From Micromonospora echinaurantiaca (GTDB taxonomy: Bacteria > Actinomycetota > Actinomycetes > Mycobacteriales > Micromonosporaceae): a DNA stretch of 64,000 nt. The notes beneath the pieces are model-generated. The model did not search any database. It was given only the letters and a program-made list of their open reading frames with translations, and was not told the DNA's origin. Shown in pieces: positions 1 through 64,000 of this stretch; positions within the stretch are counted from its first letter, which is position 1, and every line of letters begins with the position of its first letter. The stretch lies in NCBI RefSeq assembly GCF_900090235.1, contig NZ_LT607750.1, positions 563,501 through 627,500 of the forward strand, read 5' to 3'. The position numbers were made by a program, and so were the translations under genes.

Positions 1-86
1 TGCGCTACCGCGACGACAAGACCGCCGCCGAGGCCGACACCATCGACGCGGTACGCGCCATCCACGCCGGCCGCCCCACCGGCTGA
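1..86 (+). CDS. 3' end of an unrecognised gene (partial)
   Basis: An open frame enters the window from the left and is read with codons from base 3 to the TGA at 84-86. It gives about 27 residues ending in AVRAIHAGRPTG. The composition (GC-rich third positions, charged helix-like stretch rich in D, A and R) fits a real C-terminus and no other frame is better. The fragment is too short to assign a family. It is convergent with the SURF1 gene, whose stop lies 80 bases downstream. Confidence 0.55.
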   Translation, partial: RYRDDKTAAEADTIDAVRAIHAGRPTG

Positions 87-166
87 CCACCGCCCAGCCG
101 CCGCCGGCGTGCCCGCGACCGGCGGCGAGCGTCCCCGCCGGAGCGCTGATCAGCGGGCAGGCAGGG

Positions 167-976
167 TCAGGCCGGGGTGCTCGGGGCGGCCCGGTCGACC
201 GGCCCCTGTGGCGTCGCCCCCGACAGCCGGCGGGCCTCCCGGCGGGCCACCCAGACGTAGCCGAACAGCGTCATGCCGGCGAAGAGCCACCACTGCACGA
301 CGTAGCCGAAGTTCTGCCAGTTGTTGGCGTGCCCGACCGGCACCGCGACGAAGGCCGGATCCGCCGCCGGCGTCTGCTCGTCCAGCAGCAGGTACGCCCC
401 GTGCACCGGGTAGGGCAGCTCACGGGCGAGCTGGGGGACGCCGATCCGCCGGGTTTCCAGCCGGCCCTCGCGCCGGGACACCGTGACCGACCCGCTCTCG
501 CTCTCGTGCACCCGGCCCACCACGGTCACCTCGCCGGACGGGGCCGGCGGCACCTGCGGCTGGGCGGTGGCGCCACCAGGCGCCGGCGGGATCCAGCCCC
601 GGTCGACCAGCACCGCGGTGCCGTCGGCCAGGACCAGCGGGGTGAGCACCTCGAAGCCGACCTTGCTCTCCACCGTCCGGCCACGGACCAGGACCACGTT
701 CGCGGTGTCGTACCGGCCGGTCACGGTGACCCGGGTCCAGATCTTATCCTCGGCGGGCGGCGGGCCGGCCGTGCCGCTGCCACCGGTCGGCGCGGGCACC
801 GCCTCCCGCAGCGGCACCGGGGCCATCCGCAAACCGGCGTCGATCCGCTCGTTGACCTCGGTGCGACCCCGGTAGCGGTCCAGCTGCCAGTTGCCGAGCA
901 GCACCATCACCGTCGCGGCGACCAGGGTCAGCGCGAGGATGCCCAGCCAGCGCGGCGTCAGCAGGAACCGGTACAC
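167..976 (-). CDS. SURF1 family cytochrome oxidase assembly protein
   Basis: The protein has 269 residues if translation starts at the GTG at 974-976, giving MYRFLLTPRWLG, the usual start in actinobacterial SURF1. A start two codons earlier (982) is possible. The longer upstream open frame overlaps cobB on the other strand and lacks SURF1 similarity. Visible SURF1 features are an N-terminal membrane helix at about residues 8-28, the LGNWQLDRYRGR motif just after it, a periplasmic-side beta domain, and a second helix near the C-terminus (NFGYVVQWWLFAGMTLFGYV). SURF1 proteins help mature the haem a sites of aa3-type cytochrome c oxidase in the membrane. The gene is divergent from the cobB-like gene. 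Confidence 0.9.
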   Translation of the reverse strand: MYRFLLTPRWLGILALTLVAATVMVLLGNWQLDRYRGRTEVNERIDAGLRMAPVPLREAVPAPTGGSGTAGPPPAEDKIWTRVTVTGRYDTANVVLVRGRTVESKVGFEVLTPLVLADGTAVLVDRGWIPPAPGGATAQPQVPPAPSGEVTVVGRVHESESGSVTVSRREGRLETRRIGVPQLARELPYPVHGAYLLLDEQTPAADPAFVAVPVGHANNWQNFGYVVQWWLFAGMTLFGYVWVARREARRLSGATPQGPVDRAAPSTPA

Positions 977-1154
977 GACCACGAGGCTACCCGTATGACC
1001 CGGGCCACTGCGCCGGACCGGGTGCCGCTGGTGCGGCCGGCGGCCAGGACCCGCCCGGTCGGCGGCGCTCGCCCGGCGGCGGGTTCGGCTATCGTCACGC
1101 GGGCGGACCGCGGCTGCGGTCCGTGGCCGCGTACCCGCCGCCGCGAGGGAGTCG

Positions 1155-2549
1155 ATGATGACCGTCGTGCCGCGCCTGGTGCTCAGCGCGCCGTCCTCCG
1201 GGCACGGCAAGAACGCGCTGGCGATCGGGTTGCTCGCCGCGCTCGCCGACCGGGGCGACCACGTCGCCGGGTTCAAGATCGGCCCGGACCAGGTCGACGC
1301 GGCGTACCTCGGGCTCGCCGCCGGGCGGCCCGGGCGCAACCTGGACCCCCGGCTGGTCGGCGCGGACCGGATCGCCCCCCTGCTCGGGCACGGCGCCGCC
1401 GGGGCAGCGCTCGCCCTGGTGCAGGGCAGCATGGGCCTCTACGACAGCCTCGGCGGCCGTCCCGAGACCGAGTCGACGGCGGCCGTCGCGATCGCGCTGC
1501 GCAGCCCGGTCGTGCTGGTGGTCGACGTGGCCGCCATCGGGCAGTCGGTGGCCGCGCTGGTGCACGGCTTCCGGTCGTACGACGAGCAGATCTGGCTGGG
1601 TGGGGTGATCCTCAACCGGGTCGCCTCGGCCCGGCACGAGGCGCTGCTGCGCGAGGCGCTCGACGACATCGGCGTGCCCGTCTACGGCGTGCTGCGCCGC
1701 CAGGACCTGCCGCCGGTGCTGCCGGCGCGCCGGTTGGGCGCCGTTCCCGCGCTCGCCGGCTCCGGTGAGGCCACCCGGGCGGTGCGCCGGCTCGGCGAGG
1801 CGGTCGCCGCCACCGTCGACCTGGACCGGCTGCTCGGGCTGGCCCGCTCCGCCCCGCCGCTGCCCGCCGAGCCCTGGTCGCCGAACCCGGGCGGGGAGCC
1901 GCCGGCGGGGGAGCGCCCGGTGGTGGCGCTGGCCGGCGGACCGGGCGGCAGCTACAGCCACGCCGAGACCGCCGAGCTGCTGCGGGCGGCCGGGGCCGAG
2001 GTGGTCACCGTCGATCCGTTGCGCGACGAGGCGTTGCCGGCCGGCAGCCGGGCGCTGGTCGTCGGCGGCGGCCTGCCCGAGTCGTACGCCGAGCAGCTCT
2101 CCGCCAACCGTCGGCTCTGCATAGCGGTCGCCGAGCTGGCCCGCACCGGCCGACCGGTGGTCGCCGAGGGCGCCGGCCTGCTCTGGCTGGCCCGGGAGTT
2201 GGACGGGCTGCCGATGTGCGGGGTGCTCGACGCGGTCGGCGCGAGCCGGGAGGGCCTGGTGGTCGGCTACCGCGAGGCGACCGCGTTGACCGGCACCGTC
2301 GTCGCGCCGCCCGGCGCCGTGGTGGCCGGGCACAAGGCGCACCGGGCGGTGCTCACCCCGCGGGCCGGGCAGCGCCCGGTCTGGAGCTGGTCGGGTGGCG
2401 CGCCGGAGGGCTTCGTCTGGCGGGGCGTGCACGCCTCGCAGCTGGTGGTGCACTGGGCCGCGGACCCGGAGATCGCCGCCCGGCTGGTGGCCGCCGCGGC
2501 GGCGGAGCCGGCGGTCGAGGAGGCGCGGCCCGGCGGAGTGCCGGCGTGA
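1155..2549 (+). CDS. cobB: Cobyrinate a,c-diamide synthase-like protein (CobB/CbiA) lacking the glutaminase Cys
   Basis: The 464-residue length fits CobB/CbiA, which amidates the a and c side chains of (hydrogeno)cobyrinate using ATP and glutamine in cobalamin synthesis. The N-terminal ATP-binding domain has SAPSSGHGKN at residues 11-20 and GFKIGPDQVD soon after. The C-terminal glutaminase-like domain begins near residue 255 and retains the late HASQLVVHW histidine segment. The nucleophile segment, which the family writes as AECxGL, reads AEGAGLLWL here, so the Cys position is Gly339 (codon GGC at 2169-2171). Such an enzyme would need free ammonia, or be inactive. The start is ATG 1155 after a GAGGGA site; ATG 1158 is equally possible. 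The stop overlaps the next gene's GTG. Confidence 0.85.
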   Translation: MMTVVPRLVLSAPSSGHGKNALAIGLLAALADRGDHVAGFKIGPDQVDAAYLGLAAGRPGRNLDPRLVGADRIAPLLGHGAAGAALALVQGSMGLYDSLGGRPETESTAAVAIALRSPVVLVVDVAAIGQSVAALVHGFRSYDEQIWLGGVILNRVASARHEALLREALDDIGVPVYGVLRRQDLPPVLPARRLGAVPALAGSGEATRAVRRLGEAVAATVDLDRLLGLARSAPPLPAEPWSPNPGGEPPAGERPVVALAGGPGGSYSHAETAELLRAAGAEVVTVDPLRDEALPAGSRALVVGGGLPESYAEQLSANRRLCIAVAELARTGRPVVAEGAGLLWLARELDGLPMCGVLDAVGASREGLVVGYREATALTGTVVAPPGAVVAGHKAHRAVLTPRAGQRPVWSWSGGAPEGFVWRGVHASQLVVHWAADPEIAARLVAAAAAEPAVEEARPGGVPA

Positions 2550-3115
2550 TCGGTCAGGTGGCGATCCGCCGGTTCCCGGCGCTGACCGTCTCCACCCCGC
2601 GCACCGAGGTGCGCCCGCTGGTGGCCGCGGACGCGCCGGCGGCCGAGGAGGTCTTCGCCGACAAGCAGACCCAGCGCTGGCTGCCGCTGGCCGACGCCAC
2701 CGGGCAGATCGACGGCCACGCCTGGTGCACCGACCTGGCCCGGCAGCGGCGGGACGCCGGCGCCGGCGACCACTACGGGGTGGTGCGTCGGGAGGACGAC
2801 CGGGTGGTGGGCTGCCTCTGGACCCGGCGCACCGACTGGGGTGCCCGGTGCACCGAGGTCTCCTACGCGATCGCGCCGCACGCCCGCGGCTTCGGGCTGG
2901 CCGCCGAGGCGGTCGACGCGCTGGCCATCGCGCTGATCCTGGAGCACGGCTTCCAGCGCGTCGAGCTGCGGGTGGCGCCGGGCAACCTGGCGTCGCGCCG
3001 GGTGGCCGAGAAGGCCGGGTTCAGCTACGAGGGCCTGCTCCGTAACGCCGGCTACGCCCGTGGCGGCCGGGTCGACCTGGAGGTCTGGTCCTTCGTGACC
3101 GCCGACCTTCACTGA
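2546..3115 (+). CDS. GNAT family N-acetyltransferase (RimJ/RimL-like)
   Basis: The protein has 189 residues from the GTG at 2546, which overlaps the cobB stop as GTGA, so translation is probably coupled. The fold is recognisable from the N-terminal STPRTEVRPL strand, the central YAIAPHARGFGLAAEAV acetyl-CoA binding segment (R/Q-x-x-G-x-G/A type), and the closing NLASRRVAEKAGFSYEG motif typical of RimJ/RimL-like enzymes. These acetylate N-termini or small amines with acetyl-CoA in the cytoplasm. The substrate cannot be read from the sequence. Placement after cobB is operonic but does not by itself imply a role in cobalamin synthesis. Confidence 0.85.
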   Translation: MIGQVAIRRFPALTVSTPRTEVRPLVAADAPAAEEVFADKQTQRWLPLADATGQIDGHAWCTDLARQRRDAGAGDHYGVVRREDDRVVGCLWTRRTDWGARCTEVSYAIAPHARGFGLAAEAVDALAIALILEHGFQRVELRVAPGNLASRRVAEKAGFSYEGLLRNAGYARGGRVDLEVWSFVTADLH

Positions 3116-3134
3116 CCCGCCGCCGCTCCGCCCG

Positions 3135-3198
3135 CCGTCGCCGTGGTCGAGGGGCCGGGCGGGCCGGCGCCGTCGCGGTGGTCGAGGGGATCGGGCGG
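3135..3198 (+). repeat. Short imperfect direct repeat, period 35 bp
   Basis: A segment of about 28 bp (CCGTCGCCGTGGTCGAGGGG and following bases) at 3135 recurs at 3170 with few changes. It lies in the 120-bp gap between the convergent GNAT gene and penicillin-binding protein gene. No clear terminator hairpin is visible there. Confidence 0.5.
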
Positions 3199-3235
3199 TC
3201 GCGGACCCGACCCCCCTGGTCCAAGGCCAGGCTGG

Positions 3236-5368
3236 TCAGCCGACGATGCGGTCGGAGGGTGGAGTGAACTGGCGGGTGGGTTTGCCCTTGAGCGCGTCGC
3301 GGAGGGTCTCCGCGACCGCGGCGATCGGGATCTGGGACTGGCCGTCGCCGACCGCGTTGAACGGGTTGTCCGGGTCGGAGATGAAGCTCGCCGCGGCCAG
3401 CTCCGGGGTGTAGCCGACGAACCAGGCGGATCGGGTGCTGTCCGTGGTACCCGTCTTGCCGGCCACCGGCCGCCCGACCGTGCCCCGCACGCTGTCCGCC
3501 GTCGACCAGCCGCCGCAGCTTCCGCGCGCCGGGGTGTCCCCGGTGGGGCAGCGGGCGGCGTCGGTGGCGGCCCGGGCCGCGTCCGCGCTCACCACCTGTC
3601 GGCAGCGTGGCTTGGCGACCTCGCGCTCGATCCCGCCGGCGGTCCGGTACGTGGTCGGCGTGCCGTCCCGGTTGTGGATCGACTGCACCGGGATCGCCTC
3701 GCAGTACCGCCCGTCCGCGGCGATGGCCGCGTACGCGTTGGCCATCTCCAGCGGGGTGGCGTCGGAGACCCCCAGGGTGAACGCACCCCACTTCGGTGCC
3801 TTGCTCGGAGAGGCGTGTTCCCGGTCGACGTCGGTGCGCCAGCGCAGCCCGAGCTGCTCGGCGAGGCGGACGCCCTTCTCCGCGCCGATCTGCTCCTCCA
3901 GCCACACGAAGTACGTGTTCACCGACTTGCCGAAGCCGGACCACATGGTCTGGTTACCGGACATCGCGCCGCTGGCGTTGGACGGCGCCCAGCCGTCGTA
4001 GACCTCGGAGCGGTACTTGTACGGGGCGTTGAACGAGGTGGACAGCGGCATGCCCTCGTTGAGCGCGGCCAGCATCGGGAACATCTTGAACGTCGATCCG
4101 GCCTGGTAGCCCGGCAGGCTGCCGCCGCCGAGTAGGGGCGCCACCGTGTTCGGGTAGTTCGCCTTCGTCGTCGGGCCGGCCTCCGGGTTGGAGCTGGGCG
4201 GGTTCTCGGCCAGGTCCAGCGAGTAGGTCCGGTTCACCGCCATCGCCTTCACCCGCCCGGTGCCCGGCTCGGAGACCACGATGCCGTTGGCGAACGGGCT
4301 GCCGGTGCCCTCCTTCGCGCCGACGTTCTTCTCGGCCGCCTCCTGGATCTTCGGGTCCAGGCTCAGCACGATCCGGTAGCCGCCCCGGCGCAGCTTGTCC
4401 ATCCGCTCCAGCCGGTTGTCCCCGAACGCGGGCTGCGCGCTCCACCAGTTCTTCAGGTAGTCGCAGGCGAAGCCCCAGCTGTTCCACTTCTCCGGGATCG
4501 AGGCGCAGTCGTTCGGCGGGTAGCTCAGCTTGAGCCGGATCGGTTCGCTCTTGGCCCGCGCCGCGTCGGTGGGGGAGACGTAGCCGAGCTGGGCCATCCG
4601 GTCCAGCACGTAGTTGCGCCGGGCGGTGGCGTCCTTCTGGTCCGAGCTGGCCGGGTCGTACTCGGACGGGGACTTGACCAGGCCGGCGAGGGTGGCCGCC
4701 TCGACGGGGGTGAGGTCCTTCGGGGTCTTGGAGAAGAAGATCTCGCTCGCCGCGTAGATGCCGTACGCCCGGTGGCCGAAGTACGCCGAGTTCAGGTAGC
4801 GCTCCAGGATCTCCTCCTTGCTCAGCTCCTTCTCCAGGTCGAGCGCCATCCGCATCTCGCGGATCTTGCGCAGGCTGGTCTGCTGGGTGGCCTCCTGGAC
4901 CTCCTTCGGGGTCTTCGCGCTGTCCCGCAGCGCCATCCGGACGTACTGCATGGTCAGCGTGGAGGCGCCCTGGGAGACGCCGCTGGAGCGGGCGTTGGCC
5001 ACGAAGGCGCGGGCGACGCCCTTCGGGTCGACGCCGTGGTGCTGGTAGAAGCGTGAGTCCTCGGCAGCGACGATCGCCTGCTGGATGTTCGGCGACATGT
5101 CGGCCAGCTTGGTGTACTGCCGGTACTCCTCGTAGAACATCGTCAGCACGGTCTTGCCGTCCGGCGCGTACAGGTACGACGTCTCGGCGGGCAGGGCGAC
5201 CGTCAGGATCTTGGTCTTGTGCTCCAGCGCGTGCGCGGTGACCTTGGCGCCGATGCCGGTGGCGGCGGCCAACGGATAGGCCACGGCGGCGATCACGATG
5301 CCGGCGATCAGACCGGCGCGGACGAGGGGAAGGAGACGACCAGCGGCAGCAAGGGGTCGGTTGCTCAC
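3236..5368 (-). CDS. Class A penicillin-binding protein (bifunctional glycosyltransferase/transpeptidase)
   Basis: This 710-residue protein polymerises and cross-links peptidoglycan on the outer face of the membrane. A membrane anchor spans about residues 15-37. The GT51 glycosyltransferase domain shows EDSRFYQHHG (catalytic Glu103), GASTLTMQYVR and the downstream ERYLNSAYFG segment. The transpeptidase domain has the three penicillin-binding motifs: STFK at 425-428, SVN at 482-484 and KTG at 638-640. The start is GTG 5368, giving MSNRPLAAAGR directly before the anchor. The C-terminus ends soon after the transpeptidase fold, without a PASTA domain or long tail. It lies on the opposite strand between cobalamin genes and shares an AT-rich divergent promoter region with the cobC-like gene. 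Confidence 0.95.
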   Translation of the reverse strand: MSNRPLAAAGRLLPLVRAGLIAGIVIAAVAYPLAAATGIGAKVTAHALEHKTKILTVALPAETSYLYAPDGKTVLTMFYEEYRQYTKLADMSPNIQQAIVAAEDSRFYQHHGVDPKGVARAFVANARSSGVSQGASTLTMQYVRMALRDSAKTPKEVQEATQQTSLRKIREMRMALDLEKELSKEEILERYLNSAYFGHRAYGIYAASEIFFSKTPKDLTPVEAATLAGLVKSPSEYDPASSDQKDATARRNYVLDRMAQLGYVSPTDAARAKSEPIRLKLSYPPNDCASIPEKWNSWGFACDYLKNWWSAQPAFGDNRLERMDKLRRGGYRIVLSLDPKIQEAAEKNVGAKEGTGSPFANGIVVSEPGTGRVKAMAVNRTYSLDLAENPPSSNPEAGPTTKANYPNTVAPLLGGGSLPGYQAGSTFKMFPMLAALNEGMPLSTSFNAPYKYRSEVYDGWAPSNASGAMSGNQTMWSGFGKSVNTYFVWLEEQIGAEKGVRLAEQLGLRWRTDVDREHASPSKAPKWGAFTLGVSDATPLEMANAYAAIAADGRYCEAIPVQSIHNRDGTPTTYRTAGGIEREVAKPRCRQVVSADAARAATDAARCPTGDTPARGSCGGWSTADSVRGTVGRPVAGKTGTTDSTRSAWFVGYTPELAAASFISDPDNPFNAVGDGQSQIPIAAVAETLRDALKGKPTRQFTPPSDRIVG

Positions 5369-5490
5369 ACGGCCAAGTTATGACATTTCCGATTCATCCA
5401 TGAGAAGTATTCATAAACGCCGTGGGTGGTGACGCGTCTTACGCCGGGACACGCTGTCCCGTGGGCCGCCTTCCCGGCAGGATCGCGGTC
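5369..5490. promoter_or_regulatory. Divergent promoter region between PBP and cobC-like genes
   Basis: This gap is strikingly AT-rich for the genome at 5375-5420, with ATGAAT/TTCATAA-like hexamers that could serve as -10 elements for the minus-strand PBP gene. A perfect 15-bp palindrome GGGACACGCTGTCCC lies at 5446-5460, upstream of the cobC-like start. It could be an operator or the stem of a leader hairpin. I looked for a cobalamin riboswitch here and did not find its conserved box. Confidence 0.4.
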
Positions 5491-6588
5491 ATGCGCGGTC
5501 AGCCGATCGGGGCGCCCACCGGCGTCGGGCCCGACCCCGCCCACGAACCCGACCTCGCCCACCACGGCGACGCGGAGGTGGGCGAGGGTCTGGTCGACCT
5601 CGCCGTCAACGTCCGCACCGCCCCGATGCCAGCCTGGCTGGCCGAGCCGATCACCGCGTCGCTGGCCGACCTCGCCCGCTACCCCGACCCCGCGCCGGCC
5701 CGGGCCGCCGTCGCCGCCCGGCACGGCCGGCCCCCGGCGGAGGTGCTGCTCACCGCCGGCGCGGCCGAGGGCTTCGTGCTGCTCGCCCAGGCGCTGCGCG
5801 GGGTACGCCGGCCGGTGGTGGTGCACCCCCAGTTCACCGAACCGGAGGCCGCGCTCCGGGCCGCCGGCCATCAGGTCGAACGGGTGCTGCTCGACCCCGC
5901 CGACGGCTTCCGGCTCGACCCGGCCCGGGTGCCCGCGGACGCCGACCTCGTCATGATCGGCAACCCCACCAACCCGACCTCGGTGCTGCACCCCGCCGCC
6001 GATCTGGCCGCGCTGGCCCGCCCGGGTCGGGTGCTGGTGGTCGACGAGGCGTTCGCCGACACCACCGCCGCGCCCGGCGTACCCGGCGAGCCGGAGTCCC
6101 TGGCCGCCCGGCGGGACCTGCCCGGCCTGCTGGTGGTGCGCAGCCTCACCAAGACCTGGGGACTGGCCGGGCTGCGCATCGGCTACCTGCTCGGCACCGC
6201 ACCGCTGCTCGACCGGCTGACCGCCGTGCAGCCGCTCTGGGCGGTCTCCACCCCCGCGCTGGCCGCCGCGGCCGCCTGCGCCGGTCCCGCCGCGGTCCAG
6301 GCCGAGCGCGCGATCGCCGCCCGCCTCGCGGCCGACCGCGACCACCTGGTCGCCCGCCTGTCGGCCCTGCCGGGGGTACGCGTCGCCGGCCGCCCGGCCA
6401 GCGCGTTCGTGCTGGTCCAACTGCCCGGCGCCGCCGCCGTACGAGCCGCCCTGCGGGAGCGCGGCTGGGCGGTACGCCGGGGCGACACCTTCCCGGGCCT
6501 CGGCCCCGACTGGCTGCGGATCGCCGTTCGCGACCTGGCCACCACCGACGCGTTCACCGAGGTACTGGCGCAGATCCTGGAGGCATGA
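5491..6588 (+). CDS. cobC: PLP-dependent aminotransferase, CobC/CobD-like (histidinol-phosphate aminotransferase fold)
   Basis: The protein has 365 residues from ATG 5491; an in-frame earlier ATG at 5422 would add 23 unlikely residues. The fold type I aminotransferase features are GNPTNPTSVL, the VVDEAFAD segment with its PLP-binding Asp, and the Schiff-base lysine in SLTKTWGLAGLRIGY. Family members next to cobT in actinobacteria (Rv2231c type) are annotated as CobC/CobD, which provides the (R)-1-amino-2-propanol phosphate linker of cobalamin by decarboxylating threonine phosphate. A histidinol-phosphate aminotransferase role is the alternative. The genomic link is strong because its stop overlaps the cobT start as ATGATG. 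Confidence 0.8.
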   Translation: MRGQPIGAPTGVGPDPAHEPDLAHHGDAEVGEGLVDLAVNVRTAPMPAWLAEPITASLADLARYPDPAPARAAVAARHGRPPAEVLLTAGAAEGFVLLAQALRGVRRPVVVHPQFTEPEAALRAAGHQVERVLLDPADGFRLDPARVPADADLVMIGNPTNPTSVLHPAADLAALARPGRVLVVDEAFADTTAAPGVPGEPESLAARRDLPGLLVVRSLTKTWGLAGLRIGYLLGTAPLLDRLTAVQPLWAVSTPALAAAAACAGPAAVQAERAIAARLAADRDHLVARLSALPGVRVAGRPASAFVLVQLPGAAAVRAALRERGWAVRRGDTFPGLGPDWLRIAVRDLATTDAFTEVLAQILEA

Positions 6589-7658
6589 TGCTGGAGACCA
6601 CGATCGCGGCGATCCGGCCGCTGGACGAGCCGGCGATGGCCGCCGCCCGGGAACTGCAGGGCCGGCTGACCAAGCCCGCCGGTTCGCTCGGCGCGCTGGA
6701 GGAACTCTCGGTACGCCTCGCCGGCCTGGCCGGGGCCTGCCCGCCGCCGCTGCCCGAGCCGGCCGCGGTGGCGATCTTCGCCGGTGACCACGGCGTACAC
6801 GCCCAGGGGGTGACCCCCTGGCCGCAGGAGGTCACCGCCCAGATGATCGGCAACTTCCTGGCCGGCGGCGCGGTGGTGAACGCGTTCGCCCGGCAGGCCG
6901 GCGCCACGGTCACCGTGGTCGACGTCGGAGTGGCCACCCCGGTGCCCGCCGCCCCGGCGAGCGACGCCGGCGCGCCCCGGCTGGTGGCGGCGAACGTCCG
7001 GGCCGGCACCCGGGACCTGGCGGTGACCGCCGCGCTCACCCGGGAGGAGGTTCGGGCCGCGGTGGAGACCGGCATCCGGGTGGCCGGCGACCTGATCGAC
7101 GCCGGGGCGGGCATCCTGCTCACCGGTGATATGGGCATCGGCAACACCACCCCGGCGGCCGCGCTGATCGCCGCGTTCACCGGAGTCGACCCGGCGGAGA
7201 CGACCGGTCGGGGCACCGGCGTGGACGACCCGACGTACCAGCGGAAGATCGGCGTGGTGCGGGACGCCCTGCGCCGGCACCGGCCCGACCCGGCCGACCC
7301 GCTGGGCGTGCTGGCCGTCGTCGGCGGCCTGGAGCACGCCGCCCTCGCCGGGCTGATCCTCGGCGCCGCCGCCCGCCGCACGCCGGTGCTGCTGGACGGG
7401 GTGATCGCGGTCTCCGCCGCGCTCGCCGCCGCCGCCTTCGCGCCGGACGCCACCGGGGCGATGGTCGCCGGCCACCGCTCCGCCGAGCCCGGCGCCACGG
7501 TCGCGCTGCGTCGGCTCGGCCTCGACCCCCTGATCGACCTCGGGCTGCGCCTCGGCGAGGGCACCGGTGCGCTGCTCGCGCTGCCGGTGGTCACCGGCGC
7601 GGTCCGGGTGCTGCACGAGGTGGCCACCTTCGACTCGGCCGGGGTGGCCGAGAAGTGA
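6585..7658 (+). CDS. cobT: Nicotinate-nucleotide--dimethylbenzimidazole phosphoribosyltransferase
   Basis: This 357-residue CobT makes alpha-ribazole 5'-phosphate from nicotinate mononucleotide and 5,6-dimethylbenzimidazole, the lower-ligand branch of cobalamin assembly. Visible signatures are GRLTKPAGSLGALEELS near residue 25, FAGDHGVHAQGVTPWP near 65, the TGDMGIGNTTPAAA glycine-rich loop, and the C-terminal GLRLGEGTGALLAL segment with the catalytic-base Glu. The start is ATG 6585 or 6588, overlapping the cobC stop. The stop TGA (7656-7658) overlaps a GTG that opens the first of three micro-ORFs leading to the siroheme/uroporphyrinogen methylase gene. Confidence 0.95.
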   Translation: MMLETTIAAIRPLDEPAMAAARELQGRLTKPAGSLGALEELSVRLAGLAGACPPPLPEPAAVAIFAGDHGVHAQGVTPWPQEVTAQMIGNFLAGGAVVNAFARQAGATVTVVDVGVATPVPAAPASDAGAPRLVAANVRAGTRDLAVTAALTREEVRAAVETGIRVAGDLIDAGAGILLTGDMGIGNTTPAAALIAAFTGVDPAETTGRGTGVDDPTYQRKIGVVRDALRRHRPDPADPLGVLAVVGGLEHAALAGLILGAAARRTPVLLDGVIAVSAALAAAAFAPDATGAMVAGHRSAEPGATVALRRLGLDPLIDLGLRLGEGTGALLALPVVTGAVRVLHEVATFDSAGVAEK

Positions 7659-7873
7659 GCACGCTGGGCAGCGTGGCGCCGCACGCCGGTGGAAAGCGCA
7701 GCGGAGTGCCGGCATGAGCGAGCGTCAGCGAGCGAATCATCGGCTCAGCGCGGAGGTGCCTCATGGCGGCACGGAGCGCAGCGGAGTGCCGGCATGAGCG
7801 AGCGTCAGCGAGCGAATCATCGGCTCAGCGCGGAGGTGCCTCATGGCGGCACGGAGCGCAGCGGAGTACCGGC
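7655..7873 (+). repeat. Tandem micro-ORF repeat between cobT and cysG-like gene (one 59-bp and two 80-bp units)
   Basis: Three units fill this gap exactly. Unit one runs 7655-7713 and reads as a 20-residue ORF (GTG 7655 to TGA 7717) ending RSGVPA. Units two (7714-7793) and three (7794-7873) are identical except for one change near the end of unit three (GTGCCGGC becomes GTACCGGC). Each reads as a 27-residue ORF starting MSERQRANHR and ending GGTERSGVPA. Each junction is ATGA (GTGA at the cobT end), so stops and starts overlap all the way from cobT to the next gene's ATG at 7874. Each unit ends in a GGAG site 7 bases before the next ATG. In units two and three the CGGCAC and GTGCCG arms can pair over it. 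The same family occurs at 30630-30789. Confidence 0.85.
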
Positions 7874-9103
7874 ATGAGCGGCAATCCGTACCCGCTCGGG
7901 CTGCGGCTGGCCGGGCGGCGGGTGGTCGTGGTGGGCGGCGGGGCCGTCGCCACCCGGCGGGTGCCGGCCCTGCTCGACGCCGGCGCCGACGTCCTGCTGG
8001 TCGCCCCGGAGCTGACCCCGGCGCTGCGGGCGCACGCCGACGCCGGCCGGCTGCACTGGGCGCCGCGCCGGTTCGCCCCCGACGACCTGGACGGGGCCTG
8101 GCTGGTCCAGGTCGCGGTCGACGACCCGATTGCCGCCGCGTCGGTCAGCGCGGCCGCCGCCGAGCGGCGCATCTTCTGCGTACGCGCCGACGACCGGGCG
8201 GCCGCCACCGCGTGGACCCCGGCGGTGACCCGGCACGGCCCGGTCACCGTGGCCGTGCTCGGCGGCGGCGACCCGCGCCGGGCGATGAGCGTGCGCGACG
8301 CGGTGCGGGACCTGCTCACCGCCCGGATCGAGACGGCCCCGGCCGGAACGGCGACCGGTGCCGCGGCCGGCCGGGTCGCGCTGGTCGGTGCCGGGCCGGG
8401 CGACCCGGAGCTGATCACCGTCAAGGGCTGGCGGCTGCTCACCGCGGCCGACGTGGTGGTCGCCGACCGGCTGGTCCCCGGGCTGCTCCTCGACGAACTG
8501 CGCGCCGACGTGGAACTGGTCGACGCCTCGAAGATCCCGTACGGGCCGGCCCGCGCGCAGGAGGAGATCAACCGGATCCTGGTGGACCGGGCGCTGGCCG
8601 GGAGGTTCGTGGTCCGGCTCAAGGGCGGCGATCCGTACGTCTTCGGGCGGGGCGGTGAGGAGCTGCTCGCCTGCGCGGCGGCCGGTGTGCCGGTGACCGT
8701 GGTGCCGGGGGTGACCAGCTCGATCGCCGCGCCGGCGGTGGCCGGCATCCCGGTCACCCACCGGGCGGTGGCGCACGAGTTCACAGTGGTCTCCGGGCAC
8801 GTCGCGCCGGACTCGCCGGCCTCGCTGGTGCGCTGGGAGCACCTGGCCGGGCTGCGCGGCACCCTGGTGATCCTGATGGGCCTGAAGAACCTGGCCGAGA
8901 TCACCGCCACGCTGATCGCGCACGGCCGGCCCGGGCAGACGCCGGCCGCGGTGGTGCAGGAGGCCACCACCGGCGCCCAGCGCGTGCTCCGGTCCACGCT
9001 CGCCTCGGTCGCGGCGGACGTGACCGGGGCGGGGCTGCGCCCGCCGGCGGTGGTGGTGGTCGGCGACGTCGTGCCGGTGCTCTCGTCGGTCCCGCTCGCC
9101 TGA
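7874..9103 (+). CDS. cobA: Bifunctional precorrin-2 dehydrogenase / uroporphyrinogen-III C-methyltransferase (CysG/CobA fusion)
   Basis: The protein has 409 residues from ATG 7874, which lies at the edge of the repeat unit and follows a GGAG site. Residues 1 to about 155 form a siroheme-synthase NAD-binding domain (VVVVGGGAVATRRV, then a dehydrogenase-like strand order). From about 165 comes the SUMT methylase: VALVGAGPGDPELITVKG, then VVADRLV, RLKGGDPYVFGRGGEE, and VPGVTSSIAAPAVAGIPVTHR. The two domains methylate uroporphyrinogen III twice with SAM and oxidise precorrin-2, feeding cobalamin and siroheme. The CysG ferrochelatase function is not assured because the N-terminal part is short. 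Confidence 0.93.
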   Translation: MSGNPYPLGLRLAGRRVVVVGGGAVATRRVPALLDAGADVLLVAPELTPALRAHADAGRLHWAPRRFAPDDLDGAWLVQVAVDDPIAAASVSAAAAERRIFCVRADDRAAATAWTPAVTRHGPVTVAVLGGGDPRRAMSVRDAVRDLLTARIETAPAGTATGAAAGRVALVGAGPGDPELITVKGWRLLTAADVVVADRLVPGLLLDELRADVELVDASKIPYGPARAQEEINRILVDRALAGRFVVRLKGGDPYVFGRGGEELLACAAAGVPVTVVPGVTSSIAAPAVAGIPVTHRAVAHEFTVVSGHVAPDSPASLVRWEHLAGLRGTLVILMGLKNLAEITATLIAHGRPGQTPAAVVQEATTGAQRVLRSTLASVAADVTGAGLRPPAVVVVGDVVPVLSSVPLA

Positions 9104-9168
9104 TCCTCGCCGCCGGGCTCGTCATCCGGGCCGGGCTTGGGCTGCTGGTCGTCGTCGGCTGGGGTCGG

Positions 9169-9239
9169 GGGTTTCCGGGGAGCCCACTCGCTCGGGCGGT
9201 CAGGCTTGATCCCTCCGCGAGTGGGCTCCCCGGAAACCC
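9169..9239. repeat. Long hairpin element with conserved loop, copy 1
   Basis: A perfect 23-bp inverted repeat pairs 9169-9191 with 9217-9239 around a 25-nt loop (9192-9216) that contains GCGGTCAGGCTTGATCCCTC. The loop is almost identical to the loop at 34504-34529, whose stem has a different sequence. The base-paired flank continues with GTCGTGGGC in both copies. It lies between convergent genes, so it could also end transcription from either side, but the conserved loop suggests a dispersed element. Confidence 0.85.
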
Positions 9240-9343
9240 TGTCGTGGGCGCGGTCCGTTCGTCGTCTCCGACTTGATCGACTTCTTGTCGGCGATGTGGC
9301 GGGGTCGGTGCGGCTCGGATGCCGCGATGTCGGTGGTATGGAG

Positions 9344-9395
9344 TTGATCTCTGCGCTTGATCTCTGCGCTTGATCTCTGCGCTTCGGCTCTGCGC
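9344..9395 (+). repeat. 13-bp tandem repeat, four units
   Basis: The unit TTGATCTCTGCGC occurs at 9344, 9357 and 9370 without change, followed by a fourth degenerate copy TTCGGCTCTGCGC at 9383. Its role is not evident; slippage expansion is the simplest origin. Confidence 0.9.
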
Positions 9396-9464
9396 TTCGG
9401 AGGGTGCGTGGACGCGACGGCGGCCGGAGACACGGGTCTCCGGCCGCCGTCGTGGTGCGTCAGG

Positions 9465-12071
9465 TCACTGCTTGAGCATGTTGTCCAGCAGCAGGGCGCA
9501 GCGGACCACGCCGAGGTGGCTGTAGGCCTGCGGATGGTTGCCCAGTCCGCGCTCGGCCAGCGGGTCGTACTGCTCGGGGAGCAGCCCGGTCGGCCCGGCG
9601 GTGTCGATCATCTGGGCGAACAGGTCCTCGGCGTCGTCCCGCCGGCCGGTGCGCAGGTACGCCTCGACCAGCCAGGCGGTGCAGATGTGGAAGCCACCCT
9701 CGCGGCCGGGCAGGCCGTCGTCCCAGTGGTACCGGTAGACCACCGGGCCGCTGCGCAGGTCGGCCTCGATCTTGAGCACGGTGGAGAGGAAACGCGGGTT
9801 GTCGCCGGGGAGCAGGCCGGACAGGCCGATCCAGAGCGACGAGGCGTCCATGTCCTCGTCCCCGTACGCGACGCTGTACGCCTCGGCGTGCTCGTGCCAG
9901 CCGTACTCCAGCACGTTGGCGCCGATCCGGTCGCGCAGCTCCACCCACTCGGGCCGGTCGTCGCCGCCGTGCTGGCGGACCACGTGCAGCGCCCGGTCGA
10001 CGGTCATCCAGCACATCGTCTTCGAGAAGATGTGGTGCCGCGGCGGGAGGCGGGCCTCCCAGATGCCGTGGTCGGGCTCGTGCCAGCGGCGACGGACCGC
10101 CTCGACCATGTTCTCCAGCACCCGCCACTCGTCGTCCCGCACCGAGCCGCGGGCGTCGGCGACGGCGGCGATCAGGTCGGCCACCGGGCCGAAGACGTCC
10201 AGCTGGAGCTGGTGGTTGGCGAGGTTGCCGACCCGCACCGGCCGGGAGCCGGCATAGCCGGGCAGGGTGTCGATGACCGCCTCGGCGCCCAGCTCGTAGC
10301 CGTCCACCGTGTAGAGCGGGTGCAGCCGCTCGGGGTGCCCGCCGGTGCGCTCGACGACGCCGTCGATCCACCGCAACAGCCCCTCGGCCTCCTCGATCGA
10401 ACCGAGGTCGACCAGCGCCCGGGCGGTCAGCGCCGCGTCGCGCAGCCAGCAGTACCGGTAGTCCCAGTTGCGGACCCCGCCCAGTTCCTCCGGCAGCGAG
10501 GTGGTCGCCGCGGCCAGGATCGAGCCGGTCGCCTGGTGGCAGAGCGCGCGCAGGGTCAGTGCGCTGCGGGCGACCAGGTCCCGCGCGGTGTTCGGCAGCC
10601 GCAGCGAGGCCACCCAGTCCTTCCAGGGCTGCTCGGCCGCGGCCTGACGCTCGTGGATCGACAGCCGGTGGTGTTCCAGGCTCTGCGTGCCGAAGCGCAT
10701 CTCCAGCACCACCTGCCCGCCGGCGGCGCGCAGGTCGACCACCGCCTTGGCGGTCTCGTAGACGCCGTCGCTGGTCACCTCCCACTCGACGCCGGGGGAG
10801 TAGAGCGCGACCGGCTCGTTGGAGCCGAGCACCAGCAGGCCGTCGCCGAGCGGTTGCAGCTGGACGGCCACCTGGCCGAACTCGGGCCGGGGCGCGAACT
10901 CCAGGCGGGCCCGGCCGGTGCCGGTGAGCACCCGGATCAGGGTCGAGTCGCCGCTGAGGATGGCCGGGCCGTCCGGGGTGGTCTCGCTGTCCGGCGTGTC
11001 GAGCCAGTCGGTGACGGTCAGGCCCGACCAGCGGGTCTCCACGGTCATCGTGCCGGAGCGGTACCGCTGGCCGAGCGGGATGCCGCCGCGCTCCGGCGCC
11101 ACGCTGAAGTGGCCGGCCGGGCTGCCGCCGACCAGGTCGGCGAAGATCGCCGCCGAGTCCGGCTTGGGGTGGCAGAGCCAGGTGACCTTGGCGTCCGGGG
11201 TGAGCAGCGCGACGGTACGGCCGTTGGCCAGCATCGAGTGCCGCTCGATCGGCACCGCCCGCTCGCCGAAGAGCCAGTGCCGGCGGGTCTCCAGCAGCAG
11301 CCCGAGGGCCCGCGCCGCCTCGATCGGCTCGGCGACCCGGTACTGCGCCTGGGTGTCGCCGGGCCCGATCTTGATGCCGACGTCCGGCCCGTGCAGGTTG
11401 CCGAAGGCGTTCTCGTCGGTGACGTCGTCGCCGATGAAGAGCACGGCGCTGGCGGAGAGCTGGGTGCGCAGCTGGTCGACAGCGGTGCCCTTGTGGGTGG
11501 CCACCACCGACAGCTCGATGACCTCCTTGCCCTGGGTGACCGTGACGCCGTCCCAGGTGGCGGGGCCGCTGCGGACCGCCTCGATGGCGGCCGCGGCGAC
11601 CTGCGGGTCCACCCCGCGGGTGTGCACCGCGACGCTGGCCGGCTTGCGCTCCAGCCGGATGCCCGGGTGGGCGGCGGCGATCTGGCGCAGCTCGTCGCGC
11701 AGCCGGGTGCGCACCGCGATCAGCTCGGGGGAGAGCCGCTCGACGAAGCCGATGTCGAACTCGGAGCCGTGGCTGCCGACCAGGTGGACCTCGCTGGGCA
11801 GCCGGGAGAGCGCGGCCAGGTCGCGCAGCGCCCGCCCGGAGACCACCGCCACGGTGGTCTGCGGCAGCGCCGCCAGGGCGCGCACCGCCGCCACCGACTC
11901 GGGCAGCGGTACGGCCTTGCTCGGGTCCTCGACGATCGGCGCCAGCGTGCCGTCGTAGTCGCAGGCGATCAGGAGCTGCGGCACCCGGGCGATCCGGCCG
12001 ATGGCGGTGCGCAGCTCAGCGTCCATCACTCCGGTGACGATGGGCGCTCCGTCGCTGACGGACGTGTTCAC
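9465..12071 (-). CDS. otsB: Trehalose-6-phosphate phosphatase fused to GH15 glucoamylase/trehalase
   Basis: This 868-residue fusion has two enzymes. Residues about 15-265 are a HAD-type trehalose-phosphatase: [13 protein letters not shown] with the nucleophile Asp, then [20 protein letters not shown] and [12 protein letters not shown]. From about 275 comes a GH15 (alpha/alpha)6 glycosidase: [35 protein letters not shown] (acid/base Glu region) and LLPEQYDP...[11 protein letters not shown]. Bacterial GH15 members include glucoamylases and mycobacterial trehalases, so the second half may split trehalose or a glucan. The GTG start at 12071 overlaps the otsA stop as GTGA, and the protein acts in the cytoplasm judging by the absence of a signal peptide. 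A later ATG at the [10 protein letters not shown] segment is an alternative start. Confidence 0.9.
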
Positions 12072-13468
12072 GCGGCCTCCGCCTCGGGCACACCGAGCTC
12101 GGTGAGGAACGACTTGGCCCAGTGCCCCACGTCGTGGGTGCGTAGGTGGCGTTGCATCGTCCGCATCCGCCGGCGGGCCTCGGCCCGCTCCACGTGCACA
12201 GCTCGCAGCAGCGCGTCCTTGACCGCGTCCGGGTCGTGCGGGTTGCACAGAAACGCCTGGCGCAGCTCGGTGGCGGCGCCGGCGAACTCACTGAGCACGA
12301 GCGCGCCGCCCTGGTCGGCGCGCGATGCGACGTACTCCTTGGCCACCAGATTCATTCCGTCTCGCAGCGGGGTCACCATCATCACGTCGGCAGCGACGTA
12401 CATCGCGGCCAGTTCACTGCGACTGTACGACTGATGCAGATAATGCACCGCCGGCACGCCGACCCTGCCGAATTCGCCATTGATCCGACCAACTTCACGT
12501 TCAACCTTGACCCGAAGTGCCTGGTAGTGCTCCACCCGCTCGCGGCTCGGCGTGGCCACCTGCACCATGACGGCCTCGGGCACTGTCAACTTTCCGTCAG
12601 CCAGCAGCTCGCGGAAGGCCTTGAGCCGCAACTCGATCCCCTTGGTGTAGTCGAGCCGGTCGACGCCCAGGATGATCGTCTTCGGGTTGCCCAGTTCCTC
12701 CCGGATCTCCTTGGCCCGGGCCTGCACCGCCGGGTCGGCGGCCATCCGCTCCATCTCCTTGGTGTCGATGCTGATCGGGAAGGCACCGGCCTTCACCTGC
12801 CGCCCGTCGACCTGGATCATCTGGCCCTCGTAGCGGAGCCCGAGCAGGTGCCGGGCCAGCCGGACGAAGTTCTGCGCGGCCAGCCGCTGCTGGAAGCCGA
12901 CCAGGTCGGCGCCGAGCAGGCCGCGCAGGATCTCGGTGCGGAACGGCATCTGCATGAACAGCTCGATGGGCGGGAACGGGATGTGCAGGAAGAAGCCGAT
13001 CCGCAGGTCCGGGCGCAGCTCGCGGAGCATGGCCGGGACCAGCTGGAGCTGGTAGTCCTGCACCCAGACGGTGGCCCCCTCGGCCGCGACGTCCGCAGCG
13101 GCCTCCGCGAACCGGGCGTTGACCAGTCGGTACGCCTCCCGCCACCGGCGCTTGTAGGCCGGGGTCTCCACCGCGTCGTGGTAGAGCGGCCAGATCGTCG
13201 CGTTGGACTGCCCCTCGTAGTAGCGCTCCAGCTCCTCGGCGCTCAGCGGCACCGGGTGCAGCCGGATCCCCTCCAGGTCGAACGGCTCCGGGGCGGCGCC
13301 GGTGCCGCCGGCCCAGCCGACCCAGGTGCCCTGGTGTTCGGCGAGGACGGGATGCAGGGCGGTGACCAGCCCGCCGGGGCTGCGTCGCCACTGCCGGCCC
13401 TCGGGTGTGCTCACCTCGTCGACCGGCAGGCGGTTCGCCACTACGACAAAGGAGCTGCGGACGGTCAC
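12068..13468 (-). CDS. otsA: Trehalose-6-phosphate synthase
   Basis: This 466-residue GT20 enzyme forms trehalose 6-phosphate from UDP-glucose (or GDP-glucose) and glucose 6-phosphate. It starts [19 protein letters not shown] and has the donor/acceptor motifs [57 protein letters not shown], and the C-terminal [13 protein letters not shown] with VLSEFAGAA. It is the first gene of a two-gene operon; its product is the substrate of the downstream OtsB domain, coupled by a stop-start overlap. The upstream gap of 301 bases separates it from the divergent ettA. Confidence 0.96.
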
Positions 13469-13769
13469 GTTCGGCCACCTCCGGGTGCTGACGGGTCAAC
13501 CGTGATGAGCGTACTGAGCGTAGCTGCGGCGTCTGGGGCCCCGTGCCGGAGTTCCCTACCCGTCCCACGCCCGCCGAACCCTGGAGGTGATCTTGTCAAC
13601 ATGCCGCCGCCGCACGCTGCGGCGGGGTGATGTGGGCGTTGCGACGCGTACCTGTCAGGATTGACAGCGGCGTGCGTGCGGCCGGCCCCGGCCGGCGGCC
13701 GCGGGTGACGACCAGCCCGCGCCCTCGCCCGCCGGCTCCCAGTCGCAACGTACGGAGGTAGCCCGCACC
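13469..13769. promoter_or_regulatory. Divergent gap between otsA and ettA
   Basis: The 301-base region holds the promoters of both genes. A small perfect hairpin CGCCGCACGCTGCGGCG lies at about 13608-13624, and an AT-rich patch with TTGTCAAC is next to it (near 13593). A good ribosome site ACGGAGGTAG precedes the GTG of ettA. No gene is visible. Confidence 0.45.
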
Positions 13770-15446
<1,677 letters not shown>

Positions 15447-15447
15447 C

Positions 15448-15891
15448 GTGGCCGACCGCTTCGTCTACCACTGCACCCTGCGGTGGTCCGACCTGGACGC
15501 GTACGGCCACGTCAACAACTCGCGCTTCCTCACCCTCTACGAGGAGGCCCGGGTGGCGTTGATGTTCGCCGGTGGCCGGGCGTGGGGAGTGGGCTCGTTC
15601 GCCGACGGCGTGGTGATCCGCCGGCACGAGGTCGACTACCTGCGCCCGGTCGACTACGCGCTCGGCCGGGCCACCGCGGAGGCGGCGCCGACGGTCCGGA
15701 TCGAACTCTGGGTGGAGGAGATCCGGGCCGCCTCGTTCACCGTCGCCTACGAGCTGTACGACGGCGACGTGCTGGCCAGCCGGGCCCGCTCGGTGCTGGT
15801 CCCGTTCGACCTCGACCGGCAGGTGCCGCGCCGGGTCAGCGCCGAGGAGCGTGAGTTCCTCCTGACGTACGCCCCGCAGGGCGCGGCGTGA
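15448..15891 (+). CDS. Acyl-CoA thioesterase, 4-hydroxybenzoyl-CoA thioesterase (hotdog) family
   Basis: The 147-residue hotdog protein begins at GTG 15448, one base after the ettA stop. The family signature DLDAYGHVNNSRFLTLYEEAR carries the catalytic Asp at about residue 17. The remaining strands (VVIRRHEVDYLRPV and SFTVAYELYDGD) complete a single hotdog domain. Such YbgC/FcbC-type proteins hydrolyse short or medium acyl-CoAs in the cytoplasm; the acyl group cannot be inferred. It is followed by an overlapping gene of unknown function (GTGA at 15888). Confidence 0.88.
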   Translation: MADRFVYHCTLRWSDLDAYGHVNNSRFLTLYEEARVALMFAGGRAWGVGSFADGVVIRRHEVDYLRPVDYALGRATAEAAPTVRIELWVEEIRAASFTVAYELYDGDVLASRARSVLVPFDLDRQVPRRVSAEEREFLLTYAPQGAA

Positions 15892-16604
15892 CCGCGGCCG
15901 GTCACCCGGTCGACGCGGCCGGCGGGCACGGGATCGCCGACGGCGCCGACGCGGGCGCCTTCCTGGCCCGGCTGGTCCGGCTGGACCGGGGTGCCCTGGT
16001 CCGGCTCCGGCCGGCCGGCGCGCCGGCGCGTACCGCCCTCTGGGCCCGCCTGCCGTGGGGGGTGCTGGTGGTGCGCACGGTGGCCGGCGTGGCCCCGGGC
16101 GACGTCACGGTCGGCGCGGACGCTCTGCTCGCGGCGCTCACCGAGGGACGGCAGGAGTTGCCGGCCCGGCGCGACGCGCAGTGGCGGTGGCCGCTGCCGC
16201 CGGCGGCGAGCCGCCGGGTGGAGACGCTGCCGGGCGGTGAGCTGCGCCGGATCGCCGAGGCGGCGGCGGGCACGCTGCGGGCCGCCAGCGCGCACGGCGT
16301 GGCCGGGCGGGCGGTGGGGCAGCGGGCGCTGCGCGACGCGCTGCTCGACCACGTGCCGGTGGTGGTGACCCCGGACGACCCGCCGGGCGAACCGGTGGAG
16401 GTGAACCAGCGGCTGGTCCAGGGTCTGGTCCGGATGGGCTTCCTGGGCGCCCCGGGGGCCGGTTCCGGCGCCGCTGGCGCCGCCGCCGTCCAGGTGCGGA
16501 CGGCCGGACGTTGGGTCGGCCTGGTGGGACCATACGGAGCGACTTGGTCGCAGACGGCCACTGATCTTGCCGTACGACCCTCCGGCGGTCATCCGTTCGG
16601 ATGA
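15888..16604 (+). CDS. Conserved hypothetical protein downstream of ettA-thioesterase
   Basis: The 238-residue protein is alanine- and arginine-rich with good codon bias. It starts at a GTG that overlaps the thioesterase stop, which supports a real gene in the ettA operon. I do not recognise a domain. There is no signal peptide or membrane segment; residues 60-80 (ALWARLPWGVLVVRTVAGV) look like beta strands of a compact core, and the C-terminal 40 residues are glycine- and alanine-rich. A cytoplasmic role is inferred only from the lack of export signals. Confidence 0.7.
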   Translation: MTAAGHPVDAAGGHGIADGADAGAFLARLVRLDRGALVRLRPAGAPARTALWARLPWGVLVVRTVAGVAPGDVTVGADALLAALTEGRQELPARRDAQWRWPLPPAASRRVETLPGGELRRIAEAAAGTLRAASAHGVAGRAVGQRALRDALLDHVPVVVTPDDPPGEPVEVNQRLVQGLVRMGFLGAPGAGSGAAGAAAVQVRTAGRWVGLVGPYGATWSQTATDLAVRPSGGHPFG

Positions 16605-16735
16605 CCACCGGTCATTCTTCTGGTTTGGGGCTCCCGTTGGGGGGATGCTTCAACCCGGCTGTCCGGGTACCGTCCATCCTCGGATCCAACGCACCGTAGG
16701 CGACTGGATCCGCTGGGGAGTGAGGTGCGCGAGCG

Positions 16736-17311
16736 ATGCCGTGGTGGTCATGGCGCCCCGGTCCCGCCAACGGCGGCGACCCGGAAACTCGAAGCGGGAT
16801 CACAGTGGAGGGCACCGTCCGGGTCGGGCCACCGACCCCCCGGCAGCCGGAGGACGACTGCCCGGCCGTCGACCGGCCCGCCATCCCGGAGATGCGGGCT
16901 GCGGTCGAGCCGGTCACCCTGGGCCGGGTCTGCGAGGCGCTCGACCTGCTCGACGTGCGCTACCTGGCCGACGGTGACGGCAACCTGCTGGCCATGTGGG
17001 AGCGGCACGCGGTGCTGGTCACCCTTGAGGGCCCGGAGGACGAGATCCTGGTGATGCGGGCGCGTCCACACGCGACCGTCCCGCCGGACTGGGCCTACCG
17101 GGTGGTCAACGAGTGGAACCACACCCGCCGGTTCTGCAAGGCCTACGTCGGCGACCCCACCGAACGCGGCCAGCTGCCCATCTACGCCGAGCTCCAGGTG
17201 CCGTTCGGCGCCGGAACGCACGACGCGCTCCTGGTCGAGATGCTCGACTGTGGCGCCGCGGTGGCCACCAGCTTCGTCGACTGGCTGCACGACGAGGGCG
17301 CCCTGCTCTGA
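16736..17311 (+). CDS. YbjN domain-containing protein (type III secretion chaperone-like fold)
   Basis: The protein has 191 residues. A proline-rich N-terminus is followed from about residue 50 by the YbjN fold: VTLGRVCEALDLLDVRYL, DGDGNLLAMWERHAVLV, and YRVVNEWNHTRRFCKAYVG, the most recognisable family block. YbjN-like proteins are small soluble proteins of uncertain function with a secretion-chaperone-like fold. The start ATG 16736 follows AG-rich sequence, but the first 25 residues are poorly conserved-looking and a later start is possible. It is convergent with the truncated haemoglobin gene. Confidence 0.82.
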   Translation: MPWWSWRPGPANGGDPETRSGITVEGTVRVGPPTPRQPEDDCPAVDRPAIPEMRAAVEPVTLGRVCEALDLLDVRYLADGDGNLLAMWERHAVLVTLEGPEDEILVMRARPHATVPPDWAYRVVNEWNHTRRFCKAYVGDPTERGQLPIYAELQVPFGAGTHDALLVEMLDCGAAVATSFVDWLHDEGALL

Positions 17312-17447
17312 GCCGTCGCCAGACCGGTCGCCAGCCCCACTCGCGGTCCGCCCGTGCCGCGGTCTGCTGTGCTGCGGTCTACCTGCCGCGGTCGACCGTG
17401 CCGATGCCGACCGGGCGCCGGCCACGGCACCGCCGCCGCGCCGACGG

Positions 17448-17879
17448 CTACGGCGTCCCGGCGGCCGGGTCCTCCATCACGTTGACCATGAAGTACGCCG
17501 CCCGCTCCAGGTAGTCCCAGAGCGCGGTGGCGAGTTCCGGCGGCAGGTCGAGGCTGTCGACCGCCGTGCGCATGTGCCGCAGCCAGGCGTCCCGCTCGGC
17601 CGCGCCGATCCGGAACGGCGCGTGCCGCATCCGCAGCCGCGGGTGCCCCCGCTGGGCCGAGTAGGTGTTCGGGCCGCCCCAGTACTGCATCAGGAACAGC
17701 GTCAGCCGGTCCGCCGCCGGGCCCAGGTCCTCCTCCGGATACATCGGGCGCAGCAGCGGGTCGTCGGCGACCCCCGCGTAGAACTCGTCGACCAGCTTGC
17801 GGAAGGCGGGCTCACCGCCGATCGCCTCGAAGAGGGTCATCGACGGCCGGGGACGGCCGGACTCAGCAGCGGGATTCAC
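17448..17879 (-). CDS. glbO: Group II truncated haemoglobin (trHbO-like)
   Basis: This 143-residue globin matches the truncated haemoglobin O pattern. After a short N-terminal extension come [19 protein letters not shown] with the B10 Tyr region, [42 protein letters not shown] with the proximal His, and WLRHM with the G8 Trp typical of group II. Such proteins bind O2 or NO, or take part in peroxide and nitrosative stress handling, in the cytoplasm. The first 13 residues before MTLFEAIGG may not be translated; ATG at residue 14 is the alternative start. It stands alone between YbjN and the MFS gene. Confidence 0.93.
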
Positions 17880-17942
17880 CGTTCCATCCTGCCAGGTGCC
17901 CGCGGCCGCACCCCTGGGGAGGGACCGGGGTACGGGTGTAAC

Positions 17943-19388
17943 TCACCTCACCGCGTGGCGCGGCCGCCCCGGTTCGCCGGGCCGGCCGGCGACCGGACCG
18001 CCGGGGCCGTCCTGCGCCGGCGGCCGCTCGTCCGCCCCGCCCTCGCCCCGGTCCGGCGCGCCGCCGGTCTGCTCCCTGGTCACGTCCTCGGCCGGCGCCA
18101 CCCCGGCGCCGCCGGCCCGTTCCGCCGCGGTGACCGCCGCGTCGACGCTCGACCGGCTCGGCCAGCGCAGCGCCACCAGGGCCATCAGCAGGACGCCCGC
18201 CGCACTCCACCACCCGACCACGGCCGGGATCGGGAACCGCTCGGCGAGCAGCCCGGTGACCAGCACCGCCACGCCCTGGATCACCTGCACCCCGCTGGCC
18301 ATCACGCCGAACGCCCGGGCCCGGAAGCCGCTGGGCAGGGCGCGGACGAACAGGCCGTTGGCCATCGGCAGCATGCCGGCGACCGCGAACCCGCAGGCCC
18401 CGGCGAGCAGCGCCACCACCGCCGGTGGCGGGTCGAACAGGGCGGGCACCAGCACCGCCGGGGCGAGCACCGCGAGGGGCCGCATCAGCGCCAGTCGCCG
18501 GTCGGGCCCGAACGCCCGCCCGACCACCAGCCCGCCGAGGATGAAGCCGACCGGGTTGGCGGCCATGATGACGGCCTGCGCGACGCCGGTGTCCATCCCG
18601 CCGGCGCCGTGCTCGCTCGCCCAGGCCGCGGCCAGCCCCTCCGGCACGATCGAGAAGAGCATGGCGCTGAACACCAGCACGGCGATGGCCCGCAGCACCG
18701 GCGTGCCGAACACGAGCCGGAACCCCTGGCCGGTCTCCCGGAGCAGGTGGCTGCGGTGCGCGGCGGTCATCGCCGGCGGCCGGTCGGCGACGCCGAAGCG
18801 GGTGAGCGCGGCCGAGACGGCGAACGTCGCCGCGTTGATCAGCAGGGCCAACGCCGGGTTGAACGCCGCCACGGACGCGCCGATCAGGTAGCCGACGACC
18901 TGCGCGGCCTGGCCGGTGCTGGCGTTCAAAGACAGCCCGAGGACCAGCTTGTCGCCGGTCAGCACCAGCGGCATCAGCGCGGACTTCGCGGCCTGGCTCG
19001 GTGGGTTGGCCAGGGTGGCGGCGAAGAGCAGCACCAGGATCACGTTGACCGGCATGTTCGGGATGGCGATGACCACCATCAGCGCCATCCGGATCAGGTC
19101 GCAGGCGACCATCACCTGCCGGTAGCGGTGCCGTTCGGCGAGGGTGGACAGCAGCGGGCCGCCGACCAGCCAGGGCAGGTAGCTGATCGCGAACGCGGCG
19201 GCGGAGAGGGCCACCGACCGGGTCTCCTGGTAGACCAGGAGGGTGACCGCCGCCTTGGCGATGTAGTCACCGACCCAGGAGAGTGCGCTGGCCGCGAAGA
19301 TCGCCCGATACTCGCGCTGGGCGAACACCTCATGGAAGGTGGCCGGCCCTTCCGGAGAGGGTCGCTCGTCGGACACCGTCGCCTCCAT
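17943..19388 (-). CDS. MFS transporter
   Basis: The product has 481 residues from ATG 19388 (MEATVSDERPSPEGP); an upstream ATG at 19469 would add 27 residues that do not look like a transporter. Hydrophobic segments account for about 12 membrane helices, starting with FAASALSWVGDYIAKAAVTLLVY and including the paired GGPLLSTLAERHRYRQVMV loop between helices 2 and 3 that marks the major facilitator superfamily. The C-terminal 60 residues are a charged, glycine/proline-rich tail of low complexity. It is probably a drug-type or metabolite exporter; no substrate is evident. Confidence 0.88.
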   Translation of the reverse strand: MEATVSDERPSPEGPATFHEVFAQREYRAIFAASALSWVGDYIAKAAVTLLVYQETRSVALSAAAFAISYLPWLVGGPLLSTLAERHRYRQVMVACDLIRMALMVVIAIPNMPVNVILVLLFAATLANPPSQAAKSALMPLVLTGDKLVLGLSLNASTGQAAQVVGYLIGASVAAFNPALALLINAATFAVSAALTRFGVADRPPAMTAAHRSHLLRETGQGFRLVFGTPVLRAIAVLVFSAMLFSIVPEGLAAAWASEHGAGGMDTGVAQAVIMAANPVGFILGGLVVGRAFGPDRRLALMRPLAVLAPAVLVPALFDPPPAVVALLAGACGFAVAGMLPMANGLFVRALPSGFRARAFGVMASGVQVIQGVAVLVTGLLAERFPIPAVVGWWSAAGVLLMALVALRWPSRSSVDAAVTAAERAGGAGVAPAEDVTREQTGGAPDRGEGGADERPPAQDGPGGPVAGRPGEPGRPRHAVR

Positions 19389-19623
19389 CGTTTCCCGGGT
19401 GCTGCCGCTCGTGGCGTACGCGCCCGGGAAACCGTCGTCAGATCTACCGATCAGCGAGGACGTGATCACGTTCCGGGGGGAACGCGTGTCCCGGATTCTG
19501 CCCGATCGTCTGACAACTGGCTAGGGCGAACGGCTTGATCGTCGCATCCCCGACTGAACGAACGGACGATACCCGAGGGGCCGGCCGGCCCGAGACCCCC
19601 GCGCTGCCCGGTCATTCGTACCG

Positions 19624-20688
19624 TCAGGTGGCGCCGCCCTGACCGGTCTCGCCGGGACCGCCGGCGGGCATCCCCGGGTAGAGACGTGCCGCCGCGATCC
19701 GCGCGGTGATCCCGGAGTTCTCCAGCGCCTCGGTCAGCCGGCGGCGCAGTTCACGGCCGACCGCGAACTGCCCGTCGGCGGTGGTCTTGACGACGGTCCG
19801 GATCACCGCGCCCTCCACCGTCATCTGCTCCACGCCGAGCACCTCGGGCGCCTCCACGATCTCCGGCGCCAGCTCGGGGTCGACCGCGACCGACGCGGCC
19901 GCGGTACGCAGCACCGCGCTGGCCTCCTCGGTGCCGGCGAAGCCGATCGGCAGGTCGACCACGACGAGGGCCCAACCCTGGCTCTTGTTGCCGACGCGGA
20001 TGATCTCGCCGTTGCGGATGTACCAGAGCACCCCGCGCCCGTCCCGGACGGTGGTGACCCGGAGCCCGACCGCCTCCACCATCCCGGTCGCCTCGCCCAG
20101 GTCGACCGTGTCGCCCACGCCGTACTGGTCCTCGATGAGCATGAACAGGCCGGCGATCAGGTCCTTGACCAGACTCTGCGCGCCGAAGCCGAGCGCCACC
20201 CCGGCGATGCCGGCGCTGGCCAGCAGCGGGGCGAGGTCGAAGCTGAACTCCTTGAGCACCATCAGCAGCGCGATGCCGAAGATGAACGCCGTGCTCAGGC
20301 TGCGCAGCACCGACCCGATCGCCTCGGCGCGCTGACGCCGCCGTTCCGGCACGAACTCGCCCGGCTCGGCCGCGGCGGTGGGGATCCGTTCGCGCAGCGG
20401 CCGCAGCATGGTGGGCACCCCGGCGGCGGTGGTGGTGCGCACCAGCCGGCGGATGGTCCGGTGCACCAGCCACCGGGCGGCGACGGCCAGCAGCAGGATC
20501 AGCACGATCCGCAGCGGCTTGAGCAGGATCCAGTAACTGCCCTCGGCGAACCACACCGAGTTGGTGATCTCCCAGGCCGCCTTGCAGAGCGCCTCCTCCA
20601 GGCACTCCGGGCTCGGCGATGGGTCCGGGCTCGGTGTGGGCGCGGCGTGGAGCAGGTTGACGGTACGCACGATGTCTTCGTACCGCAC
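19624..20688 (-). CDS. MscS-type mechanosensitive ion channel
   Basis: The protein has 354 residues from GTG 20688 (MRYEDIVRTVNLLHAAPTP). A longer open frame exists upstream but is unlike the family. After a proline-rich exterior loop, three membrane helices follow; the pore helix region reads PLLASAGIAGVALGFGAQSLVKDLIAG, the classical MscS signature, then FMLIEDQYGVGDTVDLG and the beta domain with VTTVRDGRGVLWYIRNGEI. It opens with membrane tension to release solutes during osmotic downshock. The gene lies downstream of the MerR-HEAT gene on the same strand with a 127-base gap. Confidence 0.92.
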   Translation of the reverse strand: MRYEDIVRTVNLLHAAPTPSPDPSPSPECLEEALCKAAWEITNSVWFAEGSYWILLKPLRIVLILLLAVAARWLVHRTIRRLVRTTTAAGVPTMLRPLRERIPTAAAEPGEFVPERRRQRAEAIGSVLRSLSTAFIFGIALLMVLKEFSFDLAPLLASAGIAGVALGFGAQSLVKDLIAGLFMLIEDQYGVGDTVDLGEATGMVEAVGLRVTTVRDGRGVLWYIRNGEIIRVGNKSQGWALVVVDLPIGFAGTEEASAVLRTAAASVAVDPELAPEIVEAPEVLGVEQMTVEGAVIRTVVKTTADGQFAVGRELRRRLTEALENSGITARIAAARLYPGMPAGGPGETGQGGAT

Positions 20689-20815
20689 CCCGGGCGGGCC
20701 GCCCGCGCCGACCCACCATCCGGGTGACCGGAGCCGCCCACCGACATGGCCACCGACAGGTGCGCAACCGTCACGGGGTGCTGTCGGGTGACGGCGTCGG
20801 TCGGGCCGCAGCGCC

Positions 20816-21871
20816 TCAGCCGTGGCGGTGGGAACCACCGGCCGTGGCGTCCCCGGTCCGCTCGTCCGACCGGTTCTCCAGCACCGTTACGAGGGCCGAG
20901 GCGACGAGCGCCACGGGCCGGTCGTCGTCGTGTGCCAGTTGCCGGAGGGTGGCCAGCGCGATGGTGCCCGGCAGTTCGGCGAGGGCCTGGGTCAGGCGCA
21001 CCCGAACCGTCGGATCCGCGGTGTGTGCGGCGAGCTCGTCGACCAGCGCCGCCAGGATCCGGTCTGCCCACGCCGCGTCCCGCGCCAACGTGCCCAGGGT
21101 CTCGGCCGCCTCGACATCGTTGCGGCCCTCGACCACCATGCCGACGAGCGTCGGGACGGCTCGCGTCCCGCCCCGTGCTCCCACGGCGAGAGCGGCATGG
21201 CCGCGGACCGTCGGGTCCGGGTCGCCGAGGGCGCCGGTGAGCGTCGCGGTCGCCTCGCCGTCGGGCAGCTCGGCGAGCGCGAGGGCCGCGCGCCGCCGGA
21301 CGTCGACGTCGACGGAGGTCAGGCCGGACGCCAGGTTCGCCACCCCGGCCCCGCCGGCTCGCGCGAGGGCCCAGCGCAGGGCCCCGGCGACGTTCGGATC
21401 GGATTCGGTGAGGATCGCCGTGGCCAACAGCTCGGCGGGAACCGCCGCGGGCTCGGTCGGGGCCAGGGCGGCCTGCTGCCGCCGCGCGGCGCTCGGCGAA
21501 CCCAGCCCGTGCAGGAGGTCGACGATGCGCGCGACGTCCTGCCAGCCGGCGGGCTCGGCCGCATCGACCGTACGGAGCCGATCGAGCAGCTCGTGCTCCC
21601 GGTCCAGTCGTTCCTCGGTCTTCCGGATCAGGTCGCCGACCAGCGCGGACGGGGTGAATCCGGGATCGTCGAGAGTGCGCGCGACCTGACGCAACGACAG
21701 TCCCAGGGACCGCAGACCCTCCACGTAGAAGATCCGCCGGATGTCGTCGGGGGTGTACTCCCGGTAGCCACCCACGGTGCGGCCCGTCGGCTGCACCAGC
21801 CCGAGGGAGTCGTAGTGCCTGAGCATCCGGGCGCTCACCCCCGAGCGGCGCGCCACCTCACCGATCAGCAC
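20816..21871 (-). CDS. MerR-family regulator fused to HEAT repeats
   Basis: The protein has 351 residues from GTG 21871. Residues 1-70 are a MerR winged helix (LIGEVARRSGVSARMLRHYDSLGLV, then GGYREYTPDDIRRIFYVEGLRSLG), followed by a short coiled-coil dimer helix near 75-115. From about residue 150 a run of HEAT-like alpha repeats occupies the rest, with helices such as VDVRRRAALALAELPDGEA and DPTVRGHAALAVGARG. HEAT repeats form curved protein-binding scaffolds, so ligand sensing may occur through a protein partner. The start overlaps the stop of the HEAT gene by 7 bases, so the two are co-translated and likely autoregulated. Confidence 0.87.
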   Translation of the reverse strand: MLIGEVARRSGVSARMLRHYDSLGLVQPTGRTVGGYREYTPDDIRRIFYVEGLRSLGLSLRQVARTLDDPGFTPSALVGDLIRKTEERLDREHELLDRLRTVDAAEPAGWQDVARIVDLLHGLGSPSAARRQQAALAPTEPAAVPAELLATAILTESDPNVAGALRWALARAGGAGVANLASGLTSVDVDVRRRAALALAELPDGEATATLTGALGDPDPTVRGHAALAVGARGGTRAVPTLVGMVVEGRNDVEAAETLGTLARDAAWADRILAALVDELAAHTADPTVRVRLTQALAELPGTIALATLRQLAHDDDRPVALVASALVTVLENRSDERTGDATAGGSHRHG

Positions 21872-22551
21872 TCGCTGGTCTCCTCCCGGTGCGGACCGAG
21901 CGCGACGACCCGTGTCGCTTCGTCGACGGCCAGGTCGAATCCGGCATCCGGGTCGTGGAGGAGCCGCTCGGTGGCGCCCGCGTGCGCCCGCACCGTCGGG
22001 TCGTGGTGCGCCATCGCCGTTCGCAGGATCGGCTCGACCACGTCGCCGAGTGCGGCGAGGGCGCGGCTCAAACTGAGCCGTACCTGCCGGTCGCCGCGGC
22101 CGAACTGCGTCGCCAGTTCCGCCGCCAGCGCCCCCTTCTCCTCGTCGGGCACCAGGACGACGGCCGCCCGCCATGCGGTCCGCGCCACCTCGTCGTCGGT
22201 GTCGTGCAGCAGCGACGGCGTGATCGCCGGCCACGCGCTCCGGTCACCGATCTTGGACAGCGTGTGCAACGCCTGGCTACGGGCCTGTGCCCGCGCGGAG
22301 CGGAGTTCCGCGCGCAGCTTCGGCACCGTGATCTCCGCCGGGAGCCGGGTCAGCGCCCAGGTGAGCATGTCGCGCACGAAGAAGTCCGGCTCGATCGCGC
22401 ACCGTGCCACGAGCACGTCGACGAAGCCGGGCTCGGGCCGGCTACCGATCGCCAGGGCCGCCTTCAGCCGCGTCGACGAGTTGCCGGCGGCCAGTGCGTC
22501 CAGCAGTCGCGGGTTCTCGGAGTCGCTGTGTGCCGAGTCGATGGGGACCAC
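21865..22551 (-). CDS. HEAT-repeat protein
   Basis: The 228-residue protein is almost entirely HEAT-like repeats, for example STRLKAALAIGSRPEPGFV, FFVRDMLTWALTRLPAE and DRQVRLSLSRALAALGDVV, each a helix-turn-helix of about 35 residues. There is no membrane segment. It resembles the C-terminal part of its neighbour and may be its partner or a paralogue by fission. The only clear start is GTG at 22551, which overlaps a GGAGG sequence and lies a few bases from the predicted transcript start, so translation may be leaderless. Confidence 0.8.
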   Translation of the reverse strand: MVPIDSAHSDSENPRLLDALAAGNSSTRLKAALAIGSRPEPGFVDVLVARCAIEPDFFVRDMLTWALTRLPAEITVPKLRAELRSARAQARSQALHTLSKIGDRSAWPAITPSLLHDTDDEVARTAWRAAVVLVPDEEKGALAAELATQFGRGDRQVRLSLSRALAALGDVVEPILRTAMAHHDPTVRAHAGATERLLHDPDAGFDLAVDEATRVVALGPHREETSEC

Positions 22552-22562
22552 CTCCGGCCGCC

Positions 22563-22594
22563 AGTCAAGGCCTTGTCACAGTGGCAATGTCAAG
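22563..22594 (-). promoter_or_regulatory. MerR-type promoter with 19-bp spacer and dyad operator
   Basis: On the minus strand TTGACA (22588-22593) is followed after exactly 19 bases by TTGACT (22563-22568). Long 19-bp spacers are the hallmark of MerR-activated promoters. A 23-bp imperfect dyad (22572-22594) whose arms are CTTGACA and TGACAAG fills the spacer. Predicted transcript start is near 22556, about 5 bases before the GTG at 22551. This is inferred from sequence pattern only. Confidence 0.7.
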
Positions 22595-22930
22595 CGCGCT
22601 GGATGAAGCCGGCGCGATGCCCGGAGGTGCGGCCGGGGGAGGGCGGGCCGGAGATCATCGGGCGTGGACCCGGCCCGGTCGAGGCCGGCGGCGACCGTCG
22701 ACCACCGTCGGGCAGGTGGAGAGTTCGCCCAGGTCGGGACGGTGATCCAGGCCAGCACGGATGATCCTCATACCAGAAGAGAGATTAGTACGTGCAATCC
22801 CGGTTCCGATCAGGGACTATTGGCGCAACGGATGTCGGTGATCCGGCCGGCGTCGGCCGCGGTGAGCGCTGTGCCCGATCCCGGTCGATGGTGGCGAGGT
22901 GGGGGCCGCTGGACCGGGAGGGTGAGCGCG
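22595..22930. promoter_or_regulatory. Upstream gap of the HNH gene, AT-rich in the middle
   Basis: No convincing gene is seen in these 336 bases. A long open frame extends upstream of the HNH start (from 22664) but has poor bias. An AT-rich stretch at about 22760-22825 could hold the HNH promoter; I cannot name a sigma factor. GGGAGG at about 22917-22922 is the ribosome site for ATG 22931. Confidence 0.4.
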
Positions 22931-23464
22931 ATGCCTGACATACGACCCACGGTGGGCTCCGGCGCGCTGGTCCTCAACGCCACCTACGAGCCGCTGTGTG
23001 TCGTGTCCGTCCGTCGTGCCGCCATCCTCGTGCTCTCCGCCAAGGCCGTCTGTGTCGCCGACGGCGACGGCATCCTGCACAGCGCCCGCAACGCGTTACC
23101 GGTGCCGTCGGTCGTCCGGCTCACCCGGTTCGTCCGGGTGCCCTACCGCACCCACGTCGGACTGTCCCGCCGGGCGATCTTCGCCCGGGACGGCTGGCGG
23201 TGCGCGTACTGCCGAGGGCCGGCGGAGACCATCGACCACGTCTTCCCGCGCAGCCGGGGTGGCCGGCACGCCTGGGAGAACGTCGTGGCGGCCTGCGCGA
23301 AATGCAACCACACCAAGGGCGACAAGACCCCGGCCGAGCTGGGTTGGCGACTGCACGCGCTGCCGGCCGCCCCGAAAGGCGTCGCCTGGCGGGTGCTGGG
23401 CCACCGGGCCCCCGATCCGCGCTGGGCCGACTGGCTCGACCTGCGGGAGCCCGAGGCGGCCTGA
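22931..23464 (+). CDS. HNH endonuclease
   Basis: The 177-residue protein has an N-terminal alpha/beta part (residues 10-75) and an HNH core at about 95-130: DGWRCAYCRGPAETIDHVFP, then GGRHAWENVVAACAKCNHTKGDK. The two CxxC pairs and the DH, N and H residues of the nuclease are all present. HNH proteins of this size in actinobacteria occur as stand-alone nucleases with unclear targets. The start is ATG 22931, eight bases after GGGAGG; GTG 22922 is an alternative. It ends 6 bases from the convergent sortase gene. Confidence 0.9.
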   Translation: MPDIRPTVGSGALVLNATYEPLCVVSVRRAAILVLSAKAVCVADGDGILHSARNALPVPSVVRLTRFVRVPYRTHVGLSRRAIFARDGWRCAYCRGPAETIDHVFPRSRGGRHAWENVVAACAKCNHTKGDKTPAELGWRLHALPAAPKGVAWRVLGHRAPDPRWADWLDLREPEAA

Positions 23465-23470
23465 TCCCGC

Positions 23471-24307
23471 TCATCCGGTGCGCGCCCGCACCAGGGTGGC
23501 GAAGACCACCACGTTGTCGGCGTAACCGGTCTCGCCGCCGATCCAGCGTCCGCCACAGGTGATCAGGCGCAGGTTGGGGCGGCTGAAGTCGCCGTACACC
23601 TCGTCCACCGGCAACCGCTCCTTGTCGAACCGCTCCACCGAGTTCACCTCGAAGACCGCCACCGAGCCGTCCTCGCGGCTGACCTCGACCGGATCGCCGG
23701 CGCGCAGCTCACGCAACTGGTGGAACACCGCCGGTCCGGTGTTGGTGTCGACGTGCCCGACGATGACGGCCGGCCCGTACTGGCCCGGGGTCGGGCCCTG
23801 GTCGTACCAGCCGGCCTCCTGGGCGCGGGCGGCGTCCGGCACGGCGATGCTGCCGTCCGGGGCGATGCCCACGTTGTGCACGGGCGCCGCCAGGTCGATC
23901 GGTTGGCTGCTGATGCCCACCGGTCGGCTGGCCGCCAGCACCGGGAACTTCTTCGGCGGTGGCCGCAAGCCCGCGGTGAACCGGTCGGGCAGGACGTGGA
24001 TCCCGGTGACCCGCTCCACCCCGAGCATCGCGATGATCAGCGCCATCAGGGTGCCGATCACCAGCACCGGCAGCCCCGGCCCGGCGTCGGCCAGCCGGCG
24101 GCCGGCGGCCCAGCGGTGCCGCGGCCGGGGCGGCAGCGGTTGGGCGGCCGGGTCGGGCGTGGCCACGCTGGCCGTGACGGCCTGCCCGGCCACCCGGCGC
24201 AGCCGGCCGGTGGCGGCCACCACCACCCGGCGGGACGCCCGCAGCGCCCGCCGGGCGGCCGCCCGGCGCGGATCCGGTCGCGGGTTACGCGCGCGAGAAC
24301 CGGCCAT
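23471..24307 (-). CDS. Class F sortase
   Basis: The 278-residue protein has an Arg/Ala-rich cytoplasmic N-terminus, a membrane segment at about residues 78-97 (GLPVLVIGTLMALIIAML), and the sortase barrel. The catalytic His is in AVIVGHVDTNTG (about His185) and the Cys in LRLITCGG (about Cys251). The compact, class F-type layout without a lid extension matches actinobacterial sortases whose targets are often unknown. The upstream gene encodes a secreted Ig-like protein that ends 11 bases before the sortase start, so the pair is likely one unit; the secreted protein has no LPxTG-like C-terminus, so it is not an obvious substrate. Confidence 0.88.
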   Translation of the reverse strand: MAGSRARNPRPDPRRAAARRALRASRRVVVAATGRLRRVAGQAVTASVATPDPAAQPLPPRPRHRWAAGRRLADAGPGLPVLVIGTLMALIIAMLGVERVTGIHVLPDRFTAGLRPPPKKFPVLAASRPVGISSQPIDLAAPVHNVGIAPDGSIAVPDAARAQEAGWYDQGPTPGQYGPAVIVGHVDTNTGPAVFHQLRELRAGDPVEVSREDGSVAVFEVNSVERFDKERLPVDEVYGDFSRPNLRLITCGGRWIGGETGYADNVVVFATLVRARTG

Positions 24308-24318
24308 GGCGGCGGCGG

Positions 24319-24858
24319 TCAGGAACCGGCCCCGGTCCGACGACGGTTGCCGAACAGCCCGAAGGCGACCACGAGGGCGACCGCGGCGACGCCGCCGACC
24401 AGCAGCAGCGAGCCGGTGCCCCGGCCGTCGGAGGTGCCCCCGCCCCCGGTCGCCGGCCCCTTGGTGGGCTGTTCCATGTCGAGCACGGTCAGCGTGGTGG
24501 TGGCGGTGTTGTTGTTCTGGCAGCGCAGGTTGACCGGATAGTCACCGGGCTCCTTGCCGTTCGGAACGGTCGCCTTGCCGGTCAGGAAGCCGTTGTCCGG
24601 CCGGAGCACCACCCGGCCGAACGCGTCCGACTGCACCTCGGCCTCCCGGTTGTTGCCGTCGTCGCAGCTGGCCCGGATGTTCACCCGGCTGCCCGCCTGC
24701 ACGCTGTTCGGCGTCACCTCGACGAAGGCGTTCTCGCCCGCCCGGGCCGGCGCCGCGCCGACCAGGACGAAAGCCCCGATCAGGAGACACACCCCGAACA
24801 GCCGGATGATGGTCGACGGGGCGCAGAGCACGCCTCCGTACGGTCGCAGACCCCGCAT
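24319..24858 (-). CDS. Secreted, membrane-anchored Ig-like protein
   Basis: The protein has 179 residues from ATG 24858, preceded by GGGAGGATC. A signal peptide is seen near residues 14-40 (RLFGVCLLIGAFVLVGAAPARA), a mature beta-rich domain with one disulfide-like Cys pair (ASCDDG and LRCQNN), a glycine/threonine-rich linker, and a C-terminal hydrophobic helix ending in NRRRTGAGS. It is probably displayed at the cell surface by that helix. The function is unknown; the context links it to the downstream sortase. Confidence 0.8.
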   Translation of the reverse strand: MRGLRPYGGVLCAPSTIIRLFGVCLLIGAFVLVGAAPARAGENAFVEVTPNSVQAGSRVNIRASCDDGNNREAEVQSDAFGRVVLRPDNGFLTGKATVPNGKEPGDYPVNLRCQNNNTATTTLTVLDMEQPTKGPATGGGGTSDGRGTGSLLLVGGVAAVALVVAFGLFGNRRRTGAGS

Positions 24859-24943
24859 GATCCTCCCTCCCGGCACCGGTGTACCGGTCCTGCTGGGGCG
24901 ACCCGGCGTGCTTTCCCCCTGCGTGCGGGGCTAACCGGTCCGG

Positions 24944-25411
24944 TCAGCGGCGGCGGGCGGTGGGGCCGTGGGCGGGCGGCAGCGGGGTGACCGGATGCCA
25001 GTCCAGCGGGGTGGAGAGCACCATCGTGCTGGACGGCTGGCCGTACGGGGCGAGCCGGTCGATCACCGCCTCGAACTCGTCGATCGAGCCGGCCGCGACC
25101 TTGAGCATGCTGCACGCGTCGCCGGTGATCCGGTGGATCTCCAGGATCTCCGGCCAGTCGGCGACCTCCGGGTCGTGCAGGATGCACCGGGCGCCGTAGC
25201 AGGACATCCGGATCAGCGCGACCACTGTGCGTCCGGCCCGGGTCAGGTCGACGTGCGCGTGGTAGCCGGTGATGATGCCGGACTCCTCCAGCCGGCGGAC
25301 CCGCTCGGCCACCGCGGGCGGTGACAGGTGCACCCGCCGGGACAGCTCGCTGAAGGAGAGCCGCGCGTCGGCCTGCAGTTCGCGCAGCAGCGCCCAGTCC
25401 ATGTCGTCCAT
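24944..25411 (-). CDS. Lrp/AsnC family transcriptional regulator
   Basis: The 155-residue protein has an N-terminal winged helix (MDWALLRELQADARLSFSELSRRVHLSPPAVAERVRRLEESG) and a RAM-type effector domain (VVALIRMSC, ILEIHRITGDACSMLKVAA, EFEAVIDRLAPYGQ). Lrp/AsnC proteins form octamers that respond to amino acids. It is transcribed divergently from kynA, so a role in tryptophan- or kynurenine-responsive control of the operon is the natural inference. The overlapping start MDDMDWALL at 25411 has ATG at two nearby positions. Confidence 0.93.
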   Translation of the reverse strand: MDDMDWALLRELQADARLSFSELSRRVHLSPPAVAERVRRLEESGIITGYHAHVDLTRAGRTVVALIRMSCYGARCILHDPEVADWPEILEIHRITGDACSMLKVAAGSIDEFEAVIDRLAPYGQPSSTMVLSTPLDWHPVTPLPPAHGPTARRR

Positions 25412-25557
25412 GAGCAGACCTTACGTTCTCCAACCGGAACCTTCGAACCGCCTTCGGAACGGCAGGCCGTCCCGGCGCAGCGCCGTTGAACAGGCATTCC
25501 GATCAGTGCTGCGACCGGGAGATCATGTCGCCACCCGGCTCACGGAGGAGACGACAG
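25412..25557. promoter_or_regulatory. Divergent control region of the Lrp-type gene and the kyn operon
   Basis: The 146-base gap should contain both promoters. Imperfect inverted repeats with TTCGAA and TTCGGAA-like cores lie near 25430-25465 and could be the Lrp operator. A clean ribosome site CGGAGGAGACGACAG precedes the kynA GTG at 25558. I cannot identify -35/-10 elements with confidence. Confidence 0.45.
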
Positions 25558-26460
25558 GTGAAGCAGACGGAGCTGCCGGCGCCCGCGCCGGCCGCGGTGG
25601 TGCGCCCCACCACCCCGCAGCAGCGGGCCGCTCGGGCGCAGCGCAACGGCGGTAAGCCGACGCTGGAGTTCACCGAGCGGGTGCCCTACGACGCGTACGT
25701 CCGGGCCAGCACCCTGCACCGGTTGCAGGAACCGCTCAGCGACGACCCGGGCGAGATGTCGTTCCTGGTGGTCAGCCAGATCATGGAGCTGTACTTCAAG
25801 CTCACCTGCCACGAGCTGCGGGAGACCCAGCGGCTGCTGCGGGCCGACCGGGTCTGGGACGCGTTGGCCCCGCTGCGCCGCGCCGCCCTGCACCTGGAGG
25901 GGTTGAACGCGGCCTGGAAGGGGCTGCGCTGGATGACCCCGGCCGACTTCAACCGGTTCCGCAACCTGCTCGGCGAGGGCTCCGGCTTCCAGTCGGCGAT
26001 GTACCGCCACCTGGAGTTCCTGCTCGGGCTCCGGGACCCGGCGCTGATCCGGCCGTTCCGCCGGCACACCGAGGTGTACGCCGAACTGACCGCCACCCTG
26101 GCCGCGCCGAGCGTCTGGGACGACGTGCTCGCCCTGCTCGCCCGGCACGGCCACGACCTCCCGGCCGAGCTGCTGGAGCGGGACGTGGCCGTCGAGCACG
26201 AGCCGCACGCCGCGGTGGAGGCGGCCTGGGTGCGGATCTACGCCGACGCCGGACCGGAGAACCACCTGCGGCTGCTGGGCGAGGCGCTGACCGAGGTGGC
26301 CGAGCAGTTCGGTGACTGGCGGCAGCACCACATCAAGGCCGTGCAGCGGACAATGGGCGCCAAGGTCGGCAGCGGCGGCTCCGCCGGTCTGGCGTGGTTG
26401 CAGCGCAGCATGGCCCGGGTGGTCTTCCCCGAGCTGTGGTCGGCCCGGACCGCGATGTGA
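25558..26460 (+). CDS. kynA: Tryptophan 2,3-dioxygenase-like protein
   Basis: The protein has 300 residues from GTG 25558. It opens L-tryptophan to N-formylkynurenine with haem and O2, step one of the pathway. Family blocks are visible: VVSQIMELYFKLTCHELRE, TPADFNRFRNLLGEGSGFQSAMYRHLEFLLG, and the C-terminal WRQHHIKAVQRTMGAKVGSGG carrying the haem-ligand His (about His258). At the position where the family has an active-site His in a QHQTSELW-type motif, this protein has Ser73 (VSQIMEL). The Thr near the substrate loop is Ser (GSGGS). The substrate-binding Arg (YRHLEF) is kept, so substrate binding may persist. The function is likely but has not been tested. Confidence 0.88.
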   Translation: MKQTELPAPAPAAVVRPTTPQQRAARAQRNGGKPTLEFTERVPYDAYVRASTLHRLQEPLSDDPGEMSFLVVSQIMELYFKLTCHELRETQRLLRADRVWDALAPLRRAALHLEGLNAAWKGLRWMTPADFNRFRNLLGEGSGFQSAMYRHLEFLLGLRDPALIRPFRRHTEVYAELTATLAAPSVWDDVLALLARHGHDLPAELLERDVAVEHEPHAAVEAAWVRIYADAGPENHLRLLGEALTEVAEQFGDWRQHHIKAVQRTMGAKVGSGGSAGLAWLQRSMARVVFPELWSARTAM

Positions 26461-26474
26461 CCGGAGAACGCGAC

Positions 26475-27773
26475 ATGGACACCCCCGCACCCCTCGCCGC
26501 CGGCGAGGCCGAGGCGCGGCGCCTCGACGCCGCCGACCCCGGCCACCGCCACCTGTTCCACGTGCCGCCGGCCGAAGGCGGCCGGTACCCCGAGGTGGCC
26601 TACCTGGCCGGCAACTCGCTCGGGCTGCAACCCCGGGCCACCCGCACCGAACTCCTCGCCGACCTCGACGCCTGGAGCCGGCTCGGCGTCGAGGGGCACC
26701 TGGAGGCGGAGCGGCCCTGGTTGCCGTACCACGAACTGCTCACCGGGCCGGCCGCGCGACTGGTCGGCGCCCGGCCCGCGGAGACCGTGGTGATGAACTC
26801 GCTCACCGTCAACCTGCACCTGCTGATGGTCAGCTTCTACCGGCCGGCCGGCGCCCGGACCCGGATCGTCATCGAGGACAGCGCCTTCCCCTCGGACAGC
26901 TACGCGGTGCGCAGCCAGGCTCGGTTCCACGGGCTCGACCCCGACGAGACGGTGGTCCGGCTCCGGCCCCGCCCGGGCGAGGACACCCTGCGCACCGAGG
27001 ACGTCACCGGCTACCTCGCCGCCGAGGGCGACCGGGTGGCGTTGGTGCTGCTCGGCGGGGTCAACTACCTCACCGGCGAGCTGATGGACATCCCGGCGAT
27101 CACCGCCGCCGGCCGGGCCGCCGGAGCGGTGGTCGGCTGGGACCTGGCGCACGCCGCCGGCAACGTCCCGCTCGCCCTGCACGACTGGGACGTCGACTTC
27201 GCCGCGTGGTGCTCGTACAAGTACCTCAACTCCGGCCCCGGCGCGCTGGCCGGCGTCTTCGTCCACGAGCGACACCTCGGTGACCCGGGCCTGCCGCGCT
27301 TCGAGGGCTGGTGGAGCACCGAGGCGGCCACCCGGTTCGAGATGACCCCGGTCTCCCGGCCACCGGCCACCGTGGAGGCCTGGCAGATCTCCAACCCGCC
27401 GATCTTCGCGATGGGCCCGGTGCGGACCTCGCTGGAGATCTTCGACGCGGTCGGCATGACCGCCCTGCGCGAGCGCAGCGTCCGGCTCACCGGCTACCTG
27501 GAGCGGCTGCTCGACGAGGTGACCGTGACCCGGCCGCTGACCGTGGTCACCCCGCGCGAGCCGGAGCGCCGCGGTTGCCAGCTGTCCGTGCGGATCGGCG
27601 CCGGCAGCGCGGCCGAGCTGACCAAGCGGCTGCGCCACGAGCACGGCGTGATCGCCGACGCCCGGGAGCCGGACGTGGTCCGGTTCGCCCCGGTGCCGCT
27701 CTACTCCACGTACCACGACTGCTGGCGGGTCGCCACGGCGCTCGCCGCGACCGTCGGGGAGGTGCCGGCATGA
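26475..27773 (+). CDS. kynU: Kynureninase
   Basis: The 432-residue PLP enzyme splits 3-hydroxykynurenine or kynurenine to 3-hydroxyanthranilate or anthranilate plus alanine. The signatures are YLAGNSLGLQPRAT near residue 40, SLTVNLHLLM, EDSAFPSDSYAV, GWDLAHAAGNVPL, and the PLP lysine in AAWCSYKYLNSGPG (about residue 246). ATG 26475 follows GGAGAACGCGAC. It is placed directly behind kynA in the same operon, and its stop overlaps the next start (ATGA at 27770). Confidence 0.96.
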   Translation: MDTPAPLAAGEAEARRLDAADPGHRHLFHVPPAEGGRYPEVAYLAGNSLGLQPRATRTELLADLDAWSRLGVEGHLEAERPWLPYHELLTGPAARLVGARPAETVVMNSLTVNLHLLMVSFYRPAGARTRIVIEDSAFPSDSYAVRSQARFHGLDPDETVVRLRPRPGEDTLRTEDVTGYLAAEGDRVALVLLGGVNYLTGELMDIPAITAAGRAAGAVVGWDLAHAAGNVPLALHDWDVDFAAWCSYKYLNSGPGALAGVFVHERHLGDPGLPRFEGWWSTEAATRFEMTPVSRPPATVEAWQISNPPIFAMGPVRTSLEIFDAVGMTALRERSVRLTGYLERLLDEVTVTRPLTVVTPREPERRGCQLSVRIGAGSAAELTKRLRHEHGVIADAREPDVVRFAPVPLYSTYHDCWRVATALAATVGEVPA

Positions 27774-29125
27774 GCACGCTGCCGAGTTCCGGCATGACCG
27801 AGCGGGACGAGATCGCGGTGGTCGGCGCCGGGCTGGCCGGCTGCCTGCTGGCCTGCTTCCTGGCCCGGCGCGGCTACCGGGTGGCGCTCTACGAGCGGCG
27901 GCCCGACCCGCGTACCGGGCGGGTCGAGCGGGGTCGCTCGATCAACCTGGCGCTCTCCGAGCGCGGCCTGGACGCGCTGCGCCGGATCGGGCTGGCCGAG
28001 CAGGTGATGGCGGACGCGCTGCCGATGCGCGGCCGCATGATCCACCCGGTTGACGGCGAGCCGCAGTTCCAGTCGTACAGCGCGGCCGGCACGCTGGCGA
28101 TCAACTCGATCAGCCGGGGCGCGCTGAACAACGCCCTGCTGGACGCCGCGGCCGCGCTGCCCGAGGTGCGGATCGCCTTCGACCACCGGCTGGTCGGCCT
28201 CGACCCGGCAACCGGGGAGATGACCTTCGAGACGCCGACGGGCAAGACGACCGCCGTCGCGCCGGTCGTGCTCGGCGCCGACGGCGCCGGTTCGGCGGTA
28301 CGCGGCCAGTTGCTCGGCCACGGCCTGCTCACCGAGAGCCTCGACTTCCTCGACTACGGCTACAAGGAGCTGACCATCCCGCCGCTGGGCGGCGACTTCG
28401 CCCTCGACCCCGAGGCGCTGCACATCTGGCCGCGCGGCACCTCGATGATGATCGCCCTGCCCAACCCGGACCGGTCGTTCACCTGCACGCTCTTCTGGCC
28501 CACCCACGGCACCGCCAGCTTCGCCTCGCTGGGCAGCCCGGCCGCGATCGAGCGGCACTTCGCCACCCACTACCCGGACCTGCCGCCGCTGGCGCCGAAC
28601 CTGGTCGACGACTACCAGCACAACCCGGTCGGCGTGCTCGGCACGGTGCGCTGCACCCCGTGGCAGGTGGGCGGCAAGGTCGGCCTGCTCGGCGACGCGG
28701 CGCACGCCATCGTGCCGTTCTACGGCCAGGGCGCGAACTGCGCGTTCGAGGATGTGGTGGAGCTGGACCGCTGCCTGGACGACTGCGCCGACGACTGGGC
28801 GGCCGCGCTGCCGCTGTTCCAGCAGCGCCGGCAGGACAACGCCGAGGCGATCGCCCGGATGGCGCTGACCAACTTCGTGGAGATGCGGGACAAGGTCGCC
28901 TCGCCGGTGTTCCAGCTGTGGCGGCGGGTGGAGCACGCACTGGAACGGGCGCTGCCCGGCCGGTACGTTTCGCAGTACGAGCTGGTCTCGTTCTCCACCA
29001 CCCCGTACGCGGAGGTGCGGCGGCGGGTGCGCCGGCAGCACCGGGTGCTGGGGGCGGTGGCCGCGGGTGCGGTGGCGGCGCTGGTTGGTGCGGTCGGTGC
29101 CGCGGTCAGCCGAGGGAGGCGCTGA
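27770..29125 (+). CDS. kmo: Kynurenine 3-monooxygenase
   Basis: The 451-residue flavoprotein hydroxylates kynurenine to 3-hydroxykynurenine with NADPH and O2. The FAD fingerprint IAVVGAGLAGCLLACFLARRG is near residue 16, GADGAGSAVR in the middle, and GLLGDAAHAIVPFYGQGANCAFED near 305. The C-terminal helix bundle ends in a hydrophobic tail rich in A, V and G, as in membrane-associated KMO. The listed ATG at 27770 overlaps the kynU stop; an internal ATG at 27794 (MTERDEIAVV) is also plausible, the 24 intervening bases resembling the start of the micro-ORF family. The stop overlaps the dehydrogenase start (TGATG). Confidence 0.94.
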   Translation: MSTLPSSGMTERDEIAVVGAGLAGCLLACFLARRGYRVALYERRPDPRTGRVERGRSINLALSERGLDALRRIGLAEQVMADALPMRGRMIHPVDGEPQFQSYSAAGTLAINSISRGALNNALLDAAAALPEVRIAFDHRLVGLDPATGEMTFETPTGKTTAVAPVVLGADGAGSAVRGQLLGHGLLTESLDFLDYGYKELTIPPLGGDFALDPEALHIWPRGTSMMIALPNPDRSFTCTLFWPTHGTASFASLGSPAAIERHFATHYPDLPPLAPNLVDDYQHNPVGVLGTVRCTPWQVGGKVGLLGDAAHAIVPFYGQGANCAFEDVVELDRCLDDCADDWAAALPLFQQRRQDNAEAIARMALTNFVEMRDKVASPVFQLWRRVEHALERALPGRYVSQYELVSFSTTPYAEVRRRVRRQHRVLGAVAAGAVAALVGAVGAAVSRGRR

Positions 29126-30633
29126 TGACGACGGTCTGGGATCCCCGGTTGATGACCGGTCACGCGCCGGCCGGGCCGGGCCTGCTGCGCAACTTCGTCG
29201 GCGGCGAGTTCGTCGCGGCCGGCAGGACCTTCACCAAAGCCAGCCCGGTGACCGGGGAACCGGTCTTCGAGGTGGCCGAGGCCGACCGGTCCACGGTGGA
29301 CGACGCGGTGGCCGCCGCCCGGGCGGCGCTGCGCGGGCCGTGGGGTCGGATGGGCGAGCGGGAGCGGGCCGAGGTGCTGCGCCGGGTCGCCGACGAGCTG
29401 GAACGTCGCTTCGACGACCTGGTCACCGCCGAGGTGGCCGACACCGGCAAGGCCATCTCGCAGGCCCGCACCCTGGACATCCCGCGCGGGGCGGCCAACT
29501 TCCGGGCCTTCGCCGAGATCGTGGCGACCGCGCCGACGGAGTCGTTCACCACGGTCACCCCGACCGGCGGCCGGGCGCTGAACTACGCCGTCCGCAAGCC
29601 GGTCGGCGTGGTCGCGGTCATCGTGCCGTGGAACCTGCCGCTGCTGCTCCTCACCTGGAAGGTCGCCCCGGCGCTGGCCTGCGGCAACGCGGTGGTGGTG
29701 AAGCCGAGCGAGGAGACGCCCGCCTCGGCGGCGCTGCTCGCCGAGGTGATGGCCGCGGCCGGGGTGCCGGCCGGGGTCTTCAACCTGGTGCACGGCTTCG
29801 GCCCGGACTCGGCCGGGGAGTTCCTCACCCGGCACCCGGACGTCGACGCGATCACCTTCACCGGCGAGTCGGCCACCGGCAGCGCCATCATGCGGGCCGC
29901 CGCCGACGGGGTGAAGGCGGTCTCCTTCGAGCTCGGCGGCAAGAACGCCGGGCTGGTCTTCGCCGACGCCGACCTGGACGCGGCGGTGGCCGGCTCGGTC
30001 CGGTCCAGCTTCACCAACGGCGGCCAGGTCTGCCTCTGTACCGAGCGCGTCTACGTGCAGCGGCCGGTCTTCGCCGAGTTCACCGAGCGGCTGGCGAAGC
30101 GGGCCGCGGACCTGGCGTACGGGTGGCCGGCCGACGAGGCCACGGTGAACATGCCGCTGATCTCGCACACCCACCGGGACAAGGTGCTCGGCCACTACGC
30201 CCTGGCCCGCACCGAGGGCGCCGAGGTGCTGACCGGCGGCGGGGTGCCGGCGTTCGGCGACGCCCGCGACGGCGGGGCGTACGTGCAGCCGACGGTGCTC
30301 ACCGGGCTCGGCCCGGACGCCCGGACCAACCGCGAGGAGATCTTCGGTCCGGTGGTGCACGTGGCCCCGTTCGACACCGAGGAGGAGGCGTACGCGCTGG
30401 CCAACGGCACCGAGTACGGACTGGCCGCGACGGTGTGGACCCGGGACGTCGGCCGCGCGCACCGGGCCGGGGCCCGGCTGGACGCCGGCATCGTCTGGGT
30501 GAACACCTGGTTCCTGCGCGACCTGCGCACCCCGTTCGGCGGGGTGAAGGCGTCCGGCATCGGGCGCGAGGGCGGCCTGCACTCGCTGGACTTCTACTCC
30601 GAACTCACCAACGTCTGCGTGGACCTGTCATGA
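29125..30633 (+). CDS. 2-Aminomuconic 6-semialdehyde dehydrogenase
   Basis: The 502-residue NAD-dependent aldehyde dehydrogenase oxidises 2-aminomuconate semialdehyde to 2-aminomuconate. The general ALDH residues are Asn170 (VPWNLPL), Glu269 (FELGGKN) and Cys303 (QVCLCTER). The AMSDH-type Arg121 in DIPRGAANF and the late RDLRTPFGGVKASG block that binds the carboxylates are present. It is close to 2-hydroxymuconate semialdehyde dehydrogenases, but the operon context decides. The TGA at 30631-30633 overlaps an ATG at 30630 that begins the first micro-ORF repeat. Confidence 0.92.
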   Translation: MTTVWDPRLMTGHAPAGPGLLRNFVGGEFVAAGRTFTKASPVTGEPVFEVAEADRSTVDDAVAAARAALRGPWGRMGERERAEVLRRVADELERRFDDLVTAEVADTGKAISQARTLDIPRGAANFRAFAEIVATAPTESFTTVTPTGGRALNYAVRKPVGVVAVIVPWNLPLLLLTWKVAPALACGNAVVVKPSEETPASAALLAEVMAAAGVPAGVFNLVHGFGPDSAGEFLTRHPDVDAITFTGESATGSAIMRAAADGVKAVSFELGGKNAGLVFADADLDAAVAGSVRSSFTNGGQVCLCTERVYVQRPVFAEFTERLAKRAADLAYGWPADEATVNMPLISHTHRDKVLGHYALARTEGAEVLTGGGVPAFGDARDGGAYVQPTVLTGLGPDARTNREEIFGPVVHVAPFDTEEEAYALANGTEYGLAATVWTRDVGRAHRAGARLDAGIVWVNTWFLRDLRTPFGGVKASGIGREGGLHSLDFYSELTNVCVDLS

Positions 30634-30789
30634 GCGAGCGCAGCGAGCGAATCATCAGGTGCAGTGCGGTGGAGCCTCATGGCGGCACGGAGCGAAGCGG
30701 AGTGCCGACATGAGCGAGCGCAGCGAGCGAATCATCAGGCGCAGTGCGGTGGAGCCTCAAGTCGGCTCCGAGCGAAGCGGGGAGCCGAC
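30630..30789 (+). repeat. Two tandem 80-bp micro-ORF repeat units inside the kyn operon
   Basis: Unit one is 30630-30709 and unit two 30710-30789. Each encodes a 27-residue ORF (30630-30713 and 30710-30793) that starts MSERSERIIR and ends with SG(V/E)PT, with ATGA at both ends, so a ribosome can pass from the dehydrogenase through both units to the hydratase ATG at 30790. In each unit, bases 54-59 pair with 73-78, next to the GGAG site for the following start. Unit one has CGGCAC/GTGCCG and unit two CGGCTC/GAGCCG extended to 9 bp, so paired bases 58 and 74 change together. It is homologous to the 7655-7873 block. Confidence 0.88.
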
Positions 30790-31587
30790 ATGAGCGATTA
30801 CGAGGCCGCGGCCCGGGAACTGGTCACGGCGCGGGAGAGCGGCAAGCCCTGCCCACCGCTGCGCGAGCGGCTGCTGCCCGAGGGGGACGTCACGTCCGCG
30901 TACGTGGTGCAGCAGCTCCAGGTGCGGCAGTGGCTGCAGCGCGGCCACCGGCGGGTCGGCGCGAAGATCGGGCTGACCTCCCGGGCGGTGCAGGAGAGCT
31001 TCGGCGTGTACCAGCCGGACTTCGGCGTGCTGCTGGACAGCATGGCGGTGCCCGACGGTGCGGAAATCGGCCTGGACCGGCTGCTCCAGCCCCGGGTGGA
31101 GGCGGAGGTCGCCTTCGTGCTCGGCGCCGACCTGCCCGACGAGCGGGTCACCACGGCCGACCTGACCCGCGCGGTCGACCACGTGCTGCCGGCGATCGAG
31201 ATCGTCGACTCCCGGGTCGCCGGCTGGGACATCTCCATCGTGGACACCGTCGCCGACAACGCCTCCAGCGGGCTGTTCGTGCTCGGCACCACGCCGCGCC
31301 GGCTCACCGACGTGGACCTGCGGCTCTGCGGGATGGTGCTGGAACACGCGGGGGAGCCGGTCTCGGTCGGCGCCGGGGCGGCCTGCCTGGGCAACCCGCT
31401 GCACGCGCTGGAGTGGCTGGCCCGCACGATGGCCCGCTCCGGCGACCCGCTGCGCGCCGGTGACGTGGTGCTCTCCGGGGCGCTCGGCCCGATGGTGCCG
31501 GTCACCCCCGGCGCGGCGTACGAGGCCCGGATCTCCGGCCTCGGCTCCGTCCGGACCTGTTTCTCGTCGTCGGAGGGGGCGTCGTGA
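30790..31587 (+). CDS. 2-Oxopent-4-enoate (2-keto-4-pentenoate) hydratase
   Basis: The 265-residue protein belongs to the FAH-like hydratase/decarboxylase family. It has the conserved [26 protein letters not shown] region, the [10 protein letters not shown] metal-ligand segment, and [17 protein letters not shown]. MhpD/XylJ-type members add water to 2-oxopent-4-enoate to give 4-hydroxy-2-oxovalerate. The start ATG 30790 is the end of the second micro-ORF unit, with GGGGAGCCGAC upstream. It is followed by a GTGA overlap (31584). Confidence 0.9.
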
Positions 31588-31631
31588 GCGCGCCGAGTGA
31601 GTCCGCGAGCCGCGCGAACGGAGGGCACGGC

Positions 31632-32576
31632 ATGACCGTCGGGGTGGCGGTGCTCGGGTCCGGCAACATCGGCACCGACCTGATGATCAAGGTGCTGCGG
31701 CTCTCCGAGTCGCTGCGGATGGTGGCGATGGCCGGCATCGACCCCGGGTCGGACGGCCTGGCCCGGGCCCGGCGGCTCGGCGTGGCCACCACCGCCGACG
31801 GCGTGGACGGCCTGGTGGCGATGCCCGAGTTCGCCGACGTCGAACTGGTCTTCGACGCCACCTCGGCCGGGGCGCACCGGCGCCACCACGAGGTGCTGCG
31901 CGCGCACGGCCGGACGCTGATCGACCTGACCCCGGCCGCCATCGGCCCGTACGTGGTGCCGCCGGTCAACCTGGACGAGCACCTGCACGAGACCAACGTC
32001 AACATGGTCACCTGCGGCGGGCAGGCCACCGTGCCGATCGTCGCCGCGGTCGGCCGGGTGACCCCGGTGGCGTACGGGGAGATCGTCGCCTCGATCGCGT
32101 CCAAGTCGGCCGGGCCGGGCACCCGGGCCAACATCGACGAGTTCACCGAGACCACCGCCCGGGCGATCGAGGTGGTCGGCGGCGCCGAGCGGGGCAAGGC
32201 GATCATCGTGCTGAACCCGGCCGACCCGCCGCTGCTGATGCGGGACACCGTCTACTGCCTCTGCCCGGACGCCGACGCCGACCGGGCAGCGATCGCCGCC
32301 TCCGTCGCCGCGATGGTGGCGACCGTCCAGGACTACGTCCCCGGCTACCGGCTCAAGCAGGACGTGCAGTTCGACCGGGTGGACAGCTACGTGCCGGCGC
32401 TGGGTCGGCACCTGACCGGGTTGCAGGTCTCGGTCTTCCTGGAGGTCTCCGGCGCCGGGCACTACCTGCCCGCGTACGCCGGGAACCTGGACATCATGAC
32501 CTCGGCCGCGCTGCGGACCGCCGAGCGGCTGGTCGCCCTGCGGGCCGCGCCCACGACGGAGGTGGCCGCGCGATGA
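31632..32576 (+). CDS. Acetaldehyde dehydrogenase (acylating)
   Basis: The protein has 314 residues from ATG 31632 ([18 protein letters not shown]), where homologues also begin. An in-frame GTG at 31584, overlapping the previous stop with its own GGAGGGGG site, would add 16 residues. Features are the Rossmann GSGNIGTD loop, catalytic Cys in [14 protein letters not shown], and the [12 protein letters not shown] region. MhpF/DmpF converts acetaldehyde to acetyl-CoA in a channelling complex with the aldolase encoded next, whose ATG overlaps this stop. Confidence 0.93.
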
Positions 32577-33628
32577 CCGATCTCTACATCCAGGACGTGA
32601 CGCTGCGCGACGGCATGCACGCCATCGCCCACCGCTACACCGTCGAACAGGTGCGCACCATCGCCGCCGCGCTGGACGCGGCCGGGGTGGCCGCCATCGA
32701 GGTGGCGCACGGCGACGGCCTCGCCGGCTCCAGCGTCAACTACGGCCACGGCGCGGCCAGCGACGCCGAGTGGATCGCGGCGGCCGCCGAGGTGATGACC
32801 AACGCGAAGCTCACCACGCTGCTGCTGCCCGGCATCGGCACCATCGCCGACCTGAAGGCGGCCAAGGCGCTCGGGGTGACCAGCGTACGGATCGCCACCC
32901 ACTGCACCGAGGCGGACATCTCGGCCCAGCACATCTCCTGGGCCCGGGAGAACGGCATGGACGTCTCCGGCTTCCTCATGATGTCGCACATGAACGACCC
33001 GGCCGGGCTGGCCGGGCAGGCCAAGCTGATGGAGTCGTACGGGGCGCACTGCGTCTACGTCACCGACTCCGGCGGCCGGCTGCTGATGTCCGACGTGGCC
33101 GAGCGGATCGACGCGTACCGGCAGGTGCTGGAGCCGGAGACGCAGATCGGCATCCACGCGCACCACAACCTGTCGCTGGGCGTGGCCAACAGCGTGGTGG
33201 CGGTCGAGCACGGCCGGATCCTCGGCACCGGGCCGCTCGGGTCGCCGCACGGGCGGACCGTGCGGGTGGACGCCTCGCTGGCCGGCCAGGGCGCCGGGGC
33301 CGGCAACGCCCCGCTGGAGGTCTTCGTCGCGGTCGCCGAGCTGCACGGCTGGAAGCACGGCTGCGACGTGTTCGCCCTGATGGACGCGGCCGACGACCTG
33401 GTCCGCCCGTTGCAGGACCGGCCGGTGCAGGTCGACCGGGAGACGCTCTCGCTGGGGTACGCCGGGGTCTACTCCAGCTTCCTGCGGCACGCCGAGCGCG
33501 CCTCGGCGAAGTACGGCGTGGACGTCCGGTCGATCCTGGTCGAGCTGGGCCGGCGCCGGATGGTGGGCGGCCAGGAGGACATGATCGTGGACGTGGCGCT
33601 GGACCTCGCCGGCAAGGAGGAGTCGTGA
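32573..33628 (+). CDS. 4-Hydroxy-2-oxovalerate aldolase
   Basis: The 351-residue MhpE/DmpG-type aldolase splits 4-hydroxy-2-oxovalerate to pyruvate and acetaldehyde in a TIM barrel. [15 protein letters not shown] at residues 7-21 carries the divalent-metal Asp and catalytic His/Arg region, followed by [31 protein letters not shown], and [16 protein letters not shown] with metal-binding His residues. The C-terminal communication domain that docks the dehydrogenase is present ([15 protein letters not shown]). The ATG overlaps the previous stop and the GTGA overlaps the next gene. Confidence 0.95.
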
Positions 33629-34398
33629 TCGGGCCGGACACCGCCGGGATCGCCGAACGGTTGGGTGCGGCGGCGGACACCGCCACCGCCATCCCGCAGC
33701 TCGCCGCCGAGACCGGGTTGGACGTCGACGGCGCGTACGCGGTGCAGACCGCGCTGCTGCAACGCCGGATCGACCGGGGCGAGCGGCTGGTCGGGCTGAA
33801 GATGGGGCTCACCAGCAAGGCGAAGATGGCCCAGGTCGGCGTGGACGAGGTGATCTGGGGCCGGCTCACCGACGTGATGCGGGTGCCCGACGGGGGCACC
33901 GTCGACCCGGCCGACTACATCCACCCGCGGGTCGAGCCGGAGGTGGCGTTCCTGCTGGACCGGCTGCCCCAGCCGGGCGAGCCGGTCGGCGAGTTCCGGG
34001 ACGCGGTCCGTGCGGTCGCGCCGGCCATCGAGTTGATCGACTCCCGGTACGCCAACTTCACCTTCTCGCTGCCGGACGTGATCGCCGACAACACCTCGGC
34101 CGCCGCGTTCGTGGTCGGCCCGTGGTCACCGGTGCCGGACGGGCTGGACAACCTCGGCGTGCTGTTGGAGGTCGACGGCCGGGTGGCGCAGGTCGGGTCG
34201 ACCGCGGCCATCCTCGGCGATCCGCGCCGGGCGTTGGACGAGGGGATCCGGCTGGCCGGCCGGCACGGGGTGCGGATGCACTCCGGCTGGGTCTTCCTGG
34301 CCGGCGCGGCGACCGCCGCGGTGCCGCTGCGTCCGGGTGCCCACGTCCGGGCCGTCGTCGAGAAGCTCGGCACCGCGTCGCTCCGGGCGGCGTCGTGA
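33625..34398 (+). CDS. 4-Oxalocrotonate decarboxylase (FAH-like family)
   Basis: The 257-residue protein is a second member of the hydratase/decarboxylase family. It has [60 protein letters not shown] and GVLLEVDG. In meta-cleavage operons this partner decarboxylates 4-oxalocrotonate (2-oxohex-3-enedioate) to 2-oxopent-4-enoate and binds the hydratase. Assignment to decarboxylase rather than hydratase rests on the [13 protein letters not shown] segment and on the presence of the other paralogue upstream. The GTG at 33625 overlaps the aldolase stop. The next start region is separated by repeats. Confidence 0.88.
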
Positions 34399-34406
34399 TC
34401 GGGCGG

Positions 34407-34478
34407 CACGTCGTGGGCGGCGGGGTCGTCGTGGGTGGCGGGGTCGTCGTGGGCGGCGGGGTCGTCGTGGGCGGTGTG
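34407..34478 (+). repeat. 18-bp tandem repeat, four units
   Basis: GTCGTCGTGGGCGGCGGG-type units start at 34407, 34425, 34443 and 34461 with one to three differences each. The length is a multiple of three, so the surrounding frame stays open. Confidence 0.9.
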
Positions 34479-34479
34479 G

Positions 34480-34553
34480 GGGGTTCCGGGCAGCCCACCC
34501 GGCTCCGGGCGGTCAGGCTTGATCCCTCCGCCGGGCGGGCTGCCCGGAACCCC
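34480..34553. repeat. Long hairpin element with conserved loop, copy 2
   Basis: A perfect 17-bp arm pair (34480-34496 with 34537-34553) is extended by CCCGGC/GCCGGG (34498-34503 with 34530-34535). The 26-base loop at 34504-34529 differs from the loop at 9192-9216 by one inserted C, while the stem has changed on both sides together. The right flank GTCGTGGGC and following CGTCG also match copy 1. Confidence 0.85.
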
Positions 34554-34597
34554 GTCGTGGGCACCGTCCGCGCGTCGGCCGGTGGTCCGCATCCCCT

Positions 34598-34648
34598 TGC
34601 CGGGCAGGCTGCGCGGAGCCCCATCGTGGTCGTTGTCCGTTCTGCGCT
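34598..34648. repeat. Partial, decayed third copy of the hairpin element
   Basis: This stretch aligns to the right half of copy 2: GCCGGGCAGGCTGCGCGGAG here against GCCGGGCGGGCTGCCCGGAA, continuing with CCCC, TCGTGG and GTCCG. No matching left arm is present, so it cannot form the long stem. Confidence 0.65.
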
Positions 34649-34662
34649 GCCGGCTGGTCGTC

Positions 34663-35091
34663 ATGGGTGACGGCGCGAAGGTAGTGGCCGGCAAGGCCGT
34701 CCCCAGGGGCGCGTTTCCGCACGTCAAGGTGGCCGGTGGGTTCGTCTTCGTCTCCGGTACGTCGTCCCGGCGGCCGGACAACACCTTCGCCGGCGCCGAG
34801 GTGGACGAGTTCGGCACCACCAACCTGAACATCCGGGTGCAGACCCGGGCCGTGATCGAGAACATCCGGGACCTGCTGCGCTCGGTCGGCGCCGACCTGT
34901 CCGACCTCGTGCAGGTCACCACGTACCTGGTGAACATGAACGACTTCGGCGGCTACAACGAGGTGTGGGCCGAGTTCTTCGACGCCACCGGGCCGACCCG
35001 CACCACCGTCGCCGTGCACCAGTTGCCGCACCCGCACCTGCTCATCGAGATTCAGGCCGTGGCCCTTCTTCCCTCAGGAGGTCAGTCGTGA
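34663..35091 (+). CDS. RidA family protein, probable 2-aminomuconate deaminase
   Basis: The 142-residue Rid-family protein has the trimer-forming fold: [57 protein letters not shown] and [27 protein letters not shown] with the Arg that binds carboxylates. AmnD-type members hydrolyse 2-aminomuconate to 4-oxalocrotonate plus ammonia, which this operon needs between the dehydrogenase and the decarboxylase. The start ATG 34663 lies inside the overlap with the insert ORF; the stop overlaps the next GTG. Confidence 0.87.
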
Positions 35092-35612
35092 GCGAGATCG
35101 CCGAACCGTTCAGCTTTCCCGGGTGGATCGCGGAGCACCAGCACCTGCTCAAGCCACCGGTGGGCAACAAGGAGATGCTGCCGGGCAGCGACGACTTCAT
35201 CGTCATGGTCGTCGGCGGCCCGAACCAGCGCACCGACTTCCACGTCGACCCGTACGAGGAGTTCTTCTACCAGGTCAAGGGCAACATGCACGTCAACCTG
35301 ATGACCCCGGAGGGGCCGCGGACGGTACACATCCGCGAGGGTCAGATGTGGATGCTGCCGCGCAACATGCCGCACTCGCCGCAGCGGCCGGAGGCCGGCT
35401 CGATCGGGATGGTGATCGAGCGGGTCCGCGAGGAGGGCACCCTGGAGAAGTTCCAGTGGTACTGCCCCGAGTGCGGGCACAAGGTGCACGAGGTGGAGCT
35501 CCAGGTACGCGACATCGCCGCCGACCTGCCCCCGGTCTTCCAGGCCTTCTACACCGACGAGAATGCGCGGACCTGCGACAACTGCGGCGCGCTGCATCCG
35601 GGGAAGGGCTGA
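35088..35612 (+). CDS. nbaC: 3-Hydroxyanthranilate 3,4-dioxygenase
   Basis: The 174-residue cupin opens 3-hydroxyanthranilate to 2-amino-3-carboxymuconate semialdehyde. The iron site residues are His52 and Glu58 in [16 protein letters not shown], and His96 in [10 protein letters not shown]-terminal rubredoxin-like site has C126/C129 (CPEC) and C163/C166 (CDNC), as in the bacterial enzymes. The GTG at 35088 overlaps the RidA stop, and the TGA overlaps the next ATG (TGATG). Confidence 0.96.
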
Positions 35613-36652
35613 TGGCCGCTGCCGCCGAGGGCCGGCCGGTTCGGTATCCGGTGGTGGACGTGCACACGCACGTCGTACCGAAGGGATGGCCGGACCTCGG
35701 CGCCGCGTGCGGCGGGTCCGGCTGGCCCTGGCTGCGGGTCGACTCCGAACGCGCCGCCATGATCATGGTGGGCGAGACGGAGTTCCGCCCGATCGGCGCG
35801 TCCTGCTGGGACGCGCCGACCCGGCTGGCGGACATGACCGCCGACGGTGTCGACCTGCAGGTCGTCTCGCCCACCCCGGTCTTCTTCAGCTACGACCGCC
35901 CCGCCGACCAGGCGGCGAAGGTGGCGCGGATCTTCAACGACCTCACCCTGGAGGTCACCGCGGCCGGCGGCGGGCGGCTGGTGCCGTTCTGCCAGGTGCC
36001 GTTGCAGGATCCGGCGGCCGCCTGCGCCGAGCTGGACCGCTGCCTGGCCGCCGGGCACGCCGGTGTCGAGATCGGCAACCACGTCGGCGACCGCGACCTG
36101 GACGACGGCGGCATCGTCGAGTTCCTCACCCACTGCGCCCGGGTGGGCGCGCCGGTCTTCGTCCACCCGTGGGACATGCCCGGCGGTCCCCGGCTGGACC
36201 GGTGGATGGCCCGCTGGCTCACCGGCATGCCGGCTGAGACCCACCTGTCGGTGCTGGCGCTGATCCTCGGCGGCGTGTTCGACCGGGTGCCGGAGACGCT
36301 GCGGATCTGCTTCGCGCACGGCGGCGGCAGCTTCCCGTTCTGGCTGGGCCGGGCCGACAACGCCTGGCACCGCCGCGGCGACCTGGTCCGGGGTTCCTCG
36401 ACCGCCCCACCCAGCGCCTACGTCGACCGGTTCTGCGTCGACTCGGTGGTCTTCGAGCCGGCCGCGCTGCGGCTGCTGGTGGACACCATGGGGGAGGACC
36501 GGGTGCTGGTCGGCAGCGACTACCCGTACCCGCTGGGCGAACGCCCGGTGGGGCAGGTCGTCCGCAAGGCCGACTTCCTCACCCCCGACCAGCGCGACAA
36601 GCTCCTCGGCGGCAACGCCCTGCGCTTCCTCGGCTGCTCGGAGTCCGACTGA
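35612..36652 (+). CDS. nbaD: 2-Amino-3-carboxymuconate 6-semialdehyde decarboxylase
   Basis: The 346-residue amidohydrolase-type zinc enzyme removes the carboxyl group from ACMS to give 2-aminomuconate semialdehyde. This commits carbon to catabolism rather than quinolinate and NAD. Zinc ligands are visible as DVHTH (His18/His20), VFVHPWDMPGGP and CFAHGGGSFPFWLGR, with the catalytic Asp in VGSDYPYPLGE. It is the last gene with a clear role in the operon; 49 bases separate its stop from the amidase start. Confidence 0.95.
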   Translation: MAAAAEGRPVRYPVVDVHTHVVPKGWPDLGAACGGSGWPWLRVDSERAAMIMVGETEFRPIGASCWDAPTRLADMTADGVDLQVVSPTPVFFSYDRPADQAAKVARIFNDLTLEVTAAGGGRLVPFCQVPLQDPAAACAELDRCLAAGHAGVEIGNHVGDRDLDDGGIVEFLTHCARVGAPVFVHPWDMPGGPRLDRWMARWLTGMPAETHLSVLALILGGVFDRVPETLRICFAHGGGSFPFWLGRADNAWHRRGDLVRGSSTAPPSAYVDRFCVDSVVFEPAALRLLVDTMGEDRVLVGSDYPYPLGERPVGQVVRKADFLTPDQRDKLLGGNALRFLGCSESD

Positions 36653-36701
36653 CCGGCCGTGTCTGCGGGCACGGCCGCCGGTGGGCGGGCAGGATGAGGG
36701 G

Positions 36702-38165
36702 ATGGCCGAGCCGCACGACCTGACCGCGCTGGAGCAGGCCGCCGCGATCGCCGACGGCGAGCTGTCCAGCGTGGAACTCGTCGAGCACCACCTGCACCGG
36801 GTCGCCGCGCTCGGCGACACCGTCGGGGCGTTCGTCACCGTCACGCCGGAGCTGGCCCGGGAGGCCGCCCGCGCCGCCGACGCGGTGCCGGTCGAGCGGC
36901 GCGGGCCGCTGCACGGCGTGCCCACCGCGATCAAGGACCTCACCCTCACCGCCGGAGTCCGCACCACCTTCGGGTCGGCCGCCTTCGCCGACTTCGTGCC
37001 TCCGGTCGACGCCGACGTGGTCCGGTTCATGCGCGCCGCCGGGCTGGTCAGCCTCGGCAAGACCACCACCTCGGAGCTGGGCTGTTCGCTCTACTCCGAG
37101 GGGCTGGTCGCGCCGCCGGCCCGCAACCCGTGGAACCTGGGGAACACGGCGGGTGGCTCCAGCGGCGGCGCGGCCGCCGCGGTGGCGGCCGGGCTGGTGC
37201 CGGTGGCGCAGGGCTCCGACGGCGGTGGTTCGCTGCGCATCCCGGCGTCGCTCTGCGGGCTGATCGGCTACAAGCCGAGTCGGGGCCTGGTCTCCGGCGG
37301 CCCGCTCGGCTTCGGCGCGTTCGGCCTGCCCACCAGCGGACCGATCGGGCGCACCGTCGCCGACGTGGCGGCGCTGCTCGACGTGCTGGCGCAGCCGGTG
37401 GCGGGGGAGCCGTACCTGCCGCCGCTGCCGCCGGCCGGCGGCTACCTGGCCGCGGCCCGGCAGGCCGACCCCGGCCGGCTGCGGGTCGGCCGGTTCACCG
37501 CGCCGATGCTCGCCGACGAACCGGTCCACCCGGACTGCGTCGCGGCCGTGGACCGGGCCGCCGCGCTGCTCACCGCCGCCGGGCACGAGGTGGTCGAGGT
37601 GCCGCCGCCGCTCGGGCCGTCGGCGTGGCCGCTGTTCGAGATCATCTGGTACGTGCTGGCGCTCGCCCCGGTGCCGCCGGAGCTGGAGGGCCAGCTGCTG
37701 CCGCTGACCCGTCACCTGCGGGCCCGGGGCGCGGAGATCTCCGCCGCCACCCTCAGCGCCACGCTCGGCGAACTCCAGGCGCAGGTACGCCGGGGCGTGT
37801 ACCGCACCGCCGGCTGCGACCTGCTGCTCTGCCCGACCCTCGCCGCTCCGCAGGCGCCGGTGGGCTGGTTCACCGAGGGCGGCGACCCGGCGGAGGATTT
37901 CGACCGGCAACGCCGGTTCTCGCCGTACTGCGCCATCTTCAACGTCACCGGCGATCCGTCCGTGTCGCTGCCGGTGGGCGTCACCGCCGAGGGACTGCCG
38001 GTCGGGGTGCTGCTGACCGGTCGGTACGGCGACGACGCGCGGCTGATCGCCACGGCTGCGCAACTGGAGAATTCCAGTGGCGGGTGGGATCGCCACCCCG
38101 CAATCTGGCGGGCCGTCGGCTCCGCTAACGTGAATGGCAGCGGAGTCGGGCGGTCGGCGCCATGA
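36702..38165 (+). CDS. Amidase signature enzyme
   Basis: The protein has 487 residues from ATG 36702, after GAGGGG. The amidase-signature Ser-cisSer-Lys triad is present: Lys in [14 protein letters not shown], cis-Ser and Ser in [17 protein letters not shown], and [18 protein letters not shown] enzymes hydrolyse diverse amides. Because the operon has no kynurenine formamidase, hydrolysis of N-formylkynurenine by this enzyme is a candidate role; a different amide is equally possible. The final 30 residues overlap the region upstream of ctaJ. Confidence 0.88.
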
Positions 38166-38220
38166 TTCGTCCACCCGACCCGGATGCTCTGGTCTCTCTT
38201 TCCGCCTGGGGGCGTTGGGA

Positions 38221-38523
38221 TTGTCTGTTACCGAGACGTTGCTGGTCTTCGTCGGCATCCCGGCGGCCGCGGTGCTGGTGATCGCCGGTTTGGCGTACGC
38301 CGGTAGCCGTGGCGGCGGTGGCGGCGCCAAGCGCTACCGGCCGGGTCGGCCCTTCGACTTCACTCCGGTCTGGTTCCTGGCCCGTCCGGAGCAGCTGGCC
38401 GACTCGGCCGGCACCGCCCTGGCAGCGGGCGCCCAGGCGCCGGCGCTGACCAGTCGCAAGCAGGAGCAGGCCGGCGAGATGGCGCCGGCCGGTGGAACCG
38501 GAGGCGCAAGTGACCGTTGGTGA
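38221..38523 (+). CDS. ctaJ: aa3-type cytochrome oxidase accessory subunit CtaJ-like
   Basis: The 100-residue protein starts at TTG 38221 (MSVTETLLVFVG). One hydrophobic helix (VFVGIPAAAVLVIAGLAYAG) is followed by RPGRPFDFTPVWFLARPEQL, matching the short cytochrome oxidase supercomplex subunit CtaJ known from mycobacteria and other actinobacteria. It would sit in the membrane next to the aa3 oxidase that SURF1 helps assemble. The start choice matters: an upstream ATG (38134) shares sequence with the amidase tail. It is followed by a DUF5130 gene that overlaps it. Confidence 0.72.
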   Translation: MSVTETLLVFVGIPAAAVLVIAGLAYAGSRGGGGGAKRYRPGRPFDFTPVWFLARPEQLADSAGTALAAGAQAPALTSRKQEQAGEMAPAGGTGGASDRW

Positions 38524-38917
38524 GATGCAGGCCGGGCCGGACAATCCGCCCGAGGTGCTGGACGGGCCGTTCTCGACCCGGCAGCTGCTGCGCATCGACG
38601 AGGCGCTCCGACTGGCCGACCAGAACACCGGCCTGGTCTTCTCGGTCTTCGTCGGCGGTCTCGACGAGCCGATCCGGGAGCACGCCGAGCGGCTGCACCG
38701 CCAGCTCGCCGAGCCCGACAAGTCGGTGCTGATCGCGGTCTCGCCCAACCAGCGCCAGCTGGAGATCGTCACCGGCCGGTACGCGCGCAAGCGGATCCCG
38801 GACACGTACGCCAAGCTGGCGGCGCTCTCCATGGTCGCGGCGTTCGGCGGCGGCGACCTGGCCGGCGGCATCATCAACGGACTGGACCAGCTCGCCAGCC
38901 ACGCCGGCAAGGGCTGA
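38510..38917 (+). CDS. DUF5130/TPM-like protein
   Basis: The protein has 135 residues from GTG 38510, with GGAGG eight bases upstream. The TPM-like fold is suggested by ALRLADQNTGLVFSVFVGGLDEP, HAERLHRQLAEPDKSVLIAVSPNQRQLEIVTG and the C-terminal helix with AFGGGDLAGGIINGL. In related genomes the pair ctaJ-DUF5130 is conserved, so it may be an accessory factor of the oxidase. It could also be started at ATG 38525. The gene overlaps ctaJ by 14 bases in another frame. Confidence 0.78.
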   Translation: MTVGEMQAGPDNPPEVLDGPFSTRQLLRIDEALRLADQNTGLVFSVFVGGLDEPIREHAERLHRQLAEPDKSVLIAVSPNQRQLEIVTGRYARKRIPDTYAKLAALSMVAAFGGGDLAGGIINGLDQLASHAGKG

Positions 38918-38930
38918 GCCCTTCCTCGTA

Positions 38931-38973
38931 CGACGAAGCCCGGCCCGCGTCCCACGCGGGCCGGGCTTCGTCG
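38931..38973. terminator. Strong hairpin, 20-bp perfect stem
   Basis: CGACGAAGCCCGGCCCGCGT (38931-38950) is exactly complementary to 38954-38973, with loop CCC. It lies 14 bases after the DUF5130 stop, with no T-tract, and likely ends transcription from that operon. Confidence 0.85.
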
Positions 38974-39260
38974 CGTCGGCGGACCGGGGTGCCCAACTCG
39001 GCACAGGGGCCATTGCGAGCCTGATACCTCAGAGTCATTTCGATGACTCTGAGGTATCAGGCTCGACCGGTGTACGTCTCTGCCGGCTGCTGCCACTGTC
39101 GAGCCGACCGTTCGGTCAGCGCGCGGCCAGCGGCCGGGGCCGAGCCTCATCGGCCAGGGCTCGGCGACCCGACCGGGTCGTCCGGCCTGCCGGTTCCGAG
39201 CGATAACGGCCGGGGCCGGCGCGGGCTTCCGCCCCCGCCGGCCCCGGCCGGTCACGCCGC
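38974..39260. other. Gap between convergent DUF5130 and pepN genes
   Basis: The 287 bases hold a perfect palindrome (39016-39065) and no gene. The remainder is GC-rich with no recognisable motif. Confidence 0.6.
39016..39065. repeat. Perfect 23-bp palindrome with TTCG loop
   Basis: The arms 39016-39038 and 39043-39065 are complementary without mismatch; the loop 39039-39042 is TTCG, the stable tetraloop. The left arm contains CCTGATACCTCAGAGTCAT. AT-rich arms stand out from the surrounding sequence. It could be a bidirectional terminator or a dispersed palindromic element. Confidence 0.9.
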
Positions 39261-41831
39261 TCAGGCGCTCCGGGCGTCCTTGGCGCGCGCCTTGAGCGCG
39301 CGGACCACGCCGTCGCGGCCCTCGGCGACCAGCCGGCGCAGCGGGCCCGGGTGGCCGTCGGCCGCCAGCCAGGCGTCGGTGGCCGCCACCGTGTCGTCCT
39401 CGACCAGGTACGCCGGGTACGCCAGCTGCGCGAACTCCTGGGCCGGCTCGCTGTCCCGGCTGGCCCACACCTGGCCCACCGCGGCGAAGTACTTCTCCCG
39501 GTAGGGCGCGACCAGCTCGACCTGCGCCGGGTGGGTCAGGCCCTGCAGCAGCGCCCGGTGCCGCCAGTTCGGCAGCGCCTCCGGGCCGGTCAGCTGCGCC
39601 CAGACGGCGGCCTTGTTCTCCGCCGTCGGCACCAGCGCGTGCGCGTACGCGGCCTCCCGCTCGCCGCTGGCCGTGCGGTCGGCGGCCAGCTCGGCCTCGA
39701 TCTCGGCCGGGCCGGCCGCGCCGTTGGCCACCAGCGCGCCGAGCACCGCCCAGCGCAGCTCGGTGTCGATGGTGAGGCCGGTCGGCACCTCGCCGCCCGC
39801 CAGCCAGCCGCGCAGCGTGGCCAGGTCCTCCGCGGAGCGGGCCGCCGAGGCGTACGCCCGGGCCCAGGCGAGCTGGAAGCCGCTGCCCGGCTCCGCGGCG
39901 GCCAGCGCCGCCCGGGCGGTACGGGCCAGCTCGGCCCAGCCGGTCGGCGCCCAGGCCGGGTCGGCGTAGAAGGTGAGCGTGGTGGTGGCCTGCCGCAGCG
40001 TCGCGGTGACCAGGTTGATGTCGCTCTCGGCGGGCAGCCCGGCCAGCACCAACGCCACGTAGTCGCGGGCGGCCAGCTCGGCGTCCCGGGTCATGTCCCA
40101 GGCCGCCGTCCAGCAGAGCGCGCGGGCCAGCGACGACTCCAGGCCGGCGATGTGCTGCACCACGGTCGCCATCGACCGCTCGTCCAGCCGCAGCTTGGTG
40201 TAGGTGAGGTCGTCGTCGTTGAGCAGCAGCACGTCGGCGGCGCGAACCCCGCGCAGCTCGGCCAGCTCGGTCCGCTCGCCGGTCACGTCCACCTCGAGCC
40301 GCTGGCGGCGCACCAGCCGGCCGCCGGTGAGGTCGTAGAGGCCCACCCCGATCCGGTGGGTACGCAGCGTCGGGTGCCCGGCCGGTGCCTCCTGCCGGAT
40401 CACCACCTGCTGGTAGGCGCCGTCGGTGTCGATCGTCACCTCGGGGCGCAGCGTGTTGACCTGCGCGGTCTCCAGCCACTGGGCGGCGAACTTACGCAGC
40501 TCCCGGCCGGAGGCCGTCTCCAGCTCGGAGAGCAGGTCGTCGAAGGTGGCGTTGCCCCAGGCGTGCTTGCCGAAGTACGTCCGCAGGCCGGCCAGGAACG
40601 GCTCCTCGCCCACGTACGCGACCAGCTGCTTGAGCACGCTGGCACCCTTGGCGTAGGTGATGCCGTCGAAGTTGACCTCGACCGCCTCCAGGTCGGGCAT
40701 CTCGCAGTAGACCGGGTGGGTGGAGGAGAGCTGGTCCTGCCGGTAGCCCCAGTTCTTCCGGATGGACAGGAAGGTGGTCCACGCGTCCTGGAACCGGGTG
40801 GCGTGCGTGTTGCACCAGTGGCTGGCCCACTCGGCGAACGACTCGTTCAGCCACAGGTCGTTCCACCAGCGCATGGTGACCAGGTCACCGAACCACATGT
40901 GCGCCAGCTCGTGCAGGATCGTGTTCGCCCGCTGCTCGTACTCGAAGTCGGTAACCTGCGAGCGGAAGATGTAGTGCGACTCGGCGTGCGTGACGCAGCC
41001 GAAGTTCTCCATCGCGCCGGCGTTGAAGTCGGGCACCCAGAGCTGGTCGTACTTGGGCAGCGGGTAGCGGACGCCGAACTTCTCGTGGAAGAAGTCGAAG
41101 CCCTGCTTGGTGATCAGGAAGAGGTCGTCGGCGTCCAGGTACTGCGCCATCGACGCCCGGCAGAACACCCCCAGCTCGATGCCGTCGTGGCTGTCCCGCA
41201 CCTCGTGATAGGGGCCGGCGCAGAGCGCGGTGATGTAGGTGCTCATCCGGGCCGACTCGGCGAAGTGGACGGTCTTCAGGCCCTCGCCGGCCGGCTCCTC
41301 GCGCGCCACCGGCATGTTCGACACCACCCGCCAGTGCTCCGGCACGGTGGCCCGCCAGGTGTACACGCTCTTCAGGTCGGGCTGGTCGAAGCAGGCGAAG
41401 ACCCGCTGCGCGTCGGCCGTCTCGAACTGGCTGTAGAGGTAGGTCTCGCCGTCGACCGGGTCGACCGTGCGGTGCAGCCCCTGCCCGCTGTTGGAGTACG
41501 CGAAGTCGGCGTCGACCACCAGGACGTTCTCGCTGTCCAGGCCGGACAGCGTCAGGCCCTTCTCGGCGGACCAGTCGCCCAGGTCGACCGGCTCGCCGTT
41601 CAGCGTCGCCGAGCGCATCGAGTCGGCGGCCACCTCGATGAAGGTGCTCGCTCCCGGCTCGGCGCAGCGGAACCGGACCTCGGTGGTCGATCGGAAGGTG
41701 CGGCCCTCGGCCGCCTGGACGGCGCTCGACAGGTCCAGACTGATGTCATACCCGGTCACGTCGAGCAGGCGGGCCCGCTCGGTCGCCTCGACCTGCGTCA
41801 GGTTGCGCACTCCCGGCACGTTCGTCTCCAT
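39261..41831 (-). CDS. pepN: Aminopeptidase N (M1 family)
   Basis: The 856-residue cytoplasmic metallopeptidase removes N-terminal residues from peptides. The exopeptidase motif NAGAMENFGCVTH and the zinc motif HELAHMWFGD with the third ligand in LWLNESFAEWASH are intact. The N-terminal beta domain and the long C-terminal alpha domain have the usual length. The start ATG 41831 (METNVPGVRNLTQVEATERAR) agrees with actinobacterial homologues. It is divergent from an Rv2466c-like gene with rpiB nearby, the same arrangement as in mycobacteria (Rv2465c-Rv2467). Confidence 0.96.
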   Translation of the reverse strand: METNVPGVRNLTQVEATERARLLDVTGYDISLDLSSAVQAAEGRTFRSTTEVRFRCAEPGASTFIEVAADSMRSATLNGEPVDLGDWSAEKGLTLSGLDSENVLVVDADFAYSNSGQGLHRTVDPVDGETYLYSQFETADAQRVFACFDQPDLKSVYTWRATVPEHWRVVSNMPVAREEPAGEGLKTVHFAESARMSTYITALCAGPYHEVRDSHDGIELGVFCRASMAQYLDADDLFLITKQGFDFFHEKFGVRYPLPKYDQLWVPDFNAGAMENFGCVTHAESHYIFRSQVTDFEYEQRANTILHELAHMWFGDLVTMRWWNDLWLNESFAEWASHWCNTHATRFQDAWTTFLSIRKNWGYRQDQLSSTHPVYCEMPDLEAVEVNFDGITYAKGASVLKQLVAYVGEEPFLAGLRTYFGKHAWGNATFDDLLSELETASGRELRKFAAQWLETAQVNTLRPEVTIDTDGAYQQVVIRQEAPAGHPTLRTHRIGVGLYDLTGGRLVRRQRLEVDVTGERTELAELRGVRAADVLLLNDDDLTYTKLRLDERSMATVVQHIAGLESSLARALCWTAAWDMTRDAELAARDYVALVLAGLPAESDINLVTATLRQATTTLTFYADPAWAPTGWAELARTARAALAAAEPGSGFQLAWARAYASAARSAEDLATLRGWLAGGEVPTGLTIDTELRWAVLGALVANGAAGPAEIEAELAADRTASGEREAAYAHALVPTAENKAAVWAQLTGPEALPNWRHRALLQGLTHPAQVELVAPYREKYFAAVGQVWASRDSEPAQEFAQLAYPAYLVEDDTVAATDAWLAADGHPGPLRRLVAEGRDGVVRALKARAKDARSA

Positions 41832-42030
41832 CCCATTCTCGCCGTACGCCGCGGCGGCGCCCGTCCGCCGGCCGCTCGTGGCGGCCGGTCGGATCCGAGT
41901 CTTGCATGCACCGGCGGTCCGCGGTGGTCGAGGTCACGCTCTCGTTCCGGTACCGCGCCACGGCGCCGGGGGCGAAGATCGGGGTGAGGCGCCGGAACCC
42001 CGGCGTCACCCGTCGTGAAGGGACCTCACC

Positions 42031-42654
42031 GTGACCGAGCGTGCCGCCGTCGACATGTGGTTCGACCCCCTCTGCCCGTGGGCGTGGATCACCTCCCGTT
42101 GGCTGCTGGAGGTCGAGCAGGTGCGGGACGTGGACATCCGCTTCCACGTGATGAGCCTGTCGGTGCTGAACGAGGGACGCGACCTGCCCGAGCAGTACCA
42201 GGAGCTGATGCGGACCGGCTGGGGCCCGGTGCGGATCTGCATCGCGGCGGAGCAGCGGCACGGCTCCGAGGTGCTGCGCAAGCTCTACACCGCCCTCGGC
42301 ACCCGGATCCACCTCGGCAAGCAGATCCTCGGGCCGGAGCTGTACGCCGCCGCGCTGATCGACGCCGGGCTGGACCCGACGCTGGCCGAGGCGGCCGGGA
42401 GCACCGAGTACGACGAGGCGCTGCGGGCCAGCCACGAGGCGGGAATGCGGCCGGTCGGCACCGACGTGGGCACCCCGGTCATCCACGCCCCGGGCCCGGA
42501 CGGCGGCCAGGTCGCCTTCTTCGGCCCGGTGGTCACCCCGGCCCCGAAGGGCGAGGCCGCCGGCCGCCTCTGGGACGGCGTCCTGCTGGTCTCCGCCACC
42601 CCCGGCTTCTTCGAGCTGAAGCGCTCCCGCGACCTCGACCCCATCTTCGACTGA
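42031..42654 (+). CDS. Rv2466c-like DsbA-family oxidoreductase with single active-site Cys
   Basis: The 207-residue DsbA-like thioredoxin-fold protein matches the mycothiol-dependent Rv2466c family: VDMWFDPLCPWAWITSRWLLEV, DIRFHVMSLSVLNEGRDLPEQY and GTDVGTPVIHAPG. The motif that is CPWC in Rv2466c is CPWA here, so the resolving Cys is gone and a monothiol mechanism with mycothiol is expected. It likely acts in thiol redox defence or nitro-compound reduction in the cytoplasm. The position next to pepN is conserved in other actinobacteria. Confidence 0.88.
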   Translation: MTERAAVDMWFDPLCPWAWITSRWLLEVEQVRDVDIRFHVMSLSVLNEGRDLPEQYQELMRTGWGPVRICIAAEQRHGSEVLRKLYTALGTRIHLGKQILGPELYAAALIDAGLDPTLAEAAGSTEYDEALRASHEAGMRPVGTDVGTPVIHAPGPDGGQVAFFGPVVTPAPKGEAAGRLWDGVLLVSATPGFFELKRSRDLDPIFD

Positions 42655-42685
42655 CCCACCCGCCCCACCCGCCCCCGCACTCTCC

Positions 42686-42748
42686 CCGTCGATCAAGGGG
42701 TTCGGGTCAGATCCGAGCGGATACCTGACCGAACTCCTTGATCAACGG
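42686..42748. repeat. Long imperfect inverted repeat
   Basis: CCGTCGATCAAGGGGTTCGG at 42686 and the following GTCAG pair with CTGACCGAACTCCTTGATCA (42725) plus ACGG, about 24 bp with a bulge and two wobble or mismatch positions. The loop (42711-42724) holds a small ATCC/GGAT pair. It follows the Rv2466c-like stop and may be its terminator or a dispersed element. Confidence 0.8.
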
Positions 42749-42884
42749 CAGGGGGGGCGGGGAGCGCGCGGGCCGGGGGGTGGGGGTGGGTGGGGCGTCA
42801 CCGGGGTGGTGGGGGGCTCGTTGGCCTCCATGTCCGCCGCAGCGACCCGCAGGGCCGCACCCCGCAGCTCGTGGAGGCATCCCG

Positions 42885-43307
42885 ATGGCCAAGCACCGTG
42901 CGTCCGTTGACGATTCCCCGAGCGGTGAGGAGGTGGCCGACAGCCCCGACCCGGCGTACTGGTCGGTCGACGACTCACGCTGGCCGGCGCTCCGGCCCGA
43001 CCTTCCCCCGGACGTGGTGGACCTGCTCGCCCCGCCGATCGTGGTCGGCGTGGCCCGGGTGCCGGCGACCTCCCGACTGACCCCGCCCGCCACCGACCGG
43101 CCCGCGCCGGTGGTGGCCACCCGGCCCGCGGCCGCGCCCACCCGGCCGGCGGTACCCGCGCCGCTGGGCGCGCCGATCGGTGCGGCGGATCCGGTCGGCC
43201 CGGTGGGCGGTCGCCGGGGCCCGCACGCCGCCTCCACCACCCATCGCCGGCCGACTCCCGCCGGCCGGCACCGCCGCCCGGCGGGTTCGCCGGACCGTAC
43301 CGACTGA
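42885..43307 (+). CDS. Hypothetical protein with Pro/Ala-rich low-complexity C-terminus
   Basis: The 140-residue protein starts at ATG 42885, five bases after GTGGAGG. The first 65 residues are acidic (DDSPSGEEVADSPDPAYWSVDD) and include a PDVVDLLAPPIVVGVARVP segment; the rest is Pro, Ala and Arg-rich without predicted fold. There is no membrane segment. It lies between the Rv2466c-like and DUF1015 genes. I cannot assign a function, and translation of the low-complexity end is not certain. Confidence 0.55.
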   Translation: MAKHRASVDDSPSGEEVADSPDPAYWSVDDSRWPALRPDLPPDVVDLLAPPIVVGVARVPATSRLTPPATDRPAPVVATRPAAAPTRPAVPAPLGAPIGAADPVGPVGGRRGPHAASTTHRRPTPAGRHRRPAGSPDRTD

Positions 43308-43392
43308 GCTGGGCCCCGGCGCTCTTTCATCTGGTGGACGCCGTGCGGGTCCGCGGTCGCCGGCCGGCCCGCCCCGGGTAGCGTCAGCGGTC

Positions 43393-44592
43393 ATGACGGT
43401 CGTGCATCCGATCGCCCGGGCCTGGATCACCACTGGCGGCACCGGCGCGCAGAACTACGACGAGTTCGCCGACGACGCGGAGATCACCGCGATCATCGAG
43501 GCGAACCCGCACAGTGCCCTCGGCATCGAGATGCCGCACCGGGCGCCGGAGAGCCTCGGGAAGTCCTTCCTCGACGCCCTGCCGGACGCGGTCGCCCGGC
43601 TCGCCGAGGCCAAGGCGGACGGCAGCTACACCCCGGCCGAGCAGGTCGTGGTGCTCTACCGGATCAGCGCACCGGGGGAGGAGCCGGCGTACGGCCTCTT
43701 CGCGATGGTGGACACCGACCAGATCTCCACCCGGGCCGACGAGCCCGGTCTGGTGATCCGCAACGAGGACGTCTTCATCGCCAAGGTGCGCGAGCGGGTG
43801 GCACTGGCCGAGGCGTTGGGTCACCTGCTCTCGCCCGTACTGCTGCTGCAGACCGGGCGGGGCGACGAGCTGCACGCCGCGCTCGCGGCGGCGACCGAGG
43901 CGGCCGGGGCGCCGGCCGCCACCGACACCGACCAGGCCGGGCGCACGCACGCCATCTGGCTGGTCGGTCCCGGGCCCGAGCAGGACGAGCTGACCGCGCT
44001 GGCCGGTGGCGGCGAACTGGTCGTCGCCGACGGCAACCACCGCAGCCTGGCCGCCCAGACCGGCGGGCTGCCGCGCTTCCTGGCGGTGGTCACCACGCCC
44101 GCGTCGGTGGCCATCCAGCCCTACAACCGGCTGGTCAGCGAGCTGACCACCACGCCCGACGAGCTGCTCGACCGGCTGCGCGCCGCCGGCGCGCGGGTCA
44201 CCCCGATCGACGGCCCGGTCGAGGTCCCGGCGGCCGGCGGCACCGTACACCTCCGGCTCCCCGGCCAGGGGTACGCGGTGACCCTGCCGGTCACCGGCGA
44301 CGGCCGGCTGGAGAACCTCGACCACGCCCTGGTCGAGCGGCTGCTGCTGCGCGATGCGCTCGGGCTGGACCCGGGCGACAAGCGGATCACCTACGTCGGC
44401 GGCGACTACCCGGCGAGCTGGCTCACCGGCGAGGTCGACGCCGGCCGGGCGGAGCTGGCCGTGCTGATCGCCCCGGTGACCGTGGACGACTTCGTGGCGG
44501 TGAACCTGGCCCGGGAGAAGATGCCGCGCAAGAGCACCTGGTTCACCCCGAAGGCGCGCGGTGGCCTGGTGGCCGCCGAGCTGGCCGGCTGA
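43393..44592 (+). CDS. DUF1015 family protein
   Basis: The 399-residue protein begins MTVVHPIARAWITTGGTGAQNYDEFADD at ATG 43393. The DUF1015 motif VVADGNHRSLAAQTGG (family DGHHRYxxA) is near residue 216, and DVFIAKVRERVALAEALG before it. These proteins are linked by sequence to carbohydrate or amino-acid handling but are uncharacterised. There is no signal peptide. A hairpin at 44608-44639 follows, so rpiB may be transcribed separately. Confidence 0.82.
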   Translation: MTVVHPIARAWITTGGTGAQNYDEFADDAEITAIIEANPHSALGIEMPHRAPESLGKSFLDALPDAVARLAEAKADGSYTPAEQVVVLYRISAPGEEPAYGLFAMVDTDQISTRADEPGLVIRNEDVFIAKVRERVALAEALGHLLSPVLLLQTGRGDELHAALAAATEAAGAPAATDTDQAGRTHAIWLVGPGPEQDELTALAGGGELVVADGNHRSLAAQTGGLPRFLAVVTTPASVAIQPYNRLVSELTTTPDELLDRLRAAGARVTPIDGPVEVPAAGGTVHLRLPGQGYAVTLPVTGDGRLENLDHALVERLLLRDALGLDPGDKRITYVGGDYPASWLTGEVDAGRAELAVLIAPVTVDDFVAVNLAREKMPRKSTWFTPKARGGLVAAELAG

Positions 44593-44607
44593 GCTGTGAC
44601 GAATCCG

Positions 44608-44639
44608 CCCCCGGGCGCCGCCCGCGCGGCGTCCGGGGG
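44608..44639 (+). terminator. Hairpin after DUF1015 gene
   Basis: CCCCCGGGCGCCGC (44608-44621) pairs with GCGGCGTCCGGGGG (44626-44639), 14 bp with one G-U pair, loop CCGC. Confidence 0.7.
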
Positions 44640-44663
44640 TGGCGGCCTGACAGACTGCGCGGT

Positions 44664-45134
44664 ATGCGCGTCTACCTGGGATCCGACCACGCCGGTTTCG
44701 AGTTGAAGGTGCACCTGGCCAACCACCTGGCCACGCAGGGCTACGACGTGGTCGACGTCGGCCCGCACGCCTTCGACCCGGACGACGACTACCCGGCGTT
44801 CTGCCTGCACACCGGTGACCGGGTGGTGGCCGACGCGGGCAGCCTGGGTGTGGTGATCGGCGGCTCCGGCAACGGCGAGCAGATCGCCGCCAACAAGGTC
44901 GCCGGGGTCCGGGCCGCGCTCGCCTGGAACATCGAGACCGCCCAGTTGGCCCGCGAGCACAACGACGCGAACATCGTCGCCGTCGGCGCCCGGCAGCACA
45001 CCCTGGCCGACGCGACAGCCATCGTCGAGGCGTTCCTCGCCACCCCGTTCTCCGGCAACGAGCGGCACTCCCGGCGCATCGCCCAGATGGCCGAGTACGA
45101 GCGCACCCGGACCCTGCCCGCCCTGCCGGCCTGA
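44664..45134 (+). CDS. rpiB: Ribose-5-phosphate isomerase B
   Basis: The 156-residue enzyme interconverts ribose 5-phosphate and ribulose 5-phosphate. It has VYLGSDHAGFELKVHL, the actinobacterial variant GGSGNGEQIAANKVAG in which a Glu replaces the Cys of other RpiB enzymes, NDANIVAVGARQHT, and ERHSRRIAQM. It is cytoplasmic. The gene neighbourhood with pepN and the Rv2466c-like gene is as in mycobacteria. Confidence 0.94.
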   Translation: MRVYLGSDHAGFELKVHLANHLATQGYDVVDVGPHAFDPDDDYPAFCLHTGDRVVADAGSLGVVIGGSGNGEQIAANKVAGVRAALAWNIETAQLAREHNDANIVAVGARQHTLADATAIVEAFLATPFSGNERHSRRIAQMAEYERTRTLPALPA

Positions 45135-45221
45135 CGCTGCCGGTTTGACGCCGCCCGCCGGACCGCTGTCGGCCCCGCCCCCGCACCGCCCAGTCCCCGC
45201 CGGTGCGGGGATCCGTCGGGT

Positions 45222-45578
45222 TCAGCGGCGGGGCAGGTCCTCCCGGGGCACCCAGTTGCGGCGCACGATCACCACGCGCTCCTCGGCCTCGGCCAGGTCC
45301 GCCTCGCTCGGCCGGGCGGCGTCCCGGGCCCGCATCGCGGCGGTGACGCTCACCTGGGACGAGCCGGAACCGACCAGGCCGCGCAGCCCGCGCTCACCCT
45401 CGCGGTCCTCGGGCGGGCCGCCCCGCCGCCCGCGCGGCGGGTCGCCGCCGTCGTGCACCCCGGCGGTGGTCGCGCTCGGGCCGTCGACGGCCCCTGTCTC
45501 CTCGCCGCCCGGCTGGTGCCTGAGCCGGCGCCGGCGCCGTTCCGCGTCGCCGAGTCGCCGTCGTTCCGCGTCCCGCAT
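45222..45578 (-). CDS. Conserved small hypothetical protein
   Basis: The 118-residue protein has an Arg-rich, Gly-rich first half and a better-conserved-looking second half: GLVGSGSSQVSVTAAMRARDAARPSEADLAEAEERVVIVRRNWVPRE. The strong bias in the C-terminal part and position just after the Eis-like gene support a gene. The start may be internal, because the first 60 residues are low complexity. Function unknown. Confidence 0.6.
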   Translation of the reverse strand: MRDAERRRLGDAERRRRRLRHQPGGEETGAVDGPSATTAGVHDGGDPPRGRRGGPPEDREGERGLRGLVGSGSSQVSVTAAMRARDAARPSEADLAEAEERVVIVRRNWVPREDLPRR

Positions 45579-45602
45579 CAGCCGACCGTACCGGCTTGTG
45601 GG

Positions 45603-46826
45603 TCAGAACACCTCCATGCCGGCCGGGGCGCGGTGCCAGCCGAACGCCGGCCCGGCGGCGGCCAGGGCGCCGGGGCGCAGCTCGTGGACCCGGCCCGCGG
45701 CGGCCAACGCCCCCAGCCCGGCCCCGCCGAGGTAGAGCTCGCCGAGGCAGCGCACGTCACAGGCCAGCGCCGCCGGCCGGTCGGTCGGTACGCACTCCGC
45801 ACCGTCCGGGCCGCCGGTCAGCCGCCACCGGCCGGTGTTCCCCGGCAGCAGCTCGTCGGTGATCTCGATCACCAGGTCCACCCCGGTGGCGTACCGGCGG
45901 GCGGCGAGCGCGGCCGGCACGTCGACCACCCGCAGCCAGAGCGCGTCGACGAGCTGGGCGCCGAGCCGACGCGGCTCGTTGACCAGCCGCAGCAGCGGCT
46001 CGTCCACCGCCGCCGCCCGGAAGGTCAACTGCCGGGTCAGGTCGATGGAGAGCAGCATCCGCCACAGCGCCGCGTACGCGTCGGGAGTGATGGCCACCAC
46101 CTCGTCGACGAGGGTGTGCCCGCGGGGCCCGGAGTGGTCCCACTCGGCCCGGGTGCGGAACAGCCCGTACCCGTCGACCCCGTCGGGGCCCTCGTGCAGC
46201 ACCACCCGCCGCTCGGTGGCGCCCCCGCGCTGGGTCGCCGGGTCGCCGAGCACGTACCGCCACCAGGCGGCGTTCCGGCTCGACCAGCCCGGCCGGTCGG
46301 GGCGCACCCGGTCGTACACCCGGGCCAGCTCGGCCTGGCGCGCGGCCAGGCGGTCCAGGCGCAGCCGGCCCGCCTCGGGCGCCGGCCCGGGCAGCCGCAG
46401 CTCGCCGGTGGCGCACTCCAGCGAGAGCCGCTGCGCGGCCAGCCCGTAGCCGAACCGGGGGTAGATCCGCCCCTCGGTGGCCCAGAGCACGGCCACCGGC
46501 TCCCGGCCGGCGTCGGCGAGCTGCCGCAGCTGGTGGCGCATCAGCGAGGTGAGCAGGCCGCGGCGGCGGTGGGTCGGCACCACCCCGACCATGCTGACGT
46601 GGGCGGCCGGCACAGTGCCGCCCGGCACGGTTAGCCGGCGGGTGAAGGCGGTGGCGCTGGCCACCGGTTCGGTGCCGTCGCGGATCAGCAGCGCCCGCTC
46701 CGGCTCGAAGAGGCCGCGTTCGATCTCGTGCGTCTCGGCGTCGAACCCGCTGTGGAACAGGTCACCGAGCATCCGGGAAAGCTCGTCGAAGTCCTCGGCG
46801 CGGGCCGGCAGCGGGGAGTTCGTCAC
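45603..46826 (-). CDS. Eis-like GNAT N-acetyltransferase
   Basis: The 407-residue length, two tandem GNAT domains and the C-terminal sterol-carrier-like domain match Eis. The acetyl-CoA loop is VGVVPTHRRRGLLTSLMRHQL near residue 85, followed by EPVAVLWATEGRIYPRFGYG. The protein ends in AGMEVF, where the terminal carboxylate acts as a base in Eis. Eis enzymes acetylate amines, including some aminoglycosides and lysine side chains; the substrate here is unknown. Start MTNSPLPARAEDFDEL at 46826. Confidence 0.88.
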   Translation of the reverse strand: MTNSPLPARAEDFDELSRMLGDLFHSGFDAETHEIERGLFEPERALLIRDGTEPVASATAFTRRLTVPGGTVPAAHVSMVGVVPTHRRRGLLTSLMRHQLRQLADAGREPVAVLWATEGRIYPRFGYGLAAQRLSLECATGELRLPGPAPEAGRLRLDRLAARQAELARVYDRVRPDRPGWSSRNAAWWRYVLGDPATQRGGATERRVVLHEGPDGVDGYGLFRTRAEWDHSGPRGHTLVDEVVAITPDAYAALWRMLLSIDLTRQLTFRAAAVDEPLLRLVNEPRRLGAQLVDALWLRVVDVPAALAARRYATGVDLVIEITDELLPGNTGRWRLTGGPDGAECVPTDRPAALACDVRCLGELYLGGAGLGALAAAGRVHELRPGALAAAGPAFGWHRAPAGMEVF

Positions 46827-46937
46827 CGCTCGTGTCTAACCGACCGGTCCGCCGTCAGCGACCGATTTGCCGGCTGGCTACCCTCGAAACCGGGACGGCG
46901 ACCGGTAGGCCGCCGCCGGTCCAGGGGAGGGGACGAG

Positions 46938-47504
46938 ATGGCAGACCAGACGCAGCCGTGGGCGGAGCGGACCGTCGAGGTGCCGCCGCAGCCGGGTGCC
47001 GCGGTGCCGCCGCAGCCCGGCGTCGGGGTGCCCTCGCAGCGCGACGCGTTCCGGCCGGGGGTGGCGTCGGTCGGCCGGCCGCGGACGCCGCGCACCGAGC
47101 CGTTCCCGGTCGTCGAGGAGCCGACCGGCACCGGTTGGCCGGGCGGGCCTTCGCCACGGCGGCCGATGAGCTGGCACATGGCGCAGTTGCGGCGTGGCGG
47201 CGAGTGGAGCGCGGCCGGCGTGCTCTTCGCCTTCGTCTGCTGGGGCATCTGGGCGATCTCCGGCGGTGGCGACCTGACCGGCCCGTTCCTGATCTTCGTG
47301 CTGAGCCTGCTGGTGGCGGCCGGGCTCTTCACGCTCGCCCGGCTGCTCGGCCGGGTGGTGCTGGAGCGGCAGCTGGGCCGGGTACGCCGCAGCGCCCGCG
47401 GCGCGCACCTGGTGACCGCGGTCTTCCTGGCCGGCCTCGGCATCGCCTACCTGCAGCAGACCGAGTGGGTCGTGTCGGCCTGGAACTGGATCACCAACAA
47501 CTGA
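46938..47504 (+). CDS. Membrane protein of unknown function
   Basis: The 188-residue protein has a Pro/Gln-rich disordered N-terminus with PPQPG repeats and three hydrophobic helices in the second half: SAAGVLFAFVCWGIWAISGG, GPFLIFVLSLLVAAGLFTLA and HLVTAVFLAGLGIAYLQQT. ATG 46938 follows AGGGGAGGGG. A terminator-like hairpin follows at 47515-47556. The family is not recognised. Confidence 0.72.
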   Translation: MADQTQPWAERTVEVPPQPGAAVPPQPGVGVPSQRDAFRPGVASVGRPRTPRTEPFPVVEEPTGTGWPGGPSPRRPMSWHMAQLRRGGEWSAAGVLFAFVCWGIWAISGGGDLTGPFLIFVLSLLVAAGLFTLARLLGRVVLERQLGRVRRSARGAHLVTAVFLAGLGIAYLQQTEWVVSAWNWITNN

Positions 47505-47514
47505 TCTCCCCGGT

Positions 47515-47556
47515 ACGCCCCGGACGGGCCGGCCTGCCGCCGCCCGCCCGGGGCGT
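47515..47556 (+). terminator. Hairpin after the membrane protein gene
   Basis: ACGCCCCGGACGGGC (47515-47529) pairs with GCCCGCCCGGGGCGT (47542-47556) with one mismatch; the loop is 12 bases. It starts 10 bases after the stop. Confidence 0.75.
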
Positions 47557-47670
47557 CCGATCGCGGGTACCGCGACCGAGGTCGTCTCTCCACCAGGACG
47601 GCCGCTGCTTACCCGGCCGGCCGCGGATCATCCGTGGCCGGGCGCGCCGACCGTGTCGCTGATCGATGGC

Positions 47671-47937
47671 TCAGTGGGAGCCGCCGTGCCCCTCGGCGTC
47701 CGCCCGGGGCGAGGCGACCCGGGCGGCCGGGTCCTCGACGCCCGGCTCGCCGCCGCCCGGGGCCACCATGCCGTCGTAGTTGTAGACCGTGCCGTCCTCG
47801 CCGTGCCGCTTCGTGGTCCGCACGTAGCGGTGGATCATCCCGTCGATCTCCAGTTCCAGCAGCGCGCTGTCGCCGGCGTCGTGGGTGCTGCCGTCGCGCG
47901 GCCCACCGACCAGGTGCGCCTTCGTGTTCGTGTCCAT
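47671..47937 (-). CDS. Small conserved hypothetical protein
   Basis: The 88-residue protein starts at ATG 47937 (MDTNTKAHLVGGPRDGSTHD). Residues 30-55 read LLELEIDGMIHRYVRTTKRH, a plausible beta-hairpin pair; the C-terminus is acidic and Gly-rich (PGGGEPGVEDPAARVASP). No domain is recognised. The upstream open extension is Arg/Pro-rich and artefactual. Confidence 0.6.
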   Translation of the reverse strand: MDTNTKAHLVGGPRDGSTHDAGDSALLELEIDGMIHRYVRTTKRHGEDGTVYNYDGMVAPGGGEPGVEDPAARVASPRADAEGHGGSH

Positions 47938-47985
47938 AGCCGATGCCCTACCCGGGGCGTCCCACCGCAAAACGGGCGGCCGACG

Positions 47986-48060
47986 CGGCCGGCACGGGTG
48001 GCGGGCGGGGGCGCGGGCGGCGGGCCGGCGCGGGCGGCGCGGGCGGCGCGGGCGGCGGGC
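47986..48060 (+). repeat. GC-rich simple repeat
   Basis: Runs of GGGCGGCGC and GCGGGCGGC-type units repeat without a fixed period. The stretch separates a small gene from the Hsp70-like gene's 3' end and has no coding support. Confidence 0.6.
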
Positions 48061-48065
48061 TGGGG

Positions 48066-52206
<4,141 letters not shown>

Positions 52207-52270
52207 CCGTACGGTGGTTGGTGGCCCGGCCGCGTCCGGCGGCCGGGCCACCGGCGTGCCGGTCGGGAGC

Positions 52271-53095
52271 TCAGGCCTCCGCGCCGATCACCCGCTCGCG
52301 GCGCAGCCAGGCGGCGAATCCGTCCTCGTCGACGCCGCCGGTGCTGTCGCCCGCCGCGGCGAGCACCTCCGGGTGCCCGTCGGCTATCGCGACGCCGAGC
52401 CCGACGGCGGCGAACATCGGCAGGTCGATCGGCATGTCGCCGAACGCGACGGCGTACTCGGGCGGCACGTCCAGCGCGGCGAGGGCGCGCCGCACCCCGC
52501 TGGCCTTGTCGACGCCGGCCGGGGCCGCCTCGACGACCCGATGGCCGGCCTGGCCGAAGCTCGCGACGACCGGCGCGGCACCGACGGCGGAGAGCGCGGC
52601 GATCAGCGCGGGCGGACCGAGACCGGGATGGCACACGGCCGCCACGCACGCGTCGACCTGCGGCAGCCACCGCCGCTCCACCACCGCTCGCGGTCCGAAG
52701 TGGTCGACTCCCCGGACGGCCCGGTAGGCCGCGGTCATGAACCAGGCCCGACCGTCGTAGACCGCCACCTCCGCCTCCGGCAACTGCCCGGAGAGGCGGT
52801 CGAGCAGCCCGACGAGCGTCTCGCGCGGCATCCGTTCCCGCCAGAGGTACCGGTCACCGGCCGGGTCGTAGCCGATCGCTCCGGTGCAGCAGACGGCGAT
52901 GGAGATCAGCGGGGCGAGGCCGCCCAGCGCGCGGATTCCCGCCGGGGTCCGGGCGGTGGCCGCCACCAGCGGAATCCCGGCCGCCCGCAGTGCCCGGCAG
53001 GCCGCCACCGTCGCCTCGCTCGCCGTGCCGTCGGCCCGGACGATCGTGCCGTCCAGATCGGTGACCACGGCCCGTACGTCCCGTCGCCCGCCCAC
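52271..53095 (-). CDS. HAD superfamily (Cof-type) hydrolase
   Basis: The 274-residue protein has the HAD motif I AVVTDLDGTIVRADG at residue 9, motif II LVAATARTPAG, and motif III/IV at KASGVRRALAAL and AVAFGDMPIDLPMFAAVGLGVAI. The large cap domain between motifs II and III marks the Cof/IIB subfamily, phosphatases of sugar or nucleotide phosphates. GTG 53095 gives MGGRRDVRA. It stands alone, divergent from the padR gene. Confidence 0.9.
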   Translation of the reverse strand: MGGRRDVRAVVTDLDGTIVRADGTASEATVAACRALRAAGIPLVAATARTPAGIRALGGLAPLISIAVCCTGAIGYDPAGDRYLWRERMPRETLVGLLDRLSGQLPEAEVAVYDGRAWFMTAAYRAVRGVDHFGPRAVVERRWLPQVDACVAAVCHPGLGPPALIAALSAVGAAPVVASFGQAGHRVVEAAPAGVDKASGVRRALAALDVPPEYAVAFGDMPIDLPMFAAVGLGVAIADGHPEVLAAAGDSTGGVDEDGFAAWLRRERVIGAEA

Positions 53096-53134
53096 CGGAC
53101 GGATCCTGCCATGCCGTCGGCGGTCGCGTCGGCA

Positions 53135-53175
53135 AGCTAGGTTGTTGCGCTAGCTAGATGGCGGCGCTAGGTTGT
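53135..53175 (+). promoter_or_regulatory. Repeated GCTAGGTTGT motif upstream of padR
   Basis: GCTAGGTTGT occurs at 53135-53144 and again at 53166-53175, with the palindromic GCTAGCTAG between them (53150-53158). The arrangement suggests a PadR operator over the promoter of the padR-ABC operon. Confidence 0.5.
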
Positions 53176-53211
53176 CGGCGTGATCTTTCCAGCAGGTCTG
53201 GGCGGCGCCGG

Positions 53212-53550
53212 ATGAACCAGGAACGGCGGGCGCAGTGGCTGCGCGGGGTGCTCGACCTCTGTGTCCTCGGGCTGCTCAGCCGGGGAGAGTCCTACGGCTA
53301 CGAGCTGTCGCAGGCGCTGAAGGCCAGTGGGCTCGGCACCGTGCAGGGCGGCACGCTCTACCCGGTGCTGCTGCGGTTGCAGCGCTCGGGCCTGCTCACC
53401 GCGCACTGGCGGGAGGGCGAGACCGGCCCGGCGCGCAAGTACTACCGGATCAGCCCGGCCGGCAGCGCGGCGTTGCGTACGGCCGCCATCGACTGGACCG
53501 CCTTCGCCGCGAGCGTCGGCACGATTCTGCACGAGGAGTCGAACCGGTGA
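53212..53550 (+). CDS. PadR family transcriptional regulator
   Basis: The 112-residue protein starts at ATG 53212. The winged helix reads LLSRGESYGYELSQALKASGLGTVQGGTLYPVLLRLQRSGLLTAHWREGETGPARKYYRISPAG, typical of PadR-s1 proteins. It probably represses the ABC operon downstream, releasing on a drug-like ligand. Its stop overlaps the next gene (GTGA). Confidence 0.93.
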   Translation: MNQERRAQWLRGVLDLCVLGLLSRGESYGYELSQALKASGLGTVQGGTLYPVLLRLQRSGLLTAHWREGETGPARKYYRISPAGSAALRTAAIDWTAFAASVGTILHEESNR

Positions 53551-54374
53551 ACCACAACGCCTGGCTTGCCGCCCTCACCGGCGAGCTGCGCCGGCACGGC
53601 GTCGGGCCCGACCTGGCCGGACACGTCGTCGCCGAGGCCGCCACCCACCTGCGCGAGAGCGGGGAACCGCCGCTGCGGGTCTTCGGGCCGCCCGACGTGT
53701 ACGCCCAGGCGGTCGCGGACAGCCTCGGCGGCCCAGACCAGCGCCCGCCCCGCCGGCAGCCGGGCCCGGTCCGGCTCGCGGCCCAGGGCATCAGCAAGCG
53801 CTACCGGGGCCGGACCGTCCTGGACCGGGTCGACCTCACCGTCCGGGCGGGGGAGATCGCCGCGGTGGTCGGTGCCAACGGGGCCGGCAAGAGCACCTTC
53901 CTGCGGATCTGCGCCGGAATGCTCAGCCCGGACGCCGGCACGGTGCGGGTGCACGGCACGCTCGGCTACTGCCCGCAGGACGGTGGCACCGCCGAGTTCC
54001 TCGACCCGGACGAGCACTTCGTGCTGGTCGGTGCGGGCCGGGGCCTGAACCGGGCCGCGGCCCGCCGGGCCGGCCGGGCCGGAGCCGCCGTGCTGGACTG
54101 GGCGCCGCCGGCCGGCACCCAGGCGCGGCACCTCTCCGGCGGTACGCGCCAGAAGCTGAACCTGGTGCTGGCCCAGCTCGGTGAACCGGACGTGCTGCTG
54201 CTCGACGAGCCCTACCAGGGTTTCGACCGGGGCACCTATCTCGACTTCTGGCACGAGGTGTGGCGGTGGCGCGACGCCGGCAAGGCGATCGTCGTCGTCA
54301 CCCACCTGCTCAACCAGCTGGACCGCGTCGACATCGTGCTCGACCTGACCGCCGCCCGGGAGCCCCGCGCATGA
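53547..54374 (+). CDS. ABC transporter ATP-binding protein with N-terminal HAAS-like extension
   Basis: The 275-residue protein has a normal ABC domain from about residue 75: VVGANGAGKSTFLRICAGML, LSGGTRQKLNLVLAQ, LLLDEPYQGFD. The first 70 residues (WLAALTGELRRHGV, then GEPPLRVFGPPDVYAQAVADSLG) look like the HAAS-type helical domain that commonly follows PadR regulators. This places a regulator-associated domain directly on the ATPase. It is coupled to padR by overlap and to the permease (ATGA at 54371). Confidence 0.87.
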   Translation: MNHNAWLAALTGELRRHGVGPDLAGHVVAEAATHLRESGEPPLRVFGPPDVYAQAVADSLGGPDQRPPRRQPGPVRLAAQGISKRYRGRTVLDRVDLTVRAGEIAAVVGANGAGKSTFLRICAGMLSPDAGTVRVHGTLGYCPQDGGTAEFLDPDEHFVLVGAGRGLNRAAARRAGRAGAAVLDWAPPAGTQARHLSGGTRQKLNLVLAQLGEPDVLLLDEPYQGFDRGTYLDFWHEVWRWRDAGKAIVVVTHLLNQLDRVDIVLDLTAAREPRA

Positions 54375-55060
54375 CCAAGATCCTCGTGGTGGCCGAGAGC
54401 GCGCTGCGCGAACTGCTGCGCCGCCGTTCCGTGCTGCTCATCCTGCTGCTGTTGCCGCTGGCCTTCTACCTCAGCCGTCGCGGCGATCACCTCGGCCAGT
54501 CGATCCGGTTCGTCTGCCTCGGGCTGGGCTGGGCGTTGAGCACCGCCGCGCTCTTCGCCGGCAGCGCGGCGCGCGGGATGGAGCCCCGGCTGCGGCTGTC
54601 CGGCTACGGCAGTCTGCACCTGGTGCTCGGGCGGTTGCTCGCCCTGTGGACGGTCGGTGTGCTGCTGTCCGCGCCGTACTTCGTGCTGATCCTGGTCGAC
54701 CAGCACGACGTCCGGTACGGCGCGATCGCCCTCATCATGGCGTTGACGGTGGCCGTCGCCACCCCGTTCGGCCTGCTGCTCAGCGCGGCCCTGCCCCGCG
54801 AGCTGGAGGGCACGCTGGTGCTGCTGACGATCGTCGGCCTGCAGATGGTGATGGACCCGGCCGACACCACCACCCGGGCGCTGCCGTTCTGGTTCAGCCG
54901 CGAGATCGGCACGTACGCCATCGACCACACCGACGGCGGCTACCTCGTCCGGGGGCTGACCCAGGGGCTCACGTTCGCGGTCGTGCTCACCGTGCTGGTC
55001 GCCGTGGCCGCCGCGGTCCGGCTCCGCCACCGCCGGCACCTGCGGTTCGCCCAGCCGTGA
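54371..55060 (+). CDS. ABC transporter permease
   Basis: The 229-residue protein contains six hydrophobic helices, beginning LLRRRSVLLILLLLPLAFYL and ending LTFAVVLTVLVAVAAAV, with a charged loop around RLSGYGSLHLVLGRLLAL. It is the membrane half for the first ATPase. Its stop overlaps the second ATPase. Confidence 0.85.
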   Translation: MTKILVVAESALRELLRRRSVLLILLLLPLAFYLSRRGDHLGQSIRFVCLGLGWALSTAALFAGSAARGMEPRLRLSGYGSLHLVLGRLLALWTVGVLLSAPYFVLILVDQHDVRYGAIALIMALTVAVATPFGLLLSAALPRELEGTLVLLTIVGLQMVMDPADTTTRALPFWFSREIGTYAIDHTDGGYLVRGLTQGLTFAVVLTVLVAVAAAVRLRHRRHLRFAQP

Positions 55061-55932
55061 TCCAGGCCGTCGAGCTCACCAAGCAGTACGGCGGAGTCCG
55101 CGCCGTGGACGGCGTGAGCTTCTCGGCCAGACCCGGCAGGGTGACCGGGTTCCTCGGGCTCAACGGCGCGGGCAAGACGACGACGCTGCGGATGCTGCTC
55201 GGTCTGACCCGACCGACCGCCGGCGCGGCGTTGATCAACAACAGCAGGTTCCGCGACCTCGTGAACCCACCGGCACAGGTCGGTGCGGTCCTCGAACAGG
55301 GCCTCAGCCATCCGGGGCAGACCGGGCGGGCGCACCTGGTCGCACAGGCCATCGCGGCCGGTGTGCGCCGTTCACGCGCCGACGAACTGCTCGACTACGT
55401 CGGGCTGGCGCGTGCCGCGGACCAGCGCAGTGGCGACTACTCGCTGGGCATGCGTCAGCGCCTGGCGGTGGCGACAGCACTGCTGGGTGACCCGCCGGTG
55501 CTGGTGCTCGACGAGCCGGCGAACGGCCTCGACCCGGAGGGCATCGCGTGGCTTCGCCGACTGCTGCGGGACCATGCCCGGCAGGGCGGGACGGTACTGA
55601 TCTCCAGTCACCTGCTCTCCGAGTTGGCGCAGCTCATCGACGACGTCGTCATCATCGCCAAGGGGAAGATCAGATGTGCGGCGCCGCTGGCCAGCCTGTA
55701 CGGGACCGCGGGTCACCGACTGCGAATCCGGGGTCGCGACCCCCGACGTCTCCGGCAGGCGTTCGAGAGTTTCGGGGCTCGGGTCACCACCGACGGACAC
55801 ACCCTGGAGGTGGTGGGACTGTCCCCCGAGGCCGCGGGTGACATCGCCTTCAACGCGGGGGTGCCGCTCCACGAGTTGACCGTCGACACCCCGAACCTCG
55901 AACAGATCTTCCTCGACCTGGCGGCCGGCTGA
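55057..55932 (+). CDS. ABC transporter ATP-binding protein (DrrA/CcmA-like)
   Basis: The 291-residue protein has GLNGAGKTTTLRMLLGL, a YSLGMRQRLAVATALLG signature (LSGGQ replaced by SLGMRQ), VLVLDEPANGLDPEGI, and a C-terminal extension of the drug-export class. It forms a second transporter pair with the following gene, overlapping by one base. Confidence 0.92.
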   Translation: MIQAVELTKQYGGVRAVDGVSFSARPGRVTGFLGLNGAGKTTTLRMLLGLTRPTAGAALINNSRFRDLVNPPAQVGAVLEQGLSHPGQTGRAHLVAQAIAAGVRRSRADELLDYVGLARAADQRSGDYSLGMRQRLAVATALLGDPPVLVLDEPANGLDPEGIAWLRRLLRDHARQGGTVLISSHLLSELAQLIDDVVIIAKGKIRCAAPLASLYGTAGHRLRIRGRDPRRLRQAFESFGARVTTDGHTLEVVGLSPEAAGDIAFNAGVPLHELTVDTPNLEQIFLDLAAG

Positions 55933-56534
55933 TGATCGCGTTGGTGAGCAGCGAGCTCTACCGAGCCGTGACGATCCGGTCCAGCCGGGCCTCCATCGTC
56001 GTGTTCGGCGTGCTGGGCATGCTGTTCGGCGTTCTGAACATCGACGCCTGGGCACTGCTGGCCGGGATGGGCGCGTTCGGGATCGCCGTCATGATCGTGG
56101 CCCAGCACCATCAACACCGGACGGCCGTCCTGCTGTACCTGGCCCGACCCCGACGGGCGCTGGTCCTGGTCAGCCAGGTCATCACCAGCGTGATCGTGGC
56201 GACGGGCTTCGCGGCGATCAGCGGCGTCACGGTGGTCGCCAGGGATGAAGCGTCCCGCTACCAGGCCATCCTGACCGTCGTGCCGATCATCGCCGGGTTC
56301 GCTGCCGCGAACGCGGCGATCGTCCGTCGGCCCACCTGGCTGTTCCTCGGCTACGCCGGATGGTTCGTCTTCGTCGAGGGCCTGATCGGCAGGTTCGAGG
56401 CGCCGCTGCCGTTCTCCTCCTTCCTGGGTGCCGGCGCCGGCGACCACCGGAGCCTCCTTGTCGCCGCTGCCTGGACCGTCCTGGCAGGCGCGGCGGCGGT
56501 CATCGCCGTCCGCCGCGACCTGGCGAGCGACTGA
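55932..56534 (+). CDS. ABC transporter permease (small)
   Basis: The 200-residue protein is predicted with about six membrane helices (AVTIRSSRASIVVFGVLGMLF, WALLAGMGAFGIAVMIVAQH, VVPIIAGFAAANAAIVR, WLFLGYAGWFVFVEG). Shorter than usual ABC-2 permeases; probably the membrane part for the preceding ATPase. A real start is ATG 55932, which shares its first base with the previous stop (TGATG). Confidence 0.78.
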   Translation: MIALVSSELYRAVTIRSSRASIVVFGVLGMLFGVLNIDAWALLAGMGAFGIAVMIVAQHHQHRTAVLLYLARPRRALVLVSQVITSVIVATGFAAISGVTVVARDEASRYQAILTVVPIIAGFAAANAAIVRRPTWLFLGYAGWFVFVEGLIGRFEAPLPFSSFLGAGAGDHRSLLVAAAWTVLAGAAAVIAVRRDLASD

Positions 56535-56602
56535 CCACGGCCCGGGCACTCGTGGACCGTCCGGCCTCCCCGGACGGGTGACGCCCCGGAATAGCAGGAC
56601 CG

Positions 56603-57256
56603 TCAGAGGCCGAACATCGGACGGCAGGCCGACAGCCCCTCGACCCTCGCCGTGGGCCGGCTCTGCTGAGCCCACTTCGCCCTGGTGAGCCGTAGGCGGT
56701 CGGAGACCACGGCCTCCTCGCCGCGAGCGTCGACCGAGATGCCGTCGGGCTCGTAGCCGAGCTTGCGGGAGACGCCCTGCGAGGCGTGGTTGTCCTGGAA
56801 CACCTCGGTGAGCGCGGCCCGGGCGTCGAGGTGGTCGAACGCCAGCGTGAGCAGACCGACCCGGGCCTCGGTCCCGTAGCCCCTGCGCTGGTGCTCGATA
56901 CCGAGCCAGGAGGAGGTCGTGACCTCCCGGACCACCGGGAAGTCGCGGGCTCGGAGCGTGACGACGCCCAGCGGCTCTCCGTCGCGGAAGACCCCGAGCC
57001 CGAGTTGCCACGCTGCCACGCTCCACCCGCCGAGCCGGCTCCAGTGACCCTGCAGCACGACCCGCGCCCGGTCCTCGGGAGTGCCGTCGGTCCACGGCGT
57101 CAGGAACGGACGTTCGTCTGGGCGGTGGACGCCTCTGCCGGCGAGGTGGGCGAGGACCGCCAGTTCCTCCTCGCGGGGCAGGCGCAGCTCGAGTCGTGGC
57201 GTGGAGACGGTCAGGCCATACAGGGGCCACAGGTCGGCAAGCACGAGCTCGATCAT
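56603..57256 (-). CDS. GNAT family N-acetyltransferase (RimJ/RimL-like)
   Basis: The protein has 217 residues from ATG 57256 (MIELVLADLWPLYGLTVSTPRLEL). The GNAT fold shows VTTSSWLGIEHQRRGYGTEARVGLLTLAF and the trailing ASQGVSRKLGYEPDG. The upstream frame extension runs into the tRNA-like att remnant. Its closest internal parallel is the GNAT gene at 2546, but they are separate families by sequence. The substrate is unknown. Confidence 0.85.
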   Translation of the reverse strand: MIELVLADLWPLYGLTVSTPRLELRLPREEELAVLAHLAGRGVHRPDERPFLTPWTDGTPEDRARVVLQGHWSRLGGWSVAAWQLGLGVFRDGEPLGVVTLRARDFPVVREVTTSSWLGIEHQRRGYGTEARVGLLTLAFDHLDARAALTEVFQDNHASQGVSRKLGYEPDGISVDARGEEAVVSDRLRLTRAKWAQQSRPTARVEGLSACRPMFGL

Positions 57257-57334
57257 CGTGACCAGCACCTGGCCGCGCCACCGGGTTACCGAGCAGCCCG
57301 GGCACGGGCAGGTGGAAGCGGTTGTCGTGGAGCA

Positions 57335-57371
57335 GGCGACGGGAATCGAAACCGCACCGTCAGTTTGGAAG
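57335..57371. mobile_element. att-like duplication of tRNA-Gly 3' end (distal site)
   Basis: This 37-bp sequence matches bases 58861-58897, part of the intact tRNA-Gly gene, at 36 of 37 positions (GAAACC against GAACCC). It lies in the same orientation. Such duplicated tRNA ends are left by integrases that insert at a tRNA gene. The rest of the tRNA is absent here. Confidence 0.85.
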
Positions 57372-57562
57372 GTGCCTTGATCTGCCGGCACGCGCTCGCG
57401 GCGGCACTGGTGATCGGGTGGCCTTCCTCCCGGACAGTCACGGCTCGGAGCTGGTAGGAGCTGCTGTTGACCCTTGTTGACCGACCTCACGGGCACGTAA
57501 CCGGCACGACCGGCTCTCCGCCACCACCGACACCCTGTTCGTGATCGCCGCGGTTGTGCGGC

Positions 57563-58165
57563 CTACTGGTGCGTCAGCGGCAGATACCGCTCCCGGCCGC
57601 TCTGCTCAGTCGTCTGCGTGAACCCGGCCGCCTCCAGGATCGCAGCGAACTTAGCCCGTCTGCGTCGACGAATGGAGACCAAAAATAGGGTGACAGACAT
57701 CAGCGCCGCCCAGGTGACGGCGGCGACAGCCGCGGCGGCGGTGGGGGACGTCCCTCCTAGCCCGAGCCGCACACCGAGGATCGCGCACAGCACGGTGAGG
57801 ACGACATAGAGGAGCCACGTTCGCTGCTTGTCGTCGTTCCAGCCCTCGAGGTCGTAGCTGATACGGGCCTTGAACAGATCCAGCACGTCGGCAGGCACGG
57901 GGGGCAGTGCGCCCCCGGTGGAAGCATCCGGGTACTGCACTCGGTTCCGCTCGGCCCTTTCGCGGGCCTGCGGACGGGGGTCGGGTACGAAGAACAGCTG
58001 CGGTCCGTTGCGGTGTCGCTGCCGTGTGTCCGTGTACGCGTAACCGAATTGCTCGGCAACAGCGGCCATAAGGGCGAGTGAGCGCAACGTGGCCACCTGC
58101 TCGACCTCCACCGGCTGCCCGCCGGCCATCTTCCGCAACATCTTCCGCACGTGCCGCTGTCCCAC
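57563..58165 (-). CDS. Hypothetical membrane protein inside the decayed element
   Basis: The protein has 200 residues from GTG 58165, with GGGGGA seven bases upstream; a longer frame to 58288 exists. Two hydrophobic helices in the second half (YVVLTVLCAILGVRLGLG and VAAVTWAALMSVTLFLVSI) end in a basic SIRRRRRAKF tail. The N-terminal part is charged and helical. No domain is recognised. Its position between the two att copies suggests element cargo. Confidence 0.6.
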   Translation of the reverse strand: MGQRHVRKMLRKMAGGQPVEVEQVATLRSLALMAAVAEQFGYAYTDTRQRHRNGPQLFFVPDPRPQARERAERNRVQYPDASTGGALPPVPADVLDLFKARISYDLEGWNDDKQRTWLLYVVLTVLCAILGVRLGLGGTSPTAAAAVAAVTWAALMSVTLFLVSIRRRRRAKFAAILEAAGFTQTTEQSGRERYLPLTHQ

Positions 58166-58368
58166 CAGCGATCCCCCATCACATCGTTGATCAGACTTGC
58201 ACAGCCTCTCGCTCGGGAAAGGCCGGAGGTCCATCCACCAGTGCCACGGTCCCGGTTGAGCCGAGCCACCGTAGCGGGTTCGAGACATGCCGCAGGGAAG
58301 CGGGCCGCCGCTCGGCCCCCCATGTCAAGCGGGCCTTGACGGCTCGTGCGGGCGCTGCCGGAATCTTT

Positions 58369-58803
58369 GGCCCGCCCAAGTCGGCTGCCGGCCGTCGCTC
58401 CGTCACCATTCCGGCGGCTATCCGCCCGGATCTCCGGCGTCACCTGCGCGACTTCGTAGCCGACGACTCTGACGCCCTGGTTTTCACCGGCGCGAAGGGT
58501 GCTGCCCTGCGCCGCTCCAACTTCCAGAAGGCGGCCGGTTGGTCCGCCTCTGTGGCTGCTGCCGGTCTGCCCGGCTTCCACTTTCACGACCTGCGGCACA
58601 CCGGGACCACCCTCGCCGCTGGCACTGGTGCCGGCCTGGCCGACCTGATGGCGCGCATGGGACACGGCTCGACCCGCGCCGCGATGATCTACCAGCACGC
58701 GACAGCCGAGCGTGACAAGTCCATCGCGGGAGCGCTCAGCGCCAGCATCGCCAAGGAACGCGATCGGGCACGTAGCGGGCACACCCGGAAGGGCAAGCGA
58801 TAA
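58369..58803 (+). pseudogene. Truncated tyrosine recombinase (integrase) fragment
   Basis: Only the C-terminal catalytic part is present: GPPKSAAGRRSVTIP, then HDLRHTGTTLAAGTG, the MGHGSTRAAMIYQHAT His...Tyr motif, and a basic tail. The N-terminal DNA-binding domain and the first catalytic Arg segment are missing, and no start codon with a ribosome site is seen at the edge. It stands immediately next to the tRNA-Gly site it would have used, which fits an old integrated element. Confidence 0.85.
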
Positions 58804-58857
58804 GTATGGATGCGGCCCAGGTCGGAAGTTACCTCTGACCTGGGCCACCATCGCTGA

Positions 58858-58927
58858 GCGGGCGACGGGAATCGAACCCGCACCGTCAGTTTGGAAGACT
58901 GAAGCTCTGCCATTGAGCTACGCCCGC
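58858..58927 (-). tRNA. tRNA-Gly(TCC)
   Basis: Read on the minus strand it folds into a full cloverleaf: acceptor GCGGGCG pairs with CGCCCGC, the anticodon loop is CTTCCAA with TCC in place, and the T-loop is TTCGATT. The CCA end is not encoded. Bases 58861-58897 are the att core duplicated at 57335-57371, so this gene served as the integration site and its sequence was preserved. Confidence 0.95.
58861..58897. mobile_element. att-like core inside tRNA-Gly (proximal site)
   Basis: This is the tRNA part repeated at 57335-57371 with one mismatch. Together they bracket about 1.5 kb containing the integrase fragment and a hypothetical gene. Confidence 0.85.
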
Positions 58928-59021
58928 GTACGCCCCGACAGCACGGGGCGCGCCGACAGCGTACCCAATCCCCTCCCCGGACGCGCAGCCGTGTGCCGGC
59001 GCGCCGATCGCCAAGATCCGC

Positions 59022-59081
59022 ACTCCTGCACGGAAAGAGTGGCCTCCCGTTGCGCGGAGGCCACTCTTTCCGTGCAGGAGT
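59022..59081. repeat. Perfect 26-bp palindrome between two tRNA genes
   Basis: The arms 59022-59047 and 59056-59081 are complementary over 26 bp, with an 8-base loop CGTTGCGC. The arms include CTGCACGGAAAGAGTGGCCT. A stem this long exceeds what termination needs. Confidence 0.9.
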
Positions 59082-59277
59082 CGCCTCGCCCGGCGCCGGG
59101 GCCGCCTGCGCCACCCCGGGATCACGCGAGCCGGTGTCCGTCGCCTCGCCCCGCGCCCAGGGGCAGCGCGGCGCCCGGGGAGACGCGAGCGGGGTGTCCG
59201 GTTGGTATGCGTTCGGCGGGTTGGGGGAGGACCCGACACGTCCGGTGGGGCGCGACGGCATACACTTCTCGTCGCCA

Positions 59278-59351
59278 CGGGGTGTGGCGCAGCTTGGTAG
59301 CGCACTCGCTTTGGGAGCGAGGGGCCGTGGGTTCAAATCCCGCCACCCCGA
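59278..59351 (+). tRNA. tRNA-Pro(TGG)
   Basis: A complete cloverleaf: CGGGGTG acceptor, anticodon stem CTCGC/GCGAG with loop TTTGGGA (anticodon TGG), and T-loop TTCAAAT. A TACACT -10-like box at 59261-59266 lies 11 bases upstream of the mature 5' end. Confidence 0.95.
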
Positions 59352-59489
59352 CTGTCGTCCGCGGCCGGTGCCACCGGGCCCGCCGTTCGTGCGGTGCCCG
59401 GCCGCTGCCGGCGTGCCTGGCCGGCTCGCCTACACTCGATGGGCCAATTGCGCCCAGACTCAAACCGAGATCCGTCAAGGAGTACGCCT

Positions 59490-60836
59490 GTGAAGAGCAC
59501 CGTCGAGACTCTGAGCCCGACGCGCGTGCGGCTCGCCATCGAGGTGCCGTTCGTCGAGCTCGAGCCGAGCCTCAAGAAGGCGTACCGGGAGATCGGCCAG
59601 CAGGTCCAGGTTCCCGGCTTTCGCCGTGGCAAGGTGCCGGCCGCCGTGATCGACCAGCGGGTGGGCCGGGGCACCGTCCTCAACGAGGCGGTGCAGGAGG
59701 CCATCCCGCAGAACATCCTCGCCGCGGTCCGCGAGCACGACCTGAAGACCCTCGGTCGCCCCGAGGTCGAGATCACCGAGTTCAACGACGGTGACTCGCT
59801 GAACTTCACCGCCGAGGTCGACGTCCGGCCGGAGATCACCCTGCCGGACCTGTCCACCGTCGAGGTGACCGTCGACGAGCTGCAGATCGACGACAGCGAG
59901 ATCGACGAGCAGGTGAAGAACCTGCGCGAGCGGTTCGCCACCCTCAAGACCGTCGAGCGGGCCGCCCAGGAGGGCGACTACGTCCAGATCGACCTGAACG
60001 CGACCGTCGACGGCGAGGACGTGCCGGGCGGGTCGGCGAGCAACATCTCCCACGAGGTGGGCAGCAAGCAGCTGCTGCCGGGCCTGGACGAGGCCCTGGT
60101 CGGCCTGGCCGCCGGCGAGAGCACCACCTTCACCACCCAGCTCGTCGGCGGCGACTTCGCCGGCCGCGACGCGGAGGTGGCGGTGACCGTGCGCACCGTC
60201 AAGGAGAAGGAGCTGCCGGAGCTCAACGACGAGTTCGCCCAGATGGCGAGCGAGTTCGACACCATGCAGGAGCTCCGCGACGACCTCCGGGAGCGGGTCG
60301 CCCGCGGCAAGCGGGTCGAGCAGATCTACGCCGCCCGCGACAAGGCCCTCGAGCAGCTGGTCGAGGCCGCCGACGTGCCGGCGCCGGAGGGGGTCGTCCG
60401 CGAGGAGGTCGAGAGCCGCAAGCAGGCGATGGTCGACCAGCTCGAGCGGATCGGCGCCTCGCTGGAGGAGTACCTCGCGGCCGAGGAGAAGACCGAGGAG
60501 CAGATCGACACCGAGCTGACCGAGGCGGCCACCCAGGGCGTGAAGATCCAGCTGCTGCTGGACACCCTCGCCGACGCCGAGGACGTCCAGGTCTCCGACG
60601 ACGAGTTCGGTCACGAGATCGTGCACCGGGCCCAGCGCGCCGGGATGGCTCCGCAGCAGTACTACGACCAGCTGGTGCGCTCGGGCGCGGCCGGCGCGGT
60701 CTTCGGTGACGTCCGGCGCGGCAAGGCGCTGGCCTCGGTCATGGAGCGGATCAAGATCACCGACACCGCCGGCAACGAGGTCACCCTCGACGCGCTGCGC
60801 GCCGCGAACGAGGCCGAGCACGACCACGAGCACTGA
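59490..60836 (+). CDS. tig: Trigger factor
   Basis: The 448-residue ribosome-bound chaperone and peptidyl-prolyl isomerase starts at GTG 59490 (MKSTVETLSPTRVRLAIEVP). The ribosome-binding signature is GFRRGKVPAAVIDQRVGRG, followed by an FKBP-like domain near 160-235 (GDYVQIDLNATVDGEDV, then GSKQLLPGLDEALVGL) and a long C-terminal helical arm. It ends in HDHEH. It is the first of the protein-quality block with clpP1, clpP2 and clpX, but a terminator separates it from clpP1. Confidence 0.97.
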   Translation: MKSTVETLSPTRVRLAIEVPFVELEPSLKKAYREIGQQVQVPGFRRGKVPAAVIDQRVGRGTVLNEAVQEAIPQNILAAVREHDLKTLGRPEVEITEFNDGDSLNFTAEVDVRPEITLPDLSTVEVTVDELQIDDSEIDEQVKNLRERFATLKTVERAAQEGDYVQIDLNATVDGEDVPGGSASNISHEVGSKQLLPGLDEALVGLAAGESTTFTTQLVGGDFAGRDAEVAVTVRTVKEKELPELNDEFAQMASEFDTMQELRDDLRERVARGKRVEQIYAARDKALEQLVEAADVPAPEGVVREEVESRKQAMVDQLERIGASLEEYLAAEEKTEEQIDTELTEAATQGVKIQLLLDTLADAEDVQVSDDEFGHEIVHRAQRAGMAPQQYYDQLVRSGAAGAVFGDVRRGKALASVMERIKITDTAGNEVTLDALRAANEAEHDHEH

Positions 60837-60849
60837 TCGACAAGGCGGA

Positions 60850-60883
60850 GGCCGCCGTCCGCCGTTCGCGGTGGACGGCGGCC
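60850..60883 (+). terminator. Terminator after tig
   Basis: GGCCGCCGTCCGCC (60850-60863) pairs with GGTGGACGGCGGCC (60870-60883), 14 bp with one wobble, loop GTTCGC. A short T-run follows (CTTTTC). Confidence 0.8.
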
Positions 60884-60918
60884 GAAACCCTTTTCGGGGT
60901 ACGCATTCGGCGCAGCTG

Positions 60919-60932
60919 CGCTGAGAGCGAAC
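60919..60932 (+). promoter_or_regulatory. ClgR-like operator upstream of clpP1
   Basis: CGCTGAGAGCGAAC fits the ClgR consensus core CGCYNANRGCGWWS at every position. It lies upstream of a TAGTGT (60971-60976) -10-like box. ClgR is a known activator of clpP genes in actinobacteria; its gene is not in this window. The match is by eye. Confidence 0.6.
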
Positions 60933-61009
60933 AGTGCCCCGACCGGGACTCTGCGGCCCGGCCGAGCGGTTAGTGTCGGGTAGGACGGTACGGAGAGCGA
61001 AGGGCTGCC

Positions 61010-61651
61010 ATGACCGACATGCACATCCCAGCGAAGCCGCTCCGGGCGATCGAGGCCCGCGGTGGCGACAACATTGGCAACCTCGACGACTCGGTCTACA
61101 ACCGGTTGCTCAAGGAGCGGATCATCTTCCTGGGCAGTGAGGTGACCGACCAGGTCGCCAACCGCATCTGCGCGCAGCTGCTGCTGCTCGCCGCGGAGGA
61201 CCCGGACCGCGACATCAACCTCTGGATCAACTCGCCGGGTGGCTCGGTCTACTCCGGCATGGCGATCTACGACACCATGCAGTTCATCGACAACGACGTG
61301 TCGACCGTCGCCATGGGCATGGCGGCCTCCATGGGCCAGTTGCTGCTCTGCGCCGGCACCAAGGGCAAGCGCTACGCCCTGCCGCACGCGCGGATCATGA
61401 TGCACCAGCCCTCCGGCGGCCTGGGCGGCACCGCGTCCGACATCGCCATCCAGGCGGAGCAGATGCTCTACACCAAGCGGATGTTCCAGGAGCGGGTCGC
61501 GCACCACACCGGCCAGAGCCAGGCGCAGATCGAGGCGGATTCGGACCGCGACCGCTGGTTCACCGCCCAGGAGGCCATGGACTACGGCTTCATCGACAAG
61601 GTGATCATCGGGGCCGCGCAGGTTCCGGATGGCGCCGGGACCCTGAGCTGA
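61010..61651 (+). CDS. clpP1: ATP-dependent Clp protease proteolytic subunit 1
   Basis: The 213-residue serine protease forms rings with ClpP2. The catalytic Ser107 is in [12 protein letters not shown], His132 in [11 protein letters not shown] and the Asp in the following [17 protein letters not shown] segment. The start ATG 61010 ([12 protein letters not shown]) follows CGGAGAGCGAAGGG. Ten bases separate it from clpP2. Actinobacteria need both ClpP proteins for activity. Confidence 0.97.
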
Positions 61652-61661
61652 GGAGCTGACG

Positions 61662-62324
61662 ATGACCGATCTGAGCCTGCCGCCCCAGTTCGCGGCCGTG
61701 CACAACCGCTACGTCCTGCCGTCGTTCGTCGAGCGCACGTCGTACGGGGTCAAGGAGTCGAACCCGTACAACAAGCTCTTCGAGGACCGGATCATCTTCC
61801 TCGGCGTCCAGGTCGACGACGCGTCGGCCAACGACGTGATGGCGCAGCTGCTGACGCTCGAGGGCACCGACCCGGACCGCGACATCATCATGTACATCAA
61901 CTCGCCGGGCGGCTCGTTCACCGCCATGACGGCGATCTACGACACCATGCAGTACGTCCGGCCGGACATCCAGACGGTCTGCCTGGGCCAGGCCGCCAGC
62001 GCGGCGGCGGTGCTGCTCTCGGCGGGCACCCCGGGCAAGCGGATGGCGCTGCCGAACTCCCGGATCATCATCCACCAGCCGGCCACCGAGGGTGGCTACG
62101 GGCAGGGCTCGGACATCGAGATCCAGGCCCGGGAGATCCTGCGGATGCGGACCCAGCTGGAGGAGATGCTCTCCCGGCACTGCAACCAGCCGATCGAGAA
62201 GGTCCGCAAGGACATCGACCGTGACAAGATCATGACGGCCGAGGAGTCCCGCGAGTACGGGCTGGTCGACACGATCCTGACCAGTCGCAAGAAGGGGCTG
62301 CTGGCCGCGAACGCCGCCAGCTGA
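61662..62324 (+). CDS. clpP2: ATP-dependent Clp protease proteolytic subunit 2
   Basis: The 220-residue subunit has Ser113 in LGQAASAAAVLLSAG, His138 in SRIIIHQPATEGGYG and the Asp segment DIDRDKIMTAEESREYG. It completes the heteromeric protease with ClpP1 that works with ClpX and ClpC. Its stop is followed by a terminator hairpin at 62339-62371, so clpX may have its own promoter. Confidence 0.97.
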   Translation: MTDLSLPPQFAAVHNRYVLPSFVERTSYGVKESNPYNKLFEDRIIFLGVQVDDASANDVMAQLLTLEGTDPDRDIIMYINSPGGSFTAMTAIYDTMQYVRPDIQTVCLGQAASAAAVLLSAGTPGKRMALPNSRIIIHQPATEGGYGQGSDIEIQAREILRMRTQLEEMLSRHCNQPIEKVRKDIDRDKIMTAEESREYGLVDTILTSRKKGLLAANAAS

Positions 62325-62338
62325 CCGGTACCGGGTCG

Positions 62339-62371
62339 GAGGTCGGCCGGGGTTCGCTCCCGGCCGACCTC
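62339..62371 (+). terminator. Terminator after clpP2
   Basis: GAGGTCGGCCGGG (62339-62351) pairs with CCCGGCCGACCTC (62359-62371), a perfect 13-bp stem with loop GTTCGCT. Confidence 0.85.
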
Positions 62372-62531
62372 TGACACACCCGTTTTGGGGGTCGGAGAAA
62401 GCCCCGCCAGCGGGTAACGTCGGGTCTGTGCCGCTTCGCCGGTGGATCCGGCGGGGTGAAGGAGACGGACGGAGCACAGCGTCCGCAGGTCAGGGCCGGG
62501 GTTCCGGCCGATGAGTGCAGGGAGAACGTAG

Positions 62532-63827
62532 GTGGCACGGATCGGTGACGGCGGCGACCTACTGAAGTGCTCCTTCTGCGGCAAGTCGCAGAAGCAGGTC
62601 AAGAAGCTCATCGCGGGCCCCGGGGTCTACATCTGCGACGAGTGCATCGATCTCTGTAACGAGATCATCGAAGAGGAGTTGGCCGAGTCCGGCGAGGTGA
62701 AGTGGGAAGAGCTTCCCAAGCCGATGGAGATCTGCCAGTTCCTCGACAACTACGTCGTCGGGCAGGACCAGGCCAAGAAGGCGCTCTCCGTCGCGGTCTA
62801 CAACCACTACAAGCGGATCCAGGCCGAGGCGGCCGGTGCGCCGGGCTCCGGCAGCGACGCCGTCGAGCTGGCCAAGTCCAACATCCTGCTGATCGGTCCG
62901 ACCGGCTGCGGCAAGACCCACCTGGCGCAGACCCTGGCCCGGATGCTGAACGTGCCGTTCGCCATCGCCGACGCCACCGCGCTGACCGAGGCCGGCTACG
63001 TCGGCGAGGACGTGGAGAACATCCTCCTCAAGCTGATCCAGGCCGCCGACTACGACATCAAGCGCGCCGAGACCGGCATCATCTACATCGACGAGGTCGA
63101 CAAGATCGCCCGTAAGTCGGAGAACCCGTCGATCACCCGCGACGTCTCCGGCGAGGGCGTCCAGCAGGCGCTGCTGAAGATCCTGGAAGGCACGGTGGCC
63201 AACGTGCCGCCGCAGGGTGGCCGTAAGCACCCGCACCAGGAGTTCATCCAGATCGACACGACCAACGTGCTGTTCATCTGCGGTGGCGCGTTCGCCGGCC
63301 TCGACCAGATCATCGAGTCCCGCACCGGGCAGGGCGGCACCGGCTTCGGCGCCCGCCTCCGGTCGGTCTCCGAGCGGTCGACCGACGACATCTTCGGCCA
63401 GGTCATGCCGGAGGACATGCTGAAGTTCGGCCTGATCCCCGAGTTCGTCGGCCGGCTTCCGGTGATCACCAACGTGCGCAGCCTCGACCGGCAGGCGCTG
63501 GTGCGCATCCTCACCGAGCCACGCAACGCTCTGGTCCGGCAGTACCAGCGCCTCTTCGAGCTGGACGGGGTCGAGCTGGAGTTCGACCAGCCGGCGCTGG
63601 AGGCGATCGCCGACCAGGCCATGCTGCGGGGGACGGGCGCCCGAGGGCTGCGGGCCATCATCGAGGAGGTCCTGCTCTCCACGATGTACGAGGTGCCGAG
63701 CAACCCGGACGCGGCCCGGGTGCTGATCACCCGCGAGGTCGTCCTGGAGAACGTCAACCCGACCATCGTCCCGCGTGAGTTCACCGGCCGGCGCGCCCGG
63801 CGGGACCGCGAGGAGAAGTCCGCCTGA
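62532..63827 (+). CDS. clpX: ATP-dependent protease ATP-binding subunit ClpX
   Basis: The 431-residue AAA+ unfoldase delivers substrates to ClpP. The zinc-binding N-domain has Cys13/16 and Cys35/38 ([10 protein letters not shown] and [10 protein letters not shown]). The Walker A is [18 protein letters not shown] and Walker B is [15 protein letters not shown]; the RIIEEVLL-like small domain follows. The IGF-type ClpP-docking loop region lies near [13 protein letters not shown] 62532 gives [18 protein letters not shown] hairpin follows the stop. Confidence 0.97.
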
Positions 63828-63841
63828 TCCACCGGTCACCG

Positions 63842-63872
63842 GCGACGCCCGCGGTCCACCGGAGGGCGTCGC
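63842..63872 (+). terminator. Terminator after clpX
   Basis: GCGACGCCC (63842-63850) pairs with GGGCGTCGC (63864-63872), 9 bp, loop of 13 bases. Confidence 0.7.
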
Positions 63873-63936
63873 TGACGGCCCGTCCCGCGCCAGCCGACGC
63901 TGTCGCGGCGGCGCTTCCGCCCGTACGCTGAAGGCC

Positions 63937-64000
63937 ATGCGTGTCGCCGTCTGCCAGCTCAACGCCCGCGACGACCGGAAGGCCAACCTCGCCGCCGCGG
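63937..64000 (+). CDS. Carbon-nitrogen hydrolase (nitrilase family) start (partial)
   Basis: The first 21 residues (MRVAVCQLNARDDRKANLAA) match the start of nitrilase-superfamily amidases, which begin with RVAVxQLN. The rest lies outside the window. It is probably an omega-amidase or carbon-nitrogen hydrolase, but the specificity cannot be seen. Confidence 0.65.
   Translation, partial: MRVAVCQLNARDDRKANLAAA

Follow-up and report, generated by a model that had tools for sequence, protein, structure and literature searches.

The window, a stretch of 64,000 nucleotides of the Micromonospora echinaurantiaca genome, contains a tryptophan catabolism operon with genes for a tryptophan 2,3-dioxygenase-like protein, kynureninase, an FAD monooxygenase-like protein, 2-hydroxymuconic semialdehyde dehydrogenase, a hydratase, acetaldehyde dehydrogenase, and 4-hydroxy-2-oxovalerate aldolase; the scores of the dioxygenase, monooxygenase, and hydratase were below the cut-offs of their respective families. 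Two 80-bp units, arranged head to tail and 91% identical, are located between the dehydrogenase and the hydratase gene (Table 1). As originally predicted, each unit is an open reading frame of 27 codons, and the dehydrogenase gene, micro-ORF 1, micro-ORF 2, and the hydratase gene are joined by three identical ATGA stop/start overlaps, with the TGA of the dehydrogenase gene (positions 30631-30633) sitting within the ATGA of the first unit. The GGAG motifs expected near each following start were also present. The changes proposed for the hairpin between unit 1 and unit 2, an A-T pair that became T-A and two mismatches that became pairs, were found, but a T-A pair in the lower stem became an A-A mismatch. 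The stem is longer than first described, with the CTCAT in its 5' arm paired to the ATGAG of the next start.

Table 1. Repeat units, associated elements, and flanking genes in the window. The start of the dehydrogenase gene is approximate and was taken from the profile match.
Feature	Position	Strand	Basis or remark
2-Hydroxymuconic semialdehyde dehydrogenase gene	29185..30633	+	TIGR03216, 808.8 bits (cut-off 693.25)
Repeat unit 1, 80 bp	30630..30709	+	family profile match, 83.4 bits
Repeat unit 2, 80 bp	30710..30789	+	family profile match, 75.1 bits
Micro-ORF 1, 27 codons plus TGA	30630..30713	+	ATG at 30630, TGA at 30711-30713
Micro-ORF 2, 27 codons plus TGA	30710..30793	+	ATG at 30710, TGA at 30791-30793
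Hairpin 1	30676..30714	+	arms 30676-30688 and 30702-30714; 3' arm contains the start of micro-ORF 2
Hairpin 2	30756..30794	+	arms 30756-30768 and 30782-30794; 3' arm contains the hydratase start
GGAG, Shine-Dalgarno-like, for micro-ORF 2	30699..30702	+	sequence
GGAG, Shine-Dalgarno-like, for hydratase	30781..30784	+	sequence
2-Keto-4-pentenoate hydratase-like gene, downstream	30790..31587	+	NF008461, 298.2 bits (below the cut-off of 350)
Second array: 59-bp derivative (7655-7713) and two 80-bp MSERQRANHR-type units	7655..7873	+	
Gene after second array, tetrapyrrole methylase and NAD-binding domains	7874-9103		

The pair of units goes beyond a chance resemblance. BLAST located the repeat at 48 places in the 7.2-Mb genome, and a search with a sequence-only profile built from 40 units yielded 77 matches with E ≤ 0.01 in the same genome, which were grouped into 55 arrays; a duplicate of the window sequence (L013) was excluded from the array tables. 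The largest array, at locus L012, is composed of nine full units behind a 35-bp remnant. Partial matches were scanned by eye for a longer autonomous element between partial copies, and this candidate was rejected since none of them paired up.

Matches were present in 17 of 18 congeners, with 0 to 92 per genome. Within the Micromonosporaceae, a threshold of 1e-6 gave matches in 78 of the 150 genomes sampled and in 24 of the 44 genera, the own genome included. Across the phylum, 2 of 396 genomes matched at 1e-7, the own genome and one congener, so that the family profile had no match outside Micromonospora in this sample; the family and phylum searches used stricter filters, by which weak matches were lost. 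Twelve genomes of other families gave a single weak match (E = 4.6e-4). Peptides of the MSERSERII type, for which a wide occurrence had been predicted, are indeed widespread. The sole Rfam match was at chance level and on the opposite strand, with 13.5 bits compared to a gathering score of 40, and a literature search, with most subscription papers outside its reach, found no account of the 80-bp repeat in Micromonospora.

For an evaluation of the position of the arrays, a coding frame was defined as at least 50 codons with a third-position GC content of at least 0.88 that was well above that of the other positions. The right end was located at an NTGA word in 51 of the 55 arrays, and 49 of these 51 words opened a coding frame. 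An upstream coding frame ended exactly in the left NTGA of 35 of the 55 arrays when scored by script, and both ends were in agreement in 31. Eighty-seven unmasked RTGAGY sites of the window served as a control and gave 32 sites for the right end, 7 for the left end, and 3 for both (Fisher test against the arrays, P = 3e-10, 2e-12, and 4e-13, respectively); the repeat units of the window were not masked for this control, which makes the comparison conservative. Manual inspection of the 20 arrays that had failed at the left end added five exact overlaps and three stops no more than 3 bases away, yielding 40 of 55 exact left ends and 43 of 55 within 3 bases. In the other arrays, a spacer or remnants preceded the left end, or else the 260 bases before it contained no coding stop (L009, L012, L129). 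The copies are thus at gene starts and mainly at stop/start overlaps, as anticipated. The more specific claim of an operon junction as the target agreed with most copies, which are at overlaps, but not with those at starts without an overlapping upstream gene, such as the L012 site. This indicates that the target is the start codon and not the operon junction per se.

The right end of the array contained TGAG in 47 of 51 cases, compared to 14 of 64 empty coding overlaps at the same loci. The empty coding overlaps were chiefly GTGA (49 of 64) and the right ends of the arrays chiefly ATGA (40 of 51), which may reflect target choice or an A contributed by the inserted repeat. That this A of the downstream ATG comes from the repeat in every case was ruled out: nine units had a G at the left and an A at the right end, one had a T at the left and an A at the right, and six had an A at the left and a G at the right. 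Due to these six units, good evidence for an A supplied by the element comes from the site at an M42-peptidase gene alone. This site was filled in the own genome only among 22 loci, with GTG at the left end of the copy and ATG at its right end; five relatives had GTGAGC at this position and the remaining 16 had other starts.

Orthologous sites were compared in relatives. At the hydratase junction, 80 named loci were examined, and 78 of them had a dehydrogenase stop that could be located. Fifteen loci, for instance L049, L051, L076, and L081, had a bare overlap; L061 contained a single full unit, L075 had a full unit together with a partial unit that is fused to the hydratase, and L072 had a diverged 80-bp unit. 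The closest relative (L045, hydratase 98% identical) carried an in-frame 50-bp derivative without the 5' arm of the hairpin, indicating that the hairpin is dispensable at this locus. Mapped onto the hydratase tree, the three loci scored as “full” required three changes, and well-supported branches force two of these; L072 was labeled as partial. Insertion or loss has therefore recurred.

A site upstream of a response regulator gene was filled in the own genome only, among 20 loci read. At the nine-unit site, two of 27 other loci (L254 and L275) had 80-bp units of a very different sequence, each with an intact ORF, a possible remnant was present in L256, L279 was unreadable, and the rest contained no unit. 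Some of these orthologues had a TACGGT-like box a few bases 5' of the start, so that the target at this site may have been a leaderless start. Paralogous loci (L242-L251, about 60% identity) were left out of these locus readings.

Other sequences were also found at these positions. Four loci (L059, L075, L082, and L089, at about 2460-2510) contained remnants of the repeat that are apparently in-frame N-terminal extensions of the hydratase (MSERCERIIG..., MSERSERSGR...), possibly a route to new protein N-termini. A recurrent insert of 66-75 bp, which contains GGGCAGAATGGCCGG or a near variant, was present at the hydratase junction in L050, L064, L069, L078, L079, L084, and L087 (about 2426-2501) and in some other Micromonospora; it may represent a different family. 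In L224, the orthologue of the L017 site, a sequence of about 39 bp that starts with ATGAACGCGTACGAC is repeated in tandem upstream of the response regulator gene.

The copies studied in relatives came from 60 regions, which were chosen among the best-scoring matches listed in the congener and family searches and thus not at random. After removal of five alternative or overlapping segmentations, 135 units were bounded at both ends. The size was 80 bp in 121 of them, 71 bp in nine, 81 bp in two, and 53, 79, and 72 bp in one each, and the ORF was intact in 131. An internal stop codon occurred in none of 101 distinct 80-mers in frame 0, in 6 in frame 1, and in 47 in frame 2. This result was evaluated on a minimum spanning tree in which 79 type-A units are connected by 525 substitutions. 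Under a uniform substitution model, 17.6, 21.6, and 25.0 stop-making changes were expected in frames 0, 1, and 2, respectively, and 0, 7, and 31 edges changed the stop count. The shortfall in frame 1 (7 compared to 21.6) indicates that the uniform expectation of 17.6 for frame 0 is also too high, perhaps 3-fold, but the absence of such changes from frame 0 still stands out with a lowered expectation. In the second subfamily, MSERQRANHR, a +1 and a -1 shift cancel each other. A conserved function of the peptide was rejected: diversity was almost equal across the codon positions, with 0.17, 0.20, and 0.22 for positions 1, 2, and 3.

That unit lengths obey the rule set by the overlaps was correct for the 121 units of exactly 80 bp, but only in part for the others. 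Eight of 15 hand-collected variant lengths were 2 mod 3 (83, 74, 71, 59, 53, 50, 35, and 23 bp), where 5 were expected, and 7 broke the frame (81, 81, 79, 72, 64, 51, and 42 bp). A strict frame rule for every length variant therefore fails, and frame keeping among the unusual lengths is only suggestive.

The last 38 bases of the unit plus the next six form a stem, with CTCA(T) pairing with (A)TGAG. Covariation in this stem, as predicted, was evaluated with 87 of the 91 distinct 3' ends; four (L042:2993, L168:689, L173:775, and L174:748) were omitted due to indels or short units. Pairing cells accounted for 95.6%, compared to a mean of 92.0 in shuffled alignments, 35 cells had double changes compared to 6.6, and the covariation score was 0.130 compared to 0.064 in shuffled and at most 0.044 in slid alignments. 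None of 500 shuffles attained these values for pairing, double-change cells, and covariation; the number of pairs with double changes was unremarkable, being reached in 52 of 500 shuffles. The column pair 16-32 appeared as A-U, G-C, C-G, G-U, and U-A. Since shuffles ignore the relatedness of the sequences, this evidence for covariation is good, yet not tree-corrected.

A separate pair count used all 91 distinct 3' ends. Single ends of 44 bases had a mean folding energy of -21.7 kcal/mol, and the TGA of the start was fully paired in 85 of the 91, while the stability of the two-unit segment overall was ordinary (z = -1.04). Of 115 distinct units, 110 had GGAG or GAGG ahead of the start.

Mycobacterial interspersed repetitive units (MIRUs), which serve in strain fingerprinting of Mycobacterium tuberculosis, are the closest known counterpart. 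Their target, reportedly given by Supply et al. in 1997, is DTGA. Published accounts describe MIRUs as apparently mobile, inserted at start codons, and with an inner ORF at a -4 spacing (PMC12548453). Two located at senX3-regX3 are 77 and 53 bp in size (PMC4213456), MIRUs occur in tandem with a number that varies between strains (PMC9392950), and strain H37Rv has them at 41 places; at one junction, a long gap in the M. tuberculosis complex corresponds to a few bases elsewhere (PMC2734929). One MIRU fills a 5' untranslated region of which the relative is leaderless (PMC4128351). The 80-bp unit is similarly dispersed over many loci and partly in tandem (77 matches in 55 arrays), resides at a start codon and contains an ORF that overlaps the target start by 4 bases, and is present or absent at orthologous sites of related species. 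The published MIRU sizes of 77 and 53 bp at senX3-regX3 are 2 mod 3, as are the 80, 71, and 53 bp found here. The present repeat differs in its occurrence in another bacterial family and in its size of 80 bp, and it may also differ in its covarying end hairpin, which includes the TGAG of the target. By published descriptions and not by sequence, the 80-bp repeat appears to work like a MIRU. The original prediction, supported in outline, did not name this close precedent, which makes the proposed model less new than thought.

These data establish a dispersed repeat that targets start codons and whose sites are filled in some genomes and empty in others. They also establish its open frame and the covariation of a stem located next to a Shine-Dalgarno-like site. 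Together, they make it probable that the repeat is an apparently mobile, non-autonomous start-codon element similar to MIRUs, of which the 27-codon ORF keeps translational coupling and the terminal hairpin holds the next start. The element inserts at TGAG start codons, mostly ATGAG, and leaves TGAG at both ends, as shown by the comparison of occupied with empty orthologous sites. The ORF of the inserted copy takes over the start codon of the target gene, and the copy ends with its own GGAG or GAGG and a TGA overlapping the restored start of the target. Tandem copies may stem from repeated insertion or from duplication of units. Translation could then pass from gene to micro-ORF(s) to gene with no gap, the translation of the micro-ORFs being suggested by the absence of in-frame stops from a unit of established anatomy. 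The covarying end hairpin probably locks the next start codon, and a ribosome finishing the micro-ORF would melt the hairpin and reinitiate, which would render downstream translation dependent on upstream translation. According to one account, a short ORF whose stop overlaps the start of the following gene would bring the ribosome to that start (PMC12548453). The micro-ORF would hand over the ribosome to the coupled gene as a coupled upstream ORF does, but it is part of a dispersed repeat and chainable, with nine full units in L012. A mobilizing enzyme, of which none was found, would act in trans and the number of units would tune expression. The predicted mobile module that inserts at gene boundaries without breaking translation thus agrees in outline with the 55 arrays, the empty sites, and the open frames.

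Part of this evidence would also be expected from a selfish repeat without any regulatory role, with insertions outside of starts being purged, a broken ORF harming the host gene, and the hairpin aiding the mobility of the element itself, for example, as a folded single-strand end of which the CTCA pairs to TGAG. The peptide is not conserved, the occupancy of orthologous sites is patchy, and the CTCA, which exactly complements TGAG, is more strictly kept than its neighbor (columns 5-8 pair in 83-87 of 87 sequences, column 9 in 72 of 87). This explanation is nevertheless rather unlikely because the GGAG or GAGG sites would be needless for mobility alone and a Y1-type transposase is not associated with the repeat. 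Among 19 Micromonospora genomes, 8 had such a gene (PF01797), comprising 2 of the 9 with at least 12 matches and 6 of the 10 with fewer; lacking a tie to copy number, a Y1 (RAYT/IS200) transposase was rejected as the present-day mobilizer but may have mobilized the repeat in the past. That the units drive the downstream gene by a promoter or another transcription signal has some background, since promoter activity was described for the senX3-regX3 gap of M. tuberculosis, which contains MIRUs (PMC4213456). A consensus scan of positions 30550-30900, which covered the sigma-70-like type only, detected neither such a promoter nor a terminator, and a transcription signal would leave the open frame and the exact overlaps unexplained, so that this explanation is very unlikely. 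Mere local duplication of gene starts in tandem, without a mobile family, would be in line with units that start like genes (ATGAGCGAG) and with arrays that are almost identical internally (L012), but 55 arrays in one genome, an occurrence in 24 of 44 sampled genera, and the empty orthologous sites refute it as the sole explanation and leave it hardly credible, although tandem duplication may account for the copy number within arrays.

The MIRU-like start-codon repeat could be extended by a speculative and unlikely model of start-codon homing, in which the CTCA of the folded end would read TGAG, guide the insertion, and then lock the restored start, with the number of units as a stepwise rheostat. 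The ends of REP and IS200-IS605 elements have a hairpin adjoining a short fixed target word and a complementary tetranucleotide across the stem. The 80-bp unit likewise has a hairpin by its target word TGAG and the complementary CTCA, but it is a single direct unit that contains an ORF, no counterpart was evident at its left end, and Y1 genes are independent of its copy number. If start-codon homing is true, one structure would provide mobility and translational gating, and each unit of the resulting heritable translational rheostat would multiply expression by one reinitiation efficiency.

The MIRU way of life, that of an element hidden in an overlap with its own ribosome relay, is thereby suggested to exist beyond the mycobacteria. 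Arrays of 1 to 9 units before varied genes in soil actinomycetes provide a natural series for measuring translational coupling and reinitiation. As the loci L059, L075, L082, and L089 suggest, the micro-ORFs and their remnants could pass for genes or for N-terminal extensions of genuine proteins.
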